DNA of 64,000 bases, taken from Bacteroidales bacterium (GTDB lineage: Bacteria > Bacteroidota > Bacteroidia > Bacteroidales > UBA932). Numbering within the stretch: position 1 is the stretch's first letter; every line of letters begins with the position of its first letter. The stretch is from NCBI GenBank assembly GCA_017447265.1, contig JAFSOA010000009.1:32922-96921 (forward strand), written 5' to 3'. The translations under genes and the position numbers were made by a program. This document shows, one piece after another, positions 1 through 64,000 of the stretch. The notes beneath the pieces are model-generated. The model had not been told where the DNA came from and searched no databases. It worked only from the letters and a program-made list of their open reading frames with translations.

Positions 1-404
1 GTGCCGGGTCGGTTGAGGAGCAGGCGCGGCTCCAGCCAGGCGGCGCGGTCGCGCTGTTCGCGCGTAGCATGGGGCGAAGTCTGCAGGTGGGCCACCACGG
101 GCAGATAGAGTTCCTCGTTGCGATAGGGGCTGTTGGGATCCAGGAAGAATTTCTCCTGCAACTGCATCTGCAACTGCCATTCCGCACTGTCACGCTCTGC
201 CTCCGCCAGGAGGGATTCCTGCCGGACCCATGCTTCCATGGGCGAGAGCGTGGACAGCAGCTGGGCGTACTGCTCGAATCTGGCTGCCCGGGCGTTCAGC
301 GAATGCTGGCCGTATTCAGACAGGGAAGGGCCCTGGCTGGCAGGCTTGCAGCCGCTGAGCAGCAGGAGGGCCGCACACAGGAGAGACAGGTGACATTTTG
401 TCAT
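1..404 (-). CDS. Lipoprotein N-terminus, DUF5106-like (partial)
   Basis: Only the first 134 or so residues are in the window; the gene runs off the left edge. The ATG at 404 is followed by a short hydrophobic stretch and a lipobox (LLLLSGC), so the product should be a lipid-anchored envelope protein. The mature part is rich in Gln and Glu helices and carries the string FLDPNSPYRNEELYLPV, which resembles the DUF5106 domain that in Bacteroidota often precedes a thioredoxin-like domain. The thioredoxin part, if present, lies outside the window. A TAATTTTG -7 element lies at 446-453 on this strand, giving a leader of about 40 nt. The gene is divergent from groES. The lipoprotein call is firm; the family name is from memory of the motif. 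Confidence 0.6.
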   Translation of the reverse strand, partial: MTKCHLSLLCAALLLLSGCKPASQGPSLSEYGQHSLNARAARFEQYAQLLSTLSPMEAWVRQESLLAEAERDSAEWQLQMQLQEKFFLDPNSPYRNEELYLPVVAHLQTSPHATREQRDRAAWLEPRLLLNRPG

Positions 405-414
405 AAAAAAGCTG

Positions 415-442
415 TTGGCACTCAATTTGTCTTAGTGAGCCA
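415..442 (+). promoter_or_regulatory. Degenerate CIRCE-like inverted repeat upstream of groES
   Basis: The left arm TTGGCACTC matches eight of nine bases of the HrcA operator arm TTAGCACTC. After nine bases the right side reads TAGTGAGCCA, which keeps only part of the expected GAGTGCTAA. It lies about 40 nt before the groES ATG, where a CIRCE element would be expected. The weak right arm makes this tentative; HrcA itself is not in the window. Confidence 0.3.
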
Positions 443-445
443 GTG

Positions 446-453
446 CAAAATTA
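446..453 (-). promoter_or_regulatory. -7 promoter element of the DUF5106-like gene
   Basis: The minus strand reads TAATTTTG, an exact match to the Bacteroidota -7 consensus TAnnTTTG, about 40 nt ahead of the ATG at 404. No convincing -33 TTG was identified. Confidence 0.5.
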
Positions 454-481
454 AACAATAAACGTTAAAAATATAATCATC

Positions 482-2397
<1,916 letters not shown>

Positions 2398-2413
2398 TCT
2401 TGCTTCGGCAATC

Positions 2414-5400
2414 CTAGAGATGAACCTCCTTCACCGCATGGTGACGGAGGTTTTTCTTTTCCAGGAAACTGTAGAGCTCGTAGCCGGGAGCGACGTTGTA
2501 CTTTTTGGAGATGAGACTCAGGCGGTCGTCGATGTCGTCGTGGCGGAAAAGGACGTCGATGAAGAAGCGGGCCTTGCCTTTGTGGTGCTTGATCTCCTTG
2601 AGCAGGGCGCTGCGAAGTTCCGGCGTGGAGGCTTCCAGCGGTATCTCGACGTGCAGTTCCCTGAAGAATTCATCCTTGGTGTTGGAGAGCAACATCATGT
2701 TCTGGATGCGGAGCTCGTAGCTGTCCTCGGACGCATTGTCGTCTTTCTTGCGGAAGCGCTGCCGCGTGGCGCACTTGACCAGCAGGGCGGTGTGGACCTG
2801 CATGTATTTCATGAAGGTCTCGTAGTCTTTGCTGAAGAGGGAGAAGGTGTGGCTGCCGGAGAAGTCTTCGAGCGTGAAGCGGCACCAGGGCTTGTTGCCG
2901 CTCTTGGTGTAACGCACGTCACACTCCGACACCAGCCCGGCCACGTAGTATTCCTTGTTCTGCACGGACTTGTCGGTCTGCAGCGTCCGGTCGATCTCGT
3001 CGATCCGGGCGATGTCGGCCGTGGCGAACTGCTCGATCTCGAAGCGGAAGCGGTCGAGTGGATGGGCCGACAGATACATGCCCACGCACTCCTTCTCCTT
3101 CTTGAGCAGTTCCATCTCGTTGGCCTCGACCTTGGGCGGTATGTTGGGCCGTACGGGCTTGAGTTCGGCCATGTCGCCGAAGAGGCCGCCCGAAGACATC
3201 GAGTCGTTGTGGAACTTGGCGGCGTAACCCAGCAGCACGTCCAGGTAGGTTTCGTCTTTCCCCGTCTCGAAGAAATACTGCGACCGGCTCATATCGGGGA
3301 AGCTGTCGAAGGCACCGGCGTAGACCAGGCATTCGACAACCTTCCGGTTGATGACGCCCAGCGGCATACGTTCCACGAAATCGAAGATGTCGGTGAAGGG
3401 ACCGCCTTTCCGCCGCTCGGCGATCACGGCGTCGATGACATTGGCGCCCACGCCCTTGATGCCGCCCATGCCGAAGCGGATCTGTCCTTTCTTGTTGACG
3501 GTGAACTCCGTGGCGCTCTCGTTGATATCGGGGCCCAGGACCGGGATCTGCCAGTGGCGGCAGTCGTCCATGATCTTGGTGATCTCCTCCATGTTGTTGA
3601 GATTGCAGCTCATGTTGGCGGCGAAGAACTCAGCCGGATAATGGGCTTTCAGCCAGGCGGTCTGGTAGCTCACCCAGGCATAACAGGTGGCGTGCGACTT
3701 GTTGAACGCGTATTCCGCAAAGGCGCGCCAGTCCTGCCAGATCTTGTTGAGCAGCGTTTCGGAGTGTCCGTGCGCCTGCCCGCCTTCCATGAACATGACA
3801 TAGAGTTCCTCCATGTCCTTGATCTTCTTCTTGCCCATGGCCTTGCGGAGCTTGTCGGCCTGGCCCTTGGTGAAGCCGGCCAGCCTCTGCGACAGCAGCA
3901 TCACCTGCTCCTGGTAGACCGTGATGCCATAGGTGTCTTTCAGGAACTCTTCCATCTCCGGCGTGTCGTAGGCGATGGGCTTGATACCCTGCTTGCGGTC
4001 GACGAAGTCGGGGATGTAGTCCATCGGACCCGGCCGGTAGAGCGCGTTCATGGCGATCAGGTCTTCAAAGCGCTCCGGCTGCAGCTTCTGCAGCCATTCC
4101 TTCATGCCGGGCGACTCGAACTGGAAGATCGAGGTGGTATCGCCGCGTCCGTAGAGTTCGTAGGTGGCCTTGTCGTCGATGGGGATGGCTTCGATGTCGA
4201 TGTCCAGGCCGTAGCCCTCCTTGATCAGGTCGAGGGTCTTGTGGATGATCGACAGGGTGTTGAGGCCCAGGAAGTCCATCTTCAGCAGGCCGCATTCTTC
4301 GATATAGTGGCCGTCGTACTGCGAGGTCCAGACCTCTTCGCCCGTATCTTTGTCTTTCGACAGGCAGATGGGGATATAGTCGCTCAGGTTGCCCGGTCCG
4401 ATGATGGTGGCGCAGGCATGCATGCCGACCTGCCGGATGCTGCCTTCCAGTTGTTCGGCGTACTCCAGCACTTCCTTGTTGAGAGCGTTGTCCTCCCTGG
4501 CGAGCTCGTCCCTGAATTCAGGCACCAGGCGGAAGCAGTTGGCCAGCGTGATCTTGACGCTCTTCTCTTCCATCTCGCCCTTCTCGTTTTTCTTGCGTTC
4601 GAAGAGGCGGGCCGGCACCATTTTCGAGAGACGGTTGCTCTCGTCGATGGTCACGTGGCTGATGCGCGCCACGTCCTTGATGGCACCCTTGGCGAGCATG
4701 GTGCCGAAGGTGATGACGCGGGACACGTGGTCTGCGCCGTAGGTTTCCTCGACATAGCGGTGCGCGGCTTCCAGGTTCTCGAAGTCCACGTCGATATCGG
4801 GCATGGAGATACGCTCCGGGTTGAGGAAGCGCTCGAACAGAAGCTGGTATTTGATCGGGTCGAGGTTGGTGATCCACAGGCAGTAGGCCACCACGCTGCC
4901 GGCGGCCGAGCCGCGGCCCGGACCTACGAGCCAGCCCTCCTTGCGCATGGCCCGGATATAATCCTGGACGATCAGGAAGTAGTCGGGGAAGCCCATCGAG
5001 GCGATGGTCTTCAGCTCGAAGTCGATGCGTTCCTCCTGCTCGGGCGTGAGGGTCTCGCCGTAGCGGATGTGTGCTCCCTGGTAGGTGAGGTGGCAGAGGA
5101 AAGCCACCGACTTGCAGAAGTCGTCGCCCCGATAATGGCCTTTCGGGTCGTTTTTACCGGCGTCGATATAGGGTTTGTATTGTTCCAGATACCGGTCGAT
5201 GTCGCGGAGGAAGTCCTCGTCGATCCTGAACTTGGGCAGGATGTAGTCGTGGTCGATCTTGTAGGCCTCCACCTTGCCGGCCACTTCCAGCGTGTTGCTG
5301 ATGACTTCGGGATGCTCCGGGAAAAGCGCCGCCATTTCTTCCTCGCTCTTGAGGAATTCCTGCTGGGTGTAGCGCAGGCGCTTCGGGTCGTCGATGTCGG

Positions 5401-6133
5401 AGTTGGTGGTCAGGCAGATGAGGCGGTCATGCGCCGGCCCGTCTTCCCGGCGGATGAAATGGACGTCGTTGGTCGCCACCACTTTCACCCCCAGTTCTTC
5501 GGCCAGCGAGAAAATCACGGGATTGACCTCCATCTGGGCCCGGTACACGTCATCGTCGAGATCCGGCACTTCGGTCTTGTGCTTCATCACCTCCAGGTAG
5601 TAGTCCTCGCCGAAGACCCGCTGGTGCCAGCGGATGGTCTCGCGGGCAGCTTCGATGTTTCCGTCCAGGATGTTGCGGGGGAGCTCGCCGGCCAGGCAGG
5701 CGGAGCAGCAGATCAGGTTGTCATGGTACTGCTCGATGATCTCGTGCGACACGCGCGGCTTGTAATACATTCCGTGAATATGTCCCTCCGTGCAGATTTT
5801 CATCAGGTTCTGATAACCTGCGTAGTTCTTGGCCAGCAGGGTCAGGTGGTAGTATTTGCGGTGGTCGTTGTCCTTGAGGCGGTGGTCGTAGTGCCGTGTC
5901 ACATACACCTCGCAGCCGATGATGGGCTTGACGACGGGCTGCTTGTTCTCGTCCAGGTTGCTCTTGTCGTAGGCGAACTTGAAGAACTCCTTCACGCCGT
6001 ACATGTTGCCGTGGTCGGTAATGGCCAGGGCCGGCATGTTGAGCTCGCGGGCGCGTGCGAACAGTTTCTCGATGTCGGAAAATCCGTCGAGAATCGAGTA
6101 TTGCGTGTGGACGTGCAGGTGTACGAAGGACAT
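2414..6133 (-). CDS. dnaE: DNA polymerase III alpha subunit
   Basis: This is the replicative DNA polymerase catalytic subunit, 1239 residues. The N-terminal PHP domain (about 1-210) keeps its histidine-rich metal motifs (HLHVHTQYS near residue 5 and ITDHGN near residue 39). The palm carries the catalytic aspartates in PDIDVDF near residue 446 and a further acidic motif in KMDFLGLNTL near residue 620. An OB-type region and the C-terminal tail follow; there is no DEDD exonuclease insert, so it is DnaE rather than PolC. Its ATG stands only 2 bp after the stop of the upstream methyltransferase gene, implying cotranscription or a promoter inside that gene. Its last codons contain the groESL terminator. 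Confidence 0.97.
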   Translation of the reverse strand: MSFVHLHVHTQYSILDGFSDIEKLFARARELNMPALAITDHGNMYGVKEFFKFAYDKSNLDENKQPVVKPIIGCEVYVTRHYDHRLKDNDHRKYYHLTLLAKNYAGYQNLMKICTEGHIHGMYYKPRVSHEIIEQYHDNLICCSACLAGELPRNILDGNIEAARETIRWHQRVFGEDYYLEVMKHKTEVPDLDDDVYRAQMEVNPVIFSLAEELGVKVVATNDVHFIRREDGPAHDRLICLTTNSDIDDPKRLRYTQQEFLKSEEEMAALFPEHPEVISNTLEVAGKVEAYKIDHDYILPKFRIDEDFLRDIDRYLEQYKPYIDAGKNDPKGHYRGDDFCKSVAFLCHLTYQGAHIRYGETLTPEQEERIDFELKTIASMGFPDYFLIVQDYIRAMRKEGWLVGPGRGSAAGSVVAYCLWITNLDPIKYQLLFERFLNPERISMPDIDVDFENLEAAHRYVEETYGADHVSRVITFGTMLAKGAIKDVARISHVTIDESNRLSKMVPARLFERKKNEKGEMEEKSVKITLANCFRLVPEFRDELAREDNALNKEVLEYAEQLEGSIRQVGMHACATIIGPGNLSDYIPICLSKDKDTGEEVWTSQYDGHYIEECGLLKMDFLGLNTLSIIHKTLDLIKEGYGLDIDIEAIPIDDKATYELYGRGDTTSIFQFESPGMKEWLQKLQPERFEDLIAMNALYRPGPMDYIPDFVDRKQGIKPIAYDTPEMEEFLKDTYGITVYQEQVMLLSQRLAGFTKGQADKLRKAMGKKKIKDMEELYVMFMEGGQAHGHSETLLNKIWQDWRAFAEYAFNKSHATCYAWVSYQTAWLKAHYPAEFFAANMSCNLNNMEEITKIMDDCRHWQIPVLGPDINESATEFTVNKKGQIRFGMGGIKGVGANVIDAVIAERRKGGPFTDIFDFVERMPLGVINRKVVECLVYAGAFDSFPDMSRSQYFFETGKDETYLDVLLGYAAKFHNDSMSSGGLFGDMAELKPVRPNIPPKVEANEMELLKKEKECVGMYLSAHPLDRFRFEIEQFATADIARIDEIDRTLQTDKSVQNKEYYVAGLVSECDVRYTKSGNKPWCRFTLEDFSGSHTFSLFSKDYETFMKYMQVHTALLVKCATRQRFRKKDDNASEDSYELRIQNMMLLSNTKDEFFRELHVEIPLEASTPELRSALLKEIKHHKGKARFFIDVLFRHDDIDDRLSLISKKYNVAPGYELYSFLEKKNLRHHAVKEVHL
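2423..2460 (+). terminator. groESL rho-independent terminator inside the dnaE tail
   Basis: A 7-bp stem (AACCTCC with GGAGGTT), one mismatch, then a 5-bp stem (TCACC with GGTGA) close on the loop GCAT, followed on the plus strand by TTTCTTTT. The whole hairpin lies within the last codons of the oppositely oriented dnaE, so the same bases encode the DnaE C-terminus and end groESL transcription. Confidence 0.8.
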
Positions 6134-6135
6134 AG

Positions 6136-6176
6136 TTATTTTAAAATAATATCTTTTCGAAAAGAAATAATATTTT
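6136..6176 (-). promoter_or_regulatory. Nested AT-rich palindromes ahead of dnaE
   Basis: TTATTTTAAAATAA (6136-6149) is a perfect 14-bp palindrome that includes the methyltransferase stop codon. Just beyond it TTTTCGAAAA (6154-6163, extending to CTTTTCGAAAAG) is a second palindrome flanked by direct repeats of ATATTATTT on the minus strand. The symmetry could mark an operator or promoter for dnaE; no protein binder is identified, and low-complexity AT composition could also explain it. Confidence 0.35.
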
Positions 6177-7017
6177 GATGATGATGATTGATCTTATAAG
6201 CGTATGGATATCCAAATGGATAGAGAGGTTTGACTGTTTGTAGCAACACAGTTGTCCCAACATATTGGAAACCAATATCTTGCATCATTTTTACAATATC
6301 TGCTTGCACACAAATTTCTTTTTTCTCTACAGTAAAATCACTGATAATAATTGATGCATATTTTTTATCTCGCAAACAATCGTATCCTTTTTTCATGATT
6401 GCTTTCAGTGCTGAAAGAAAATCTTCATAGTTTTCAAAGTTGCCTAAATCATTATTATTATCGCTATAATATATTATTCCATCACGAGCGGACATGCGAA
6501 AATTTTTACCATTGTTGTTTCTCGTCCCTTTTGATTTATTACGAAGAATATTATGATATGGAGGAGAAGTTACAATATAATCAACAAATCCGACATTATC
6601 TAAAAGAGCAAGACTATCTCCAACATAATAGACACAGTCGGGAATGCTCTTTCTATTAGCAATACGTTCTAAATATAATTGATGATACTCTTCACTCAAA
6701 TCAATGCCAACACCCTTTCGTTTAAGATTATCTGCGGCAATCAGAGTAGTTCCACTTCCAGCAAAGGGATCTAGAACAATCATACCCTGCTTGGTAAATA
6801 AGCTGATAAGTTTTTCTATATCTTTAATTAAAAAAGGAGCTGGGTGTTTGTATGCGGCTTTGTCCTCAGGGCATGATTCCGAAATCCAAAAGCTTTTTGT
6901 TAACAATAACCAAGAACGCCCGTCCAAATCATTTAAAACATTTCTTTCATCGTATTTACCTGGCTGATTCTCAAGAGACTTAGGTTTTCTTGGCCTTTTC
7001 TGTTTGTTTTCTTTCAT
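6136..7017 (-). CDS. DNA methyltransferase, probable N4-cytosine type (TSPPY)
   Basis: This 293-residue protein is an S-adenosylmethionine-dependent DNA amino-methyltransferase of the N6/N4 (PF01555-like) class. Motif I, the SAM-binding DPFAGSGTT, lies at residues 83-91, and the catalytic motif IV reads TSPPY at 150-154, the form usual for N4-cytosine enzymes; adenine specificity cannot be excluded. The segment between IV and the end should hold target recognition. It overlaps the larger upstream methyltransferase by 4 bp (ATGA) and is followed 2 bp later by dnaE. The gene is visibly AT-rich and lysine/asparagine-rich compared with the GC-rich neighbours, which points to horizontal acquisition. 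No separate restriction gene lies beside it. Confidence 0.85.
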   Translation of the reverse strand: MKENKQKRPRKPKSLENQPGKYDERNVLNDLDGRSWLLLTKSFWISESCPEDKAAYKHPAPFLIKDIEKLISLFTKQGMIVLDPFAGSGTTLIAADNLKRKGVGIDLSEEYHQLYLERIANRKSIPDCVYYVGDSLALLDNVGFVDYIVTSPPYHNILRNKSKGTRNNNGKNFRMSARDGIIYYSDNNNDLGNFENYEDFLSALKAIMKKGYDCLRDKKYASIIISDFTVEKKEICVQADIVKMMQDIGFQYVGTTVLLQTVKPLYPFGYPYAYKINHHHQNIISFRKDIILK

Positions 7018-9458
7018 AGCTTTTTTGATAAGGCTTTGATATCGTCAATACTAATTTTTTGGGAAGTCTTTAGTTTTCTAATATCCTCATAGGTAAGATA
7101 TCTCCAAGAACTACTCCTAAAAGATTCAAGAAACATAGGATCTTGATATTGTTGAAGTTCTTGAACTCGTCTATCTGGGATAATCATGAACTTCGGAAGA
7201 CTACCTTCTAAATTTGACGAACGGCTTATTGCTTCAATGAATCCTGTTGAATTCTCCACTTCAAACACCGCAGAAATTTTATTTCCAGATAACCAAACAT
7301 TGTCTATCATCTCGATACGCGATAACGTGTAGTTGTCATATCCAGTCAATACAGTATCTAAATCCGCGTAAGAAGAAAGATCAATTAGTTTTGTTTGTCC
7401 ATCAACAAATTCACTTTGTTCTCGTCTTCCTACGAAAGGCTCAAAATGAGCTTTTCGCGCTAAATAACACAACTCTTCAATTATATGCGTGTGCGTAGTA
7501 CATTCTGTTTCTACGTCATCTTTTAATTTCCATTTTCCTTGGGATTTTTGGGCATATTTACTCAGGACTTTACTAATTCCCTGCATATCTGGTGTCTGCC
7601 CATTCGGAAACTGTTTGAATATTTCAGCAACAACATCGTCATAACGGACAGAAACATTCCGTCGTAGGAAAGACCTTATTGTAAGATCAACCCTTTCGGA
7701 AAGAGGAAAAGATAAATGACTAATGTAAGAAGAAGGATTATTAAACCAATAGTAATCTCCAGACTGGTCTCGTTGATTTTTCTCGACACAGAAAATCCTA
7801 TCTTTTCCTACGTCTGTACTTAGTATTTTTTGAATCTCTTCAGCTGGTTCGTCAGGTTGAAGATAACCAGCCTGAAGCATCTCGGGAAGTAATCCGTTCA
7901 AAATAAACGTGAAAGGTGTTTTTTCTGCTCGCTCAACGAGAATATCTATGGTCTTCTGACGAACAAAATGATACAACTCAACATCTCCTTTTAAATTCAT
8001 ACTATCCGTTGCTTTTTTACAACGAATGTAGAAATCCGAACTTGTTGTCCCATATGGATTAGCGACATTTGATTCACCCGAACGTCTATTATACTGATGA
8101 GTCACCTTTTCGAACACAAACCCGGCCTTTCTGATTGCGCTAACAAAATCATTCCATTCTTTAATATCTTGATTGTGAAAAGTAACAACCATATAATGAT
8201 TGGGTTTCAGCACATTATAGAGATTTTTGAAGGCCCTATCTAGTTTCAGAGTATATGAGTTTCGAGAAGTGATACCCTTTTTATAAGTTATCTCTCCTGA
8301 AGAATCGGGAGTATATCGTTTATTGAAATGCTGCAACCAAACAAGCCAAACAAGGCTTAAATCCATATACTGAACTAAACCGCCATAGGGCGGATCAGTT
8401 ATGATGAAATCGATACTATCCGCAGCAATGTAATCACATATATCAGCAATGTCTAACACACCATAATTAACATCTGCTTTTAAATCCGGCCAGCGAGGGG
8501 AATTTTTAATCTTGAATTTTTTGTTCGCAGGGATAGATTGCTCAACGTCAATCATAGCGTTGACGACGCCCTGTTTGTCAAAACATGAACGAAGAAAAAC
8601 AATCAAAGGGTTTTGTTCCATGGAACGATTTCGAATCATATAATCGGCCCTACCCCAACTCCCGGAAAAGTCCCTATTTCCAGCCTCTCCTCTAGGAACG
8701 ACCATCTTGGATACCAAATGAAGAGTATGAACAAACGCATACATCAACGGTAAGCGAACTGATTTTTCAGAATGCTGTATTAAATCAAAGATCTTGGCTA
8801 AAATATATAAGTTTCTTCTCGTCCATAAACAATCGAAAGAGTTTCCTCCGATTTTCTTTATAAAAGTATTGTTAATTGAAGGATTTCTAGGGAAAGGATC
8901 CTGAGGATACCAATAGGAAATATCAAGGTCCTTCATAGAAATGGCTTTTTGTAGATCGATATTATCAGCTTGGGTAGAGACTCCCTGTCCCTTATCATCC
9001 TTCATACGGACATGTGTTAAGGAGCCCTTAATCCAAATATAATTGTAAATGGTCATTTCCTGACCACTTGACGTAGTTTTTAAATAATGATCTCTATAGA
9101 TGGTGTCTAATTCAATGGTTTTCTTTATGCCATCAACAGCTTTAGTAAAAGCGGTCTTGTCAAAAGGACTCGTAAGGACATCAATAACGAACGCTGATAA
9201 GGGGTTCAAATCTGTTGAAATAACTTTGCGCCCGTTTTTTAAACACTCAAAAGTAGAAATACCACTCCCCATAAAAGGGTCTAAAACAACGCCATTTTCA
9301 GGGCAATAGTGTTTAATATAATCACTCCAAATATTATGAGGTTTTCTCCCCCAATACTTCATCGCTTTATACATAGGAGGGCGAGTCGCCTCAACTAAAG
9401 CGTAATTAATGTGATCCGGGTTATATTCTTCCATAGCAGGAGTAATTGTGTTACACAA
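7014..9458 (-). CDS. Large DNA methyltransferase with nuclease-like C-terminal segment
   Basis: The 814-residue protein opens with a motif PPMYKAMKYWGRKPHNIW, then SAM motif I DPFMGSG at about residue 60 and catalytic DPPY at about 354, the form usual for N6-adenine methylation. The roughly 290-residue spacer between the motifs may carry target recognition. The region after about residue 500 is not methyltransferase-like. Near residues 716-737 it reads IEMIDNVW...AVFEVE, an Asp followed by ExE on beta-strand-like surroundings that recalls PD-(D/E)xK nuclease folds, so the chain might combine modification and cleavage; this is inference. The gene is AT-rich, overlaps the next methyltransferase by 4 bp, and heads the island. 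Regulation is not evident. Confidence 0.8.
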   Translation of the reverse strand: MCNTITPAMEEYNPDHINYALVEATRPPMYKAMKYWGRKPHNIWSDYIKHYCPENGVVLDPFMGSGISTFECLKNGRKVISTDLNPLSAFVIDVLTSPFDKTAFTKAVDGIKKTIELDTIYRDHYLKTTSSGQEMTIYNYIWIKGSLTHVRMKDDKGQGVSTQADNIDLQKAISMKDLDISYWYPQDPFPRNPSINNTFIKKIGGNSFDCLWTRRNLYILAKIFDLIQHSEKSVRLPLMYAFVHTLHLVSKMVVPRGEAGNRDFSGSWGRADYMIRNRSMEQNPLIVFLRSCFDKQGVVNAMIDVEQSIPANKKFKIKNSPRWPDLKADVNYGVLDIADICDYIAADSIDFIITDPPYGGLVQYMDLSLVWLVWLQHFNKRYTPDSSGEITYKKGITSRNSYTLKLDRAFKNLYNVLKPNHYMVVTFHNQDIKEWNDFVSAIRKAGFVFEKVTHQYNRRSGESNVANPYGTTSSDFYIRCKKATDSMNLKGDVELYHFVRQKTIDILVERAEKTPFTFILNGLLPEMLQAGYLQPDEPAEEIQKILSTDVGKDRIFCVEKNQRDQSGDYYWFNNPSSYISHLSFPLSERVDLTIRSFLRRNVSVRYDDVVAEIFKQFPNGQTPDMQGISKVLSKYAQKSQGKWKLKDDVETECTTHTHIIEELCYLARKAHFEPFVGRREQSEFVDGQTKLIDLSSYADLDTVLTGYDNYTLSRIEMIDNVWLSGNKISAVFEVENSTGFIEAISRSSNLEGSLPKFMIIPDRRVQELQQYQDPMFLESFRSSSWRYLTYEDIRKLKTSQKISIDDIKALSKKL

Positions 9459-9714
9459 AAAAACATAGCAATTTAAAGTTTTTTATTGATATCCACAAGA
9501 GGCTTCATCTCATTTTTATGTCACGCTTGTTCTTCTTAATGTCTAGAGATTCGAAGGATAGAGATAATCGTCGATTTTGTAGTTGTTAAGTATCTTAATG
9601 TTAATGACAAATACGAATCACTAGTATAGTGCAAACAAGATTCAATACCATTATCTATAGCAATGAAAAAAGAATCAGCGCAATCAAAAAGACCTAACCT
9701 TATCAATCAAAGAA

Positions 9715-9744
9715 TAAAAAACTCCGTCACCTTTCGATGACGGA
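9715..9744 (-). terminator. Second hairpin terminator on the minus strand
   Basis: TCCGTCA (9723-9729) pairs with TGACGGA (9738-9744) across an 8-nt loop. On the minus strand the stem is followed almost directly by TTTTTT. It lies about 110 nt past the stop of the 91-residue gene and may insulate the methyltransferase island from readthrough. Confidence 0.6.
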
Positions 9745-9808
9745 AGACATACTGTGTTCTAGCCAAGATTAACGGCTTTCTGAATGGATGGAAACTGTTT
9801 GAAACAAA

Positions 9809-9843
9809 GTCTGGCCATAAAAAGACTCGATTAATGGCCAGAC
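9809..9843 (-). terminator. Hairpin terminator after the gpmI unit
   Basis: GTCTGGCCAT (9809-9818) and ATGGCCAGAC (9834-9843) form a perfect 10-bp stem around a 15-nt loop, 10 nt after the stop codon at 9854. On the minus strand TTTGTTTC follows. It is a reasonable intrinsic terminator for the upstream minus-strand genes. Confidence 0.6.
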
Positions 9844-9853
9844 GCAACAAACA

Positions 9854-10129
9854 TTATTTCTTCAGGCTGTCGATCTTGTCTTTGGCCTTGTCCATCAGTC
9901 CGGCGGCGTCGTCCATCAGCTTGCCGGTGTTTTCTTTGACTTCGCCGATGATTTCCTTGGCTTTCGGAGAGGCCTTGTCGTAGAGGTCTTTGGCGTTGTC
10001 GACCATTTCGTCGGCCACTTCATTGAATTTCTTGCTGGCCTTGGCGGCGGCGCATTTGAGTTTCTCGTCCAGGGACACTTTGCCGTCGGAATTCAGGTCG
10101 CGGGGATCTTTCAGGGTTTCTTCGCTCAT
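9854..10129 (-). CDS. Small helical protein with one EF-hand-like loop
   Basis: I do not recognise this 91-residue protein. Residues 11-22 (DLNSDGKVSLDE) match an EF-hand or dockerin calcium loop with Asp, Asn, Asp, Gly and terminal Glu at the expected spacing. The rest is lysine-, aspartate- and alanine-rich and should form amphipathic helices with repeated KAK and DKAKD segments, resembling small CsbD/YtxH-like stress proteins in style. There is no signal peptide or membrane segment, so it is probably cytoplasmic. It follows gpmI by 19 bp on the same strand and is probably cotranscribed with it. A role in calcium binding is suggested only by the loop. Confidence 0.75.
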   Translation of the reverse strand: MSEETLKDPRDLNSDGKVSLDEKLKCAAAKASKKFNEVADEMVDNAKDLYDKASPKAKEIIGEVKENTGKLMDDAAGLMDKAKDKIDSLKK

Positions 10130-10148
10130 GATTGTATGTATTTCAGGA

Positions 10149-11666
10149 TTAAATCAGGGATTTTCCGGTCATGGCGGCGGGCTGCGGGATGCCCATCAGC
10201 TTGAGGATGGTGGGGGCGATGTCGGCCAGGCGGCCGTCGCGCACCTCCTTCACGTCGTCGTCCACGACGATGAACTGGACCTGGTTGAGCGAATGCTGGG
10301 TGTTTTCAGTAAAGTCGTCGTTCACGGCGTGGTCGGCGTTGCCATGGTCGGCCGTGATGAGCACGGTGTAGCCGTTTTCGCGGGCGGTGCGGACCACGCG
10401 GCCGACGGCGCTGTCGATGTAGCGCACGGCGTCGCAGATCGGGCAGTATTTGCCGGTGTGTCCCACCATGTCGCCGTTGGCGTAGTTGAGGATGATCATG
10501 TCGTGTTTGCGCGTCTCGATGTCGGCGGTCAGGGCCTTGGTCACTTCTGGTGCGCTCATCTCGGGTTGAAGGTCGTAGGTAGCTACCTTCGGCGAGTTGA
10601 TGAGGATGCGGTCTTCGTTTTCATACGGGGCTTCGCGGCCGCCGTTGAAGAAGAAGGTGACGTGGGCGTATTTCTCGGTCTCAGCGATGCGGAGCTGCTT
10701 CTTGCCGGCCTTGGATACGACTTCGCCGAGGGTTTCCTGCACGTTTTCCTTGTCGAAGAGGATGTGCAGGCCGGTGAACTTGTCGTCGTACGGGGTCAGG
10801 CAGCAATAATAGAGCGGGATGGTGTGCATGCCCTGCTCCGGCATGTCAGTCTGGGTAAGGGCCGCGGTGATCTCGCGGGCGCGGTCGTTGCGGAAGTTGA
10901 AGAAGATCACGGCGTCGCCTTCCTCGATGGTGCCGACGGGTTTGCCGTCTTCGCCCACGATGCAGACCGGCTTGATGAATTCATCGGTGACGCCGGCGTC
11001 GTAAGAGGCCTGGATGGCGTCGGTCGCCGACGTGGCGGGCGTGCCGACCCCGTTGACGATCAGGTCGTAGCCTTCTTTCACGCGCTCCCAGCGCTTGTCG
11101 CGGTCCATGGTGTAGAAACGGCCGCAGATGGAAGCGACCTTGCCCGTTGTCTCGGCCATGACATGCTCGAGTTCGGCGACAAAGCCCTTGCCGCTGTGCG
11201 GGTCTGTGTCGCGACCGTCCATGAGGCAGTGCACGAAGACCTGCGAGAGGTTCATCTTGGCGGCTTCCGCCAGGAATTCGTAGAGGTGGTTGAGGGAACT
11301 GTGCACACCGCCGTGCGAGCAGAGGCCCATGAAGTGCAGCTTCTTGCCGGAGTCGGCCACGTAGGTGTAGGCGCGGCGGATCTCCTCGTTCTGCAGGAGG
11401 CTGTGGCTGCGGCAGGCGCGGTTGATTTTCACCAGGTCCTGGTAGACGATGCGGCCACCGCCGATGTTGAGGTGTCCCACTTCAGAATTGCCCATCTGCC
11501 CCTCGGGTAGTCCCACATCTTCGCCGCAGGCGTTCAGGTGCGAGAAAGGATATTTTTCGCGGAGGGCGTCGATTTCCGGCGTTCCGGCCGTGTAAATCGC
11601 GTTGGAATGGTCATGGCGACCTTCGCCCCATCCGTCCAGTATCATCAATAATACTTTCTTCTGCAT
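10149..11666 (-). CDS. gpmI: 2,3-bisphosphoglycerate-independent phosphoglycerate mutase
   Basis: The 505-residue enzyme interconverts 3- and 2-phosphoglycerate in glycolysis and gluconeogenesis using two manganese ions. It begins [12 protein letters not shown], with the first metal aspartate, and has the phosphoserine motif [10 protein letters not shown] near residue 60. [10 protein letters not shown] near the C-terminus supplies further metal ligands. The ATG at 11666 is preferred over upstream in-frame codons because the protein then starts just before the conserved [19 protein letters not shown] -7 element at 11703-11710 overlaps the promoter region of the divergent RNase R gene. The 91-residue EF-hand gene follows in the same unit. 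Length is typical of the family. Confidence 0.96.
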
Positions 11667-11702
11667 AATATTTATTATTTTTGTAGATACAATTTGAAGT
11701 GG

Positions 11703-11710
11703 CAAAAGTA
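11703..11710 (-). promoter_or_regulatory. -7 promoter element of gpmI
   Basis: TACTTTTG on the minus strand matches TAnnTTTG and gives a leader of roughly 32 nt. It overlaps the 5' end of the divergent RNase R region, where a near-match TACAATTTG (11688-11696) may serve the plus strand. Confidence 0.55.
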
Positions 11711-11719
11711 AGGAATAAT

Positions 11720-13801
11720 ATGGGAATTTCGAATCGAAAGAGTACCAAAAAGAAAAAAAATGCCGCGCAACCGCGTGAAGGCGCGCTCAAACGGGCAAAG
11801 CGCCTGGCCCGGGGCGGGCAGGAACCGGTCCGGACGACGGAACGGCGCTCCAGGAGCCTGGAGGAGTTTGAAGGGACTGTCTCGCTCTCGCGCGACGGCT
11901 TCGGTTTCGTGAAAGCGGAGGGCCTGAAAGACGACGTGTTCATTCCGATGCGGAAGCTGCATTTTGCGCTCAACGGGGACTTTGTGAAGATCGCCGTGTC
12001 GAAGCGGCGCATCCAGTCCGGCCTGAAAGGCCGCAGCCTGGAGGGGGAAGTAGTCAAGATCATCCATCGCAGCACGAAACCCCATATCGGCGTGCTGGTG
12101 GTCCGCGGACGTCAGGTCTGGGCCATCGTCGAGAGCAAAAACATGCCCTATGACATCCGCATTGACGTGCATGATCCGGAAGAACTGCCGGAAATCGGCG
12201 GCCAGAAAGCCGCGCACGGCATGAAGGTCGCCGTGCTGGTGACCGACTGGCCCAAGCGCAGCGCCGAGCCGCTGGGCCGCATCGTGGATGTGCTGGGCAT
12301 GCCCGGTGAAAACGATACGGAAATGCACGCCATCCTGGCGGAGTACCAGCTGCCTTACCGCTTTGAAGCTGAGGTGGAAAAGGCGGCCGACAAGATCTCC
12401 GACGCCATCACGTCGAAAGACCTGGCCGGGCGTCGCGATTTCCGCGGTGTGACCACGTTCACCATCGACCCGACCGACGCCAAGGATTTTGACGATGCGC
12501 TTTCGTACCGCCGGCTCGAGAACGGCAACGTCGAGGTGGGCATCCACATTGCCGATGTCACGCACTATGTGACGCCGGGCTCCGTGATCGACAAGGAAGC
12601 GTTTGCCCGCGGCACCTCGGTCTACCTGGTGGACCGGACCATCCCTATGCTGCCCGAAAACCTCTCGAACAAGCTCTGTTCGCTCCGTCCGCACGAGGAC
12701 AAGCTCACCTTCAGCGCCGTATTCGAGCTCAACGCCAAGGCCAAGGTCATCGGCCAGTGGTTCGGCCGCACCGTCATCAACTCGGACCAGCGCTTCGACT
12801 ACGAGCAGGCCCAGCAGATCATCGAGACGAAAGAGGGCCCGCTCGCCGAAGAGATCCAGGCGCTGCACGAACTGGCCTCCATCCTGCGCAGGCAGCGTTT
12901 CGAGAAGGGAGCCATCTCGTTCGAGCGGCCCGAGATGAAAGTCATCGTGGACGAGACCGGCAAGCCGCTGGATGTGATCCAGAAAGAGAGCAAGGAGAGC
13001 AACTGGCTCATCGAGGAGTTCATGCTGCTGGCCAACCGCTGCGTGGCGGAATATGTCACTAAAAAATGCAAGGCGAAGAATCCGACCTTCGTCTATCGTA
13101 TCCACGAGAATCCGGATCCGGAGAAGCTCGACAGCCTGCGCCAGTTTGCCAAAAACTTCGGACACAAGCTGGGCGACACGTCGAATCCGAAGGAGGCGGC
13201 GGGGGCGCTCAACGCGCTGATGAAGGAGTCCAAGGGCAAGCCGGAAGAGAATGCGCTGCAGCTGCTGGCGCTCCGCAGCATGGCGCGGGCGCGCTATTCT
13301 ACCGACAATGTGGGACATTATGGCCTGGCGTTCCAGTACTATACGCATTTCACGTCGCCCATCCGCCGTTATCCCGACATGATGGTGCACCGGCTGCTGG
13401 CCATGTACATGGACGGCGCGACTTCGCAGGACAAGCTCTACTTCGAGGACTGCTGCGAGCACTGTTCGGTGCGGGAGCAGATTGCGACCGATGCGGAGCG
13501 GGCTTCCATCAAGTACAAGATGGTGGAATTCATGCAGGACAAGATCGGCCGCGTGTTCGACGGGCATATCAGCGGTCTCACGGAGTGGGGCATCTATGTG
13601 GAGATCGAACCGACGAAGGTGGAGGGCATGGTTGCGTTGCGGGACATCCGTTTCGACTGGTTCCAGTTCGACGAGGAGAAGTACGAGACGCGGGCGAAGG
13701 CATCCGGCAAGGTTTATCGTCTGGGAGACCCGGTGAAGGTTCGTGTTCTCCGGGCCAATCTGGAACAAAAAATCATAGATTATGAATGGATTGAAGAATA
13801 A
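11720..13801 (+). CDS. rnr: Ribonuclease R (RNB-family 3'-5' exoribonuclease)
   Basis: This 693-residue exoribonuclease degrades structured RNA in the 3'-5' direction. A lysine-rich N-terminus leads into cold-shock-type domains (about 30-190), then the RNB catalytic domain with [15 protein letters not shown], which carries the magnesium-binding aspartates. A C-terminal S1 domain follows ([18 protein letters not shown]). I take the ATG at 11720 as the start; a GTG at 11699 is in frame but falls within the probable promoter region. The gene is divergent from gpmI. Its stop at 13801 is followed immediately by stacked repeats, not by a terminator. Length is close to other Bacteroidota homologues. 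Confidence 0.95.
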
Positions 13802-13811
13802 CGGTCGCTAT

Positions 13812-13882
13812 GCGGCTCTGGTTTCCGTCTCGCTCGCAGAAAAATGCTCGCTCACCGGAAACACACCCGCCGCTTCGCTCCC
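13812..13882 (+). repeat. Interspersed structured repeat, copy A
   Basis: The element begins GCGGCTCTGG and ends CCCGCCGCTTCGCTCC. GTTTCCG (13821-13827) pairs with CGGAAAC (13856-13862) around a 28-nt loop containing CGCTCGCAGAAAAATGCTCG. Related copies are at 58336 and, inverted, at 59629. Confidence 0.75.
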
Positions 13883-13888
13883 TTCCAT

Positions 13889-13945
13889 GTCCCGCTCGCA
13901 GAAAAATGCCCGCGGCTCCGCAAAACACCCGCCACTACGCTCGCT
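13889..13945 (+). repeat. Interspersed structured repeat, partial copy A2
   Basis: This truncated tandem copy lacks the left stem arm. It keeps GTCCCGCTCGCAGAAAAATG, then CGCGGCTCC, AAAACACCCGCC and a variant right flank. It matches the inverted copy at 59629 more closely than it matches copy A beside it. Confidence 0.65.
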
Positions 13946-13952
13946 TCCCGTC

Positions 13953-13973
13953 ATGCCGGGCTTGATCCGGCAT
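13953..13973. repeat. Short palindromic repeat overlapping a start codon
   Basis: ATGCCGG and CCGGCAT enclose the 7-nt spacer GCTTGAT. Sister copies at 19984 and 48193 read ATTCCGG/CCGGAAT, a paired T-A to G-C change. The first three bases are the likely ATG of the following gene. Confidence 0.7.
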
Positions 13974-14810
13974 CTCATAGCGATCTTCGTCCTATTCCTG
14001 TCGGTCCTCCCGCTGCGGGCGCAGGAGACGGAGTTGCTGTGGACCGGTGAATGGCATCACGAAGTTGTGGCCGAGGGGATTACGCTGCACTGTGCGGCTT
14101 TCAAGGGCACGTTGTTCGATGCGAATCAGTATCTCTGTGTACTGGAGGTGGCGCCGGGGGCGCGGTTCGACATCGTGCCGGCCGGGGAACGCACGCTCGA
14201 GAAAACGACGGCGCTGGCCGGACGTTACGGCGCCGTCGCGGCCATCAACGGCTCTTTCTTCAATATGAAGGCGCCCTACGGTTCGGTCAACTACCTGCGC
14301 GTCGACGGCGAGGAACTGGCGCCGAATGCCTATGACGGCTACGAGAATAAAACCGGAGGCCGCAGCACGCGGCAGACCGGTGCCGTTGCGACGTTCAAAG
14401 GGGGGCTGTACGTGCTCAAGGCGGATGCCATCGCCCGCTGGGAGCGGGACATCGAAGCGGAAGACGTCGTGACGACGGGTCCGATGCTGCTGATCGGCGG
14501 CGAACGCGAGCCGATTGTCGTCAACGATTTCAATACGCGGCGCAATCCGCGCACGGCGGTCGGCCGCCGGAGCGACGGGACGGTGCTGCTTGTGGTGGCC
14601 GACGGCCGCAACGCCGAGGCGGCCGGCCTGACGATGCCGGAATTGCAGCAGGTGATGCAGGCGCTGGGTTGTGCCGATGCTGTCAACCTCGACGGCGGCG
14701 GCTCCACCGCCATGGTCGTACGCGGCAAGGTCGTCAATCATCCCAGCGACAACCGTCGCTTCGACGCCGCTGGCGAACGTGCTGTCGCCAACGCGATCAT
14801 TGTCCGCTGA
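13953..14810 (+). CDS. Secreted phosphodiester glycosidase family (NAGPA/DUF2233) protein
   Basis: The 285-residue protein has a signal peptide (hydrophobic IAIFVLFLSVLPL, then RAQE) followed by a NAGPA-type domain. Typical strings are AINGSFFNMKAPYGSVNYL near residue 100, NPRTAVGRRSDGT, and VNLDGGGSTAMVV near the C-terminus. Relatives hydrolyse phosphodiester-linked N-acetylglucosamine or related exopolysaccharide linkages; the substrate here is unknown. The frame is open back to 13782 inside the RNase R end, but that stretch only translates interspersed repeats. I choose the ATG at 13953, which itself lies in a palindromic repeat that encodes the first residues MPGLIRH. It converges with recO eight bases downstream. 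Confidence 0.85.
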   Translation: MPGLIRHLIAIFVLFLSVLPLRAQETELLWTGEWHHEVVAEGITLHCAAFKGTLFDANQYLCVLEVAPGARFDIVPAGERTLEKTTALAGRYGAVAAINGSFFNMKAPYGSVNYLRVDGEELAPNAYDGYENKTGGRSTRQTGAVATFKGGLYVLKADAIARWERDIEAEDVVTTGPMLLIGGEREPIVVNDFNTRRNPRTAVGRRSDGTVLLVVADGRNAEAAGLTMPELQQVMQALGCADAVNLDGGGSTAMVVRGKVVNHPSDNRRFDAAGERAVANAIIVR

Positions 14811-14818
14811 TCCGGCCC

Positions 14819-15484
14819 TCACGCCAGCACGGCGTGGAGGACGTCGAGCGATTTGGCGTCGATGGTGGTGCCCAGGTGGTGGGAAAGATACTGTAACATT
14901 TTGCGGGAAAAGGCCTGGCGGCGGTCGGCGGAAAGCGGAATGGCCATCGCCGTCTCGAAAGGCGAACGGAGCAGCAGCCGGAGCAGGTCTGTCTCCGCCG
15001 GTGTGAAAAGGCCTTGCGGCTCCACCGGATCGCCCGGCATGAAGCCCAGCTGCACGGCATAACTCACCAGAAACCAGAGCGGGAAGTTGGCTACGCTGCC
15101 CCTTTCCCGGTCCAGCATGTCAATCGCCTCGCAAAGCCAGTCAAAAAACTGCGGATCGGCGAGTTCCGTGGTGAAGCTGCGGTAGAGCACCTCGCTGAGA
15201 AACATGGCCACGCTGCTTTTCACGCGGTTGGCGCGGATCTCATGCAGCACGGCGGCGGGCTCCCATTCACGCAGCCACGCCAGCGAACTCCTGGGCGATT
15301 CGGCGCTCACCACGTCGAGCACGCTGAGCGGATAGAAAGCCGCTACGGCGTTCCCGCGCTTGATGCCGCGCACGAGAAAGCTGCGGCGTCCGCTCTGCGC
15401 GTCGATGGCGTGCAGCACGACGCTCGATTCGGCGTATTTCGTCAGATGGAGGACGACGATCCGGGATTTTGCAACAGATGGCAT
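14819..15484 (-). CDS. recO: DNA repair protein RecO
   Basis: RecO helps load RecA on SSB-coated single-stranded DNA together with RecR. The 221-residue protein has the N-terminal OB-fold (SRIVVLHLTKYAESSVVLHAI) and the helical C-terminal part ending in LSHHLGTTIDAKSLDVLHAVL, which is the usual family close. The zinc-finger cysteines found in some RecO proteins are not evident, as is common in Bacteroidales. The start overlaps the end of rdgB by 43 bp on the same strand, so the two genes are translationally linked. The gene converges with the secreted glycosidase gene. Confidence 0.88.
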   Translation of the reverse strand: MPSVAKSRIVVLHLTKYAESSVVLHAIDAQSGRRSFLVRGIKRGNAVAAFYPLSVLDVVSAESPRSSLAWLREWEPAAVLHEIRANRVKSSVAMFLSEVLYRSFTTELADPQFFDWLCEAIDMLDRERGSVANFPLWFLVSYAVQLGFMPGDPVEPQGLFTPAETDLLRLLLRSPFETAMAIPLSADRRQAFSRKMLQYLSHHLGTTIDAKSLDVLHAVLA

Positions 15485-16047
15485 TGCAGCAGGCGCATGG
15501 CCTTTCCGCGGTGGGAAAGCCGGTTCTTTTCTTCAATGGAAATCTCGGCGATGGTCAGGTCGAGACCTTCTGGAACAAAAATTGAATCATAGCCGAAACC
15601 TTGGACGCCTTCGCTCTCCTGCAGGGCGATATGACCTTCGCAGGTTCCTTCGAAAACGTGGAGCCTGCCGTCCTGGATGAGCGATACGACACAGCGGAAA
15701 CGCGCGGTCCGCTTTTCGAAAGGCAGTCCTTCGAGTTCTTTGAGCAGCCTGCGGCGATTGGCGGCAGGGTCCTTGTCACTGCCGGCATAGCGGGCTGAAT
15801 AGACCCCCGGCGCACCGCCGAGCGCATCGACTTCGAGGCCGGTGTCGTCGGCGAAACAGTCCTCCTGAAACAGGTTCCAGACGGCACAGGCTTTCTGGAT
15901 GGAGTTGCCGCGGAGGGTGTCGTGGGTTTCGGGGAGGTCGCCCGGGAAACCGAGCGAAGCCGGTGTCCGTACCTGGAAGGCGGGTCCCAGAATTACCTGG
16001 GCTTCTTCCTGCTTGTGCGGATTGTTGGTGGCAAAGATGAGCTTCAT
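15442..16047 (-). CDS. rdgB: XTP/dITP diphosphatase (HAM1/RdgB family)
   Basis: This 201-residue house-cleaning enzyme hydrolyses dITP, XTP and related non-canonical purine nucleotides to monophosphates. It begins with the family signature KLIFATNNPHKQEEA, has FADDTGLEVDALGGAPGVYSARYAG near residue 66, and GFGYDSIFVPEG near residue 150, which hold substrate and metal contacts. The start at 16047 is the only reasonable one. A TATCTTTG -7 element lies at 16067-16074 on this strand, giving a leader of about 15 nt. It is divergent from the S41 protease gene and overlaps recO downstream. Confidence 0.95.
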   Translation of the reverse strand: MKLIFATNNPHKQEEAQVILGPAFQVRTPASLGFPGDLPETHDTLRGNSIQKACAVWNLFQEDCFADDTGLEVDALGGAPGVYSARYAGSDKDPAANRRRLLKELEGLPFEKRTARFRCVVSLIQDGRLHVFEGTCEGHIALQESEGVQGFGYDSIFVPEGLDLTIAEISIEEKNRLSHRGKAMRLLQCHLLQNPGSSSSI

Positions 16048-16066
16048 GGCAAATGCTTAGGAGAAC

Positions 16067-16074
16067 CAAAGATA
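16067..16074 (-). promoter_or_regulatory. -7 promoter element of rdgB-recO
   Basis: The minus strand reads TATCTTTG, an exact TAnnTTTG match, 19 nt before the rdgB ATG. Confidence 0.6.
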
Positions 16075-16087
16075 CGGATAAAATTGC

Positions 16088-16095
16088 TATTTTTG
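16088..16095 (+). promoter_or_regulatory. -7 element of the S41 protease gene, leaderless type
   Basis: TATTTTTG ends 8 nt before the ATG at 16104, so transcription should begin within a few bases of the start codon. Confidence 0.55.
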
Positions 16096-16103
16096 TGCGT
16101 TAT

Positions 16104-17687
16104 ATGAGCAGACAGATGAAAAGAATGATGAAAGGGACGGCCCTGGCCGTCGTACTGTTGCTGGGTGTCGCCGCTCCGCAGGGGCGGGCGCAGAGCCAGC
16201 ACTTCAAACTGGGACAGAGCATGGAAATCGAGTATGCCGTGCTGCAGGAACTGGCACAGGCTTACGTCGACACCATCCAGTTCGACAAGATGATTCTTTC
16301 CGGGGTGCGGGCGATGCTTGCCTCGCTCGACCCGTATACGGTATACATCTCTGAAGAAGAAGGCGACGACTTCGAGCTGATGACCACCGGCAACTATGGT
16401 GGCGTGGGGTCGCTGATCCGCAAGCTGCCCGGCGAGGGCGTGCGCATCATCGAGCCGTACGAGAATTCGCCGGCCACCAAGGCCGGCCTCCAGCCCGGCG
16501 ACATGATCCTGGAAATCGACGGCCTTCCCGTCTATGACGAGACTTCTGAACAGAGTTCGGGACGCATGAAGGGACAGCCGGGTACGGACGTGCAGTTCAA
16601 GGTGGTCAAGGGCCGTACGAAAGATACCGTCGACCTCGTGGTCACACGCGAGCGCATCCATGTGTCGGACATCGCCTACGCCGGCATCTACCGCGACGAC
16701 ATCGGCTACATCCTGCTCTCCGGCTTCACGGCCAATATGGCCGAGGAATTCAAGGAGGCCGTCCGCCAGCTCAAGGAAGCGGGTGCCAGGCGACTGGTCA
16801 TCGACCTGCGCGACAATGGCGGCGGCGTGATGGACGAAGCCATCAACCTCGTCTCGACCTTCGTGCCCAAGGGTACGCTGGTGGTGTCGTCGAAGGGCCG
16901 TGTGGAAGAGATGAACCGCCAGTACCTGACCACCGAGGCGCCGCTCGATACGACCATGCCGCTGCTGGTCATGGTCAACGGCCATTCCGCTTCCGCGTCG
17001 GAGATCACGGCCGGCGCCCTGCAGGACCTGAAGCGCGCCACTATCGCCGGCGAGCGTTCGTTCGGCAAGGGCCTCATCCAGTCCGTGCGCCCCATGCCGT
17101 ACAACTCCCAGATGAAACTCACCACCGGCAAGTACTACACGCCGAGCGGACGCTGCGTGCAGGCCATCGACTATAGCAACCGTCACGAAGACGGCTCGCT
17201 CGACAAGGATCCGGGCGGCGGCATCGCCCCCGACATCGAAGTGACCAGCCCGCTGCTGAGCCGCCCCACGGCGTCGCTCGTGTACTACGACATTCTCGGC
17301 TCCTATGCCATCGAATACTTCCTGGCCCACAAGAGTATCGACCGCGACTTCCACCTGAGCGATGCGGAATATGAAGACTTCGTGCACTATGCCGCCGCCC
17401 AGGACTTCGACGCCCGCACCGCCGCCCAGACCGCGCTCGACCAGATGATCAAGGCCGCCAAGGCCGAAGATCTCTATGACAATTACAAAGAGGAGATCGA
17501 AGCGCTGCAGAAGAAGGTCAACATGGACAAGGAAACGGTGCTGCGCGCCAAGAAAGACGAGATCCAGCCTCTTCTCGAACAGGAGATAGTCACCTGCTAT
17601 TACTTCAACCGCGCCAGCGTGCCGGTGGCCCTCCGCTACGACGGGCAGCTTCGGGAAGCTGTCGACAAATGGCTGTCCCGGCAGTGA
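16104..17687 (+). CDS. C-terminal processing protease, S41 family
   Basis: This 527-residue periplasmic serine protease has a signal peptide (GTALAVVLLLGVAAPQGRAQ). A PDZ domain follows (about 95-170, with GVGSLIRKLPGEGVRIIEP and AGLQPGDMILEIDGLPV). The S41 catalytic domain carries the nucleophile serine in NGHSASASEI near residue 296 and the general-base lysine in GERSFGKGLIQS. Such enzymes trim C-termini of envelope proteins. A C-terminal extension of about 140 residues is predicted helical. I start at the ATG 8 nt after a clean -7 element; an in-frame codon farther upstream at 16053 would lie in front of the promoter. It converges with the U32 gene. Confidence 0.92.
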   Translation: MSRQMKRMMKGTALAVVLLLGVAAPQGRAQSQHFKLGQSMEIEYAVLQELAQAYVDTIQFDKMILSGVRAMLASLDPYTVYISEEEGDDFELMTTGNYGGVGSLIRKLPGEGVRIIEPYENSPATKAGLQPGDMILEIDGLPVYDETSEQSSGRMKGQPGTDVQFKVVKGRTKDTVDLVVTRERIHVSDIAYAGIYRDDIGYILLSGFTANMAEEFKEAVRQLKEAGARRLVIDLRDNGGGVMDEAINLVSTFVPKGTLVVSSKGRVEEMNRQYLTTEAPLDTTMPLLVMVNGHSASASEITAGALQDLKRATIAGERSFGKGLIQSVRPMPYNSQMKLTTGKYYTPSGRCVQAIDYSNRHEDGSLDKDPGGGIAPDIEVTSPLLSRPTASLVYYDILGSYAIEYFLAHKSIDRDFHLSDAEYEDFVHYAAAQDFDARTAAQTALDQMIKAAKAEDLYDNYKEEIEALQKKVNMDKETVLRAKKDEIQPLLEQEIVTCYYFNRASVPVALRYDGQLREAVDKWLSRQ

Positions 17688-17720
17688 TTCTTCCGTTTCC
17701 GGCAGCCTGCCGCCAGGCGC

Positions 17721-18953
17721 TTACTTGAACAGATAGACCTTGTCGCCCCGGCGGACTTTTTCCGGGACAGGGATGGAGCAGAGGTCGCCTTTGGCGGCCT
17801 CTTCCAGGATATGCGCATCGTCGAGCCGGATCTCGGCCGGACTGACTTCCAGCACGCCGGTGGTGGACCCGCAGATCAGTAGCGGATCGCCCACCCGGAA
17901 CGACCCTGTCTCCAGCAGGATCTCCGCCACGCCGAGCCGGGCGTAATAGTCCGTCACGCGACCCAGGTAGACTTTCGTGCGGGATGCCTGGTTGCCGTAG
18001 ACGCTGCTCCATTCGCCCAGCCGGGCGCCCTGGTAGTAGCCGTCCCAGAAACCGCGGTTGAACACGGTCGCCAGGCGCTCTTTCAGCGCTTGTGCCAGCG
18101 CCGGCGTGAAAGCCCCCTTCTCGACGGCATCCGCCGCTTCGCGGTAGGCACCCGCCGCCGTCTTGACGTATTCCGCGCTGCGCGCCCGTCCCTCGATCTT
18201 GAACACCGACACGCCCGCCGCTGCCATCTTGTCGAGAAACTCGATGGTACACAGGTCTTTGGGCGACATGATGTATTGGTTGTCGATGTGCAGCTGCCGC
18301 CCGGAATCCAGGTCCGTCACCTCGTAGCCGCGCCGGCACACCTGGTAGCAGTTGCCCCGGTTGGCCGACGCTGCATGCTCATGGAGCGACAGGTAGCATT
18401 TCCCCGAAACAGCCATGCACAGGGCTCCGTGGCAGAACATCTCGATCTGTACCGGACGGCCCGAAGGACCGCAGAGGCCCTCACGGTCGATGGCTTCCCG
18501 GATGGCCTTCACCTGGTGCAGGTTGAGCTCGCGGGCCAGCACGACTACGTCGGCGAACTGGCTGTAGAAACGCAGGCTTTCCAGGTTGGAGATGCTCAGC
18601 TGCGTGGAGATGTGCACTTCAAGTCCGCGGGCGCGGGCGGCGGCGATGGCAGCCATGTCGGAGCAGATTACGGCGCTGACGCCGGCTTCGGCGGCGGCAT
18701 CGAGCACTTCCCGCATGGCCGGCAAATCCTCGTCGTAGAGGGTGATATTGAGGGTCAGATAGCTGCGCAGGCCTTTATCCCGGCAGATCGCGCAGACTTG
18801 ACGAAGGTCTTCCGGTGCAAAGTTGTTGGCGGAATGTGAACGCATGTTGAGCCGGCCGATGCCGAAATACACGGAGTCGGCACCGCCCTGGATGGCCGCC
18901 TGCAGGCATTCGAAATTGCCCGCCGGCGCCATGATCTCAAGCTTATTTTTCAC
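17721..18953 (-). CDS. U32 family protein, TrhP-like
   Basis: The 410-residue protein begins LEIMAPAGNFECLQAAIQGGADSVYFG and contains the U32 signature EMFCHGALCMAVSGKCYLS near residue 170. The cysteines of this region and those following (GNCYQVCRRGY) are those that bind an iron-sulfur cluster in characterised members. U32 proteins were named as peptidases, but several bacterial members hydroxylate RNA: TrhP acts on tRNA uridine 34 and RlhA on 23S rRNA. The length and N-terminal start fit the TrhP group best. It overlaps the upstream polyprenyl synthase by 11 bp, so both are probably one transcript. The exact substrate is not decided by sequence. Confidence 0.88.
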   Translation of the reverse strand: MKNKLEIMAPAGNFECLQAAIQGGADSVYFGIGRLNMRSHSANNFAPEDLRQVCAICRDKGLRSYLTLNITLYDEDLPAMREVLDAAAEAGVSAVICSDMAAIAAARARGLEVHISTQLSISNLESLRFYSQFADVVVLARELNLHQVKAIREAIDREGLCGPSGRPVQIEMFCHGALCMAVSGKCYLSLHEHAASANRGNCYQVCRRGYEVTDLDSGRQLHIDNQYIMSPKDLCTIEFLDKMAAAGVSVFKIEGRARSAEYVKTAAGAYREAADAVEKGAFTPALAQALKERLATVFNRGFWDGYYQGARLGEWSSVYGNQASRTKVYLGRVTDYYARLGVAEILLETGSFRVGDPLLICGSTTGVLEVSPAEIRLDDAHILEEAAKGDLCSIPVPEKVRRGDKVYLFK

Positions 18954-19920
18954 GGTGGATGAGTCTTTCGGCGAACTGCTCGAGGTTGCGGGTCTGCCAG
19001 GGCGCGAAACCGGCCTGGGCGAGTGAGGCCAGCGCCTTCCGGTGCCAGGCCAGGATCTCTTCTTCTGCGGCTTCCTTCACGCCCATTTCCGTATAGAACA
19101 TCCGGACAGCCTCGACCTTGAACGCGCGCTCCTCTTCTCCTATCTGCATGAGTTTCTCCAGCTGCAGTTTCTGCTCGCTGCCGGCGCGGCGGAAGCATTC
19201 CACCAGCAGCCAGGTCTTCTTGTTGTTGACGATGTCGCCGCCGATCTTCTTGCCGAAGACCTTCTCGTTGCCGAAGGTGTCGAGGTAGTCGTCGGTGATC
19301 TGGAACGCGATGCCCAGCTGATAGCCGAACTTGTAGAGCGCGTCGCACACCCCGATGGAAGCGCCGCCGATCAGGGCGCCCATCTTCGCGGCGCAAGCCA
19401 GCAGCACGGCGGTCTTCAACCCGATCATCGACAGGTAGTCGTCCATCGTGATGAGGGGCAGCGTCTCGAAATCCATGTCGTACTGCTGTCCTTCGCACAC
19501 CTGGACGGCCGTCTCGGAGAAGAGGTTCATCACCTTGGGCAGGATGTCCTGCGGGGCGTACGCCAGATACTTGTACGCCAGGATCGACATCACGTCGCCC
19601 GAAAGGATGGCCACTTCCTCATTCCATTTCTTGTAGACGGTGGGGTGGCCGCGCCGGGTGTCGGAACGGTCCATGATGTCGTCGTGGATGAGGGTGAATT
19701 CGTGGAAAACCTCCAGGGCCATGGCCGGAAAGATGATGGCATTGCCCATGTCTTCGCTCAACAGGTTGTAGGAGAGCAGGCAGAGCTTGGGGCGGATACG
19801 CTTGCCGCCGATGGCCATCATGTAGCCGATGGGGTCATACAAATTGGAGGGTTCCCGCTTTACGTGCTGGAGCTTCGAGCAGTTTTCTACGATGCGGTCA
19901 ATTTCTTCGAGGGTGTACAT
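18943..19920 (-). CDS. Polyprenyl (isoprenyl) diphosphate synthase
   Basis: This 325-residue all-helical prenyltransferase condenses isopentenyl diphosphate with allylic diphosphates. The first aspartate-rich motif is DDIMD within LIHDDIMDRSDTRRGHPTVY near residue 80, and the second is DDYLD near residue 215. The Met-Ala-Leu-Glu-Val-Phe stretch just before the first motif probably sets chain length, but product length (FPP, GGPP or longer) cannot be read with confidence. The U32 gene follows in an overlapping frame. A TAACTTTG -7 element at 19941-19948 gives a leader of about 15 nt. Divergent to rsgA. Confidence 0.92.
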   Translation of the reverse strand: MYTLEEIDRIVENCSKLQHVKREPSNLYDPIGYMMAIGGKRIRPKLCLLSYNLLSEDMGNAIIFPAMALEVFHEFTLIHDDIMDRSDTRRGHPTVYKKWNEEVAILSGDVMSILAYKYLAYAPQDILPKVMNLFSETAVQVCEGQQYDMDFETLPLITMDDYLSMIGLKTAVLLACAAKMGALIGGASIGVCDALYKFGYQLGIAFQITDDYLDTFGNEKVFGKKIGGDIVNNKKTWLLVECFRRAGSEQKLQLEKLMQIGEEERAFKVEAVRMFYTEMGVKEAAEEEILAWHRKALASLAQAGFAPWQTRNLEQFAERLIHREK

Positions 19921-19940
19921 AATCGCAACGGTTTATCCAA

Positions 19941-19948
19941 CAAAGTTA
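19941..19948 (-). promoter_or_regulatory. -7 promoter element of the polyprenyl synthase gene
   Basis: The minus strand reads TAACTTTG, matching TAnnTTTG, 20 nt before the ATG at 19920. Confidence 0.55.
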
Positions 19949-19983
19949 ATCATTTCCCCGTCATTTCTGTAGAATAATCCGTC

Positions 19984-20004
19984 ATTCCGGTCTTGCCCCG
20001 GAAT
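19984..20004. repeat. Short palindromic repeat between divergent genes
   Basis: ATTCCGG and CCGGAAT enclose the 7-nt spacer TCTTGCC. It sits 19 nt ahead of the rsgA -7 element and shares arms with the copy at 48193. Confidence 0.7.
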
Positions 20005-20023
20005 CTATATCACAGATAATCCG

Positions 20024-20031
20024 TATATTTG
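20024..20031 (+). promoter_or_regulatory. -7 element of rsgA, leaderless type
   Basis: TATATTTG ends 5 nt before the rsgA ATG at 20037, placing the expected transcription start at or next to the start codon. Confidence 0.6.
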
Positions 20032-20036
20032 CAGCG

Positions 20037-20954
20037 ATGGAAAAAGGCATCGCAACGGTTGTAAAGCACACGGGAAGCCATTACTTGCTCTCCGTGCTGC
20101 CCGAATGGAACCCCTTCCCGGCGGTCATCCGGGGCAAGTTGCGCCTGTCCGGCACCAAGACCACCAATCCGGTCGCCGTCGGCGACCGCGTGGAATTCGA
20201 AGGCGAGACCATCACCCGGATCCTGCCCCGCAAGAATTACATCATCCGCCGCTCCACCAACCTGAGCCGCGAAAGCCATATCATCGCCGCGAACCTCGAC
20301 CGCGTGCTGCTGCTGGTCACCATCATCCTGCCCGAGACCAAGCTGGCTTTCGTCGACCGCTTCCTTGTGACCTGCGAAGCCTATGGCATCCGCCCCGTGA
20401 TCCTGGTCAACAAGACCGATCTCTACACGGAGCCTGTACTGCAGGAGCAACTCGCCGCTTTCAAGGCACTCTACCGGAATGCGGGCTACGAGGTGCTGGA
20501 GATTTCCGCCCGGACGGGCGCGGGGGTCGCGCAGGTGCGGGCCCTCTGCCGCGACGGGCTGACCCTCTTTTCCGGCGCCTCCGGCGTCGGCAAGTCCTCC
20601 CTGCTGAAAGCCCTCGATCCCAGCCTCGATCCGAAGATCGGCGAGATCTCACTGAGCCATCTGCAGGGCAAGCATACCACCACCTTTTACGAGATGCATC
20701 CGCTGTCCGGCGGCGGTTACGTCATTGATACGCCGGGTATCCGGGGTTTCGGCCTGGTCGACATCGAGGCCGAGGAACTCAGCACCTATTTTCCCGAGAT
20801 GCTGCGCGTCATGGACGACTGCCGCTTCAAGCCCTGCACGCACACGCATGAGCCGGGCTGCGCCGTCAAGGCGGCGCTGGAGGCCGGCACCATCTCCCCC
20901 GAGCGTTACAACTCTTATCTGGGGATGCTGGAAGAAGAGCACAAGTACCGTTAA
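20037..20954 (+). CDS. rsgA: Ribosome small-subunit maturation GTPase RsgA
   Basis: RsgA is a circularly permuted GTPase that checks late 30S subunit assembly. The 305-residue protein has an N-terminal OB-fold (about 1-70). The G4 motif NKTD near residue 122 comes before the P-loop GASGVGKSS near residue 178 and G3 DTPG near 230, the permuted order. A C-terminal zinc-binding region carries CRFKPCTHTHEPGC. The start lies 5 nt after the -7 element. The MATE gene begins on the next base after the stop codon, so the two are cotranscribed. Confidence 0.96.
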   Translation: MEKGIATVVKHTGSHYLLSVLPEWNPFPAVIRGKLRLSGTKTTNPVAVGDRVEFEGETITRILPRKNYIIRRSTNLSRESHIIAANLDRVLLLVTIILPETKLAFVDRFLVTCEAYGIRPVILVNKTDLYTEPVLQEQLAAFKALYRNAGYEVLEISARTGAGVAQVRALCRDGLTLFSGASGVGKSSLLKALDPSLDPKIGEISLSHLQGKHTTTFYEMHPLSGGGYVIDTPGIRGFGLVDIEAEELSTYFPEMLRVMDDCRFKPCTHTHEPGCAVKAALEAGTISPERYNSYLGMLEEEHKYR

Positions 20955-22271
20955 ATGGCCTTTCGCAATCCCATCAACCGGGAAGTGGTCCGCCTCGCCG
21001 TGCCGAGCATCCTGGCCAACATCACGGTACCCCTGGTGGGTATCGTGGACACGGCCATCGCCGGGCACCTGGGCGACGCCGTGCTGATCGGCGGCATCGC
21101 CGTCGGCACCATGCTCTTCGACCTGCTCTACTGGAACATGGGCTTCCTGCGGGTAGGCACGGGCGGTATCACGGCCCAGGCCTTCGGCCGCGGCGACCTG
21201 AAGGCCGCGATCGGCACATTCTCCCAGGGCATCGCCACCGCCATCGTGGCTTCCATGCTGGTGCTGGCCATCCAATGGCTGTTTGCGGAGGGCATGTTCC
21301 TGCTGGTGGACTGCTCGCCCGAAGTGGAGCACATCGCCCGCAGCTATTTCTTCATTCGGGTCTGGGCGGCGCCCGCCACGCTGTCGCTCTTTGTGTTCAA
21401 GGGCTGGTTCATCGGCATGCAGAACACGGTGTTTCCGATGATCGTGGACCTGTGGGTCAATCTCGTCAATATGCTGGCGAGCTGGCTTCTGTCGTACTAT
21501 ACGCCGCTGGGCATCAACGGGGTGGCTGTCGGCACGCTGATTGCGCAATGGACGGGGCTGGTGCTGGCTTTCCTGCTGATGCGGGCCCGCTACCGGCCGA
21601 TGATGCAGCAGACCACCATCCTGCACAGCATGAAGTGGAAGTATTTCCGTATCTTCTTCTCCATCAATAGTTTCCTCTTTATCCGTTCCCTGCTGATGCT
21701 GGTCGTGTACGAAGGGTTCACCATCTTCGCCGCCCGCTTCGGCGACGTGGAACTGGCCGTCAGCTCGGTGATGATGCACCTGCTGCTGCTCTATTCGTAT
21801 TTCGTCGACGGGTTCGCCTATGCCGGCGAAGCCCTGACGGGGCGTTTTATCGGTGAACAGGACCGTCACTCGCTGAACCAGACGGTGAAATATGTCTTTT
21901 TCTGGGGTTCGGTCATCGGGGTCGTGTCCACTGTGGCTTATGCGGTCTTCCCCCGGTCGATCATCGGTATCCTGACCGACAATCCGGCGGTCATCACCGC
22001 CAGTGAACCCTATCTGTTCTGGTTGCTGCTTATGCCCTTGCTCAGCTGCGTGGCTTTCATCTGGGACGGCATCTACGTGGGCGCCACGGCATCCCGTTCG
22101 CTGATGATCTGCATGATCTGGTCGGCCGGCCTGTTCATCGCCGCTTTCTACCTGTGTGAACCCCGCTTTGGCGCCCAGGCGCTCTACATCGCGTACTTCG
22201 TGCATCTCGTGGTTCGCTCCGTCTACATGACCCTCGCCGCTCCGCGGAGTGTTTGGACGAAGTTGTCATGA
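20955..22271 (+). CDS. MATE family efflux transporter
   Basis: The 438-residue inner-membrane protein has about twelve hydrophobic segments arranged as two related halves, as in multidrug and toxin extrusion transporters. The first helix region reads VPSILANITVPLVGIVDTAIAGHLGDAV, a typical MATE opening with the conserved helix-1 aspartate. Size and motif place it nearer the DinF-like branch, but that is an inference. Substrate is unknown; transport would be driven by a proton or sodium gradient. Its ATG directly follows the rsgA stop with no gap. The stop codon falls in a degenerate palindromic stretch (22266-22291). Confidence 0.9.
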   Translation: MAFRNPINREVVRLAVPSILANITVPLVGIVDTAIAGHLGDAVLIGGIAVGTMLFDLLYWNMGFLRVGTGGITAQAFGRGDLKAAIGTFSQGIATAIVASMLVLAIQWLFAEGMFLLVDCSPEVEHIARSYFFIRVWAAPATLSLFVFKGWFIGMQNTVFPMIVDLWVNLVNMLASWLLSYYTPLGINGVAVGTLIAQWTGLVLAFLLMRARYRPMMQQTTILHSMKWKYFRIFFSINSFLFIRSLLMLVVYEGFTIFAARFGDVELAVSSVMMHLLLLYSYFVDGFAYAGEALTGRFIGEQDRHSLNQTVKYVFFWGSVIGVVSTVAYAVFPRSIIGILTDNPAVITASEPYLFWLLLMPLLSCVAFIWDGIYVGATASRSLMICMIWSAGLFIAAFYLCEPRFGAQALYIAYFVHLVVRSVYMTLAAPRSVWTKLS

Positions 22272-22320
22272 CGGGATTCCCCGTTCCGGATCAAGTTTCG
22301 CTTTTCTAAACAGAAAGTTT

Positions 22321-22328
22321 TATCTTTA
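22321..22328 (+). promoter_or_regulatory. -7-like element of the PLD gene, leaderless type
   Basis: TATCTTTA differs from TAnnTTTG only in the last base and ends 4 nt before a GTG at 22333. It supports that GTG as the start. Confidence 0.45.
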
Positions 22329-22332
22329 CAGC

Positions 22333-23559
22333 GTGTTTGGCCTGAAATATCTGGTTTGCTTTGTTTCAGTCCTCTGCGGATTGCACCTGACGGCGATGGC
22401 AGCAGAGGAAGAGCGTTCCGTTTCCGACTATTTGCTTCCGGTGGTGGAGCTGTTGTCGCGGGGCGATCCTGCGCTGATGCCGGCAGGCGGGAATAAAGTC
22501 GAAGTCATCACGGACGGCCGTCTGCTATGGGAACGGATGCTGCGGGACATCAGGAGCGCCCGGAGATTCATCCGTATCGAATACTATCGCTGGGCGCCCG
22601 ATGAAGCCGGCGACCAGATTCGCGAAGCGGTGCTCGAGAAACTGGCGGAGGGCGTACAGGTGCAGATCCTGATCGAGAACCTCTGCAGTCCCTTCCTCCC
22701 GAAATCGTTCTATCAGAAAATGGAGAAAGCCGGAGCCCGGCTCTTGTTTTTTACCGATACCGATGGTTCTCCTTCCCGGTTTTTCCGCGGGATCCGCTAT
22801 CGCGATCATCGGAAAATTCTGGTGATCGATGAGGAAACCGGCTATACGGGCGGGACGAATATCGCCAAGAAGTACCGCGATGAGTGGCGCGACACGAACA
22901 TCCGCATCAAGGGGCCTGCGGCGGCTTTATTGGGCCGCTTCTTCGACGAGATGTGGGAGCGGCGTGGCGGAGCGCCGTTGGAGGCTTCTCTGGCCGAACC
23001 GCAGCCCGTGGAGGGCGGCGTGACTGTCCAGCTGTGCACCTTCGGTGCCGGCGATACCATTATGGTGGCGGCCATCTGCAAGATGCTGGAACTGGCCAGG
23101 GAGCGTGTCTATATCCAGACGCCGTATTTCTGTCCGACGGAAAGTATTCTCCGGGCGATGCGCGAAGCGGCGGAGCGGGGCGTGGATGTCCGGATCCTGC
23201 TTCCCAAGGAGGTGGACGAGCCTTTCATGAAGCTGGCCAACGAGTCGTTCTATGAGGAATGCCTGGAAAAACCGGTGAAGATCTATGAGTACACGCCCCG
23301 TTTCGACCATACCAAGATGGTCTTGTGTGACAGGAATCTTTCGCTCTTGGGGTCCACGAATATGGATTACCTCAGTCTCCTGATCAACTATGAGATCGCG
23401 GCCCTGGTCTGCGATGCCGCACTGACGGAAAAGCTGTCATCCGACTTCCTCCGGCTCCTGGACGACGCAGAGGAAATCACGCTGGAAGGCGCCCGTGCCG
23501 CCTTCCGCAAAGACAAACACGACCGCAGTTTTTGGCACCGCCTCCGTAAACGGCTGTAA
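22333..23559 (+). CDS. Secreted phospholipase D / cardiolipin synthase-like protein
   Basis: Two HKD motifs are intact: HRKILVID near residue 160 and HTKMVLCD near residue 325, each followed by the usual Gly-Asn pattern (YTGGTN, LLGSTN). They form one active site for phosphatidyl transfer. Unlike bacterial ClsA, the N-terminus is a single cleavable-looking signal (FGLKYLVCFVSVLCGLHLTAMAAEE) rather than two membrane helices, so the enzyme may act in the periplasm. The start is taken as GTG 22333 because a -7-like element ends just before it; upstream in-frame codons lie before that promoter. It could be a cardiolipin synthase or another phosphodiesterase. Length is 408 residues. Confidence 0.8.
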   Translation: MFGLKYLVCFVSVLCGLHLTAMAAEEERSVSDYLLPVVELLSRGDPALMPAGGNKVEVITDGRLLWERMLRDIRSARRFIRIEYYRWAPDEAGDQIREAVLEKLAEGVQVQILIENLCSPFLPKSFYQKMEKAGARLLFFTDTDGSPSRFFRGIRYRDHRKILVIDEETGYTGGTNIAKKYRDEWRDTNIRIKGPAAALLGRFFDEMWERRGGAPLEASLAEPQPVEGGVTVQLCTFGAGDTIMVAAICKMLELARERVYIQTPYFCPTESILRAMREAAERGVDVRILLPKEVDEPFMKLANESFYEECLEKPVKIYEYTPRFDHTKMVLCDRNLSLLGSTNMDYLSLLINYEIAALVCDAALTEKLSSDFLRLLDDAEEITLEGARAAFRKDKHDRSFWHRLRKRL

Positions 23560-23627
23560 ATCGATTGGTTTTTTTGTAAATTTTTTTGCAAATTTGTAGA
23601 TTCAATTGCAATTTCAAATCAAAAGCC

Positions 23628-24854
23628 ATGAATATCACACCAAATGCTCAGAAGTACATCGATCTGGAAGATCGGTACGGCGCCCATAACTATCATCCTC
23701 TGCCGGTTGTCCTTTCGAAGGGTAAAGGCGCGTTCGTCTGGGATGTGGACGGCAAGCGTTATTTCGACTTCCTGTCGGCCTACTCTGCCGTGAACCAGGG
23801 ACACTGCCACCCGAAAATCGTAAAAGCCCTCACGGACCAGGCCCAGAACCTGTGCCTGACTTCGCGCGCCTTCTACAACGACTGCCTCGGCCCCTATGAG
23901 GAGTTCGCCACCAAGTTTTTCGGCTACGACAAGCTCCTGCCGATGAACTCTGGCGCAGAAGCCGTCGAGACAGCGCTCAAGCTGGCCCGCCGCTGGGGCT
24001 ACGTGGTCAAAGGCATTCCTGAGAACGAAGCCCTGATCATCGTCTGCGACGGCAACTTCCACGGCCGCACCATCACCATCGTCACCATGTCGAGCGACCC
24101 GGACAGCTACTACAACTACGGTCCGTTCACCCCGGGTTTCATCAAGATTCCGTACAACGACACGGAATCCCTGCGGAAAGTGCTCGATGAGAAGGGCGAC
24201 AAGGTCTGCGCCATGATTGTGGAGCCTATCCAGGGCGAGGCCGGCGTCTATGTGCCGGACGACGGCTACATCAAGAAATGCTACGACCTCTGCCACGCGC
24301 ACAACGTGCTCTTCATCGCCGACGAGGTGCAGACGGGTATTGCCCGTACCGGCAAGATGTTCGCCTGCGACCACGAAGGCGTGCGCCCCGACATGATCAC
24401 AATCGGCAAAGCTCTCTCCGGCGGTGTGCTGCCCGTTTCCGCCGTGCTGGCCGACGACGAGATCATGCTGACCATCAAGCCGGGTGAGCACGGTTCGACC
24501 TTCGGCGGCTTCCCGCTCGCGGCCAAGGTGGCCGTAGCCGCCCTCGAAGTCATCCGCGACGAGCACCTGACCGAAAACGCCGCCCGCCAGGGCGTCATCT
24601 TCCGGGAAGAGATTGCCAAGATCAAGTCGCCGTATTTCAAGTCGGTCCGCGGCAAGGGCCTGCTCAACGCCGTGATCACCGAACCGCAGAACGGCATCGA
24701 AGCCTGGGACATCTGCCTGAAGATGGCGGAAAAGGGCCTGCTTGCCAAGCCGACGCACCGCCACATCATCCGCTTCGCGCCGCCTTTGGTCATCACCGAG
24801 GAGCAGCTCCGCGAAGCCATCGGCATCATCAAGGAAGTCTTCGAGACGATCTGA
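23628..24854 (+). CDS. rocD: Ornithine aminotransferase
   Basis: This 408-residue PLP enzyme transfers the delta-amino group of ornithine to 2-oxoglutarate, giving glutamate semialdehyde. Family markers include NSGAEAVETALKLARRWGY near residue 110, the glutamate/aspartate string LFIADEVQTGIARTGKM near residue 228, and the PLP lysine in ITIGKALSGGVLPVSAVL near residue 260. The ATG at 23628 gives the usual N-terminus (NAQKYIDLEDRYGAHNYHPL). It ends with a strong hairpin terminator and faces argF and arcC, with which it forms an ornithine/citrulline metabolic set. The upstream region is AT-rich but has no exact -7 match. Confidence 0.95.
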   Translation: MNITPNAQKYIDLEDRYGAHNYHPLPVVLSKGKGAFVWDVDGKRYFDFLSAYSAVNQGHCHPKIVKALTDQAQNLCLTSRAFYNDCLGPYEEFATKFFGYDKLLPMNSGAEAVETALKLARRWGYVVKGIPENEALIIVCDGNFHGRTITIVTMSSDPDSYYNYGPFTPGFIKIPYNDTESLRKVLDEKGDKVCAMIVEPIQGEAGVYVPDDGYIKKCYDLCHAHNVLFIADEVQTGIARTGKMFACDHEGVRPDMITIGKALSGGVLPVSAVLADDEIMLTIKPGEHGSTFGGFPLAAKVAVAALEVIRDEHLTENAARQGVIFREEIAKIKSPYFKSVRGKGLLNAVITEPQNGIEAWDICLKMAEKGLLAKPTHRHIIRFAPPLVITEEQLREAIGIIKEVFETI

Positions 24855-24873
24855 TGATAAGAGGACAAGAAAG

Positions 24874-24901
24874 AAGGGCGCCTGTCTGGGGCGCCCTTTT
24901 T
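24874..24901 (+). terminator. rocD terminator
   Basis: AAGGGCGCC (24874-24882) pairs perfectly with GGCGCCCTT (24890-24898) around a 7-nt loop, followed by TTT. It ends 47 nt after the rocD stop codon. Confidence 0.85.
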
Positions 24902-24910
24902 CTATGCGGC

Positions 24911-24968
24911 TGCGGATGGGGATCAGGCTCGGGTGGGATAAATATCCAGAGAGCCTTCCCCATCCGCA
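24911..24968. repeat. Nested long hairpin between rocD and argF
   Basis: Three stems are stacked: TGCGGATGGGG with CCCCATCCGCA (11 bp, perfect), AGGCTC with GAGCCT (6 bp), and GGAT with ATCC at the tip. The element ends 5 nt before the argF stop codon. It could be the argF terminator on the minus strand although no T-tract follows, or a structured RNA or mobile repeat. Confidence 0.7.
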
Positions 24969-24973
24969 GTGCA

Positions 24974-25975
24974 TCAGTCACCTAAGGTTGCGACCATGAC
25001 AGCCTTGATCGTGTGCATGCGGTTTTCGGCTTCGTCGAAGACGATGCTGTTCTCGCTTTCGAAGACGTCTTCCGTCACTTCGATGCCGTCGAGGCCGAAC
25101 TTCTTGTGGACGTCGCGGCCGGCCTGGGTCTCCAGGTTGTGGTAGGAAGGCAGGCAGTGCATGAACTTGCATTTCGGGTTGCCGGTGCGTTCCATCATCT
25201 TCTTGTTGACCTGGTAGGGCATCAGCAGCTTGATGCGCTCCTTCCAGACTTCGTCGGGCTCGCCCATCGACACCCAGATGTCGGTATAGAGGAAGTCGCA
25301 GCCCTTCACGCCGGCGTCGACGTCGTCGGTCAGGGTGAGCTTCGCGCCGGTTTCCGCGGCGATCCTGCGGCAGGTTTCCACGAGTTCCGGATTCGGCCAG
25401 AGCGACTTTGGCGCGACGATGCGCACGTCCATGCCCATCTTGCAGCCGCCCACCATCAGGGAGTTGCCCATGTTGAAGCGGGCGTCGCCCAGGTAGGCGT
25501 AGGAGACCTGGCTGAGCGGCTTGTCGACATGTTCGCTCATGGTCAGGAAGTCGGCGAGGACCTGCGTGGGATGGAATTCATTGGTCAGGCCGTTCCACAC
25601 GGGGACGCCCGAGAATTCGGCCAGCTGCTCCACGGTGGTCTGGGCGAAGCCGCGGTATTCGATGCCGTCGAACATGCGTCCGAGCACACGGGCGGTGTCT
25701 TTCATGGATTCCTTGATGCCGATCTGCGAGCCGGAAGGACCCAGATAGGTGACATGGGCACCCTGGTCGTAGGCCGCCACTTCAAAGGCGCAGCGGGTGC
25801 GGGTGGAGGTCTTCTCGAAAATCAGGGCGATGTTCTTGCCCTTCATCCGCGCTTGTTCGGTGCCGGCATATTTGGCGCGCTTCAGGTCGCGGGCCAGGTC
25901 GAGGAGATACTGTATTTCCTTGGGGGTGAAGTCGAGCAGCTTGAGGAAGCTGCGGTTTCTGAGGTTGTAAGCCAT
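24974..25975 (-). CDS. argF: Ornithine carbamoyltransferase
   Basis: The 333-residue enzyme interconverts ornithine plus carbamoyl phosphate with citrulline plus phosphate. The carbamoyl-phosphate motif is [12 protein letters not shown] near residue 54. The ornithine-side motifs are [13 protein letters not shown] near residue 230 and [11 protein letters not shown] near residue 270; SMG and HCLP are typical of ornithine rather than acetylornithine or aspartate enzymes. The ATG at 25975 matches the family N-terminus; longer in-frame starts are inside arcC. Carbamate kinase lies 26 bp upstream on the same strand, suggesting a catabolic (ArcB-like) role, citrulline phosphorolysis feeding ATP synthesis. 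An anabolic role cannot be excluded. Confidence 0.95.
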
Positions 25976-26001
25976 GTTGATAGAAATATAAAAAGGGTGT
26001 T

Positions 26002-26940
26002 TTATTGGACGATGCGTGTGCCGCAGGCCGGGTTGTCGAGCTGGCCGGCTTCGGTGATGACACATTCCTTGCCACCGTTTTCCACGAAAAGGATACCGGC
26101 CCGCACTTTCGGGGCCATGGAACCTTCGGTGAAATGGCCTTCGGCAAGATACTGCTTCGCTTCTGCCACGGTGATCACGTCGAGAGCACGCTCGCCGGGC
26201 TTGCGGAAATTGAGATAGACCTTCGGGACATCGGTCAGGATATAAAACTCGTCGGCGCCGATCAGCGTGGCGCACAGGGCGGATGCCAGGTCCTTGTCGA
26301 TGACGGCTTCCACGCCGCTGCGCAGGCCGTCGTGCTCGACGACAGGGATGCCGCCGCCGCCGACCGTGACCACGATGTGGCCGGCGTCGGCCAGTTGCTT
26401 GACGATCTCGATGTTGTTGATCTTGAGCGGTTTGGGCGAGGCGACGACTTTGCGCCAGCCGTTGCCCTTCGGATCTTCCCGATAGATGGCGCCGGTCTCG
26501 GCGTGGAGACGCTCCGCTTCATCTTTCGTGTAGTAGGGGCCCACGGGTTTGGTGGGGTTCCGGAACATCGGGTCGTCCTTGTCGACCACCACCTGGGTGA
26601 CGAGCGAGACGACATGGCGCTGCAGGCCGTGCTGCACCAGCACGCGGTTCATGCCCTGCTCGATCATGTAGGCGATGGAACCCTGGGTCTCCGCACCGCA
26701 GAAATCCATCGGCATGGCCGCCACGCCGAAGGCTTTCTTGCCGGCTTCGTGCTGCAGCATCACATTGCCCACCTGGGGACCGTTTCCGTGGCCGATGACC
26801 ACGTTGAAGCCGCGTTCCAACAAATTGTATAATTGCCCGCAGGTCTGTTCGACATTGGCGAGCTGTTCCTGATACGTGCCTTTCTGCCCGCTGCGCAGGA
26901 GCGCATTGCCGCCGAAAGCCACCATAGCCAGTTTTTTCAT
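26002..26940 (-). CDS. arcC: Carbamate kinase
   Basis: This 312-residue kinase transfers phosphate from carbamoyl phosphate to ADP, giving ATP, ammonia and carbon dioxide. The start [15 protein letters not shown] contains the GGNAL nucleotide/substrate loop. Other family strings are [16 protein letters not shown] near residue 45, [12 protein letters not shown] near residue 200, [12 protein letters not shown], and a C-terminal [11 protein letters not shown]. The chosen ATG gives a family-typical N-terminus. It leads a two-gene unit with argF. The leader is about 48 nt and contains a stable hairpin. No arginine deiminase gene is in the window, so citrulline or carbamoyl phosphate must come from elsewhere. 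Confidence 0.96.
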
Positions 26941-26965
26941 GTATATTTTATGATTTTTTGTGTTT

Positions 26966-26991
26966 ATGCGTTCCGTTTCGGCGGAGCGCAT
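26966..26991 (-). promoter_or_regulatory. Hairpin in the arcC 5' leader
   Basis: Eleven consecutive pairs, with two G-U wobbles, join ATGCGTTCCGT to GCGGAGCGCAT-type sequence around a 4-nt loop. It lies between the arcC -7 element and its start codon, so it would be at the very 5' end of the mRNA. A role in stability or translation control is possible. Confidence 0.5.
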
Positions 26992-26992
26992 A

Positions 26993-27000
26993 CAAAGATA
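26993..27000 (-). promoter_or_regulatory. -7 promoter element of arcC-argF
   Basis: The minus strand reads TATCTTTG, an exact consensus match, followed by the leader hairpin and the ATG at 26940. Confidence 0.65.
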
Positions 27001-27014
27001 AGAATAGTTTTTTG

Positions 27015-27022
27015 TATTTTTG
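27015..27022 (+). promoter_or_regulatory. -7 element of the TonB operon, leaderless type
   Basis: TATTTTTG ends 6 nt before the ATG at 27029. It is separated from the divergent arcC -7 element by only 14 bp. Confidence 0.55.
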
Positions 27023-27028
27023 TGCGAT

Positions 27029-27766
27029 ATGAAAAAGAAAGCCCTCACCCTTCTGCTGGCCCTGGCATGGCTCGTGCTGTCCGGCGCGGGAAGCGCAGCC
27101 GCGCAGGATGACTATACCCTTTTCCGGGACGGAGCGGGCGAGGCGTCCCTCCTCTTCCGGGGGCACAAGGCTTTCGACTACAACATGCTCTATAACGGCA
27201 CGCCTTTCTGGACCAGTCCCCGCTACCTGCCCGGAACGGTGGTCTACAACGGCAAACATTATGACGGCATTGAGCTCAACATCGACGCGGCGCGGCAGGA
27301 GCTCATCGTGCGCATCGGAAAAGGCGTCTCCAACAAGGTGCTGAGCAATGAATTCGTGTCGGAGTTCTCGCTTGGCGGGCGGCGCTTCCTGAACCTGCAG
27401 CATCTGTATGGGGAGGCGGCGCCTTTCGGGTACTGGGAGGTGCTCTATGACGGGCGGAACAAGGTCGTGCGGCGCGTGACCAAGACCCTGGAACAGGATA
27501 TCGACGGCACCAAGCGCGACGAGACCCGTTTCGACGGCACTTACCGCCATGACGTCTATCAGAGTTTTCTTTATACCGAGAACTATTGCTATCTGAAAGA
27601 AGACGGCAGCATCGTTCCGGTCCGCCGCCGCAAGGACGTCCTCAAACTGCTTGACAAGACACAGCGGCGCGAAGCGCGCCGTCACATCCGTGCGATGGAA
27701 TCGACGAACCTGCTGCCCTTCGACCGCTACTTCGTGGAGGTGGTCCGTTACCTGGAATCGCGATGA
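27029..27766 (+). CDS. Secreted protein of unknown function, first gene of TonB operon
   Basis: I do not recognise a named family. The 245-residue product has a clear signal peptide (ALTLLLALAWLVLSGAGSAAAQ) and no lipobox, so it should be periplasmic or outer-membrane associated. The mature region looks beta-rich at first (FRGHKAFDYNMLYNGTPFWTSPRYLPGTV) and ends in a basic helical segment (DVLKLLDKTQRREARRHIR). It starts 6 nt after a -7 element, so the operon mRNA is probably leaderless. Its stop overlaps the start of the TonB-dependent receptor by 4 bp (ATGA). Tight coupling suggests it assists that receptor, for example in ligand capture or biogenesis, but this is inference. Confidence 0.85.
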   Translation: MKKKALTLLLALAWLVLSGAGSAAAQDDYTLFRDGAGEASLLFRGHKAFDYNMLYNGTPFWTSPRYLPGTVVYNGKHYDGIELNIDAARQELIVRIGKGVSNKVLSNEFVSEFSLGGRRFLNLQHLYGEAAPFGYWEVLYDGRNKVVRRVTKTLEQDIDGTKRDETRFDGTYRHDVYQSFLYTENYCYLKEDGSIVPVRRRKDVLKLLDKTQRREARRHIRAMESTNLLPFDRYFVEVVRYLESR

Positions 27767-30432
27767 AAAAGCTGACCCTTTTCCTGACCGTCATGGCTGC
27801 CCTCTGCTGCAGCCTCCCGCTCCGGGCCCAGCAGCCCGCCGGAACGGCCTTCGGCGTATACAAGGCCGGGGTCGACGAACTGATCCGCTTCATCCGCACG
27901 GAGTTTTCGCCCGACGTGTACTGCGTGCGCGACACCTCCGACCACAAGAACTACACGATACGCGTGCCCCGCGAGGAATTCCTGCAGCGGGCCTTTGAAG
28001 AACTCGAAGCCAACGGCTACACCATCACCCGCTACGACGGCAAGTATTTCATTGTCCGGGGCACGGACATCGCCACCCAGCTGCCCCCGGGCTATTTCGA
28101 CAGCCGCAAGCCCGTGGTGGACACGGCTTTCCAGAAATACCTGAGCGACCAGACCACGGTCATGACCTTCCAGAACAAGGTCTATGAGATCGGTGACCCG
28201 GACACCCGGCAGAAAGCCAGCAAAGCGACCGTGCGCGGCTACGTGCGCGACGTGTCGAGCGGCGAACCGCTGGTGGGCGTGTCGGTCTATCTCGACGACG
28301 GGAAATCCTATACCCAGACCGATGCCTACGGCTTCTACAAGCTGACCGTCCCGACGGGCCCGGGCAAGCTGGGTTTCAGCGGTTACTCGCTGGAAGACAT
28401 GAAGCTCGACCTGGTGGTCTACGGCGACGGCGCGCTCGACGTGGTGATGAAAGAGAAAGTCTTTACGCTCAAGGGCGCCGTGGTGACCTCCGAGAGCATG
28501 TCGCAGCACCGCACCCCGAAGATGGGCGTGGAGGTGGTGCGCATGAGCACCATCAAGAACGTGCCGGTGGTCTTCGGCGAAGCCGACGCCCTGAAGGTGG
28601 TCATGACCCTGCCGGGCGTCAAGTCGGTGGGCGAGGCGTCGGGCGGCTTCAACGTGCGCGGCGGCTCCACCGACCAGAACCTCATCCTCTTCAACGAAGG
28701 GACGATCTACAATCCGAACCACATGTTCGGCATCCTTTCGTCGTTCAACCCCGATGTGATCAACGACGTGGAGCTGTACAAGAGCTCGATTCCCGCGCAG
28801 TACGGCGGGCGCATCTCCTCGGTGCTGGAAGTCCGAAGCCGCGACGGCAACAGCAAGCGGGTGCAGGGATCCCTGGGCCTGGGTCTGCTCACGAGCCGCC
28901 TGCACCTCGAAGGACCGCTGGTGAAAGACCGCACCACCTTCATCCTGGGCGGCCGTACCACCTACTCGAACTGGATCTTCCGGCTGCTGCCCGCCAACAG
29001 CAGTTACCAGGGCGGCAAGGCTTCGTTCCAGGACGGGAACCTGGGCCTGACCCACAAGATCAACGATCGGAACACCCTTCATGCCTACGGCTATTATTCG
29101 CGCGACAAGTTCAGCTTCAGCAACGACACGACCTTCCGCTACCGCAATATCAACGGGGCGCTGAAATGGCACAGCATTTTCAACGACCGGCACTCGATGA
29201 CCTTCACCGCGGGCTATGACAGTTATCACTACGGGATTGAAGACACGTTCAACAGCCACGCGGCCTACAAGCTCAACACGGGGGTGGACCAGTATTTCGC
29301 CAAACTGAACTTCAAGTCCTCGCTCAGCAACGCGCACACCTTCACCTACGGCTTCAACGCCACGTTCTACGACCTCAATCCGGGTTCCCTGATGCCGGTG
29401 GGCGATTCGTCGCTGGTGCAGGGGAACACGCTGGACCGGGAGCGGGCCCTCGAAGCCGCGCTCTATGTGAGCGACACCTGGATCGTGAACGAACATCTTT
29501 CGCTGGAGGCGGGCTTGCGCTGGTCGCAGTTCCTGCGCAAGGGCAACACGCGCTTCCACGGCGGGCCGGAATTCCGCCTGTCGGGCAAATATTCCTTCAA
29601 TGATGTCACCAGCGTCAAGGCAGGCTTCAACACGATGCGGCAGTACATCCACATGATCTCCAACAGCATCAACGTGTCGCCCACCGACAGCTGGCGCCTG
29701 GCCAGTGACCAGCTCCGTCCCCAGACCGGCTGGCAGGCCGCCGCGGGCGTCTACCGTACGCTGTTCGACAATACCCTCGACCTCTCGCTCGAAGCCTACT
29801 ACAAGCGGGTCAAGCATTTCATCGATTACAAGAGCGGTGCGGTGCTCGTGATGAACCCCAACCTGGCCGACGACCTCATCGAGACGGAAAACCGTTCTTA
29901 CGGGGTGGAGTTCATGGCGAAGAAGTCGGTCGGCAAGCTGAACGGCTGGATTTCCTATACGTATTCCCGCTCGCGCCTGCGCGAGATGGAAGACCGCGGC
30001 ATCAACACCATCAACGGCGGAGACTGGTACAACGCACCCTATGACAAGCCGCACGACGTGAAGGTGGTGGCCAACTACAAATTCACCCACCGCTACAGCA
30101 TCTCGGCCAATCTCGATTACGCCACGGGCCGTCCCGTCACCATCCCGGTGGGCCGCTACATCTACCAGAACGGCATGCGCCTGGTCTACTCCGAGCGCAA
30201 CGGCTACCGCATCCCCGACTATTTCCGCCTCGACCTGGCCCTGATCATCGAGCCGAGCCACTACCTGAAGAAACTGACCCACATGTCCTTCACCATCGGC
30301 TGCTACAACGTCACCGGCCGCAAGAACCCGTACTCCGTGTACTACACCACCGACGGCGGCTCGATCAACGGGCACATGCTGAGCGTCTTCGCCACCCAGA
30401 TCCCCTATATCAACTTCAATCTGAAATTCTGA
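27763..30432 (+). CDS. TonB-dependent receptor with STN and carboxypeptidase-like domains
   Basis: This 889-residue outer-membrane transporter has a signal peptide ending in LRAQQ. A region of about 30-100 (VDELIRFIRTEF, FEELEANGYTITRYDGKYFIVRG) resembles a secretin/TonB short N-terminal (STN) domain. A carboxypeptidase-regulatory-like beta domain follows (about 148-230, VRGYVRDVSSGEPLVGVSVYLD). The plug comes next (MTLPGVKSVGEASGGFNVRGG near 285-305), then the beta-barrel. STN domains often signal to FecR/sigma pairs, but none is nearby. It is followed with a 1-bp overlap by a DUF4249 lipoprotein, a standard partner in Bacteroidota. The substrate is unknown. Confidence 0.92.
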   Translation: MKKLTLFLTVMAALCCSLPLRAQQPAGTAFGVYKAGVDELIRFIRTEFSPDVYCVRDTSDHKNYTIRVPREEFLQRAFEELEANGYTITRYDGKYFIVRGTDIATQLPPGYFDSRKPVVDTAFQKYLSDQTTVMTFQNKVYEIGDPDTRQKASKATVRGYVRDVSSGEPLVGVSVYLDDGKSYTQTDAYGFYKLTVPTGPGKLGFSGYSLEDMKLDLVVYGDGALDVVMKEKVFTLKGAVVTSESMSQHRTPKMGVEVVRMSTIKNVPVVFGEADALKVVMTLPGVKSVGEASGGFNVRGGSTDQNLILFNEGTIYNPNHMFGILSSFNPDVINDVELYKSSIPAQYGGRISSVLEVRSRDGNSKRVQGSLGLGLLTSRLHLEGPLVKDRTTFILGGRTTYSNWIFRLLPANSSYQGGKASFQDGNLGLTHKINDRNTLHAYGYYSRDKFSFSNDTTFRYRNINGALKWHSIFNDRHSMTFTAGYDSYHYGIEDTFNSHAAYKLNTGVDQYFAKLNFKSSLSNAHTFTYGFNATFYDLNPGSLMPVGDSSLVQGNTLDRERALEAALYVSDTWIVNEHLSLEAGLRWSQFLRKGNTRFHGGPEFRLSGKYSFNDVTSVKAGFNTMRQYIHMISNSINVSPTDSWRLASDQLRPQTGWQAAAGVYRTLFDNTLDLSLEAYYKRVKHFIDYKSGAVLVMNPNLADDLIETENRSYGVEFMAKKSVGKLNGWISYTYSRSRLREMEDRGINTINGGDWYNAPYDKPHDVKVVANYKFTHRYSISANLDYATGRPVTIPVGRYIYQNGMRLVYSERNGYRIPDYFRLDLALIIEPSHYLKKLTHMSFTIGCYNVTGRKNPYSVYYTTDGGSINGHMLSVFATQIPYINFNLKF

Positions 30433-31631
30433 TGAAAAAGCGCTGGTTTGTTCTTCTCTTTATGGCTGTCGCCGCCGCCGTGGGGTCGTGCGTCTACGAT
30501 TTCGACCCGCAGATCGACGGGGAGGGCGGCTACATGATCGTGGAAGGCAACATCGTCATCGGGGAAATCAGCCCGATCCGGCTCAGCTACTCCTGGTCGC
30601 TGGTCGATACCCTCGCCACGCAGGACGCGGAGCGCATGCGCATCCTCTATCAGAGCAAGATGCATGTGGAAGACAGCAACGGCGGACGCTACGAGAACGA
30701 CGGTCTCGCTTCCACCCTTTCCGGCATTGTCGGCGGCTCTCCCACCGGCTATTTCGACATGCGGGATGCCGATCCCTCGCTGGAATACCGCCTGGTGATC
30801 GAAAATGCCAACGGCACCTACGCCTCAGCCTGGGCCCGGGCCCTGTCGCCGGGGCAGATCGACAGCCTTTCCTACGAGATCAACCCGGACAAAACGCTGC
30901 TGAGCATCTGCGTGTCGACCCATTCGGACAATACGGAGCCCAGCTTCTACCAGTGGAAAGTGGATGAAACCTGGGAATACCACGCCGAGACACCGGCCGC
31001 CTACAAATATCTCTATACAGGCGATGTCGACGGCGAGGTCGTGCCCCTGCCGGACAGCGAGAGCACCTACCGCTGCTGGACGGGGTCTTCCCGTTCCGAG
31101 ATCATGACCGCCAGCTCGGAAGGTCTTTCGGAGGACCGCCTGGTGAACCATAAGCTCTATTCCGTCGGCAACCGCGACCAGCGCATCAGCGTCGTCTACC
31201 AGCCGCAGGTCTTGCAGATGCGGATCACGGAAGAGGCGTACCGCTACTGGGAGCAGATGGACCGCAACGGCCAGGATGTGGGCGGCCTGTTCTCGCCCGA
31301 GCCCTCGGAACTGCGCGGCAATGTGGTCAACGTGAACGATCCGTCGGAACTGGTGCTGGGCTATGTGGGCGTGACGACGGTCACGCGCTCGTCCATGTAC
31401 GTGATCAACAATATTACCCGTTTTTACCGCCATTCCCGGACGAACCATATCCTCGACACCCTGAACAACCCGGCCGATTACCTGGACGCCTATCTGGTAG
31501 GTAAACGGCCCACCTACGACATTTGGAATGACACAGGCAAGTGGATAGGCTACGAATGGTGGCCCGTGAGCTGCGTGGACTGCCGCATGATGGGCGGGAC
31601 GACGCGACGTCCGCCTGAATGGCCGCTTTAA
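30432..31631 (+). CDS. DUF4249-type lipoprotein, TonB receptor partner
   Basis: The 399-residue protein has a lipoprotein signal (FVLLFMAVAAAVGSC, Cys near residue 17). It opens with VYDFDPQIDGEGGYMIVEGNIV, typical of the DUF4249 family that accompanies TonB-dependent receptors. Only a few cysteines occur in the mature chain, including a C-terminal SCVDCR cluster that is common in the family. It probably sits on the outer membrane surface and helps capture or deliver ligand. It shares one base with the receptor stop and precedes the MG2-like gene by 6 bp. The substrate is not known. Confidence 0.85.
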   Translation: MKKRWFVLLFMAVAAAVGSCVYDFDPQIDGEGGYMIVEGNIVIGEISPIRLSYSWSLVDTLATQDAERMRILYQSKMHVEDSNGGRYENDGLASTLSGIVGGSPTGYFDMRDADPSLEYRLVIENANGTYASAWARALSPGQIDSLSYEINPDKTLLSICVSTHSDNTEPSFYQWKVDETWEYHAETPAAYKYLYTGDVDGEVVPLPDSESTYRCWTGSSRSEIMTASSEGLSEDRLVNHKLYSVGNRDQRISVVYQPQVLQMRITEEAYRYWEQMDRNGQDVGGLFSPEPSELRGNVVNVNDPSELVLGYVGVTTVTRSSMYVINNITRFYRHSRTNHILDTLNNPADYLDAYLVGKRPTYDIWNDTGKWIGYEWWPVSCVDCRMMGGTTRRPPEWPL

Positions 31632-31637
31632 TGGCTG

Positions 31638-33350
31638 ATGAAAAGCATGACGATGAAAAAGATACTCTTGCTGTTGACGGTGCTGCTGGCCGTGACGGTC
31701 CCGGCCCAGGACCGGGTGGTGGAACGGACCTACCTGACCACCGACCGGGATGTCTATGTGGCGGGCGAGACCCTCTGGTATTCCGCTTTCTGCCTCAATG
31801 CGTCGAAAGGCACGCTGTCGACCGTGAGCAGTGTGGCGTATGTAGAGCTGCACGACGCGGAAAAGATGGTGGCTTCGGGCAAGGTGGCGCTCCTCGGCGG
31901 GCGCGGCGCCGGGCACTTGTCCCTTCCGGGCTCGCTGCCGACGGGCAATTACCGGCTGGTGGCCTATACGGCGCAGAACCGCGCCGAGCGCGGCTACGAC
32001 TACAACGGCCTGGCCTCCAAGACGGTGTCGGTGTTCAATGTGTTTTCGGGCGAGCGGGTGAAGGACGGGGTCGAGATGCTGGCGCCGGAGGAGTATGAGC
32101 GATGCAGGAACCAGTCCGGCATGACAAGCGACATTCCGGGCCAAGACCCGGCAACGCTGCACATTGTCTGCCGGGATGGCGTGCTGGAACTGACCAACAA
32201 CGGCGCTTCCGCAGCAACGCTGAGCCTCTCGGTGACCCATGACGACGGCTTCGCCGCCAACGGCAACCCGACCATCGCCGATTTCACAGCGAAGGCCCGC
32301 CGCGTCGGTCCGAAATCCTTCGACAACAGCATTCTGCCCGAATATGAAGGCGAGATCATCCACGGACATATCAGCGGCTTCAGCGAGGAAATGATGCCCA
32401 AGCTGGCGGGCAAGTTTGCCTTCATCTCCACCCCTTCCACGAAATCTGACGTCTACTCTTCGGTCATCGGTCCGGACGGCAAGGTGGCTTTCTTCACGGG
32501 CAACATCTACGGCACGAAGGAATATATCTGCGAAATTGAGGGCATAGATCCTTCGCTCAACTGTTTCATCGAGCTGGAATCGCCCTTTGTCAACGCGCGG
32601 GTCGCCGCCCCGGAAAAACTGCGCATGAGCGAATCCCTGCGCGAGCCGCTTCTGGCGCGCAGCGTGGCCATGCAGATCGAGCGCCATTTTACGAGCGACA
32701 CGCTGCTCGACCCTTTGAGTGTGCGTCAGTGCGGGCTTTTCGGGAACCATGAGATCGTCTATGTCCTGGACGACTACACCCGCTTCACCACCATGGAAGA
32801 GGTGCTCATCGAATTCGTCTCGGAGATGCGCGCCCGCCGCCGGAGCGACGGTTCCCGGGATATCCAGATCCGGCTCGACAACGGCACCCTTCCGTACTTC
32901 TCCTCGATGCCGACCCTGATGCTGCTCGACGGTGTGCCGGTATTCGATCAGCAGAAGATTATGGACTACGATCCGCTCCTGGTGGAGTCCATCCACATCT
33001 ATCCGCAGACCTATTATATCGGAAGCCGTTCGTACGAGGGCATCGCCAATTTCGTGACCTACAAGCACAACCTGCCCGGCTTCCAGTTCGGCGGCAACGT
33101 GCGTGTGGTCGATTTCCAGGGCGTCTCGTGGCCTACATCGTTCACGGGCCAGGCCCTGCGCGACGAGGAAGGCTATCCCGATTACCGCCAGACCATCTAC
33201 TGGCATCCGCTGCTGACGCTGGCGCCCGGACAGACCCTGGTGATTCCTTGCAAGCTGCCCGATTACAAGGGTGGTTTCAAAGTCTGGCTGGAGGGTCTTT
33301 CGGCCGACGGAACGCCGCTTCACGCGGAAACTTCTTTCTCCACGAAATAA
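31638..33350 (+). CDS. Secreted MG2-like protein, last gene of the TonB operon
   Basis: The 570-residue product (565 if it starts at the ATG at 31653) has a signal peptide (KKILLLLTVLLAVTVPAQ). Its N-terminal beta domain, RTYLTTDRDVYVAGETLWYSAFC, is like the MG2 fold of alpha-2-macroglobulins and is frequent in proteins paired with TonB receptors. The C-terminal half has a plug-like stretch (TLMLLDGVPVFDQQKIMDYDPLLVESIHIY) similar to a receptor plug but with no barrel behind it. It may act as a periplasmic or surface accessory of the receptor. At 32131-32154 its coding sequence contains a degenerate copy of the short palindromic repeat, encoding DIPGQDPAT. Confidence 0.8.
   Translation: MKSMTMKKILLLLTVLLAVTVPAQDRVVERTYLTTDRDVYVAGETLWYSAFCLNASKGTLSTVSSVAYVELHDAEKMVASGKVALLGGRGAGHLSLPGSLPTGNYRLVAYTAQNRAERGYDYNGLASKTVSVFNVFSGERVKDGVEMLAPEEYERCRNQSGMTSDIPGQDPATLHIVCRDGVLELTNNGASAATLSLSVTHDDGFAANGNPTIADFTAKARRVGPKSFDNSILPEYEGEIIHGHISGFSEEMMPKLAGKFAFISTPSTKSDVYSSVIGPDGKVAFFTGNIYGTKEYICEIEGIDPSLNCFIELESPFVNARVAAPEKLRMSESLREPLLARSVAMQIERHFTSDTLLDPLSVRQCGLFGNHEIVYVLDDYTRFTTMEEVLIEFVSEMRARRRSDGSRDIQIRLDNGTLPYFSSMPTLMLLDGVPVFDQQKIMDYDPLLVESIHIYPQTYYIGSRSYEGIANFVTYKHNLPGFQFGGNVRVVDFQGVSWPTSFTGQALRDEEGYPDYRQTIYWHPLLTLAPGQTLVIPCKLPDYKGGFKVWLEGLSADGTPLHAETSFSTK
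32133..32154. repeat. Degenerate palindromic repeat inside a coding sequence
   Basis: ATTCCGG is followed, after about eight bases, by CCGGCAA instead of CCGGAAT. The reading frame stays open and reads through it. It resembles the intergenic copies at 13953, 19984 and 48193, so it may be an old insertion. Confidence 0.45.
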
Positions 33351-33390
33351 ATTTTGTGCAAAACTTGTTGGTAGTTAGGAATTTTTGTCC

Positions 33391-33398
33391 TATCTTTG
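33391..33398 (+). promoter_or_regulatory. str operon promoter
   Basis: TATCTTTG matches the -7 consensus exactly. A TTG at 33368-33370 lies 20 nt upstream, the usual spacing for the Bacteroidota -33 element. The leader to rpsL is about 50 nt. Confidence 0.75.
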
Positions 33399-33452
33399 CA
33401 ACCCCGCAAAAAGCGGGAACATAAAACATAAATCAAAGATTTACAAGTATTT

Positions 33453-33845
33453 ATGCCCACAATTCAACAATTAGTTCGCAAAGGACGCGAGGTTATCGTC
33501 GAAAAGAGCAAATCTCGCGCGCTGGATGCTTGCCCTCAGCGGCGCGGTGTCTGTGTCCGTGTGTACACGACCACGCCTAAGAAGCCGAACTCCGCGATGC
33601 GTAAAGTCGCGCGTGTCCGTCTTACCAACCAGAAAGAGGTCAATGCATACATCCCCGGCGAGGGCCACAACCTTCAGGAACACAGCATCGTGCTGGTTCG
33701 TGGCGGTCGTGTCAAGGACCTTCCGGGTGTTCGTTACCACATCCTTAGGGGCGCATTGGATACCGCTGGCGTTGAGGGACGTACCCAGAGTCGTTCTCTC
33801 TACGGCGCCAAACGGCCGAAGAAAGCCAAAGCCGCTAAGAAGTAA
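33453..33845 (+). CDS. rpsL: Small ribosomal subunit protein uS12
   Basis: The 130-residue S12 lies near the decoding centre of the 30S subunit. It has the expected motifs [20 protein letters not shown] and [14 protein letters not shown]. The lysines in PKKPNSA and RVKDLPG, where streptomycin resistance substitutions usually fall, are present in the wild-type form. It opens the rpsL-rpsG-fusA-rpsJ operon behind a clear promoter. The start gives the normal family N-terminus ([12 protein letters not shown]). Confidence 0.98.
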
Positions 33846-33870
33846 TTCACCTATTTAAATTCTTACAAAA

Positions 33871-34347
33871 ATGAGAAAAACGAAGCCTAAAAAGAGGATT
33901 CTACTTCCTGATCCTAAGTTTCACGATGTACAGGTTACCCGTTTCGTGAACAATCTTATGTTGCAGGGGAAGAAGAGTATCGCGTATTCTATTTTTTACG
34001 ATGCCATCGATATCATCGGCGAGAAGATGAAAGATTCTGAACAGGCTCCTATCGATATTTGGAAGAAGGCGCTCGAAAACGTCACCCCGCAGGTCGAGGT
34101 GAAGAGCCGTCGTGTCGGCGGTGCCAACTTCCAGGTCCCTATGGAGGTACGTCCGGAAAGAAAGATCTCCCTTTCGATGAAGAACATGATTGTCTTCGCC
34201 CGCAAGCGTTCCGGCCACTCCATGGCGGAGAAACTGGCTGCAGAGATCATGGCTGCATACAACAACGAAGGTGCAGCATTCAAGAGAAAAGAGGATATGC
34301 ACAGAATGGCAGAGGCCAACAAGGCGTTTGCCCACTTCCGTTTCTAA
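33871..34347 (+). CDS. rpsG: Small ribosomal subunit protein uS7
   Basis: The 158-residue S7 nucleates assembly of the 30S head and contacts the E-site tRNA. It starts [17 protein letters not shown], has [25 protein letters not shown] in the middle and ends [12 protein letters not shown]. Size and order after rpsL are standard. It is 25 bp downstream of rpsL and 21 bp ahead of fusA in the same operon. Confidence 0.98.
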
Positions 34348-34368
34348 TCTGCTTTTGATTCTGCGCAA

Positions 34369-36489
34369 ATGGCAAGAGACCTTACATATACGCGCAATAT
34401 CGGTATCATGGCGCACATTGATGCCGGTAAGACCACCACGTCCGAACGCATCCTCTATTATACGGGCAAGACCCACAAGATCGGAGAGGTGCATGAAGGC
34501 GCTGCTACCATGGACTGGATGGTTCAGGAGCAGGAGCGTGGCATTACCATCACGTCGGCCGCTACCACGGCCTTCTGGCATTACAATGGCGCTCAGTACC
34601 AGATCAATCTGATCGACACGCCGGGTCACGTGGACTTTACGGTCGAAGTCGAGCGTTCGCTCCGTGTTTTGGACGGAACGATCGCCACTTTCTGTGCTGT
34701 GGGCCGTGTGCAGCCGCAGTCGGAGACGGTCTGGCGTCAGGCGGACAAATATCATGTCCCGAAGATCGCCTACGTCAACAAGATGGATCGCACCGGTGCG
34801 GACTTTCTTGCCGTTGTCGAAGATATCCATGAAAAATTGGGCGCCCGCGCCATTCCGATCTGTCTCCCCATCGGTGCCGAAGATCATTTCGAAGGCATCG
34901 TGGACCTGATCGCCAAGAAGGCCTACTACTACGACGGCAACAGCAAGGAACTCGTCAATTATGAGGAGCGACCGATTCCCGCCGACATGGTGGCCGAGGT
35001 GGAGGAGTGGAGAGGAAAACTCATCGAGTCTGTCGCCGAATACAACGACGAGATTCTCGAAAAGTTCTTTGACGATCCCGACTCGATCTCCGATCAGGAG
35101 ATTATCGACGCACTCCGGGAAGCGACCATCGACATGGCCGTCGTTCCGACCTGCTGCGGTTCGTCGTTCAAGAACAAAGGTGTCCAGTTCCTGCTCGATG
35201 CCGTGATGCGTTACCTGCCTTCGCCGCTCGACAAAGGCAGCATCCACGGTACGGATCCGCGCCACGACCAGGAGGTCGAGCGCAAGCCGATGGCCAGCGA
35301 ACCTTTCTGCGGTCTGGTCTTCAAGATCGCCACAGATCCCTTCGTCGGCCGCCTGGCCTTCATTCGTGCCTACTCGGGCCATCTCGATGCAGGCCATCAG
35401 GTGCTCAATACCCGTTCCGGCAAGAAAGAGCGGGTGGTCCGCCTTTATCAGATGCACTCCAACAAGCAGAACCCCATCGAGTTCGTCGAGGCGGGTGATA
35501 TCTGCGCCGCCGTGGGTTTCAAGGAACTCCGCACCGGTGACACGATCTGCGAGGAGAGCCATCCGATCGTCCTCGAATCGATCAGCTTCCCCGATCCTGT
35601 GATCGGTATCGCGGTCGAGCCGAAGACGCAGCAGGACCTCGAGCGCCTGGGCATTGCGTTGAGCAAGCTTTCCGAAGAGGACCCTACCTTCACTGTCCAG
35701 ACGAACCAGGACACGGGCCAGACGATCATCAGCGGTATGGGCGAGCTTCATCTCGACATCATCGTGGACCGTCTGCGTCGCGAGTTCAACGTGGAGATCA
35801 ACCAGGGTGCGCCCCAGGTCAACTACAAGGAAGCCGTCACCAAGGCTTACCAGCACCGTCAGGTGTTCCGCAAGCAGACGGGCGGCCGTGGCAAGTTCGC
35901 CGACATCGTGGTCGAAATCGGCCCGGTCGACGAAGGTGTCACCGGACTCCAGTTCGTGGACGAGGTCAAGGGCGGAAACATTCCGAAGGAATTCATTCCT
36001 GCGGTCGAAAAAGGTTTCCGTTCCGCCATGGACAACGGCGTGCTTTGCGGTTGCCCGATGACTTCGCTGAAGGTACGCCTGCTCGACGGCAGCTTCCACC
36101 CGGTCGATTCCGACGCCCTCTCGTTCGAGATCTGCGCCCGCGTCGCGTTCCGCAACGCCCTGCGCAAATGCGGACCGGTGCTCATGGAACCGATCATGTC
36201 GCTGGAAGTGGTGACCCCCGAAGATTACATGGGCGATGTGGTGGGCGACCTCAACCGCCGCCGCGGCCAGATCGTCGACATGGACTCCAAGGGCAACGCC
36301 CGCATCGTGAAGGCAAAAGTTCCGCTAGCAGAGCAGTTTGGATATGTGACGGTTCTCCGTACCCTGACCTCCGGCCGTGCCACGAGCACCATGGAATTCT
36401 CCCACTATGCGGAGGTTCCGGCGAACCTGGCCAAGGAGATCATCGACAAGCACGGCGGACCGCGCAAGTATTCAGATGATGATGAGTAA
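34369..36489 (+). CDS. fusA: Elongation factor G
   Basis: EF-G is the GTPase that translocates mRNA and tRNAs on the ribosome; the 706-residue protein is full length. G1 is AHIDAGKTT at residues 15-23, switch I includes [12 protein letters not shown] near 57, G3 is DTPGHVDF at 83-90, and G4 is NKMD. Residues 111-114 read VGRV where the usual sequence is VGGV; I have not judged whether that glycine to arginine change matters. Domains II to V follow in order, with the C-terminal [24 protein letters not shown]. It is the third gene of the str operon; tuf does not follow. Confidence 0.97.
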
Positions 36490-36509
36490 AATTGTTAAAA
36501 TTTAGTATA

Positions 36510-36815
36510 ATGAGCCAGAAAATCAGAATTAAACTCAAATCTTACGACCACGCGTTGGTTGACAAGTCGGCCGACAAGATCGTCAAGACGGTGCAGGCTA
36601 CCGGTGCTGTCGTCAGCGGCCCGATTCCCCTTCCGACCGACAAGAAGATCTTTACGGTGAACCGTTCGACCTTCGTCAACAAGAAGGCACGTGAGCAGTT
36701 TGAACTCAATTCTTTCCGTCGCCTCCTGGACATCCACAACTCTTCCCCGAAGACGGTGGACGCCCTCATGAAACTGGAACTTCCCAGTGGCGTCGAGGTT
36801 GAGATTAAAGTGTAA
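36510..36815 (+). CDS. rpsJ: Small ribosomal subunit protein uS10
   Basis: S10 is a 30S head protein that also serves as NusE in transcription antitermination. The 101-residue sequence starts [18 protein letters not shown] and contains [27 protein letters not shown], the family core. The ATG at 36510 is preferred over in-frame codons at 36492 because it gives the family start. It lies 20 bp after fusA. In many Bacteroidales the S10 cluster (rplC onward) follows directly, but here a terminator and a tRNA come next, so the operon has been cut at this point. Confidence 0.97.
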
Positions 36816-36826
36816 GAATAGAAAAG

Positions 36827-36855
36827 TTGCCGGGCCCAAGGCCCGGCAAACTTTA
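36827..36855 (+). terminator. str operon terminator
   Basis: TTGCCGGGCC (36827-36836) pairs perfectly with GGCCCGGCAA (36840-36849) over a 3-nt loop, 12 nt after the rpsJ stop. The T-tract is weak (ACTTTACC). Further GC-rich inverted repeats, GCGGCTGCAGCCGC and TGGGGCAGAGCCCCA, fill the spacer before the tRNA. Confidence 0.65.
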
Positions 36856-36953
36856 CCTAGTGCGGCTGCAGCCGCTAGCGAAGGCCGTTGAGATGGCCTT
36901 GTGTAATAGCAGGCCGGAGCGGCAGGGTTTGGGGCAGAGCCCCAGTAAACGCA

Positions 36954-37027
36954 GGTCCCTTAGCTCAGTCGGTCAGAGCAGCGGACTCATAATCCGTGGG
37001 TCGCAGGTTCAAGTCCTGCAGGGACCA
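36954..37027 (+). tRNA. tRNA with CAT anticodon (elongator Met or Ile2)
   Basis: The 74 nt fold as a standard cloverleaf. The acceptor arm GGTCCCT pairs with AGGGACC, with discriminator A and no encoded CCA. The D arm is GCTC/GAGC, the anticodon arm GCGGA-CTCATAA-TCCGT, and the T arm GCAGG-TTCAAGT-CCTGC. The anticodon CAT can belong to elongator methionine or to isoleucine-2, in which C34 becomes lysidine. The CCCTTAGCTCAG start and GGTCGCAGGTTCAAGTCC region resemble bacterial Ile2 more, but I cannot decide without a comparison. Confidence 0.93.
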
Positions 37028-37028
37028 C

Positions 37029-37058
37029 AAAAAAGACAGCTGTAAGGCTGTCTTTTTT
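37029..37058. terminator. Bidirectional terminator after the tRNA
   Basis: AAAAAAGACAGC (37029-37040) pairs with GCTGTCTTTTTT (37047-37058) over a 6-nt loop. The A-run and T-run make it functional on either strand: for the tRNA on the plus strand and for the DUF4988 operon ending at 37077 on the minus strand. Confidence 0.85.
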
Positions 37059-37076
37059 GTGCATTCAGACCACCTC

Positions 37077-38873
37077 TTACGGGGCGGCGACGACGGTAAC
37101 GGCGTAGGTTGAACTGACGCGTCCCATGCGGGCGGTGATGGTACATTCGCCCGGGGCAACGCCCGTAACGACACCATTGGCAACCGTGGCGATGGCACCA
37201 TCGCTGGTGCTCCAGCTGACGTTCTTCTCCGTGGCCGTGGTGGGCAGCCAGCTGGCCGTGAGGGTCAGTGATTGGCCCACCTCCAGGGTGTGCGTATCCG
37301 GATCGGCCGTCAGGGAGACCGAGGTCGGCAAGATGGCCCGGCGGAATTCCACCACCTTCATGATGCTCTTGTCCATCCATGTGATGAAGATGGCGATGCG
37401 CGACTTGAAGTTCGTGTACCATTGGCTCGAACTGCCCGTGGTGAAGGGCACGTCGAGGGTGAGGTTGTACTTGAAGCCGCCCTCCACCGGCTCGGAACTG
37501 AAGAAGACCGAGCGGATGGCGCCGGCGTATCCGTCGTCGATGCAGATGGCTTCAATCTTCATTCCTGCGCTGTCGCAGTATTGCTGGTAAGTCGGAAGGG
37601 CTTCCGTCGTGGACAGCGTGTCGGTCATGAAGAGCAGAACCTGGAAGGTATAGTTGGTTTCCGCTTCCACATAGTCGTTGCGCAGCGACACGTCGACCGA
37701 CGGGATGTGCTCCCGGGTGCGCGGCAGTGTGACCTGCGTGCCGTCCGCCATGGTCAGGACGACCTGGCGTACATCCGAGAGGTCGACGGCCGTGAAGAAG
37801 TCCTCCACGATCCGGCCGGTGGCGCAGACCGCCTTGCCTTCCGCGTCGCGCATCTTCTCGGCGGGGCCGTCGCCCACGGCGACAGTGAAGTAGAGCTGGC
37901 CGACCGAGTCGACAATACCGATGTGGGGCGTGATGTCTTCGAGCGTGACGCAGACCATGTTGCCCTGGTAGCGGAGCCACTGATACTCCTCGCTGGAACG
38001 GCTCCGGAACACCCAGTAGGATTTTCCGTCGGTATATTTCTTTGCGCTCAGCAGCACCGAGTCGCGGTTGTCGTAGCCGTTGCGGATGGTCAGCACCTGC
38101 CCGTCTTCCATCGTCAGGCGGTAGCCGCTGGTCTGCCCTTCTTCAAAGGACGTGACCGAAGCCACAAAGATGGAGGAAGGGATGCCGTTGACCAGATCGG
38201 TATAGTCGGCCATCGTCTGGTTGAGGGCGTCGCACTTCGCATTGAGTTCGTCGACGGCTTTCTGGGTCGGAATCCGGATGACCGTGCCGCTGGAAAGCGT
38301 GAAGACGACATAATAGGGATCGGATGTGTCAACGCTCGAGAAGACCGAAGAACCACTCTTTCCCTGCGTGGCGCCCCAGCCGGTCTTCGTCCAGGAGTTG
38401 CCGTCGTAGCTGTACCACCAGACGCCCTCCTCGATCTTAAGCTGCGGCACGGTGCCCGTGGCGCGGACCCGCTGGCCGATGGCGTTGGTCATCCAGGTTA
38501 TGGCGCCGCTTTCGCCCATCTGGATGGTCCAGTAATAGGCTTCGGTGGTCTCGTTGTAGTTGACGCCGAGGATGGGCGACACGCCGTCCGTTCCGTTGCG
38601 GAGGGTCAGGGCGGTACCGCTGGTGAAGATCACCTGGTAGCCGCTCCAGTCACCGAGCGACCAGGGTTTGATGCTGGTGATGTGCTCGTTCTTCTCCAGC
38701 GCGTCGATCAGCGACGACAGGGTATGGATGCTTTCGTTGATGGCGTTGACGCGCTGCTCAAGGGCTGCGACGTCGTCTTTCAGCGCTTTGATACGCTGCT
38801 CGATCTCTTCGTGGCAGCCACCCAGCAGGAGGGCGGACAGGAGCAGGGAAGCGAATAAAAAGAATCTTTTCAT
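37077..38873 (-). CDS. DUF4988/PL29-N-type lipoprotein with C-terminal BIG2 domain
   Basis: The 598-residue protein has a lipoprotein signal (ASLLLSALLLGGC). A heptad-rich coiled coil follows at about 21-60 (IEQRIKALKDDVAALEQRVN). Modules of the DUF4988 kind come next, rich in NGTDGVSPILGV and YYWTIQ strings. The last 80 residues are a BIG2-type immunoglobulin-like domain (LEVGQSLTLTASWLP, GVAPGECTITARMG). No catalytic residues of a lyase can be assigned, so it is more likely a surface adhesion or scaffold protein. It is the last of three tandem paralogues on this strand and the only one with the BIG2 tail. Function is unknown. Confidence 0.82.
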   Translation of the reverse strand: MKRFFLFASLLLSALLLGGCHEEIEQRIKALKDDVAALEQRVNAINESIHTLSSLIDALEKNEHITSIKPWSLGDWSGYQVIFTSGTALTLRNGTDGVSPILGVNYNETTEAYYWTIQMGESGAITWMTNAIGQRVRATGTVPQLKIEEGVWWYSYDGNSWTKTGWGATQGKSGSSVFSSVDTSDPYYVVFTLSSGTVIRIPTQKAVDELNAKCDALNQTMADYTDLVNGIPSSIFVASVTSFEEGQTSGYRLTMEDGQVLTIRNGYDNRDSVLLSAKKYTDGKSYWVFRSRSSEEYQWLRYQGNMVCVTLEDITPHIGIVDSVGQLYFTVAVGDGPAEKMRDAEGKAVCATGRIVEDFFTAVDLSDVRQVVLTMADGTQVTLPRTREHIPSVDVSLRNDYVEAETNYTFQVLLFMTDTLSTTEALPTYQQYCDSAGMKIEAICIDDGYAGAIRSVFFSSEPVEGGFKYNLTLDVPFTTGSSSQWYTNFKSRIAIFITWMDKSIMKVVEFRRAILPTSVSLTADPDTHTLEVGQSLTLTASWLPTTATEKNVSWSTSDGAIATVANGVVTGVAPGECTITARMGRVSSTYAVTVVAAP

Positions 38874-38888
38874 GGTCTTGTCCTCCTC

Positions 38889-40361
38889 TTAGTTTGCGGG
38901 CTGCAGGGTGATGATAATCGTTTTCATCTGCCCGTATCCATTGGAAATGAGCAGATTGAGTTTTCCGGTAGAAGGCGCTTTGAACGGGGACGGTGCCGTG
39001 ACCGAGACCGTCCAGTCGACGTGGTCGGTCGTGGTGGCGCTGGCGTAGAAGTATTCGTCGGTCAACGGAAGCAGCGCTGCCTGTGCATCTCCGCCGATGA
39101 TCCTGCAGTGGAAGCTCAGCGTCTGGCCGGAGCTGATCACCAGCACGTTGTTTTCGGTCACCGGGGCGGACAAGGTCACCTGGATGGCCTGCGGCATCGG
39201 AATCAGGACGCTCAGCCCTTCGGCCAGGCTGATGCGCACCATGTCGTCACGGACCTGGACAATGCCCTGGACCACGGCTTCCGGTGCCACGACACTGGCC
39301 TGTACCTTGGCGCCGCCTGACAGCAGGAAAACGGGCTCGCCGTCGCCGTAAGCCACGGCCCAGTACCAGGCCGGGTCGCCTTCCACCTGCCGGAGCGAAA
39401 TCTTGGGCGTTTTGCCGTCCGGGGCGTTGGCCTGGATCTTCTGGCCGTCTTCATCGAGGATCCACTGGGCCGGATCGGTTCCATACTGGATGGTCCAGAA
39501 CCAGACCTTGTCATCGGGATCGCTGGTAAGGCGGCGGGCGCCGATCACGGGCACGTTCGTGCCCTGTCCGTTGTAGAACGAGTAGTTTTGGCCGTCGGAG
39601 AGCCGGAGCTTCATGCCGATGGTGTCGCGTCCGCTCAGGATCGGAATCAGATCCTGGACATAGACCTTTTCCTGGAGCCGGGTCACCAGCTGGGTGAAGG
39701 TCTCCACGTTTTCATTGGTCTTCCGGCAGTTTTCCTGCAACTTCTCGAAGCTGGCCCAGGTGGGCGCCTGGATAGTGGTTCCGTTGAGCAGGTTGAACTC
39801 GATGTAGTCGCCCTTGTCCACGACACTTGAGAAGAAGGAAACACCGTCTTCTCCGGTCGCGCGGCCCAGGTCACGCCAGATTTCCCCGTTGTCGTAGGAG
39901 ACCAACCAGTGGCCGTTTTCAATCTTGATGAGCGGCGAACCGGCATCGCAGGGGATGCGGAGACCGAAGTTGTCGGTGATGAACGTAGACTGGGACTGGG
40001 ACGGATAGCGCACCGTCCAGTACCAGACACCGTCTTCTCCCTTGCCGACGCCCAGGATCGGCGTTTCGGCGTCGGTGCCGTTGTAGAGCACGATGGGGTC
40101 TGCGTGGGTGAAGCTGATGGTATAGCCGCTCCGGCCGTCGCGCTGGAAGGGCTGGACGTCGGTGATGAATTCGTATTGGTTCAGGTTGTCAAGCAGGGAT
40201 TTCAGGCCTTGCAACGTGGTGTTCATGTCTTCGCAGCGCTGTTCGAGCTTTTCGATGCGGCGTTCCAGCACCCTGAGGTCGGAATCGATCTGGGTATGGC
40301 AACCGGCGGGCAAAAGCAGCACCGCCATGAACAGGAGAGAGAGAAAAGCTTGTTTTTTCAT
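38889..40361 (-). CDS. DUF4988-type lipoprotein, middle paralogue
   Basis: The 490-residue protein has the same plan as its neighbours. A lipobox (FMAVLLLPAGC) is followed by a coiled coil (SDLRVLERRIEKLEQRCEDMN) and repeated beta modules with NGTDAETPILGVGKGEDG and WYWTVRY motifs. Its C-terminal 90 residues are unlike the BIG2 tail of the downstream gene. The start follows the previous gene's stop by 3 bp, so the genes are translated as one unit. I infer a surface-exposed structural role; there is no enzyme signature. Confidence 0.82.
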   Translation of the reverse strand: MKKQAFLSLLFMAVLLLPAGCHTQIDSDLRVLERRIEKLEQRCEDMNTTLQGLKSLLDNLNQYEFITDVQPFQRDGRSGYTISFTHADPIVLYNGTDAETPILGVGKGEDGVWYWTVRYPSQSQSTFITDNFGLRIPCDAGSPLIKIENGHWLVSYDNGEIWRDLGRATGEDGVSFFSSVVDKGDYIEFNLLNGTTIQAPTWASFEKLQENCRKTNENVETFTQLVTRLQEKVYVQDLIPILSGRDTIGMKLRLSDGQNYSFYNGQGTNVPVIGARRLTSDPDDKVWFWTIQYGTDPAQWILDEDGQKIQANAPDGKTPKISLRQVEGDPAWYWAVAYGDGEPVFLLSGGAKVQASVVAPEAVVQGIVQVRDDMVRISLAEGLSVLIPMPQAIQVTLSAPVTENNVLVISSGQTLSFHCRIIGGDAQAALLPLTDEYFYASATTTDHVDWTVSVTAPSPFKAPSTGKLNLLISNGYGQMKTIIITLQPAN

Positions 40362-40364
40362 GGT

Positions 40365-41825
40365 TTACTCCTTGGTGACGGTGATGGTTTTGACAAGGGT
40401 GACAGGGGATACGGTCCCCGGGAAGGTAAACACGGCCATGATTTTGCCCTGTCCATCCGTGATGTGGTAGGGAGACTGCACCGCGATGCAGGGCTCGCCG
40501 CTCTCCAGCGTCGCGGTTGTGGCGGTGAAGCCGCCCTGTGCGATGAGCGTGAGCGAGGGATTGTTTCCGTTGACCTTATAGCGGATCACGGCCTGGCTGT
40601 TTTCTTTCATGGCGAAATGGTCGCCGACGGGGTTCCCGTCCGCGTCGCTGAACGAAACGGTGTATTGTTTCGGAAGCACGAAGCGGGTGCTGTCTTTCAG
40701 CACGACTACCAGCGAGTCGCTATAGTCCTTGACCGAAGTGAAGATGCTACGGACTGAATCGATGGCGTGGGGCTGCCACTTGTCGTCGACTTTCGTGCGG
40801 AGGAATTCGGTGCTGTCCTGCGAGATGACCACCCAGTAGAAATCGCCGTCCTCGTCGCGGGAGACGGATACCAGCGGAGTTTCTACCGACTCACTTTCGG
40901 CGGAGATACGCCGGCCTTCAGGCGAGAGCACCCACTTTTCGGCCGACAGACCGATGGTGTAGGCCCAGTAAAGATGGCCGTCGCTGGCACGCTTGACGAA
41001 GATGGCCGGACTCAGGGAAGAGGTCCAGTCGTGTATGCTGAACTGCTTGCCGTTCGACAGGACGACCGTCAGGCCGGTGGTGTCGGCGCCGTCCAGGATG
41101 GGATCGATGGACGTGATCCAGGTCAGTTTGTCCTGCGTGGCCTGCACGAGGGCGATCTGGGCGTCGACATGGTCGTTGGCCTTGTTGAATTCGGTCTTCA
41201 GGCCCAGGTAGGCGCTGTAGGTGGGAATCTTGAAGATTTCGCCCGTCGTCATATGGAAGAGCACATAGTCGGCGTAGGGGGTGATCTTACTGAACATCTG
41301 GTCGCCGTTCGCGCCGTCGGCCTTGCCGAGTTCGATCCAGTTGGAGCCGTCATACGTATAGGCGAAGACGCCGTCGCGGATCGTGACGAAGGGGAGCACG
41401 CCGATGGAGAGCATCATGCTGCCGTCAGCGGCGCGGAGCCAGTCCCATTCGTCGTCGCCGTACTGGACCGACCAGTAGTATTTCTTGTCATCGGGGTTCT
41501 GGCGGCTCGAGACGAGCGGCTTCTTGCCGTCGGATCCATTGGAGATGGTGATGGGCTCGTGCTGTACGAAATTGATGCGGTAGCCCGTCACGCTGCTGCC
41601 CGAGCGGATCTCCGTGATGCCGGTGATCATGTCCTGCCGCTGGATGACCTCCACGACATTGCGCAGGGTGCTCAAGTTCTCGTTGAGCCGGTTGCACAAG
41701 AGCGTCAGGTCGTCGACCCTGTCTTCCAGCTCATCGATTCTGTGGATGATCTCGTCGTGACAGCCCGCCGACAGGAGGCCGGCGGCCAGCACAAGCAGAG
41801 ATAAAAGAAACTTTCTCATAGGCAT
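40365..41825 (-). CDS. DUF4988-type lipoprotein, first paralogue
   Basis: The 486-residue protein starts at an ATG overlapping the stop of the Omp85-type gene; a second ATG two codons on could also serve. Lipobox LAAGLLSAGC, coiled coil IIHRIDELEDRVDDLTLLCN, and modules with SNGSDGKKPLVSS and YYWSVQYGDDEW follow. Sequence divergence among the three paralogues is high although the layout is constant, suggesting old duplications or diversifying selection. Function is unknown; the coupled Omp85-type barrel hints at surface assembly. Confidence 0.82.
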   Translation of the reverse strand: MPMRKFLLSLLVLAAGLLSAGCHDEIIHRIDELEDRVDDLTLLCNRLNENLSTLRNVVEVIQRQDMITGITEIRSGSSVTGYRINFVQHEPITISNGSDGKKPLVSSRQNPDDKKYYWSVQYGDDEWDWLRAADGSMMLSIGVLPFVTIRDGVFAYTYDGSNWIELGKADGANGDQMFSKITPYADYVLFHMTTGEIFKIPTYSAYLGLKTEFNKANDHVDAQIALVQATQDKLTWITSIDPILDGADTTGLTVVLSNGKQFSIHDWTSSLSPAIFVKRASDGHLYWAYTIGLSAEKWVLSPEGRRISAESESVETPLVSVSRDEDGDFYWVVISQDSTEFLRTKVDDKWQPHAIDSVRSIFTSVKDYSDSLVVVLKDSTRFVLPKQYTVSFSDADGNPVGDHFAMKENSQAVIRYKVNGNNPSLTLIAQGGFTATTATLESGEPCIAVQSPYHITDGQGKIMAVFTFPGTVSPVTLVKTITVTKE

Positions 41826-43111
41826 CAGAAGAGATAACCGGTGTTGACGTAAAACGAACCGCCCTTGCCGTTGTCCTGCCTGTTGATGGCGCGGCCGTAG
41901 TCCACGGCAATGATGAAGTTCTTGTTGAGGATGAAGCGCAGGCCGCCGCCGGCAGCCAGGTGGAACTTCTCGACCCCGTGCATGTCCAGCTGGTCCGGAT
42001 GAGGGAACGGAATGTCGGTGGGCAGGTAGGACGGGATCGTGGTGTGGTATTTCTTCAGCACGCGGCCGCCGTCGAAGAAGGCATTGGCGCCGAAGGTCAG
42101 TTCCTGTTTGAATACGTTGACGGTAAGGAATTTCCAGCGAAGTTCGGTATTGAAATAGCAGACGGCCTGGCCCTGGATGCGGTTGCGCATGATGCCGCGG
42201 AGGGTGCGGTAGCCGCCGAAGCCGTCGCGGTCGTAGCCCGGACCCAGCACCGATTCGTAGGGCAGCACGTAGAAGGCCGGATCACCGAGGAAGCCCTGCA
42301 CGCTGGCGCGGTAGGCGAACACCAGGTTGCCGTTCTTGATGAAGGGGATGTACTGCCGCATCACGGCGTAGTAGTGTCCGTAGGGTTTGTTGGTGCCCAT
42401 CCACTTGGGCGCCCATTCCATGAAGGCGTCGGCCCAGATGCCCCGGGTCGGCGCGTTTTCGATGTCACGGCTGTCGTAGCAGAGGCCGAGGCGCCAGGCG
42501 CTGGTCATGCCGCCCTTGTGTTCGTCGGCGGCGATGAAGCCCAGGTCCTTGTACCAGGAGAAGAGGGTTTTTCCGCCCGGCACTTCCTTCAGGTTGTCGT
42601 TCTGGTACTCGTCGATGATGAAATACTTGAAATGATAGCCGAACTTCCAGTAAAGCTTTCCTACGATCTTGCCCGTGAAATCGATCTTGCCGTAAGGGAC
42701 CTTGCGGCCCATCTTGTAATAAGAGGTAGGCAGGGTTTTGTCATAGAAGGACTCGTAGCCGTTGAAGCCGTAGAAGTCGAGGGCTTTCTCGTTGGAGAAC
42801 GAGGCGGCGAAGGAGAAGCGCACGCCCGGAATCAGGAAACGGTTGTCGTAGCTGAGCACGTAGAGCTGGGAGCCTTTGGTGAACCAGGATGCTTCCAGGT
42901 ACATCTGCTGCCGGGGGTTGGGATACCAGCCGCTCTTGCCGAAGTCATAAATGTTGGCCAGGGCGCCGAGCTGGAAGCCCTTGTCCTGGTCGAACGCCAC
43001 GATGGGGAAGGCGCCGAAGGAAAAACCGGTTTTCTCGACGGCTTTCTTGTTTTGTGCCGGAGCCGCCACTGCCAGAAGCAGGGCGATCAGCATCGGGAAG
43101 ATACGTTTCAT
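41825..43111 (-). CDS. BamA/TamA-type (Omp85) outer membrane protein without POTRA domains
   Basis: The 428-residue protein has a signal peptide (MLIALLLAVAAPAQ) and then an antiparallel beta-barrel pattern to the C-terminal phenylalanine (YVNTGYLF). GGYRTLRGIMRNRIQG near residue 290 corresponds to the Omp85 lid-lock RGF region in form, and YFNTELRWKF is also family-like. There is room for little besides the barrel, so POTRA domains are absent. Family members insert or export proteins. It sits between an acyltransferase and three lipoprotein genes, which it may help reach the cell surface; that is inference. Confidence 0.82.
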   Translation of the reverse strand: MKRIFPMLIALLLAVAAPAQNKKAVEKTGFSFGAFPIVAFDQDKGFQLGALANIYDFGKSGWYPNPRQQMYLEASWFTKGSQLYVLSYDNRFLIPGVRFSFAASFSNEKALDFYGFNGYESFYDKTLPTSYYKMGRKVPYGKIDFTGKIVGKLYWKFGYHFKYFIIDEYQNDNLKEVPGGKTLFSWYKDLGFIAADEHKGGMTSAWRLGLCYDSRDIENAPTRGIWADAFMEWAPKWMGTNKPYGHYYAVMRQYIPFIKNGNLVFAYRASVQGFLGDPAFYVLPYESVLGPGYDRDGFGGYRTLRGIMRNRIQGQAVCYFNTELRWKFLTVNVFKQELTFGANAFFDGGRVLKKYHTTIPSYLPTDIPFPHPDQLDMHGVEKFHLAAGGGLRFILNKNFIIAVDYGRAINRQDNGKGGSFYVNTGYLF

Positions 43112-43119
43112 ATGTCCAT

Positions 43120-44424
43120 TTATTTTTGTTTCAATTCTTCATTCAGTTCATCCAACAGTTGCTGCTTCTGCCGACGCAGGCGGCTGTTGAACAGGTAGCG
43201 CCAGGAGGAAGCCAGCCGCCGCAGCTGCTCGAACCATTCGTAGGCCAGCAGGGGAGCCGGGACTGCCAGGACCAGTGCGGCCAGTGCCCAGTACCACTTG
43301 ACGGTGCAGAAGAGCACGATGGCGGCCACGAGCAGCAGGAAGGTCCAGAGCACGACGATGACCCCGAAGCGCAGGGAATTGCGGAAGGATGCGTCGTCCG
43401 TGCGGGAAGCGAGCCATTCGCAGGCGCCCAGGGCCGGACAGCTTCCCAGCGTGAAGGCCAGCCCGAACGGGAGGGCCAGCAGCATGAGCAGCATCCGCCA
43501 CAGGGCCTTGGCCAGGGGATTGCGGGCGTGGGCGGCATGGATGCTCACCCTGGCTTTCTGCCGGGCCTGTTTCCAGGCGAGGGCTTTGTCAAAGAGCTGC
43601 CGGGCTTTCTCCGGCTGCTGCCGGCGGAGCTGCTGCAGTTCCGCCACGGCGGCCTTGTTGGCGGCCTTGCGCGCCTCCAGCCGGCATTCCGGCACCGGCC
43701 CGCTCATGAGCTTGGCCAGTTCCCAGGTCGCCTCGTAATCGTCATCATCCGGGATGTAGACGATCTGTTCCCGCAAATGCGCCGCCGTCACGTCGCGGAT
43801 CAGGGACAGCTGCTGCGGTTCGTTCATCTCCGGGTGGGCGGCCAGCAGTTCCGTCACGTCGATGGCCTGGCCGAAAGAGACCAGCAGCGTGGACCGCAGG
43901 CGATAGTAATCGCCATATTCAAGCCCGATGGGGACGATGTAAACGTGCCGTCCCTCCTCGATTGTCCTGACAGCGCCGCAGGCAATGCGCGAAAGCCCTT
44001 TTCCCAGCGGAAGCAGGCTGTGCATCGAACGGTGCGTTCCTTCCGGTAAGATGCAGAATGGGACCCGATTGTTGAGTACCTCGATGCATTTTTCGACGGT
44101 GTCGTCGCTGCTCAGCACGCTGCGGAAGCCGTCGCGCAGACGGTTGATGGGCATGATCTTGAGGAAAGTCAGGATCTTGCGGATCACCGGGTTCTGGAAG
44201 ATATCGGCACGCGCCACAAAGACTTTGTGCCGGTGATCCATGTCCAGGACGGCGAAGGCGTCCATCAGGGCGTTGCAGTGATTGGGCGCGAGAATGACGG
44301 CGCCCTCCTTCGGAACATTGTCAAGGCCCACATACTTCATCCTTTTGAAGCAGCCCCGAAACCAGCGGTCGGTGAGATAGCGGAGCAGGAAGTAGCAGCT
44401 GTCGTTCTCGTATATTTTTTTCAT
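43120..44424 (-). CDS. 1-acyl-glycerol-3-phosphate acyltransferase family protein
   Basis: This 434-residue membrane-bound PlsC-like enzyme has the catalytic NHxxxxD motif as APNHCNALMDAF near residue 48 and the substrate motif LPEGTHRS near residue 130. The first half is the acyltransferase domain. The second half carries a basic helical region and at least two hydrophobic segments (about 320-400), which is longer than a simple PlsC and typical of Bacteroidota paralogues. It probably acylates a lysophospholipid or a membrane precursor. The Omp85-type gene follows after 8 bp, so these genes form one run with the DUF4988 trio. It is divergent from an EEP-family gene. Confidence 0.88.
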   Translation of the reverse strand: MKKIYENDSCYFLLRYLTDRWFRGCFKRMKYVGLDNVPKEGAVILAPNHCNALMDAFAVLDMDHRHKVFVARADIFQNPVIRKILTFLKIMPINRLRDGFRSVLSSDDTVEKCIEVLNNRVPFCILPEGTHRSMHSLLPLGKGLSRIACGAVRTIEEGRHVYIVPIGLEYGDYYRLRSTLLVSFGQAIDVTELLAAHPEMNEPQQLSLIRDVTAAHLREQIVYIPDDDDYEATWELAKLMSGPVPECRLEARKAANKAAVAELQQLRRQQPEKARQLFDKALAWKQARQKARVSIHAAHARNPLAKALWRMLLMLLALPFGLAFTLGSCPALGACEWLASRTDDASFRNSLRFGVIVVLWTFLLLVAAIVLFCTVKWYWALAALVLAVPAPLLAYEWFEQLRRLASSWRYLFNSRLRRQKQQLLDELNEELKQK

Positions 44425-44491
44425 GCTGGATTAAGCCAATCTAATAAATCGCTAAGGTAGCAAAACTGGGCGAATTTTCCCAGAATTTATT

Positions 44492-44499
44492 TATATTTG
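44492..44499 (+). promoter_or_regulatory. -7 element of the EEP gene, leaderless type
   Basis: TATATTTG ends 4 nt before the ATG at 44504. Confidence 0.6.
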
Positions 44500-44503
44500 T
44501 AGT

Positions 44504-45469
44504 ATGGCTTACACCCTGATGTTCTACAATCTCGAGAATCTCTATGACACCATAGATGATCCGAAGACCGACGACGACGCCTACACGCCGATGGGCGACC
44601 GTCGCTGGACCCGTGAAAAATACCTCAAGAAGCTGGCGAACCTGAGCGAGATCTTCTCCGCCGTGGCGTCGGCCCACAACGGCTTCCCCGTGGTGGCCGG
44701 CGTCTCGGAAGTCGAGAATCTCAAGGTGCTGCAGGACCTGGTGTCGCAGAAGCGGATGGCGGGCGCCCATTACAAATGCCTCCATTTCGAGTCGAACGAC
44801 GCGCGCGGCGTGGAGGTGGGCATGCTCTACCGTCCCGACAAGTTCACGCTCATGGGCTGCGAGCCGCTCAAGCTGGTCCTGCGCAGCGGGCGCGAATACA
44901 TCGGCCGCGACATCCTCTCGGCCTGGGGCTCGATCGACGGCGAGATGTTCGCCTTCTACGTCTGCCACTTCCTGTCGCGCCGGACGGGTGTCGCCGCCTC
45001 CGAAGGTTTCCGCCGTGCCGGCGCCGAGACGGTGCGCGACCATGCCGCCGCCATGCGCCGCGACTATCCCGACATCAAGGTCGTCATCCTGGGCGACATG
45101 AACGACAACCCCTCCGACGAGGCGCTGGCCATGCTGCTCCGTGCCCACAAGAACATCTTCAACGTGCCGGAAGGGGAGTATTTCAACCCGTTCTGGAAGC
45201 TCTCCGACGAAGGGAAGGGGACCAGCATCCACAACCACCGCTGGGTGCTCTACGACAACATCATCGTGTCGCACAACATGCTCCCGTCCTACGCCGGGCT
45301 CAAAGGCTTCCGTCTCTGCCGCATCGACGGCAAGAACCATTACGGCGAGATCTTCTGCCGCAACTTCATGCTCCGCAAAGGCGCCCCGCGCCGCAGCTAC
45401 TACGGCAACGCCTTCGACAACGGCTACAGCGACCATCTGCCGGTGCTCATCAAGATCGACAAGCGATGA
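44504..45469 (+). CDS. Endonuclease/exonuclease/phosphatase (EEP) family protein
   Basis: The 321-residue protein has no signal peptide and starts directly in the fold with LMFYNLENLYDT (metal-binding Asn and Glu). GVSEVENLKVLQDL, GDMNDNPSDEAL near residue 200 and the C-terminal SDHLPVLIKI complete the EEP catalytic set. Relatives cleave phosphodiesters in DNA, phosphoinositides or other substrates; which applies here is open. The start is fixed by a -7 element ending 4 nt upstream. The HAD phosphatase gene overlaps its stop by 4 bp, so both are cotranscribed. Confidence 0.88.
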   Translation: MAYTLMFYNLENLYDTIDDPKTDDDAYTPMGDRRWTREKYLKKLANLSEIFSAVASAHNGFPVVAGVSEVENLKVLQDLVSQKRMAGAHYKCLHFESNDARGVEVGMLYRPDKFTLMGCEPLKLVLRSGREYIGRDILSAWGSIDGEMFAFYVCHFLSRRTGVAASEGFRRAGAETVRDHAAAMRRDYPDIKVVILGDMNDNPSDEALAMLLRAHKNIFNVPEGEYFNPFWKLSDEGKGTSIHNHRWVLYDNIIVSHNMLPSYAGLKGFRLCRIDGKNHYGEIFCRNFMLRKGAPRRSYYGNAFDNGYSDHLPVLIKIDKR

Positions 45470-46119
45470 AGGCCTACACCGATTTCGTCTTTGACATCGA
45501 CGGCACGCTGCTCGACACGGAGCGTACGGGCGTGCTTTCGCTCATGCAGACCATCCGTGAACTGACGGACCGGGAAGTCAGCTACGAAGAGGCCTACCGC
45601 TTTTTCGGGGTGCCGAGCGCCCGGGCTTCCGCTTCGCTGGGCGTTGCCGACAAAGAGCGCTTCGCCGCCGTCTGGGAGGAGCATTTTCAGGAACTGATGT
45701 ATCTGGTGGCGCCTTTTCCGGGTGTGGAGGAAGTGCTGGATGCGCTGAAGGAAAAGGGGGTCCGCACCGGACTGGTCACTTCACGCTCCCGTTTCGAGGT
45801 CGACTACGACCCGCACCTGGCGAAGCTTCTGCCGCGTTTCGACGCGCTGGTGTGCGCCGAGGATTCCGTGCGCCACAAGCCCGATCCCGACCCGATGCTG
45901 GCGTATTTCGCCAAGACGGGCGCGGAGGCCGCCACGACACTTTTCATCGGCGACACGATGCACGATTACCAGTGCGGGCATGCCGCCGGCTGCGATTTCG
46001 CGCTGGCTGACTGGAAAAAGCGGGGAATGCAGGGGATTGCGGCGGACTACTGTTTCAGCGACGAGGCCGGATTGCGCTCGCTTATGCGTTTCTCCCGGCG
46101 CTGCTTCTCCTTGCCGTAG
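45466..46119 (+). CDS. HAD-superfamily hydrolase, Pgp/PpaX-like
   Basis: This 217-residue phosphatase has the nucleophile motif FDIDGTLLDT at residue 8-17, a helical cap, the motif II serine in VTSRSRF, the motif III lysine in RHKPDPDPML, and motif IV GDTMHDYQCGHAAG. The arrangement fits phosphoglycolate phosphatase or PpaX pyrophosphatase relatives; the substrate is uncertain. It starts within the stop codon of the EEP gene. Its 3' end overlaps that of the small converging secreted-protein gene by 73 bp. Confidence 0.9.
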   Translation: MKAYTDFVFDIDGTLLDTERTGVLSLMQTIRELTDREVSYEEAYRFFGVPSARASASLGVADKERFAAVWEEHFQELMYLVAPFPGVEEVLDALKEKGVRTGLVTSRSRFEVDYDPHLAKLLPRFDALVCAEDSVRHKPDPDPMLAYFAKTGAEAATTLFIGDTMHDYQCGHAAGCDFALADWKKRGMQGIAADYCFSDEAGLRSLMRFSRRCFSLP

Positions 46120-46466
46120 GACGACTTCATGTACTTGTTCCACTGATCTTTCGTGAAAAAGCGCTGGAACGCTTCGTCGGTGGCCTGCATCCACTGGTCG
46201 GAGATGGCCTGGTACGTGTCCGCGTTGCTGGCGCCGGTCTTCCGGGCCTCTTCGAACGCTTCGTTCATCGCGTGGTAGTTGTACTGCAGGATCGAGTCGA
46301 CGAAGAACACCTGCACCTCGTCGAGCTTGAAGGTGCGGGTCAGGTTGTCGATCTGGTTGGCGATAATCTGGTCGATGTCGGGCTGCTGCGGCTCCTGGGC
46401 CCGGGCGGCAGGCACGCTCAGCAGCAGTGCGGCTGCCAGCAGCAGAATCTGAAACAAGCGGTTCAT
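46047..46466 (-). CDS. Small secreted protein of unknown function
   Basis: The 139-residue product has a signal peptide (LFQILLLAAALLLSVPAARAQ) and a helical mature part (QIIANQIDNLTRTFKLDEVQ), ending in a very basic tail (KEKQRREKRI). I recognise no family. The ATG at 46466 is supported by a TATCTTTG element ending 4 nt before it. The last 73 bp overlap the HAD gene on the other strand, so the tail and the HAD C-terminus constrain each other. Probably periplasmic. Confidence 0.75.
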   Translation of the reverse strand: MNRLFQILLLAAALLLSVPAARAQEPQQPDIDQIIANQIDNLTRTFKLDEVQVFFVDSILQYNYHAMNEAFEEARKTGASNADTYQAISDQWMQATDEAFQRFFTKDQWNKYMKSSYGKEKQRREKRISERNPASSLKQ

Positions 46467-46470
46467 TTGG

Positions 46471-46478
46471 CAAAGATA
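46471..46478 (-). promoter_or_regulatory. -7 element of the small secreted protein gene, leaderless type
   Basis: The minus strand reads TATCTTTG, 4 nt before the ATG at 46466. Confidence 0.6.
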
Positions 46479-46528
46479 CGCTATTTTTTTATCTTCGTGG
46501 AACAAATCAAGACCAAAATCCTACCAGA

Positions 46529-48187
46529 ATGAAACGAATTCTCGCCCTTGCCGCCTGCGTGCTGCTTTTCGCGCGCCCCGCGGCAGACGCCTGCACCAAT
46601 GTCATCGTGACCAAAGGGGCCTCCGCCGACGGTTCCTGCATGGTAACCTACGCCGCCGACTCCCACCAGCTTTACGGTGAGCTCTATTTCCGCCCCGCCG
46701 CCAACCATCCGCTCGGCGCCATGCTCGATATCTACGACTGGGACAGCGGCTACTACCGCGGCAAGATCGCCCAGGTGCCCCACACCTACCAGACGGTCGG
46801 CAACATGAACGAGCACCAGCTCATCATCATGGAGACCACCTTCGGCGGCCGGCCGAACCTGGAGAACAAGGACGGCATCATGGACTACGGCTCGCTGATC
46901 TACGTGACGCTGCAGCGCGCCCGCACCGCCCGCGAGGCCATCCGGGTCATGGACCAGCTGGTGCAGACCTATGGCTACTGCTCCGAGGGCGAGACCTTTT
47001 CGATCGCCGACAAGAATGAGTGCTGGATCTTCGAGATTGTGGGCAAGGGCGAGCAGAAAGGCGCTGTGTGGGTGGCCGTCCGCATTCCCGACGGCATGAT
47101 CTCCGCGCACGCCAACCAGAGCCGCATCCACCATTTTCCGCTCAACGATCCGGAGAACTGCCTCTATACCCCCGATGTGATCTCGTTTGCCCGCGAAAAG
47201 GGCTTCTTCACGGGCAGCGACGCCGAATTCAGCTTCTGCGACGCGTACTGCCCCGCCGACTGGAGCGGACTCCGCGGCTGCGAGGCCCGCGTGTGGTCGG
47301 CGTTCCGCCTGCTGGGCGGCGCCAACTTCGATGCCGACAAGTACCTGGACTTCGCCTGGGGTGAGAATCCGACCAACAAGATGCCGCTCTACATCCGTCC
47401 GGAAGGCAAGGTGAGCGTCAAGGCACTGGCCGACGTGATGCGCGACCACTACGAAGGCACGCCCTTCGATTTCAGCGAAGATGTGGGTGCCGGCGTGAGC
47501 CGCCTGCCTTACCGCTGGCGTCCCATGAGCTTCGAGCTCGACGGAAAAGAATATATGTTCGAACGTTCGATCGCCACGCAGCAGACCGGCTTCTGGTATC
47601 TGGGCCAGGCCCGGGGCTGGCTGCCCGACGTGGTGGGCGGCCTGCTGTGGTTCGGCGTGGACGATGCCGCCACCAGCGCCCTGACGCCCATCTATACCAA
47701 CATTACCGCGGTGCCCGAATGTTTCCGCGAGGGCAACGGCTCCATGCTCGAGTACAGTCCGACATCGGCTTTCTGGCTCTTCAACCGCGTGGCGCAGTAT
47801 GCCTATCTGTTCTACGACCGCGTGCAGCCGGAGGTCCGTGCCTGCATCGACCAGTATGAAAACGAGAATCTCGAACTCGTGAAAGTCTATGACGAGCGGG
47901 CGCTCCGGATGGTGCAGAACGGCAATGAAGCCCAGGCGAAGCGCATGCTCACGGAATGGTGCAGGCACCGTTCCCAGTATCTGTTCGACCAGTGGACTGG
48001 CCTGAGCAACTACCTGCTGGTGAAGTTCATGGACGGCAATGTGAAGCGCCAGAACGAAGACGGCTCCTTCCAGGACAACGGTTCAGGCAAGCCGATTCCG
48101 GCTTCGCCCCAGCACCCCAAGTTCCGGGAACGCTGGTTGCGCGGCGTGGTGAAGGACCACGGTGCCGTCATGGAAATCAAGAAATAA
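46529..48187 (+). CDS. C69 family dipeptidase
   Basis: The 552-residue protein has a signal peptide ending before Cys22 (ARPAADACTNVIVTKGAS). That cysteine is the N-terminal nucleophile of the C69 (PepD-like) Ntn hydrolases, exposed after processing. Further typical strings are MVTYAADSHQLYGELYF, YGYCSEGETFSIADKNECWIFEIVGKG and ANQSRIHHF. It should release dipeptides' amino acids in the periplasm. The ATG is chosen because it places the signal peptide directly before the cysteine. A TATCTTCG element (46490-46497) is a possible -7 site. It is one of four peptidase-family proteins in the window. Confidence 0.9.
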   Translation: MKRILALAACVLLFARPAADACTNVIVTKGASADGSCMVTYAADSHQLYGELYFRPAANHPLGAMLDIYDWDSGYYRGKIAQVPHTYQTVGNMNEHQLIIMETTFGGRPNLENKDGIMDYGSLIYVTLQRARTAREAIRVMDQLVQTYGYCSEGETFSIADKNECWIFEIVGKGEQKGAVWVAVRIPDGMISAHANQSRIHHFPLNDPENCLYTPDVISFAREKGFFTGSDAEFSFCDAYCPADWSGLRGCEARVWSAFRLLGGANFDADKYLDFAWGENPTNKMPLYIRPEGKVSVKALADVMRDHYEGTPFDFSEDVGAGVSRLPYRWRPMSFELDGKEYMFERSIATQQTGFWYLGQARGWLPDVVGGLLWFGVDDAATSALTPIYTNITAVPECFREGNGSMLEYSPTSAFWLFNRVAQYAYLFYDRVQPEVRACIDQYENENLELVKVYDERALRMVQNGNEAQAKRMLTEWCRHRSQYLFDQWTGLSNYLLVKFMDGNVKRQNEDGSFQDNGSGKPIPASPQHPKFRERWLRGVVKDHGAVMEIKK

Positions 48188-48190
48188 TCG

Positions 48191-48571
48191 TTATTCCGGG
48201 CTTGACCCGGAATCCCCCGCCTGGATGACCACGAGCTTCTTCTCGATGGCTTCCGACTTGAAATAGAGAATACCGGTCCGCTCCGCCTGGCCGGTATTTT
48301 GACGTACATAGATGGTGACGGTCGCGCTTTCTTCGAACCATTCGGGCCAGGACGTGATCCATTCGGAACCCTGTTCGGCCTCTGTCTTGGAGATGACGTT
48401 GGTCGTCAGGAAGATGTCGGCCGAATCGGCCATGGCGTTGAAGCGCAGGGTGTCGGGCGCGATGCTGAGATCGGGCAGGATGTATTTCTCGCAGCCCGTG
48501 AACTGTGCGGCGGCGGCCAGCACGAGCAGGATGGAAACGAGGATGGAAGGTATTTTGCGCACGATCATCAT
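48191..48571 (-). CDS. Small lipoprotein with BACON-like domain
   Basis: The 126-residue protein has a lipobox (VLAAAAQFTGC, Cys near residue 27) followed by one BACON-like beta-sandwich (SIAPDTLRFNAMADSADIFL, SEWITSWPEW, YFKSEAIEKKLVVIQAGD). BACON domains in Bacteroidota commonly bind carbohydrate or mucin, or act as spacers. The ATG at 48571 is the first of two adjacent methionines. Its C-terminal end is formed by a palindromic repeat, so the native tail may once have been different. It is divergent from the BACON/TonB operon, with which it shares domain type. Confidence 0.78.
   Translation of the reverse strand: MMIVRKIPSILVSILLVLAAAAQFTGCEKYILPDLSIAPDTLRFNAMADSADIFLTTNVISKTEAEQGSEWITSWPEWFEESATVTIYVRQNTGQAERTGILYFKSEAIEKKLVVIQAGDSGSSPE
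48193..48213. repeat. Short palindromic repeat overlapping a gene end
   Basis: ATTCCGG and CCGGAAT enclose GCTTGAC. On the minus strand it encodes the last residues (SGSSPE) and stop codon of the small BACON lipoprotein. It begins 6 nt after the C69 gene stop on the plus strand. Confidence 0.7.
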
Positions 48572-48604
48572 TGTTTGGGATGCGAAGGTATGAAAAAAAA
48601 ATGA

Positions 48605-48612
48605 TAATTTTG
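48605..48612 (+). promoter_or_regulatory. -7 element of the BACON/FISUMP operon, leaderless type
   Basis: TAATTTTG ends 4 nt before the ATG at 48617. It should drive the operon through the DUF6850 gene. Confidence 0.6.
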
Positions 48613-48616
48613 CGGT

Positions 48617-49237
48617 ATGAAACGTTATCTGCTCCTTGTCGTCCTCTGCCTGGCAGCCGTGTCCTGTGACCAGGACACCAATTTCTACATAACGCCCAAC
48701 CATACTTCGTTTGTGCTCGGGCCCAATGGCGGAAGCTTCGACGACGTACTCTTTACCAACGGCAGCTGGACCTGCACGGTATCCGACGACGCCGCAACGG
48801 TGACGCCGATGTCCGGTGACTACACCACGCCTTTCCGGGTGGTGGTGGGCACCAACAACGAGCGCTTTACCAAGTCCATCCGCATCAAGTTCACCTCGAC
48901 CCTCGGTGACCTTTCCCGTACCGCCAACGTGGTGGTCACGCAGGACTGTTTCCCTTTCATCTTCGCCGATGAGACCCTCAGGACCATCGGTCCCGAAGGC
49001 GGCCGGGTTTTCTTCACGGTCAATTCCAACGAGCCCTGGGTCATGCTGGAGCCGGATGGCAGCGTTCTTCCGGCCGGTTTCAGCGCAGAACCGCACAACG
49101 GCGGCCCCAACAACACGACGGTCACGCTCGACATCCCCGTCAACGATACGGGCGAGGAGCGGTGGCTCGAAGTCCTGCTTCGTCTGGAGAGCGACCCTGA
49201 AGTCTATGTGATCCTGACCGTCATCCAATCCTTTTGA
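48617..49237 (+). CDS. BACON-domain lipoprotein
   Basis: The 206-residue protein has a lipobox (LVVLCLAAVSC, Cys17). Two BACON-like segments follow: about 25-110 (TSFVLGPNGGSFDDVLFTNGSWTCTV, TANVVVTQD) and about 115-206 (LRTIGPEGGRVFFTVNSNEPWVML). The repeated 'G-PEGG-...-V-N-NEPW' pattern is typical. It starts the operon that continues with the BACON/FISUMP gene 17 bp later. A surface role in ligand binding is inferred from the TonB receptor in the same operon. Confidence 0.82.
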   Translation: MKRYLLLVVLCLAAVSCDQDTNFYITPNHTSFVLGPNGGSFDDVLFTNGSWTCTVSDDAATVTPMSGDYTTPFRVVVGTNNERFTKSIRIKFTSTLGDLSRTANVVVTQDCFPFIFADETLRTIGPEGGRVFFTVNSNEPWVMLEPDGSVLPAGFSAEPHNGGPNNTTVTLDIPVNDTGEERWLEVLLRLESDPEVYVILTVIQSF

Positions 49238-49254
49238 ATCGTAAAACCATGCAT

Positions 49255-50634
49255 ATGAAAAAGTTTTTTGCAATTTTGGCAGCAGGCCTTTTCCTTTTCG
49301 CGGCCTGCGAGCCCGCACCGGTTCTCTCGGTCAGTCCGAACCAGCTGGAATTCAGCGCTGAAGGCGGCAGCCAGTCCATTTCCGTCACCGCCAACAATGT
49401 ATGGGACGTCATCCCTGACAATAGCGGCATCATTACCGTTTCGCCCGCTTCCGGTACCGGAAACGGCTATTTTACCCTGACGGTCAAACCCAACACCACC
49501 GCTTCCATCCTGAGCGCCAGCGTCACCGTCGTCTGCACCAGCCGGGATGAAACGGCCCGTCAGACGGTCTCCATCAGCCAGCTCTGCCAGGCTGGCAGCA
49601 TCAGTCTCGAAAAACTCGAATGCGACCCGCCGCAGGCAGCGGACAAACATCTCTCCGCGGAAGGATGTGTCATGAAAATGACGCTCGTGGCCAACTCGGC
49701 CTGGACGATCCGCTGTGCAGCCTCCGACGTGACGCTCGATGCTACGGGCGGCAACGCCGGCACGACGGTCGTAACCGCCACCGTTCCCCCCTGCCCGGTC
49801 TTCGAAGGCCGTAAGATTGAATTCATGCTGTCTTGCCAGACTGCCATAGGCGGCGAAGATGCCACGCTCGGCTTCACCCAGGACGGCGGCATCGTTGTCT
49901 ATGGTGGTGAAACCTATCATGCCGTGAAGATGAAAGACGGTAAGTGGTGGATGAAGGAAAATCTGCGTTATGTCCCTGAAGGCATGACCCCGTCTTCCGA
50001 TCTCAACAATGTGACGGCCGGTGTTTACTATCCGCTGGTCATGAATGCCGACAACACCGGTCTCGCGTTCTCCACCGACGCCGCTGTCATCAAGGCCAAA
50101 GGCTATCTGTACCAGGCCGAGGTGGCCCTGGGCAAGAAGGTCGGTGACCTCACCACCGTGGAGGCGGCAGAGGCGTTGAACGGCACGCAGGGTATCTGCC
50201 CGAAAGGCTGGCACGTGCCCACGAGCGACGATATCATCAATCTGGTCGGCAAGGCAGTCTCGCCGCTGGCCACCAAGACGGACGCTCCCTATTACGACGG
50301 CAAGAACGGCTCCATCGTCATGCTCAACGAAGACGGCTTCAACATGGATGCTTTCGGCTCTGTCTCCATCCTGGACAACACCAAGACCGCCGGTACCTTC
50401 CTGGGCTGGGCCAAGGGCTATCCCGAGAAGATTTCTTCCGGTATGTTCTGCGGCTCCACCTACGCCGGTGTCACCTACAACACCAAGGATGACCCCGCTT
50501 CCGGCGTGAAGAACCTCCAGTTCTTCGGTTTCATGCCCATGACCAACAAGGCCACGGAGGCGGAGTACACCTGCAATGGCTCCAAGGTGAGCTATCGCAT
50601 TGCTGCCCCGCTGCGTTGCGTCAAAGACAACTAA
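49255..50634 (+). CDS. BACON plus FISUMP-domain lipoprotein
   Basis: The 459-residue protein has a lipobox (ILAAGLFLFAAC), then a BACON domain (LSVSPNQLEFSAEGGSQSISVTANNVWDV), then a second beta domain. A C-terminal FISUMP domain (about 215-459) contains YHAVKMKDGKWWMKENLRY and the diagnostic GICPKGWHVPTSDDI. FISUMP modules, first noted in Fibrobacter, occur on surface proteins of Bacteroidota; they resemble sulfatase-modifying-factor folds but lack a known catalytic role. I take the ATG at 49255; one at 49249 is also possible. The TonB receptor starts 4 bp after its stop. Confidence 0.85.
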   Translation: MKKFFAILAAGLFLFAACEPAPVLSVSPNQLEFSAEGGSQSISVTANNVWDVIPDNSGIITVSPASGTGNGYFTLTVKPNTTASILSASVTVVCTSRDETARQTVSISQLCQAGSISLEKLECDPPQAADKHLSAEGCVMKMTLVANSAWTIRCAASDVTLDATGGNAGTTVVTATVPPCPVFEGRKIEFMLSCQTAIGGEDATLGFTQDGGIVVYGGETYHAVKMKDGKWWMKENLRYVPEGMTPSSDLNNVTAGVYYPLVMNADNTGLAFSTDAAVIKAKGYLYQAEVALGKKVGDLTTVEAAEALNGTQGICPKGWHVPTSDDIINLVGKAVSPLATKTDAPYYDGKNGSIVMLNEDGFNMDAFGSVSILDNTKTAGTFLGWAKGYPEKISSGMFCGSTYAGVTYNTKDDPASGVKNLQFFGFMPMTNKATEAEYTCNGSKVSYRIAAPLRCVKDN

Positions 50635-50637
50635 GCC

Positions 50638-53505
50638 ATGCGCGGACACGTCCTGGCTGTCCGCTTCGTGATACTGCTTGCCACTTTGCTGGCAGGCAGT
50701 TTCACTTTTGCGCAGGAATCCGGCCGGGCGCGCTTCCAGGTTTCCGGCCGGGTGACCGAGCGCGGTTCCGGCGAACCCGTCGTCATGGCATCGGTCGTGA
50801 TCCAGGACCTGGGTCTCTGGGCTGTGACCGATGCGGAAGGCCGCTTTGCGCTGGCGGAGGTGGCGCCCGGCAGGCACCAGCTGGTCGTTTCGCTGCTGGG
50901 CTATGAGACCCGTACCCTGCCGATCGATGTCAAGGGCAACATCGCCAGGCTGGCGGTGGAGCTGTCTGTCTCCAGCCTGACCCTCGACGCCGTGGTGGTC
51001 ACCGCCAAAGAAGGCGGCGAGATGACCACATCTTCCAAGATTTCCAAACAGACGCTGGAGCACATCCAGCCTTCCAGCCTGCGCGACGTGATGCAGCTGT
51101 TGCCGGGCAGCGTCACGGAGAATCCCTCCCTGACGCAGGTCGGCACGCTCTCGATCCGCGACATCGGCACCAATTCGGCCAATGTGGCCGGCACGGCGCT
51201 CATCGTGGACGGCGCCTCCTTCTCGAACGACGCCAACCTGCAGATGCTCTCGACGGGCACGGGTATGGGCGCAGGCCAGGGCAACGTGGCCTCCACGGCC
51301 GGCGGCGGGGTGGATTCCCGGCAGATTTCGACCGACAACATCGAATCGGTGGAGGTGATCCGCGGCATCCCGTCGGTGGTCTACGGCGACCTGACTTCAG
51401 GGGCCGTGGTCGTGAAGACCAAGGCGGGCGTCACGCCGTGGGAAATACGGCTCAAGGCCGATCCGCAGCTCAAGCAGGTCTCTTTCGGCAAGGGCTTCCA
51501 GCTTGGGGAGAAGGGCGGCGTACTCAACTTCGACGCCGACTATGCCCATGCCGCCAGCGATGTCCGTACGCCCTCTTCGGCCTACAACCGTGTCAATTTC
51601 CAGGCCGGCTGGTCAGGCCAGGTCAAGGGCCGTTTTACCATCAACGCCAAGCTGCGCGGCAACTGGTCGAACGCGACCAATGCCAGTGATCCCGACCTGG
51701 CGCTCGACGAACTTTCGCAAGCGCGCGACCGGGGCCTGCGCCTGGGCGTGAACGGCCGCTGGGTGCTGAACAAGCCCTGGATCACCAATGTGGAATACCT
51801 GCTGTCCGGCAGCATCACCGACCAGTTCTCCCGGAGCCGGGTCTATCAAGGCTCTGCCGGCCGCACCCCGACGTCCACGGCCATGTACAATGGTGAAAAC
51901 GAAGCCTTTTTCACGCCGCCCCAGTATTATTCCGACGTGCAGGTGTTCGGCCGGCCGGTCGATGCCCAGGCCCGGCTGACCGCCCACCAGATAGGCCGCT
52001 ACGGCACCGTCACCAACAAGGTGCTCGCGGGCTTCGAGTGGAAGAGCCAGGGCAACATCGGCCGGGGCAAGGTCTTCGACCCGACGCTGCCGCCTTCGCC
52101 GGGCTCCGCATCCGCCTTTCGCGAGCGCTCGTACCGCGACATTCCCTTCCTGCATGCCCTGACGGGCTATGTGGAAGACAATCTCAAGCTCCCCCTGGGC
52201 GGCACGCTGCTGGAACTGCAGGCCGGCGTCCGCTTCAACACCATCCTGGCCTCGGGCGTCAACACCGGCGCTTTCTTCGGCATCGAGCCTCGCGTCAACG
52301 CGCGCTACGTGCTGGTCAAGCGGAATGAGGGACTGCGGGAACTCGTGCTGCGCGGCGGCTGGGGCCTGACCTCCAAGATGCCGTCGATGATCTACCTCTA
52401 TCCCGAGCCGGCCTACAAGGATATGGTTTCGTTCTACTACAACGATTTCGACGCACACGGCACGGGACTGGCCGTCGTGACCACCCAGCGTGCCGGGACG
52501 GACAATCCTTCGCTGAAGCCGCAGCGGAGCCGCAACATCGAAGCGGGCCTGGAATTCGACGCCGGGAAGTTCAGCGGTTCGCTGGTGGGCTTCCACGAGA
52601 AGATGCGCGACGGCTACGGCTTCATCACGGAATATGTGCCGATGGTCTACACGCGTTACGGCTACACCTGGAAAAACGGCGCGCCGTCGCAGGTCGTGCT
52701 GCCTTCCGGCGCCCGGCTCGACTGGCACATCGGCAGCGTGACGATGGACGGAAAGCCGCTGCCGTCCATCAGCGACACCACCTTCATGTCGCTGTCGCGC
52801 CCGGCCAATGACATCGCCACCGACAAGTGGGGCGTGGAATTCACGTTCGACGTGGCGCGGATGCCCGCCATCGGGACCTCCATCAATGTCAGTGGCGCCT
52901 GGATGCACATCGAAACCCGCAGCACCGCTTACACGCAGCGGCTCTATGCCGGCACCTCGAACGGGCGCAGCTATCCCTGGGTGGGCATCTACGGCGGTTC
53001 CTCCACCACCTCGAACGGATCGGCCAAAGACCGTTTCAGCAGCAACGTGCGCTTCATCACGCACATCCCGCAGCTGGCCATGGTGGTGACGCTCACCGCC
53101 CAGATGGTCTTTTTCGAGCGCTCGTGCAATCTCTGCACTTTCCAGGGCAGGGACATGGCCGTCTATGATCCGGAAGCCGGTACCTGGAAGGTCAGTCCGC
53201 TCTACATCATGGACCGGGCGGGCCGCACCCTGCCTTTCACCGAAGAAATGGCACAGGATCCGCAGTACCGCAACCTGATCCTGACCACCAATACCGACAC
53301 GTACTACGTCCGGCAGGGCTATCCGTTCTACGGGATGTTGAACCTGCGTCTTTCGAAGGAAGTCGGCCGCTGGGGCACCGTCTCGTTCTACGCCAACAAC
53401 TTCCTGAACCTGCGGGGCCGGGTCCGGAACACCGTCACGCATTATCCTTCCGACCGCAACACGCCGCTCTATTTCGGTGCGGAAGTCAAAATATCCATCC
53501 GCTAG
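50638..53505 (+). CDS. TonB-dependent receptor with carboxypeptidase-like N-terminal domain
   Basis: The 955-residue outer-membrane transporter has a signal peptide (FVILLATLLAGSFTFAQ). A carboxypeptidase-regulatory-like domain follows (about 37-120, VSGRVTERGSGEPVVMASVV), and then a plug (LRDVMQLLPGSVTENPSL, VEVIRGIPSVVYGDLTSGAVVV). The rest is a barrel ending in the expected aromatic/basic strand. There is no SusD gene beside it, so it is not a glycan SusC/SusD pair. The accompanying DUF4876 and DUF6850 genes form a recurrent trio in Bacteroidota whose ligand is not established; metal or peptide uptake are options. Confidence 0.92.
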   Translation: MRGHVLAVRFVILLATLLAGSFTFAQESGRARFQVSGRVTERGSGEPVVMASVVIQDLGLWAVTDAEGRFALAEVAPGRHQLVVSLLGYETRTLPIDVKGNIARLAVELSVSSLTLDAVVVTAKEGGEMTTSSKISKQTLEHIQPSSLRDVMQLLPGSVTENPSLTQVGTLSIRDIGTNSANVAGTALIVDGASFSNDANLQMLSTGTGMGAGQGNVASTAGGGVDSRQISTDNIESVEVIRGIPSVVYGDLTSGAVVVKTKAGVTPWEIRLKADPQLKQVSFGKGFQLGEKGGVLNFDADYAHAASDVRTPSSAYNRVNFQAGWSGQVKGRFTINAKLRGNWSNATNASDPDLALDELSQARDRGLRLGVNGRWVLNKPWITNVEYLLSGSITDQFSRSRVYQGSAGRTPTSTAMYNGENEAFFTPPQYYSDVQVFGRPVDAQARLTAHQIGRYGTVTNKVLAGFEWKSQGNIGRGKVFDPTLPPSPGSASAFRERSYRDIPFLHALTGYVEDNLKLPLGGTLLELQAGVRFNTILASGVNTGAFFGIEPRVNARYVLVKRNEGLRELVLRGGWGLTSKMPSMIYLYPEPAYKDMVSFYYNDFDAHGTGLAVVTTQRAGTDNPSLKPQRSRNIEAGLEFDAGKFSGSLVGFHEKMRDGYGFITEYVPMVYTRYGYTWKNGAPSQVVLPSGARLDWHIGSVTMDGKPLPSISDTTFMSLSRPANDIATDKWGVEFTFDVARMPAIGTSINVSGAWMHIETRSTAYTQRLYAGTSNGRSYPWVGIYGGSSTTSNGSAKDRFSSNVRFITHIPQLAMVVTLTAQMVFFERSCNLCTFQGRDMAVYDPEAGTWKVSPLYIMDRAGRTLPFTEEMAQDPQYRNLILTTNTDTYYVRQGYPFYGMLNLRLSKEVGRWGTVSFYANNFLNLRGRVRNTVTHYPSDRNTPLYFGAEVKISIR

Positions 53506-53508
53506 CCT

Positions 53509-54711
53509 ATGAAACGAATCGCACGGATATGCTTTTTCTTCCTCCTGCTGGCGGCCCCGGCCTGTTACCGCGAGATGCCTTCCGTGGCCTCGCTGGACGT
53601 GCAGCTGGTGCTGCGTCCCGACGAGCCGGTGGCCATCGACCTCACGCAGCTGGAAGTGCGCCTGCAGAACAAGAACGCCGCGTTCGGCTATGTCAAGCAT
53701 CCCGATGCGTCGGGCCGTGTGCATTTTGACGTGCAGCCCGGGAAATACGACGTGATGGCGGCGGGCTGGTTCTCGAGTACGCGCATCGCGGTCAACGGGG
53801 CCAGCGAGGAGTTCCTGCTCACGGGCACCGACCTGATCGATGCGACGGGGCAGGCGCGTGCACCCCTGCTGGAGATTCCGCTCAACGTGGTGGTCCCCAA
53901 TCCGGTCATGATCCGGGAGGCTTATTTCCACGGGTCTTCGACCCTGGAAGGAGCCAATTATACGAAAGATACGTATATCGAGATTTACAACAACGCGGGT
54001 CCGGGCGGCCAGACCGTCTGGCTCGACTCACTGTGCCTGGCGGCGGTCTATCCGTACAATTCCACGACGGGCAACAATGCCTGGGCGGGGCGCGACACGA
54101 TTCCGATCGCGCAGATGTTCTGGATGTTCCCGGGCGACGGGCACACGTATGCGCTCGCCCCGGGCGAGTCTGCGGTGGTAGCCTGCATCGCGGCGGTCGA
54201 CCACAGCGGGCGCGCGACGTCAGGCCTGGCGCTGAACCGGGCGCATTTCGGCTGCTGGTCGGAAACGCTCTCGCGGCACGAGATCGCGGCGGGCGTGGTG
54301 CCGATGGTTCTCTACATGACGGGGCAGGGCAATGCCTGGGCGCTCTCGATCCACAGTCCGGCCATCGTGGTGTTCAAGCCGTCGATGGGCGTGGCTGCCT
54401 GGCAGGCGCAGGCCTCTGTCTGGGAGTCGTATGAGCCGGGCAAGAGTTCGGGTACGCGGTACTGGCACATTGCGAAGGACTGGATCCTGGACGGGGTGGA
54501 GTGTGTCGATTCGCCGGCGGGCGCCATCAAGCGTTTGCCGGGCACGGTGGATGCGTCGTACGTGTGGATGCGTTCGGGGCACTATTCGGGAAAATGTGTG
54601 ACGCGCAGGCTCGATTTCCAGGATCAGGGAATCGAGGTGTTTATGGATACGAACAATTCGGATGCTGATTTCATCCCCGACAGCACGCCGCAACCGAGGT
54701 TAAAGCGATGA
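53509..54711 (+). CDS. DUF4876-type lipoprotein
   Basis: The 400-residue protein has a lipoprotein signal (CFFFLLLAAPAC). An N-terminal beta-sandwich (LDVQLVLRPDEPVAIDLTQLEVRLQN) is followed by a domain reading IREAYFHGSSTLEGANYTKDTYIEIYNNA, which recalls lamin-tail-like folds, and SSGTRYWHIAKDWILDGVECVDS. The pattern fits DUF4876, found next to TonB-dependent receptors. It lies 3 bp after the receptor and overlaps the DUF6850 gene by 4 bp. Probable surface-exposed accessory protein; ligand unknown. Confidence 0.83.
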   Translation: MKRIARICFFFLLLAAPACYREMPSVASLDVQLVLRPDEPVAIDLTQLEVRLQNKNAAFGYVKHPDASGRVHFDVQPGKYDVMAAGWFSSTRIAVNGASEEFLLTGTDLIDATGQARAPLLEIPLNVVVPNPVMIREAYFHGSSTLEGANYTKDTYIEIYNNAGPGGQTVWLDSLCLAAVYPYNSTTGNNAWAGRDTIPIAQMFWMFPGDGHTYALAPGESAVVACIAAVDHSGRATSGLALNRAHFGCWSETLSRHEIAAGVVPMVLYMTGQGNAWALSIHSPAIVVFKPSMGVAAWQAQASVWESYEPGKSSGTRYWHIAKDWILDGVECVDSPAGAIKRLPGTVDASYVWMRSGHYSGKCVTRRLDFQDQGIEVFMDTNNSDADFIPDSTPQPRLKR

Positions 54712-56123
54712 AGCCGCATGTCCTTTCTCTTTGTTTGTTGCTGCTCGCCTTCATGGCGGGGGCGCAGGAGCGGAATGTGGCGCGGCTGGTGCTGGCGGAC
54801 ACGTCGTATGTGGATTTGTCCCTGGGCGTGGGCGGAGAAGCCGGACGGCTTCACGATGTCTACGTGCCGGCGTCGAAGCTGAACGGGGCGCTCGATGTGT
54901 CTTCGCGGCATAAGCTGGGCCGGGTAAGCCTGTACGGGCACTTCGGTTACGACTACGAATATGGGAAGGGTAGCACCTGGCGGGGCTGGCTCGATCCCTA
55001 TGAGACACCTTTCATGCTGGCCGACTCGATTCCGGGCAATCTTTCGCTGGAACGCTACACGATGGCGTCCGGTGCGGGCCTGTCGCTGGACGACCACTGG
55101 TCGCTGGGCCTGGACATGGCCTACGACGTGGCACTGATGGCCAAGCATAAGGACTTGCGCAACAAGAATACGGCCATGAACTTCCGGGTGTCTCCGGGCG
55201 TGAACTGGCAGGGCGGTCAGGTGGGCCTGGGCCTGAACCTGGGTTACGAGCGTTCGACCGAGCGGGTGGAATTCACGCAGATTGCCACCAATGTCGAGCA
55301 TATCCTCTTTGACATCTATGGCCTCTGGGTCTGCCATGGCAGTGGCTATGCGAGCGCCGAGAACCGCCGCCTGAAGACGAACAACCGCGTGTTCGGCGGC
55401 TTCCAGTTCGACTGGACGCCGGGCCGCCTGGCCCTGCACAACGAACTGCGGACTTCCTGGCTGCAGAGCCGGCAGACCGAAGTGGGCTACAACAACCAGC
55501 AGTTCGGCTCGACGCGTTCCTGGACCTGGGAAGACGACCTTTCTTTGGAATTCGGGCCGGCCCATGCGCTGGAAGCGTCGTTCATCTTCTCGTCGATGCA
55601 GGGCTTCCGTCCGCTGCAGCGGCAGGAACTCGATCCCGATTCCCGCATCCGCGTCTGGGTCACCTATGGCGACCCGGTGTTCTGTTACTGGCGCCAGTAT
55701 CATGTGGAGCGCCTGAATTACCGTTTCGGCACCCGTTGGAAATTGCTGGTGGGGGTGGAGAACTGGGGCATGGAGCACAGCTATACGGAGTATCCGCAGC
55801 GTTTCGTGCAGCGTATCAGCACGCTGACGCCCTCGGTGGCCGTGGAGATTCCCGTTGGCCGTTTCACGCTGATTCCCTGGCTGGGTTTCGCGATGGACTA
55901 CCATGCCTACACCGACAACACCAGCTGGCAGCTGACCGAACCCCTGCTCCGGCAGTGGGATTTCTGGGACGGCAACAATTATCTCGGTGCGTTCGACGTG
56001 AAATGGTCGTCCGCCTCCGGCCGCACCTATATCCGGGCGCACTACGACATCAACGCCTCGACCCGCTACGACAACGATGGCGCCCGCCACACCGCCGCCC
56101 TGACGGTCGGTTTTGTTTTTTAA
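54708..56123 (+). CDS. DUF6850-type outer membrane beta-barrel protein
   Basis: The 471-residue protein starts with a signal peptide (LSLCLLLLAFMAGAQ) and consists of alternating amphipathic beta strands with aromatic girdles (SRHKLGRVSLYGHFGYDYEYG, WLGFAMDYHAYTDNTSW) to a terminal phenylalanine (TVGFVF), the usual signal for outer membrane insertion. It matches my memory of DUF6850 proteins that follow DUF4876 genes. It is translationally coupled by an ATGA overlap. It might be a channel partner of the receptor; nothing in the sequence gives a substrate. Confidence 0.8.
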   Translation: MKPHVLSLCLLLLAFMAGAQERNVARLVLADTSYVDLSLGVGGEAGRLHDVYVPASKLNGALDVSSRHKLGRVSLYGHFGYDYEYGKGSTWRGWLDPYETPFMLADSIPGNLSLERYTMASGAGLSLDDHWSLGLDMAYDVALMAKHKDLRNKNTAMNFRVSPGVNWQGGQVGLGLNLGYERSTERVEFTQIATNVEHILFDIYGLWVCHGSGYASAENRRLKTNNRVFGGFQFDWTPGRLALHNELRTSWLQSRQTEVGYNNQQFGSTRSWTWEDDLSLEFGPAHALEASFIFSSMQGFRPLQRQELDPDSRIRVWVTYGDPVFCYWRQYHVERLNYRFGTRWKLLVGVENWGMEHSYTEYPQRFVQRISTLTPSVAVEIPVGRFTLIPWLGFAMDYHAYTDNTSWQLTEPLLRQWDFWDGNNYLGAFDVKWSSASGRTYIRAHYDINASTRYDNDGARHTAALTVGFVF

Positions 56124-56238
56124 AGGCGTCGCTGCAACGTACGCAGCTGATTGATAGACGATTATATAAACAGCATCCCCTTGAAACCATGGGGTGCATA
56201 TCATATAAAACATTGATTCGTAAATGTTTACATTGCAG

Positions 56239-58206
56239 ATGAAAAAGATAGTCCTGGCTTGCGCACTGCTGTTTTGCGCCGTCAGCGCCTTCGCCGACGA
56301 AGGCATGTGGATGATCAACACCATCGACCGCGTCCTTGAGAAGCGGATGAAGGCCGCCGGCCTCAAACTCGACGCCAAAGTGCTCTACGACGAAGAGCAG
56401 GAAAGTCTTTCCGACGCCGTGGTGGCGCTGGCCTTCGGCTGCACCGGCAGCATGATCTCGAACGACGGCCTGATGATCACCAACCACCATTGCGCCTACA
56501 GCGACATCCATGCCCTGAGCACCCTGGGCCACAACTACCTGGAGGACGGCTTCTGGGCCATGCGCCGCGACGAGGAGCTTCCGGTCAAGGGGCAGGCCAT
56601 CTATTTCCTCAAGAAGATTTTCGACGTGACCGACGAAGTGACGGCCCTGCGCCAGGAGTTCGATGCGGAGCACAAGCCCATGGCCATGCGGCGCGTGTAC
56701 AAGCAGATAGAAGAAAAGTACGCCCAGGTCTACGAAGGGCAGGGCGAACTCATCTGCTCGTCGTACTACAACGGCAACAAATATTACATGGCGCTCTACC
56801 AGGTGTATCGCGACGTGCGGCTCGTGGCGGCCCCCCCGGTGAGCGTCGCGTCGTTCGGCGGCGACACCGACAACTGGGAGTGGCCGCAGCACAAGGGCGA
56901 TTTCGCCATCTATCGCATCTATACGGCACCGGACGGTTCGCCGGCGGAATATGCCCCCGAAAACGTGCCCATGCATCCCAGAAAGATCCTGAAGATCACG
57001 CAGGAAGGCCTCAAGGACGGTGATTTCACCATGGTCATTGGTTATCCGGGCCGCACCAACCGCTACGCGTCGTCCTATGCGGTGGAGGAGATCCTGCAGA
57101 TCCAGAATCCCATCCAGGCGCAGTTCCGCCTCGACCAGATGAAAATCATCGACAAGTGGATGAACGAGGATGTGGCCCTCCGTCTCAAATATGCCGACCG
57201 CTATTTCAGCCTGAGCAACGTGCAGGAGATCCGCGAGGGCGAAATCTACTGCTACAACCGTTTCGGCGTGGTCGACGCCAAGCGGACCGAGGAACAGCAG
57301 CTGCAGAAATGGCTGGGCAATTCGGACCTGATCTTCCGCCTGGGCCAGAAATACGAAGACGTGGCGGGCATCAACCAGCAGATCGTCTATTTCCAGGAGA
57401 CGCTGGTGCGGGGTACGAACCTGCACCGTTATGCGAATGCGTTGTTCCGGGGCGATACGGTGTTGGCGAACAAGGAGTTGGAGAAGCTGGACATGCGGGT
57501 GGAACGCGACCTGATGCGCTATGCGCTGGGACAGTTCTTCAAGCATGTGCGTCCGGCGTACTGGGGTGAATACCTGACGGGCCTGCACCAGCGCTTCGGC
57601 GGCGATGTCGACGCTATGCTCAACGAGGTTTTCGATGGACATGTCCACGATGCGCTCACTTCGTGCAAGATCGTGGCGTTCAACGAGAAGCGCGACGAGA
57701 TCGAGGCGGGCGTGAGCAAGAATTCGCTGGAAAAGGAGTACAAGAACGCGGTCTACCGGATGAAGCTGGCCCGGAAGCAGCCGATGTATCCGGACGCCAA
57801 TTCGACGATGCGCATCACCTACGGCAAAGTGTGCCCGCTCGAGCCGCGTGACGCGGTGTCGCTGGCCTCCCGGACACGGACGGCGGGCGTGCTGGAGAAA
57901 TACAATGCAGATGACTATGAGTTCACGCTGAAGCCGGATTTCCGCGAGTTGCTGCTCCAGCATCCGGACGTTCCGGTCAACTTCCTGACGAACAATGATA
58001 TCACGGGCGGCAATTCGGGTTCGCCGGTGCTCAATGCGAAGGGAGAGCTGGTAGGACTGGCTTTCGACGGCAACAAGGAGTCGCTGGCGGGCGACACGTA
58101 CTTCGTCGAATCCATGAACCGCTGCATCTGCGTCGACATCCGCTACGTCCTCTGGCTCCTCCGCGACTACGCCCACATGGACGAACTCCTCACAGAGATC
58201 CTTTGA
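56239..58206 (+). CDS. S46 family dipeptidyl-peptidase, DPP7-like
   Basis: The 655-residue periplasmic exopeptidase has a signal peptide (IVLACALLFCAVSAFA) and the trypsin-like triad. The histidine is in TNHHCAY near residue 81, the aspartate in DTDNWEWPQHKGDF near 211, and the serine in GGNSGSPVLN near 592. The S1 position after the serine reads GLAFDGN; DPP11 enzymes that prefer acidic residues have arginine there, so glycine suggests DPP7-like cleavage after hydrophobic residues. The ATG at 56239 is preferred over 56224 because it begins the signal peptide cleanly. It is 115 bp downstream of the DUF6850 gene and ends before a bidirectional terminator. Confidence 0.93.
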   Translation: MKKIVLACALLFCAVSAFADEGMWMINTIDRVLEKRMKAAGLKLDAKVLYDEEQESLSDAVVALAFGCTGSMISNDGLMITNHHCAYSDIHALSTLGHNYLEDGFWAMRRDEELPVKGQAIYFLKKIFDVTDEVTALRQEFDAEHKPMAMRRVYKQIEEKYAQVYEGQGELICSSYYNGNKYYMALYQVYRDVRLVAAPPVSVASFGGDTDNWEWPQHKGDFAIYRIYTAPDGSPAEYAPENVPMHPRKILKITQEGLKDGDFTMVIGYPGRTNRYASSYAVEEILQIQNPIQAQFRLDQMKIIDKWMNEDVALRLKYADRYFSLSNVQEIREGEIYCYNRFGVVDAKRTEEQQLQKWLGNSDLIFRLGQKYEDVAGINQQIVYFQETLVRGTNLHRYANALFRGDTVLANKELEKLDMRVERDLMRYALGQFFKHVRPAYWGEYLTGLHQRFGGDVDAMLNEVFDGHVHDALTSCKIVAFNEKRDEIEAGVSKNSLEKEYKNAVYRMKLARKQPMYPDANSTMRITYGKVCPLEPRDAVSLASRTRTAGVLEKYNADDYEFTLKPDFRELLLQHPDVPVNFLTNNDITGGNSGSPVLNAKGELVGLAFDGNKESLAGDTYFVESMNRCICVDIRYVLWLLRDYAHMDELLTEIL

Positions 58207-58248
58207 TGTTGTCGTGCAACGTAAGTTGTTGATTTTCATCTAAATAAT

Positions 58249-58284
58249 AAAAACAACCTGCTTTTCGCCAAGTAGGTTGTTTTT
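58249..58284. terminator. Bidirectional terminator after the S46 gene
   Basis: AAAAACAACCT (58249-58259) pairs with AGGTTGTTTTT (58274-58284) over a 14-nt loop. A- and T-runs inside the arms serve both the S46 gene and the converging FMN-binding gene. Confidence 0.8.
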
Positions 58285-58335
58285 CGTAATAGGCTGAAAA
58301 TCACGGTGTCTCCTTGCACAGCCACGCTTCGTTTC

Positions 58336-58407
58336 GCGGCTCTGGTGTCCGTCTTGCTCCCGAAAAAAGGTCGCTTCGCCGGACACCACCCGCCGCTGCG
58401 CTCCGCT
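58336..58407 (+). repeat. Interspersed structured repeat, copy B
   Basis: GCGGCTC is followed by TGGTGTCCG (58343-58351), a 28-nt loop, CGGACACCA (58380-58388) and CCCGCCGCTGCGCTCCGCT. The 9-bp stem is perfect. The copy directly abuts the stop codon of the converging FMN-binding gene. Confidence 0.8.
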
Positions 58408-58833
58408 TTAGCGAGTCCAGTGAAGCTTTTTGCCGAAGCCGAGACGGTTGTCGGTGAACTTGAGACTGTCGAGTTTGATCTGCCAGACCTCACCGCCTTT
58501 AAAGACGGCGTAGGGAAAGCGCTTGAGATAGAGCAGGCGGCAGCGGTCGAAGAGGCCGCCGTCGCACCGGCGCACCGTGCCGGTGAACTGCAGGCCCTGG
58601 ATCTTTCCGACCTGTTCGGTCTCGAGGACCACTGAGCCCGCGACCTGCGGATTCTCCAGAAACAGCTGGGCGTGAAGGGTCTTTTCTTCGGAAGTAATAA
58701 TGAATCCTTCTTCCTGAGGATCATACACATAGAAGGCGTTCGCACACCACGGCATACCGCCCGCCTGCGGGACGCACGCCACCGTCAGCACATGGTGCTC
58801 CCCGATGAAATCCAAGATTCGTTGATCGATCAT
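58408..58833 (-). CDS. Pyridoxamine 5'-phosphate oxidase-like flavin-binding protein
   Basis: The 141-residue protein has the split-barrel fold sequence of the PNPOx-like family. It opens DQRILDFIGEHHVLTVACV, has MPWCANAFYVYDPQEEGFIITSEEKTLHA in the middle and a core VGKIQGLQFTGTVRR. It probably binds FMN or a related cofactor as a dimer; the reaction is unknown. The ATG at 58833 is set by a TACTTTTG element ending 6 nt upstream. Its stop codon is at the edge of interspersed repeat B, so the repeat may have trimmed the native C-terminus. It is divergent from comF. Confidence 0.85.
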   Translation of the reverse strand: MIDQRILDFIGEHHVLTVACVPQAGGMPWCANAFYVYDPQEEGFIITSEEKTLHAQLFLENPQVAGSVVLETEQVGKIQGLQFTGTVRRCDGGLFDRCRLLYLKRFPYAVFKGGEVWQIKLDSLKFTDNRLGFGKKLHWTR

Positions 58834-58839
58834 ACCTTG

Positions 58840-58847
58840 CAAAAGTA
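58840..58847 (-). promoter_or_regulatory. -7 element of the PNPOx-like gene, leaderless type
   Basis: The minus strand reads TACTTTTG, ending 6 nt before the ATG at 58833. Confidence 0.55.
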
Positions 58848-58891
58848 CGCATTTTTCCCTACCTTGCCATCAAATCATCGAGGCGAGAGAT

Positions 58892-59617
58892 ATGTGCGGA
58901 TATTTGATTCAGCAGATAGCATCGGGCATACAGGGGCTGCGGGAGTTGTTCTTTCCGCGGAAGTGTGTGGTGTGCGGGCGTTTTCTGGAGTTGGAGGAGC
59001 GGGATGTCTGTGACGCATGCATGGAAGGACTGCCGAAGACGTACCAGTGGGACATCGTGCAGAATGCGGCGTTCGAGCGGCTGGCGCGGCGCTTCGAGGT
59101 GCAGGATGCAGCTTCGCTGATGTTCTTCGGCACGGAGAGCGACTATCGGCACATCCTCTACGGCATCAAGTACGGCAACCGCCGGGAACTGGCCGTGCGT
59201 ATGGGTATGTTGTTGGGAGAAGAGCTGGCAGGCAGCCGGATGTTCAAAGGCTGTCAGGCCGTGGTGCCGGTGCCGCTGCATCCGCTGCGGCGCTGGAAGC
59301 GCGGCTACAACCAGGCGGAATTGATTGCGCGCGGCGTGGCGCAGGCGATGGGTCTGCCCGTTGAGGCGAAGCTGCTGCGCCGACGTCGTAACACGAAGAC
59401 CCAGACGAAGTTACAGGGCGCCGCCAAGACAAAGAACGTGCAGGGCGCTTTCGCGGTTGACGAACGCCATGCCGCCGCCCTGCAGCAGCAAAACATCCGC
59501 CATCTCCTGCTCATCGACGATACCCTGACGACAGGCTCGACCCTGGCCGCCTGCGCCGCTCCGCTCCTCCACGCCGGCTTTCAGGTCAGTTGTACGACCC
59601 TCGCTTTTGTCGGCTAA
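58892..59617 (+). CDS. comF: ComF family phosphoribosyltransferase-like protein
   Basis: The 241-residue protein has an N-terminal zinc finger with cysteines in RKCVVCGRF and DVCDAC. The phosphoribosyltransferase fold follows: GIKYGNRRELA near residue 90, VPVPLHPLRRWKRGYNQAELIARG near residue 125, and the PRPP loop LLLIDDTLTTGSTLAAC near residue 205. ComF proteins take part in DNA uptake for natural transformation in some bacteria, but homologues occur in organisms with no known competence. No competence operon surrounds it here. Repeat copy C begins 11 bp after its stop. Confidence 0.92.
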   Translation: MCGYLIQQIASGIQGLRELFFPRKCVVCGRFLELEERDVCDACMEGLPKTYQWDIVQNAAFERLARRFEVQDAASLMFFGTESDYRHILYGIKYGNRRELAVRMGMLLGEELAGSRMFKGCQAVVPVPLHPLRRWKRGYNQAELIARGVAQAMGLPVEAKLLRRRRNTKTQTKLQGAAKTKNVQGAFAVDERHAAALQQQNIRHLLLIDDTLTTGSTLAACAAPLLHAGFQVSCTTLAFVG

Positions 59618-59628
59618 TAACGATGATG

Positions 59629-59710
59629 CTAGCGGAGCGCAGCGGCGGGTGGTTTTAGGAGCCGCGAGCATTTTTCGCGAGCGGGACGAAAACCAGAGCC
59701 GCGGAGCGGA
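59629..59710 (-). repeat. Interspersed structured repeat, copy C
   Basis: In inverted orientation this copy has TGGTTTT (59650-59656 on the plus strand) pairing with AAAACCA (59689-59695). The arms extend to nine positions with one mismatch and leave a 28-nt loop, the same length as copies A and B. The flanks GCTAGCGGAGCG and CCGCGGAGCGG are shared with the other loci. Confidence 0.8.
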
Positions 59711-59720
59711 GCGATTCGTG

Positions 59721-59811
59721 TTTCATCCATGAATACCCCCGTTTTTATGGATATAATGCTCAACGCGATCAGTTCGTCCATAAAAACAGCCGCTTTTCAT
59801 GGACGAAATGC
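59721..59811 (+). repeat. Two tandem covarying hairpins upstream of cdaA
   Basis: Unit 1 (59721-59759) has ATCCAT pairing with ATGGAT over 16 nt. Unit 2 (59772-59811) has TTCGTCCAT pairing with ATGGACGAA over 17 nt. The units share the layout TTC-TCCAT...CCG-TTTT-ATGGA...AATGC. The A-T pair in unit 1 becomes G-C in unit 2, so pairing is kept. Both lie upstream of the cdaA promoter rather than in its mRNA. Confidence 0.6.
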
Positions 59812-59848
59812 ATGGCATAGCAAATAGCGTTTTATCAATTATTTTTGT

Positions 59849-59856
59849 TATCTTTG
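59849..59856 (+). promoter_or_regulatory. -7 element of cdaA-mutS2, leaderless type
   Basis: TATCTTTG, an exact consensus match, ends 7 nt before the cdaA ATG at 59864. Confidence 0.65.
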
Positions 59857-59863
59857 TTCGAAT

Positions 59864-60649
59864 ATGTTCGATTTCATAGATATATCGTGGATTGACGTGA
59901 TCGACGTGCTGATGGTCGGGTTGCTGATCTATTGGCTGATCCGGGTCGTGCGCGGCACGTCGGCCGTCAATATATTCCTGGGTATCCTGCTGCTCTATGT
60001 AATCTGGATCGCCTCCCGCGCCCTGGGCATGAAACTCCTCTCCTTTATCCTCGGACAGGTGCTCGGCGTGGGCGTGGTGGCCCTGCTGGTAATCTTCCAG
60101 CCCGAGATCCGCCGCTTCCTCCTCCGCATCAGCTCCAGCACCTCCCAGGCTGCCTATAAAGGCCTCTTCAGCAAACTGTTCCGCCAGACCGCCCGCTCGG
60201 GCGGCATGCGGCCCGCCGAGCTGGAGGAGCTCACCGCCGCCTGCAGCCGGATGGCCGACACGAAGACCGGTGCCCTGATCGCCCTCCGGCACAATTCCGG
60301 CCTCGGTGAGATCATCGACACCGGCGATGAAATCGACGCCCGCATCAGCCGGCGCCTCATCGAGAACATCTTCTTCAAGAACTCCCCGCTGCACGACGGC
60401 GCCATGATCCTGTCGGAAAACCGCATCCTCGCGGCCCGCTGCACCCTGCCCATCACACAGCGGCAGGATATCCCCGCGCACTATGGCATGCGCCACCGCG
60501 CCGCCATCGGACTCTCCGAGGCCTGCGACGCCTCGGTCATCGTCGTGTCCGAAGAGACCGGCCACATCTCCTTCGTGCAGGAAGGCCAGATCAAGACCCT
60601 GGGCAGCATTACAGAGCTGCGCCTGGCCATCGAACAATCGTACAAATAA
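59864..60649 (+). CDS. cdaA: Membrane diadenylate cyclase (CdaA/DacA)
   Basis: The 261-residue enzyme makes the second messenger cyclic di-AMP from two ATP. Three hydrophobic N-terminal segments (about 10-90, VLMVGLLIYWLIRVV, FLGILLLYVIWIA, LGVGVVALLVIF) are followed by the DAC domain. That domain has the catalytic DGA motif in LHDGAMIL near residue 178 and the RHR motif in MRHRAAIGLSE near residue 209. It resembles the CdaA class, usually adjacent to cdaR in Bacillota; no cdaR is seen here. The start lies 7 nt after the -7 element. mutS2 follows by 15 bp. Confidence 0.95.
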   Translation: MFDFIDISWIDVIDVLMVGLLIYWLIRVVRGTSAVNIFLGILLLYVIWIASRALGMKLLSFILGQVLGVGVVALLVIFQPEIRRFLLRISSSTSQAAYKGLFSKLFRQTARSGGMRPAELEELTAACSRMADTKTGALIALRHNSGLGEIIDTGDEIDARISRRLIENIFFKNSPLHDGAMILSENRILAARCTLPITQRQDIPAHYGMRHRAAIGLSEACDASVIVVSEETGHISFVQEGQIKTLGSITELRLAIEQSYK

Positions 60650-60664
60650 ACCCGCCTCCCGCCC

Positions 60665-63199
60665 ATGGTACTCGAGCAGAAAATCGGATTCAATAAGGTG
60701 CGGGAGAAGATAGCCGCCAAGTGCGTCACCCAGTACGCCCAGCGGAAAGTCGCCGCCGAGCAGATCTCGCACGACCCGGAGGAAATCCTGTTCCGACTGG
60801 GCCTGACCGACGAGATGCGCCTCATCTGCCTCTTTGAAGACAGCTTCCCGGCTGGCGGCTACCTCGACACCAAAGAGTTTCTGCTGCCCCTGCAGGCAGA
60901 AAACACCAGCATCGACCTGCCCTCGCTCCGCGCCCTGCGCACCAGCCTCGACACGCTGCGCCGCATCCTGGCCTTTTTCCGCGAGTGCAAGGACGATCTG
61001 TACCCCATGCTCCGGCAGATTTCCGCATCGGTCAGCTATGACCCGGAAATCAGCCGCCGCATCGATACCATCCTGGACCGCAGCGGCGAAGTGCGGGATA
61101 CGGCTTCCCCTGAGCTCGCCGAGATCCGCCGCAGCCTCCGCGCCAAAGAAGGACAGGTTTCCCGCCGCATCAATGCCATTCTGGGCAGCGCCAAAAGCGA
61201 AGGTCTGGTCGACGCCGACGCCGAAGTGGTGGTGCGCGACGGCCGCGTGCTGATTCCCGTGGCGGCCGGCAGCAAGAAGAAACTGCCCGGCATCGTCTAC
61301 GACGAGTCGGCCAGCGGCAAGACTGCCTTCGTGGAGCCCATCGAGATCATCGAACTGGGCAACCAGATCCGGGAACTGCAGTTCGACGAACAGCGTGAAA
61401 TCGCCCGTATCCTGCAGCTTTTCACCGAATTTCTCCGACCTTACCTCGGCGGCCTGATCGCCGCATCCGAATACATCGGCGAGATCGACTTCATCCGCTC
61501 CAAAGCGCTGGTGGCCCTCGACATGATCGCCGGCATGCCCATCCTCTCGACCAACGGCGAGCTCAACCTGCGCCGTGCCCGCCATCCGCTGCTGGAGGCT
61601 TCGCTCCGCCGCGAGAAGAAGGAGATCGTGCCGCTGACCCTGTCGTTGAGCCGCGAGAAGCACATCCTGCTGATCTCGGGTCCGAACGCCGGCGGCAAGT
61701 CGGTGTGCCTCAAGACCGTGGGCCTGCTGCAGTATATGTTCCAGTGGGGCATGCTCATCCCGACTTCGGAGGTCAGCGAGATGCTGATCTTCGACAGCAT
61801 CTTCATCGACATCGGCGACGACCAGTCGCTTGAGAACGACCTGAGCACCTACAGTTCGCACCTGCAGAACATGCGGGAGATCCTGACCCATGCCACCGAA
61901 CATTCGCTCGTGCTCATCGACGAGTTCGGCAGCGGCACCGAGCCCGCCGCAGGCGGCGCGATCGCCGAGGCCGTGCTGGCCCGCCTCGACGCCCTGGGTG
62001 CCTACGGCGTGATCACGACCCACTACACCAACCTCAAGCTTTACGCCGACAAGAGCTCCGGCGTGGTCAACGGCGCCATGCTCTTCGACGGGGCGGCCAT
62101 CAAGCCCCTGTTCCAGCTGCAGCAGGGCATGCCCGGCAACTCCTTCGCCTTCGAGCTGGCCCGGAAGATGGGCCTGCCCGCCGACGTGGTGAAGGATGCG
62201 GAAGAACGTGCCGGCAGCGAATTCGTCAACATTGAGCGCAACCTGCGCCAGATTGCGCGCAGCCGTCGCGTGCTCGACGAGAAACTGGCCCGCATCAAGA
62301 GCACCGACAAGACCCTCGAAAGCCTGACCGACAAATACCAGAAAGAACTCGAAGAAGTCAAGGCGCTCAAGAAGCGCATGCTCGACGAGGCCCGCGCCGA
62401 AGCCGCCGAGATCGTGACGGAGGCCAACAAACAGGTGGAACGCACCATCCGCGAAATCCGCGAGGCACAGGCCGAGCGCGACAGGACGCGCCAGGCCCGC
62501 GCCCAGCTCTCGCAGTTCAAGGAGGCGCTGCAGCAGGAGAATCCCAGCGAGAACGATGCTGCGATCGAGCGCAAGATGCAGAAGATCTCGGAGCGGAAGG
62601 AGCGGGAGCGTGTCCGGAAGGAACGTCGCGGGGAGGTTTCCAAAGCGCCATCAGGCGCTGGCGGAGACCAGGCGGGAGAGCCTCGTGAAACAGCGGGTCG
62701 GAGCGGCGGGACGGGCAGCGCCCCAGAATTGAAAGTGGGCGATAAAGTGCGCCTCAAAGACAACAACATGGTGGGCGAAGTGGTGCAGGTCGCCGCCAAA
62801 TATATTTCCGTGTCGGTGGGCAGCATCATCTCGAAAATTGCCCCCGGCAAAGTCGAAAGAATCTCCAACCAGCAATACAAAGAGCAGACCCGCAGCACTT
62901 TCCGGCCGGTCATCCACTACGACAGCGAATCGATCAGCCGGCGCAAGCTCGAGTTCAAGCCTACGATCGACATCCGCGGCCAGCGCCTGGCCGACGCCCT
63001 CGACATCGTCATGCACTTCATCGACGACGCCACGATGGTGGGGGTGGGGCAGGTGAAGATCCTGCACGGCAAGGGCAACGGCGTGCTGCGCGAGGAAATC
63101 CGCAAGTACCTCAAGACCGTCCCTTCCGTGGCTTCGTTCCGCGACGAGGCCGTACAGCAGGGCGGTGCCGGCATCACCGTGGTGGAAATGGACCTGTAA
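60665..63199 (+). CDS. mutS2: MutS2 ATPase/Smr-domain protein
   Basis: The 844-residue protein has the MutS2 core. The lever/clamp region is followed by the ATPase with Walker A GPNAGGKSVCLK near residue 340, DIGDDQSLENDLSTYSSHL near residue 380 and the Walker B DEFGSGTEP near 420. A long coiled coil (about 520-670), a KOW-like segment (APELKVGDKVRLKDNNMVGEVVQ) and a C-terminal Smr nuclease domain (IDIRGQRLADALD, KILHGKGNGVLR) follow. MutS2 is linked to suppression of recombination or to rescue of collided ribosomes, depending on the species. The linker at about 660-690 is glycine-rich and low in complexity. Confidence 0.95.
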   Translation: MVLEQKIGFNKVREKIAAKCVTQYAQRKVAAEQISHDPEEILFRLGLTDEMRLICLFEDSFPAGGYLDTKEFLLPLQAENTSIDLPSLRALRTSLDTLRRILAFFRECKDDLYPMLRQISASVSYDPEISRRIDTILDRSGEVRDTASPELAEIRRSLRAKEGQVSRRINAILGSAKSEGLVDADAEVVVRDGRVLIPVAAGSKKKLPGIVYDESASGKTAFVEPIEIIELGNQIRELQFDEQREIARILQLFTEFLRPYLGGLIAASEYIGEIDFIRSKALVALDMIAGMPILSTNGELNLRRARHPLLEASLRREKKEIVPLTLSLSREKHILLISGPNAGGKSVCLKTVGLLQYMFQWGMLIPTSEVSEMLIFDSIFIDIGDDQSLENDLSTYSSHLQNMREILTHATEHSLVLIDEFGSGTEPAAGGAIAEAVLARLDALGAYGVITTHYTNLKLYADKSSGVVNGAMLFDGAAIKPLFQLQQGMPGNSFAFELARKMGLPADVVKDAEERAGSEFVNIERNLRQIARSRRVLDEKLARIKSTDKTLESLTDKYQKELEEVKALKKRMLDEARAEAAEIVTEANKQVERTIREIREAQAERDRTRQARAQLSQFKEALQQENPSENDAAIERKMQKISERKERERVRKERRGEVSKAPSGAGGDQAGEPRETAGRSGGTGSAPELKVGDKVRLKDNNMVGEVVQVAAKYISVSVGSIISKIAPGKVERISNQQYKEQTRSTFRPVIHYDSESISRRKLEFKPTIDIRGQRLADALDIVMHFIDDATMVGVGQVKILHGKGNGVLREEIRKYLKTVPSVASFRDEAVQQGGAGITVVEMDL

Positions 63200-63203
63200 A
63201 CCG

Positions 63204-63599
63204 ATGAAAAAGACCCTGATCCTTCTTGCCTGCTGCCTCCTGGCCCTCGGCGCCTGCCAACGCCCGGAGAAGCGTGTCCGGGCCGTTGCCGAATCGTTTC
63301 TGCACGCGTATTACACGGCTGACTACGCCGCCGCGGCCGCACAGTGCACGCCGCGCCTGGCCGCGCTGGTGTCGCAGGGCGCCGAAGACCCGTCCGTCGT
63401 GCCCGACGACCTGGCGCAAAAAATGAAAGAGGCCCTGTCGGAGACCTCTTTCCAAATCATTTCCGTCGAGCTCGACGAAGACGCTGCTTCCGCCCGCGTC
63501 CGCTATGACCTCAGCGTACCGGATGCCGGCAGGCCGGTGCCGATGACGCTGGTGCTACAGCTGGAAGGCGGCACGGCACGCGTCGACCGCATCGAGTAA
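63204..63599 (+). CDS. Small DUF4878-like lipoprotein
   Basis: The 131-residue protein has a lipobox ([12 protein letters not shown], Cys18) followed by a small alpha/beta fold of cystatin/NTF2-like style: [55 protein letters not shown]. The pattern fits DUF4878-type lipoproteins. The ATG at 63204 places the signal peptide directly at the N-terminus and lies 4 bp after mutS2. Its last 45 bp overlap the 3' end of metK on the opposite strand. Function unknown; envelope-anchored. Confidence 0.75.
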
Positions 63600-64000
63600 T
63601 TCCCAACCGAAGAACTGTACCTTGCGCCGCACGGTCTTGCCGTCGCGGACCAGTTCGACTTCCTGCACATAGGGGTCGCGGCCCATGTGGCCGTAGGCCG
63701 CCGTGGGCTCGTAGATCGGGTTGGTCAGGCCGAAGCGCCAGACAATGGCGGCCGGCCGCAGGTCGAAGAGTTCGCCCACTTTGCGGGCGATCTCGCCGTC
63801 GGTGAAGGGCACGTGCGCGCTGCCGTAGGTGTTGACGAAGATGCTCACGGGCCGGGCTACGCCGATGGCGTAGGACACCTGTACGAGAATCTCGTCGGCC
63901 ACGCCGGCGGCCACGAGGTTCTTGGCGATGTGGCGGGCCGCATAAGCGGCGCTGCGGTCGACCTTGCTGGGGTCCTTGCCCGAAAAGGCGCCGCCGCCGT
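63555..64000 (-). CDS. metK: S-adenosylmethionine synthetase, C-terminal part (partial)
   Basis: Only the C-terminal 148 or so residues are in the window; the gene continues past the right edge. The segment [23 protein letters not shown] is the conserved glycine-rich nonapeptide region and its continuation. [18 protein letters not shown]-type sequence and [21 protein letters not shown] follow. The enzyme makes S-adenosylmethionine from methionine and ATP, the methyl donor for the DNA methyltransferases in this window. The C-terminus ([17 protein letters not shown]) overlaps the small lipoprotein gene by 45 bp. Confidence 0.95.

Follow-up and report, generated by a model that had tools for sequence, protein, structure and literature searches.

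A family of gene-invading palindromic elements, apparently undescribed, in one uncultured genus of rumen Bacteroidales

What kind of repeat keeps the two arms of a stem complementary while their sequences change, and sits in frame inside genes as well as beside them? This question is raised by a 64,000-nucleotide stretch of a Bacteroidales MAG (hereafter the window; G000:C8:32922-96921, in an assembly of 2.1 Mb that is 78.7% complete). On balance, we think it probable that the repeat belongs to a new family of mobile elements, short (about 82-94 bp here), palindromic and non-autonomous, in one uncultured genus of rumen Bacteroidales. As sequence comparison shows, its copies are scattered, occupy sites that are filled in some species and empty in others, and lie at gene ends and in frame within genes.

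Copies and distribution of the element

A preliminary description had recognized four copies in the window, three full-length and one truncated in tandem with the first, and all four were recovered where it had placed them by a covariance model (R1) and by repeat comparison. R1 was built from a MAFFT alignment (A3) of 13 copies from the same genome, leaving out two heavily altered ones (L001 and L009). Copy A (13799..13887, minus strand) scored 90.1 bits (E 2.6e-24, model positions 1-89), copy B (58323..58410, minus strand) 86.1 bits (E 4e-23) and copy C (59628..59715, plus strand) 90.6 bits (E 1.8e-24); as all three are in the training set, these E-values are partly so by construction. Copy C is inverted relative to B, and the two are 81% complementary over 83 nt. 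Beside A, the truncated copy (13889..13948, minus strand) was recognized by R1 through its core, the central hairpin at 13889-13919 (minus strand; 25.3 bits, E 4.4e-5, model positions 31-61), and was extended to 13948 by an ungapped repeat comparison, being 80% identical to 13827-13886.

The segment between B and C (approximately 58424-59616) is inverted relative to its flanks in 13 genomes of the genus (G003, G006, G010, G014, G017, G022, G026, G028, G032, G033, G034, G036 and G063). We do not claim that B and C caused an inversion, since G023 has the same orientation without the elements. There the segment is not inverted, both copies are absent, and CGTC-like palindromes are found instead.

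The proposal that these copies belong to an interspersed family was borne out across the genome. A pattern search allowing up to two mismatches gave 36 places, against 14 for a reversed control, and many further copies emerged on reading. With R1 we obtained 48 matches at E up to 1. Two of these are duplicates, as the end of contig 8 recurs in contig 9, so that 46 distinct places remain, one of which holds a truncated copy. This assembly overlap of about 30 kb, in which window positions 33930-64000 recur at the start of contig 9, inflates copy counts; compared in two stretches, the contigs are identical over C9:1-12000 and 99.98% identical over 6,072 bases from C9:24000. Chance or an assembly artifact as the source of the family is ruled out by the 46 places together with the covariation controls described below.

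Across the genus, 19 of 40 genomes have R1 matches at E <= 0.01, the highest counts being 52, 48 (the genome studied here), 38 and 32. An order-wide R1 search of 295 genomes under strict filters matched none of the 294 others, in a design that scored 14 candidates per genome, recovered 14 of the 48 matches in the genome studied here and would miss sparse or diverged copies elsewhere. A pattern scan of named genomes returned at least 101 stretches, of which 80 were scored and 64 matched R1. Among the matches listed, 62 of the 64 come from records whose titles name Bacteroidales or Bacteroidia (rumen samples in several cases), and the two others are weak matches at one Chloroflexi locus (27.2 and 21.5 bits). 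An origin in phages or plasmids was considered and set aside, as blastn found no match in either; the single pattern match in IMG/VR reached just 15.4 bits with R1. At the gathering score, no Rfam 15 family matches the element (the window yields one tRNA only), and we found no named family with such a layout in the open-access literature, in agreement with the preliminary description. This gene-invading palindromic family is genuine and apparently undescribed.

Predicted fold and covariation

One strand of the element is predicted to form a long hairpin in which several helices alternate with short, mostly purine loops and which an A/T-rich apical loop closes. On this purine strand, the complement of the one printed in the preliminary description, the outer half of the consensus comprises GC, a GA/GA loop, GC, a GNA/GNA loop, GCNGC and a GGG/GA loop. 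The inner half consists of a TGGTTTTCG-type stem, a GAG/GA loop, CCGC, a GA/GA loop, GC and the apical loop, which is mostly 7-8 nt long. In copy A the T-rich apical loop lies at 13838..13845 (minus strand), as counted from the alignment (model loop positions 43-50 on 13887-13799). The stem first described is real, but the 28 nt that it encloses are not an unpaired loop, for they hold a further helix. The element also proved larger than the roughly 70 bp first given: two more helices lie outside that stem, and full-length matches in this genome measure 82-94 nt.

The purine strand folds better than the printed strand by both RNA and DNA MFE. For L010, a copy on contig 6 outside the four in the window, the RNA MFE was -41.5 (z -4.7) on the purine strand versus -30.3 (z -3.7) on the printed one, and the DNA MFE -17.6 (z -1.8) versus -15.0 (z -1.4). 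In all four RNA and DNA fold tests, this single copy folded exactly as the consensus.

The internal loops are mostly purine on this strand: GGG/GA occurs in 106 of 133 copies and the inner GA/GA in 116, while the outer GA/GA is present in 44 and the outer loop is missing in 26. Where the inner GA/GA has been lost, a Watson-Crick pair most often stands in its place, for example GG/CC in 5 of the 133 copies. GNA stands on both sides in 84 of the 133, and in these the middle base of the 5' GNA is T in 35, C in 20, A in 19 and G in 10. The two middle bases give no evidence of pairing (30 of 84 Watson-Crick, 24.4 expected). Tandem G·A and GNA steps can stack as a continuous helix in single-stranded DNA or RNA. 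If such stacking holds here, it is the purine strand that would fold, for in the opposite strand the bubbles would be open pyrimidines.

Comparison of copies indicates that the arms vary, both within the genome and between species at the same site, and that their complementarity is kept. In A3, whose 13 copies were aligned by MAFFT and not fitted to a structure, 87.5% of 312 cells are paired and 13 of 24 pairs show a double change, a number that 0 of 500 shuffles reached. Pairing was 91.3% among the 46 distinct copies of this genome (A4) and 93.0% among 94 distinct copies from other genomes (A5), with 22 of 24 pairs changed on both sides in each; these two alignments were fitted to the model structure, so that A3 serves better as a control. 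Pairing falls to 27-46% when one arm is slid by 1-3 columns. Helix 5 is the weak spot of A4, where about 20 of 46 copies, representing a variant with a larger purine loop, are unpaired at its two outer positions. The covarying stem of the preliminary description is thus upheld: the further copies that it called for were found, and their arms do not mutate independently.

We then asked which molecule the pairing serves. G·U accounts for 64 and A·C for 43 of 3,229 element cells, a slight excess of G·U (p = 0.053). At 2.0%, G·U is much rarer than in 29 tRNAs from the same loci (6.4%, 41 of 637 pairs; p = 2e-8); the tRNA count of 0 for A·C is no fair control, as ARAGORN draws only the pairs it accepts. 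Transversions are as frequent as transitions among the double changes (45 against 31 in one main bin, 102 against 101 in the other), so these did not arise mainly through G·U. The rarity of G·U and the equal share of transversions favor strict Watson-Crick pairing, as in DNA, as what is kept. The slight G·U excess, and a tendency of the purine strand to be the sense strand (20 copies to 9, p = 0.06), neither of them significant, would suit some role for RNA. In addition, 11 of 46 copies have their purine strand on the G-richer of the two DNA strands (p = 5e-4). We do not claim a replication-strand bias from this, as 12 of 15 window genes have a C-rich coding strand and copies of both orientations are intermingled along contigs.

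Genes, empty sites and change between species

Gene placement rests on a simple, crude codon-model caller, with which 44 copies of this genome were classified, two short matches being left out. Thirteen of the 44 lie inside open frames, with the purine strand sense in 8 and antisense in 5. All 13 frames stay open through the element, and each host could be named by Pfam; the hosts, unrelated to each other, include cobalamin adenosyltransferase, HydF, a SpoU methylase, DnaX, two ABC-F proteins, RsmF and CbiD. In the adenosyltransferase the domain match spans the insert, in the HydF and SpoU proteins it is split into two stretches around it, and the inserts of DnaX, RsmF and the ABC-F proteins fall in linkers. 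In-gene copies differ in length from orthologous sites by multiples of three in 26 of 29 comparisons (10 of 13 at site A, 16 of 16 at all other in-gene sites). The contrast with copies outside genes is not clean, as these also exceed chance (23 of 39), partly because the caller misses genes. Among intergenic copies, 8 of the 44 lie between convergent genes, 3 between divergent genes and 4 antisense between co-directed genes, and many copies are within 10 bp of a gene end.

Copy A illustrates an in-frame insertion that the preliminary description had overlooked. Together with its truncated neighbor it lies in an open frame for a phosphodiester glycosidase (NAGPA; 13782..14810, plus strand; PF09992, E 1.3e-38, residues 149-341), where it encodes residues 5-35 at the N-terminal end. 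At this site, a ribonuclease gene (RNB domain) ends just within the start of the NAGPA-type gene. Both flanking genes were recognized in 17 of 30 fetched loci, our own included; the remaining 13, which offered no second anchor, were left unjudged. The element is present, in frame, in 2 of the 17 (our own and G007) and absent from 15, one of which has another gene in between. Most of the element-free loci carry a short signal-peptide-region spacer in its place.

Occupied and empty sites were also compared elsewhere. Reading 22 candidate filled/empty alignments by eye, we took 14 rows, from 8 sites, as clean absences; a copy or a half-deleted copy stands in the others, two of which are half-deleted remnants. 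Absence in relatives can also reflect loss. The edges of the element are sharp across 132 copies, in which no direct repeat is enriched outside them, as a target-site duplication would be; the enriched repeats lie inside the arms. We rejected an inverted duplication of host flanks with each copy, since complementarity hardly passes the element edges (scores >= 4 in 4.5% of the flanks of these 132 copies, versus 1.7% of shuffled flanks).

It is common for an orthologous site to be occupied in several species, and 90 of 105 pairs agree in orientation, so that a large part of the family may be an old inheritance and not the product of active movement. Pairs at exactly the same site with 95-98% flank identity (n = 6) average 0.67 one-sided and no double changes, one pair at 90.6% has 3 one-sided and no double changes, and three pairs at 68-84% have 1-2 one-sided and 2-5 double changes. 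Setting one exceptional pair (L173/L209) aside, the seven pairs with at least 93% flank identity hold 4 one-sided and no double changes. In the 85-93% bin, 19 pairs hold 76 double and 40 one-sided changes, or 4.0 and 2.1 per pair, against 4.5 and 2.4 for random copies; pairs share sites and are not independent. Recent changes thus stand uncorrected, and older ones are matched.

Two further pairs are informative. In the exceptional pair (L173:6757-6850 and L209:1970-2060), the same site in two species, the flanks are 97.5% identical and the elements 75%, with outer arms shared and the inner part different. The pattern resembles the overwriting of one copy by a different variant. In a PrmC-like gene filled at the same site in two species, the arms are perfect in both (21 and 20 bp), and 7 of 20 positions differ, all of them matched. 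Stepwise selection, occasional conversion and templated correction are each a possible route to such matching.

Competing explanations and known systems

Under the reading as a mobile element, the object that is kept would be the single-stranded DNA hairpin of the purine strand, recognized by its shape together with a small number of invariant loop bases. The copying of this hairpin to new sites, without target duplication, would be the work of an enzyme encoded elsewhere, and the spread would be tolerable since the hairpin contains few stop codons and only in-frame insertions would survive within genes. At occupied sites, selection on the fold, hairpin-templated correction or conversion from other copies may then keep the arms matched. 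A bolder version, which we put forward tentatively, is a replicator defined by its shape and not by its sequence: the unit recognized and copied would be a single-stranded DNA hairpin in which tandem G·A and GNA loop steps are fixed, and hairpin-templated conversion would keep rewriting its arms. Were this so, unrelated arm sequences would succeed one another at one place, even within genes, while the fold persists.

Arm rewriting might also occur with no selection on the fold at all, if template switching at replication rewrote one arm from the other and the copies were otherwise inert. The perfectly matched arms in the PrmC-like gene, the few one-sided states in A4 and A5 and the conversion of the inner GA/GA to Watson-Crick pairs in some copies would all agree with this, yet such a process should erase the mismatched GA/GA, which 116 of 133 copies keep, and the one-sided changes of the seven recent pairs stand uncorrected. 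We therefore regard it as rather unlikely. We also consider it unlikely that the element functions as an RNA hairpin that is transcribed together with its gene and retained for a role in mRNA stability, termination or regulation. The scarcity of G·U relative to tRNAs, the double changes by transversion, the unrelated host genes and the copies that lie antisense within genes, antisense between co-directed genes or between divergent genes all speak against that role. They have to be set against the stable RNA fold of the purine strand in one copy, the tendency toward the sense strand, the copies between convergent genes or close to gene ends and the double changes that accumulate at orthologous sites. 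Tandem G·A steps, moreover, are common in RNA.

That the element is an atypical REP, moved in trans by the Y1 (RAYT-like) transposases of the genus, seems to us quite unlikely. The Y1 proteins of this genome resemble REP-associated tyrosine transposases, with PF01797 above its cut-off; their NF047646 scores of 52.7 and 42 bits fall short of the cut-off, 80. A main clade of RAYTs (E < 1e-40) is represented in 17 of the 19 genomes that bear the element and in 6 of the 21 that lack it (Fisher p = 1.2e-4, with a cut-off set after seeing the list and phylogeny ignored), and the lack of target duplication is as in single-strand transposition. Moreover, RAYTs of subclass 2.6 in Bacteroidetes are reported to be flanked by 'atypical secondary structures' (PMC6006769). 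However, the adjacency to a REP-associated transposase raised in the preliminary description was not observed: R1 at E <= 0.1 found the element at 0 of 30 scanned RAYT loci (of 68 matched places). The four RAYTs of this genome, the nearest about 1.9 kb from an element (contig 3), are flanked by different hairpins of about 100 nt. Furthermore, G010 (14 copies, 95% complete) and G017 (8 copies) carry the element without a main-clade RAYT match, and element and RAYT may merely share a clade. No mobilizer of the element was found. For RAYT subclasses 2.1 and 2.3, the same study reports no REP-like sequences (PMC6006769).

The hairpins beside the RAYTs, about 100 nt long and with GAAAATCA/GATATCAG-like motifs, constitute a second family, which flanks the four RAYTs of this genome and many others in the genus (L041-L044, L282-L311). 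Their inner stems also differ yet stay complementary. By eye, one such hairpin apparently adjoins copy B, at window positions 58207-58320 or thereabouts.

Dozens of related genomes at graded distances make continued movement of such elements, and selection versus DNA copying as the source of arm matching, testable by comparison, and sites filled across species are a natural time series. The fixed purine steps, in turn, provide a concrete bait for a protein that recognizes the element.

Among known systems, GTAG-type REPs resemble the element as interspersed hairpins with interrupted stems, and RAYT genes occur in many of the same genomes. The element differs in being longer, often inside genes and not adjoined to the RAYT loci scanned, and it does not conserve the GTAG/GTGG foot (the 5' GNA has T in 35 of 84). 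It also differs from CGTC-type REPs, single hairpins of about 28 bp with a stem of 8-9 bp, a loop of 4-5 nt and a conserved sequence that R1 does not match: the element follows a 24-pair model, its A/T-rich loop is mostly 7-8 nt, and it has no CGTC foot. CGTC-type REPs are described as palindromic repeats without a known transposase (PMC3733652). Putative repeats of this type, short GTCATnCCnGGnTTGACC-type palindromes, lie in the window at 13949-13976, 19980-20007 and 48189-48216 (all minus strand) and near 4 of the 44 element copies. By eye, they encode repeated peptides (e.g., VKPGMT) at the element's coding sites in several genes.

Typical MITEs carry the terminal repeats of an IS and often show target duplication; the latter was not seen in 132 copies of the element. 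In-frame palindromes in protein genes are known from Rickettsia and, as related elements, from Wolbachia, and their spread and upkeep are unexplained. ERIC and other bacterial MITEs are reported to be non-autonomous, palindromic and sometimes fused in frame to genes (PMC2229807). The Rickettsia RPEs are described as palindromes of about 100 bp that form a long hairpin, lack a transposase of their own and lie in frame in many unrelated conserved protein genes as well as between genes (PMC2229807; PMC10969869). Our element is likewise a palindrome found between genes and within unrelated protein genes, where 13 of 44 copies lie in frame. It occurs in another phylum, however, and is set apart by description rather than by sequence comparison: its arms vary freely yet stay matched, a covariation of which we found no mention in those descriptions of RPEs, and its tandem GA and GNA loops are conserved. 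It would thus represent a third, independent case of in-frame gene palindromes after Rickettsia and Wolbachia, here in gut Bacteroidales, and is perhaps best read as a separate family that resembles the Rickettsia RPEs in its behavior.
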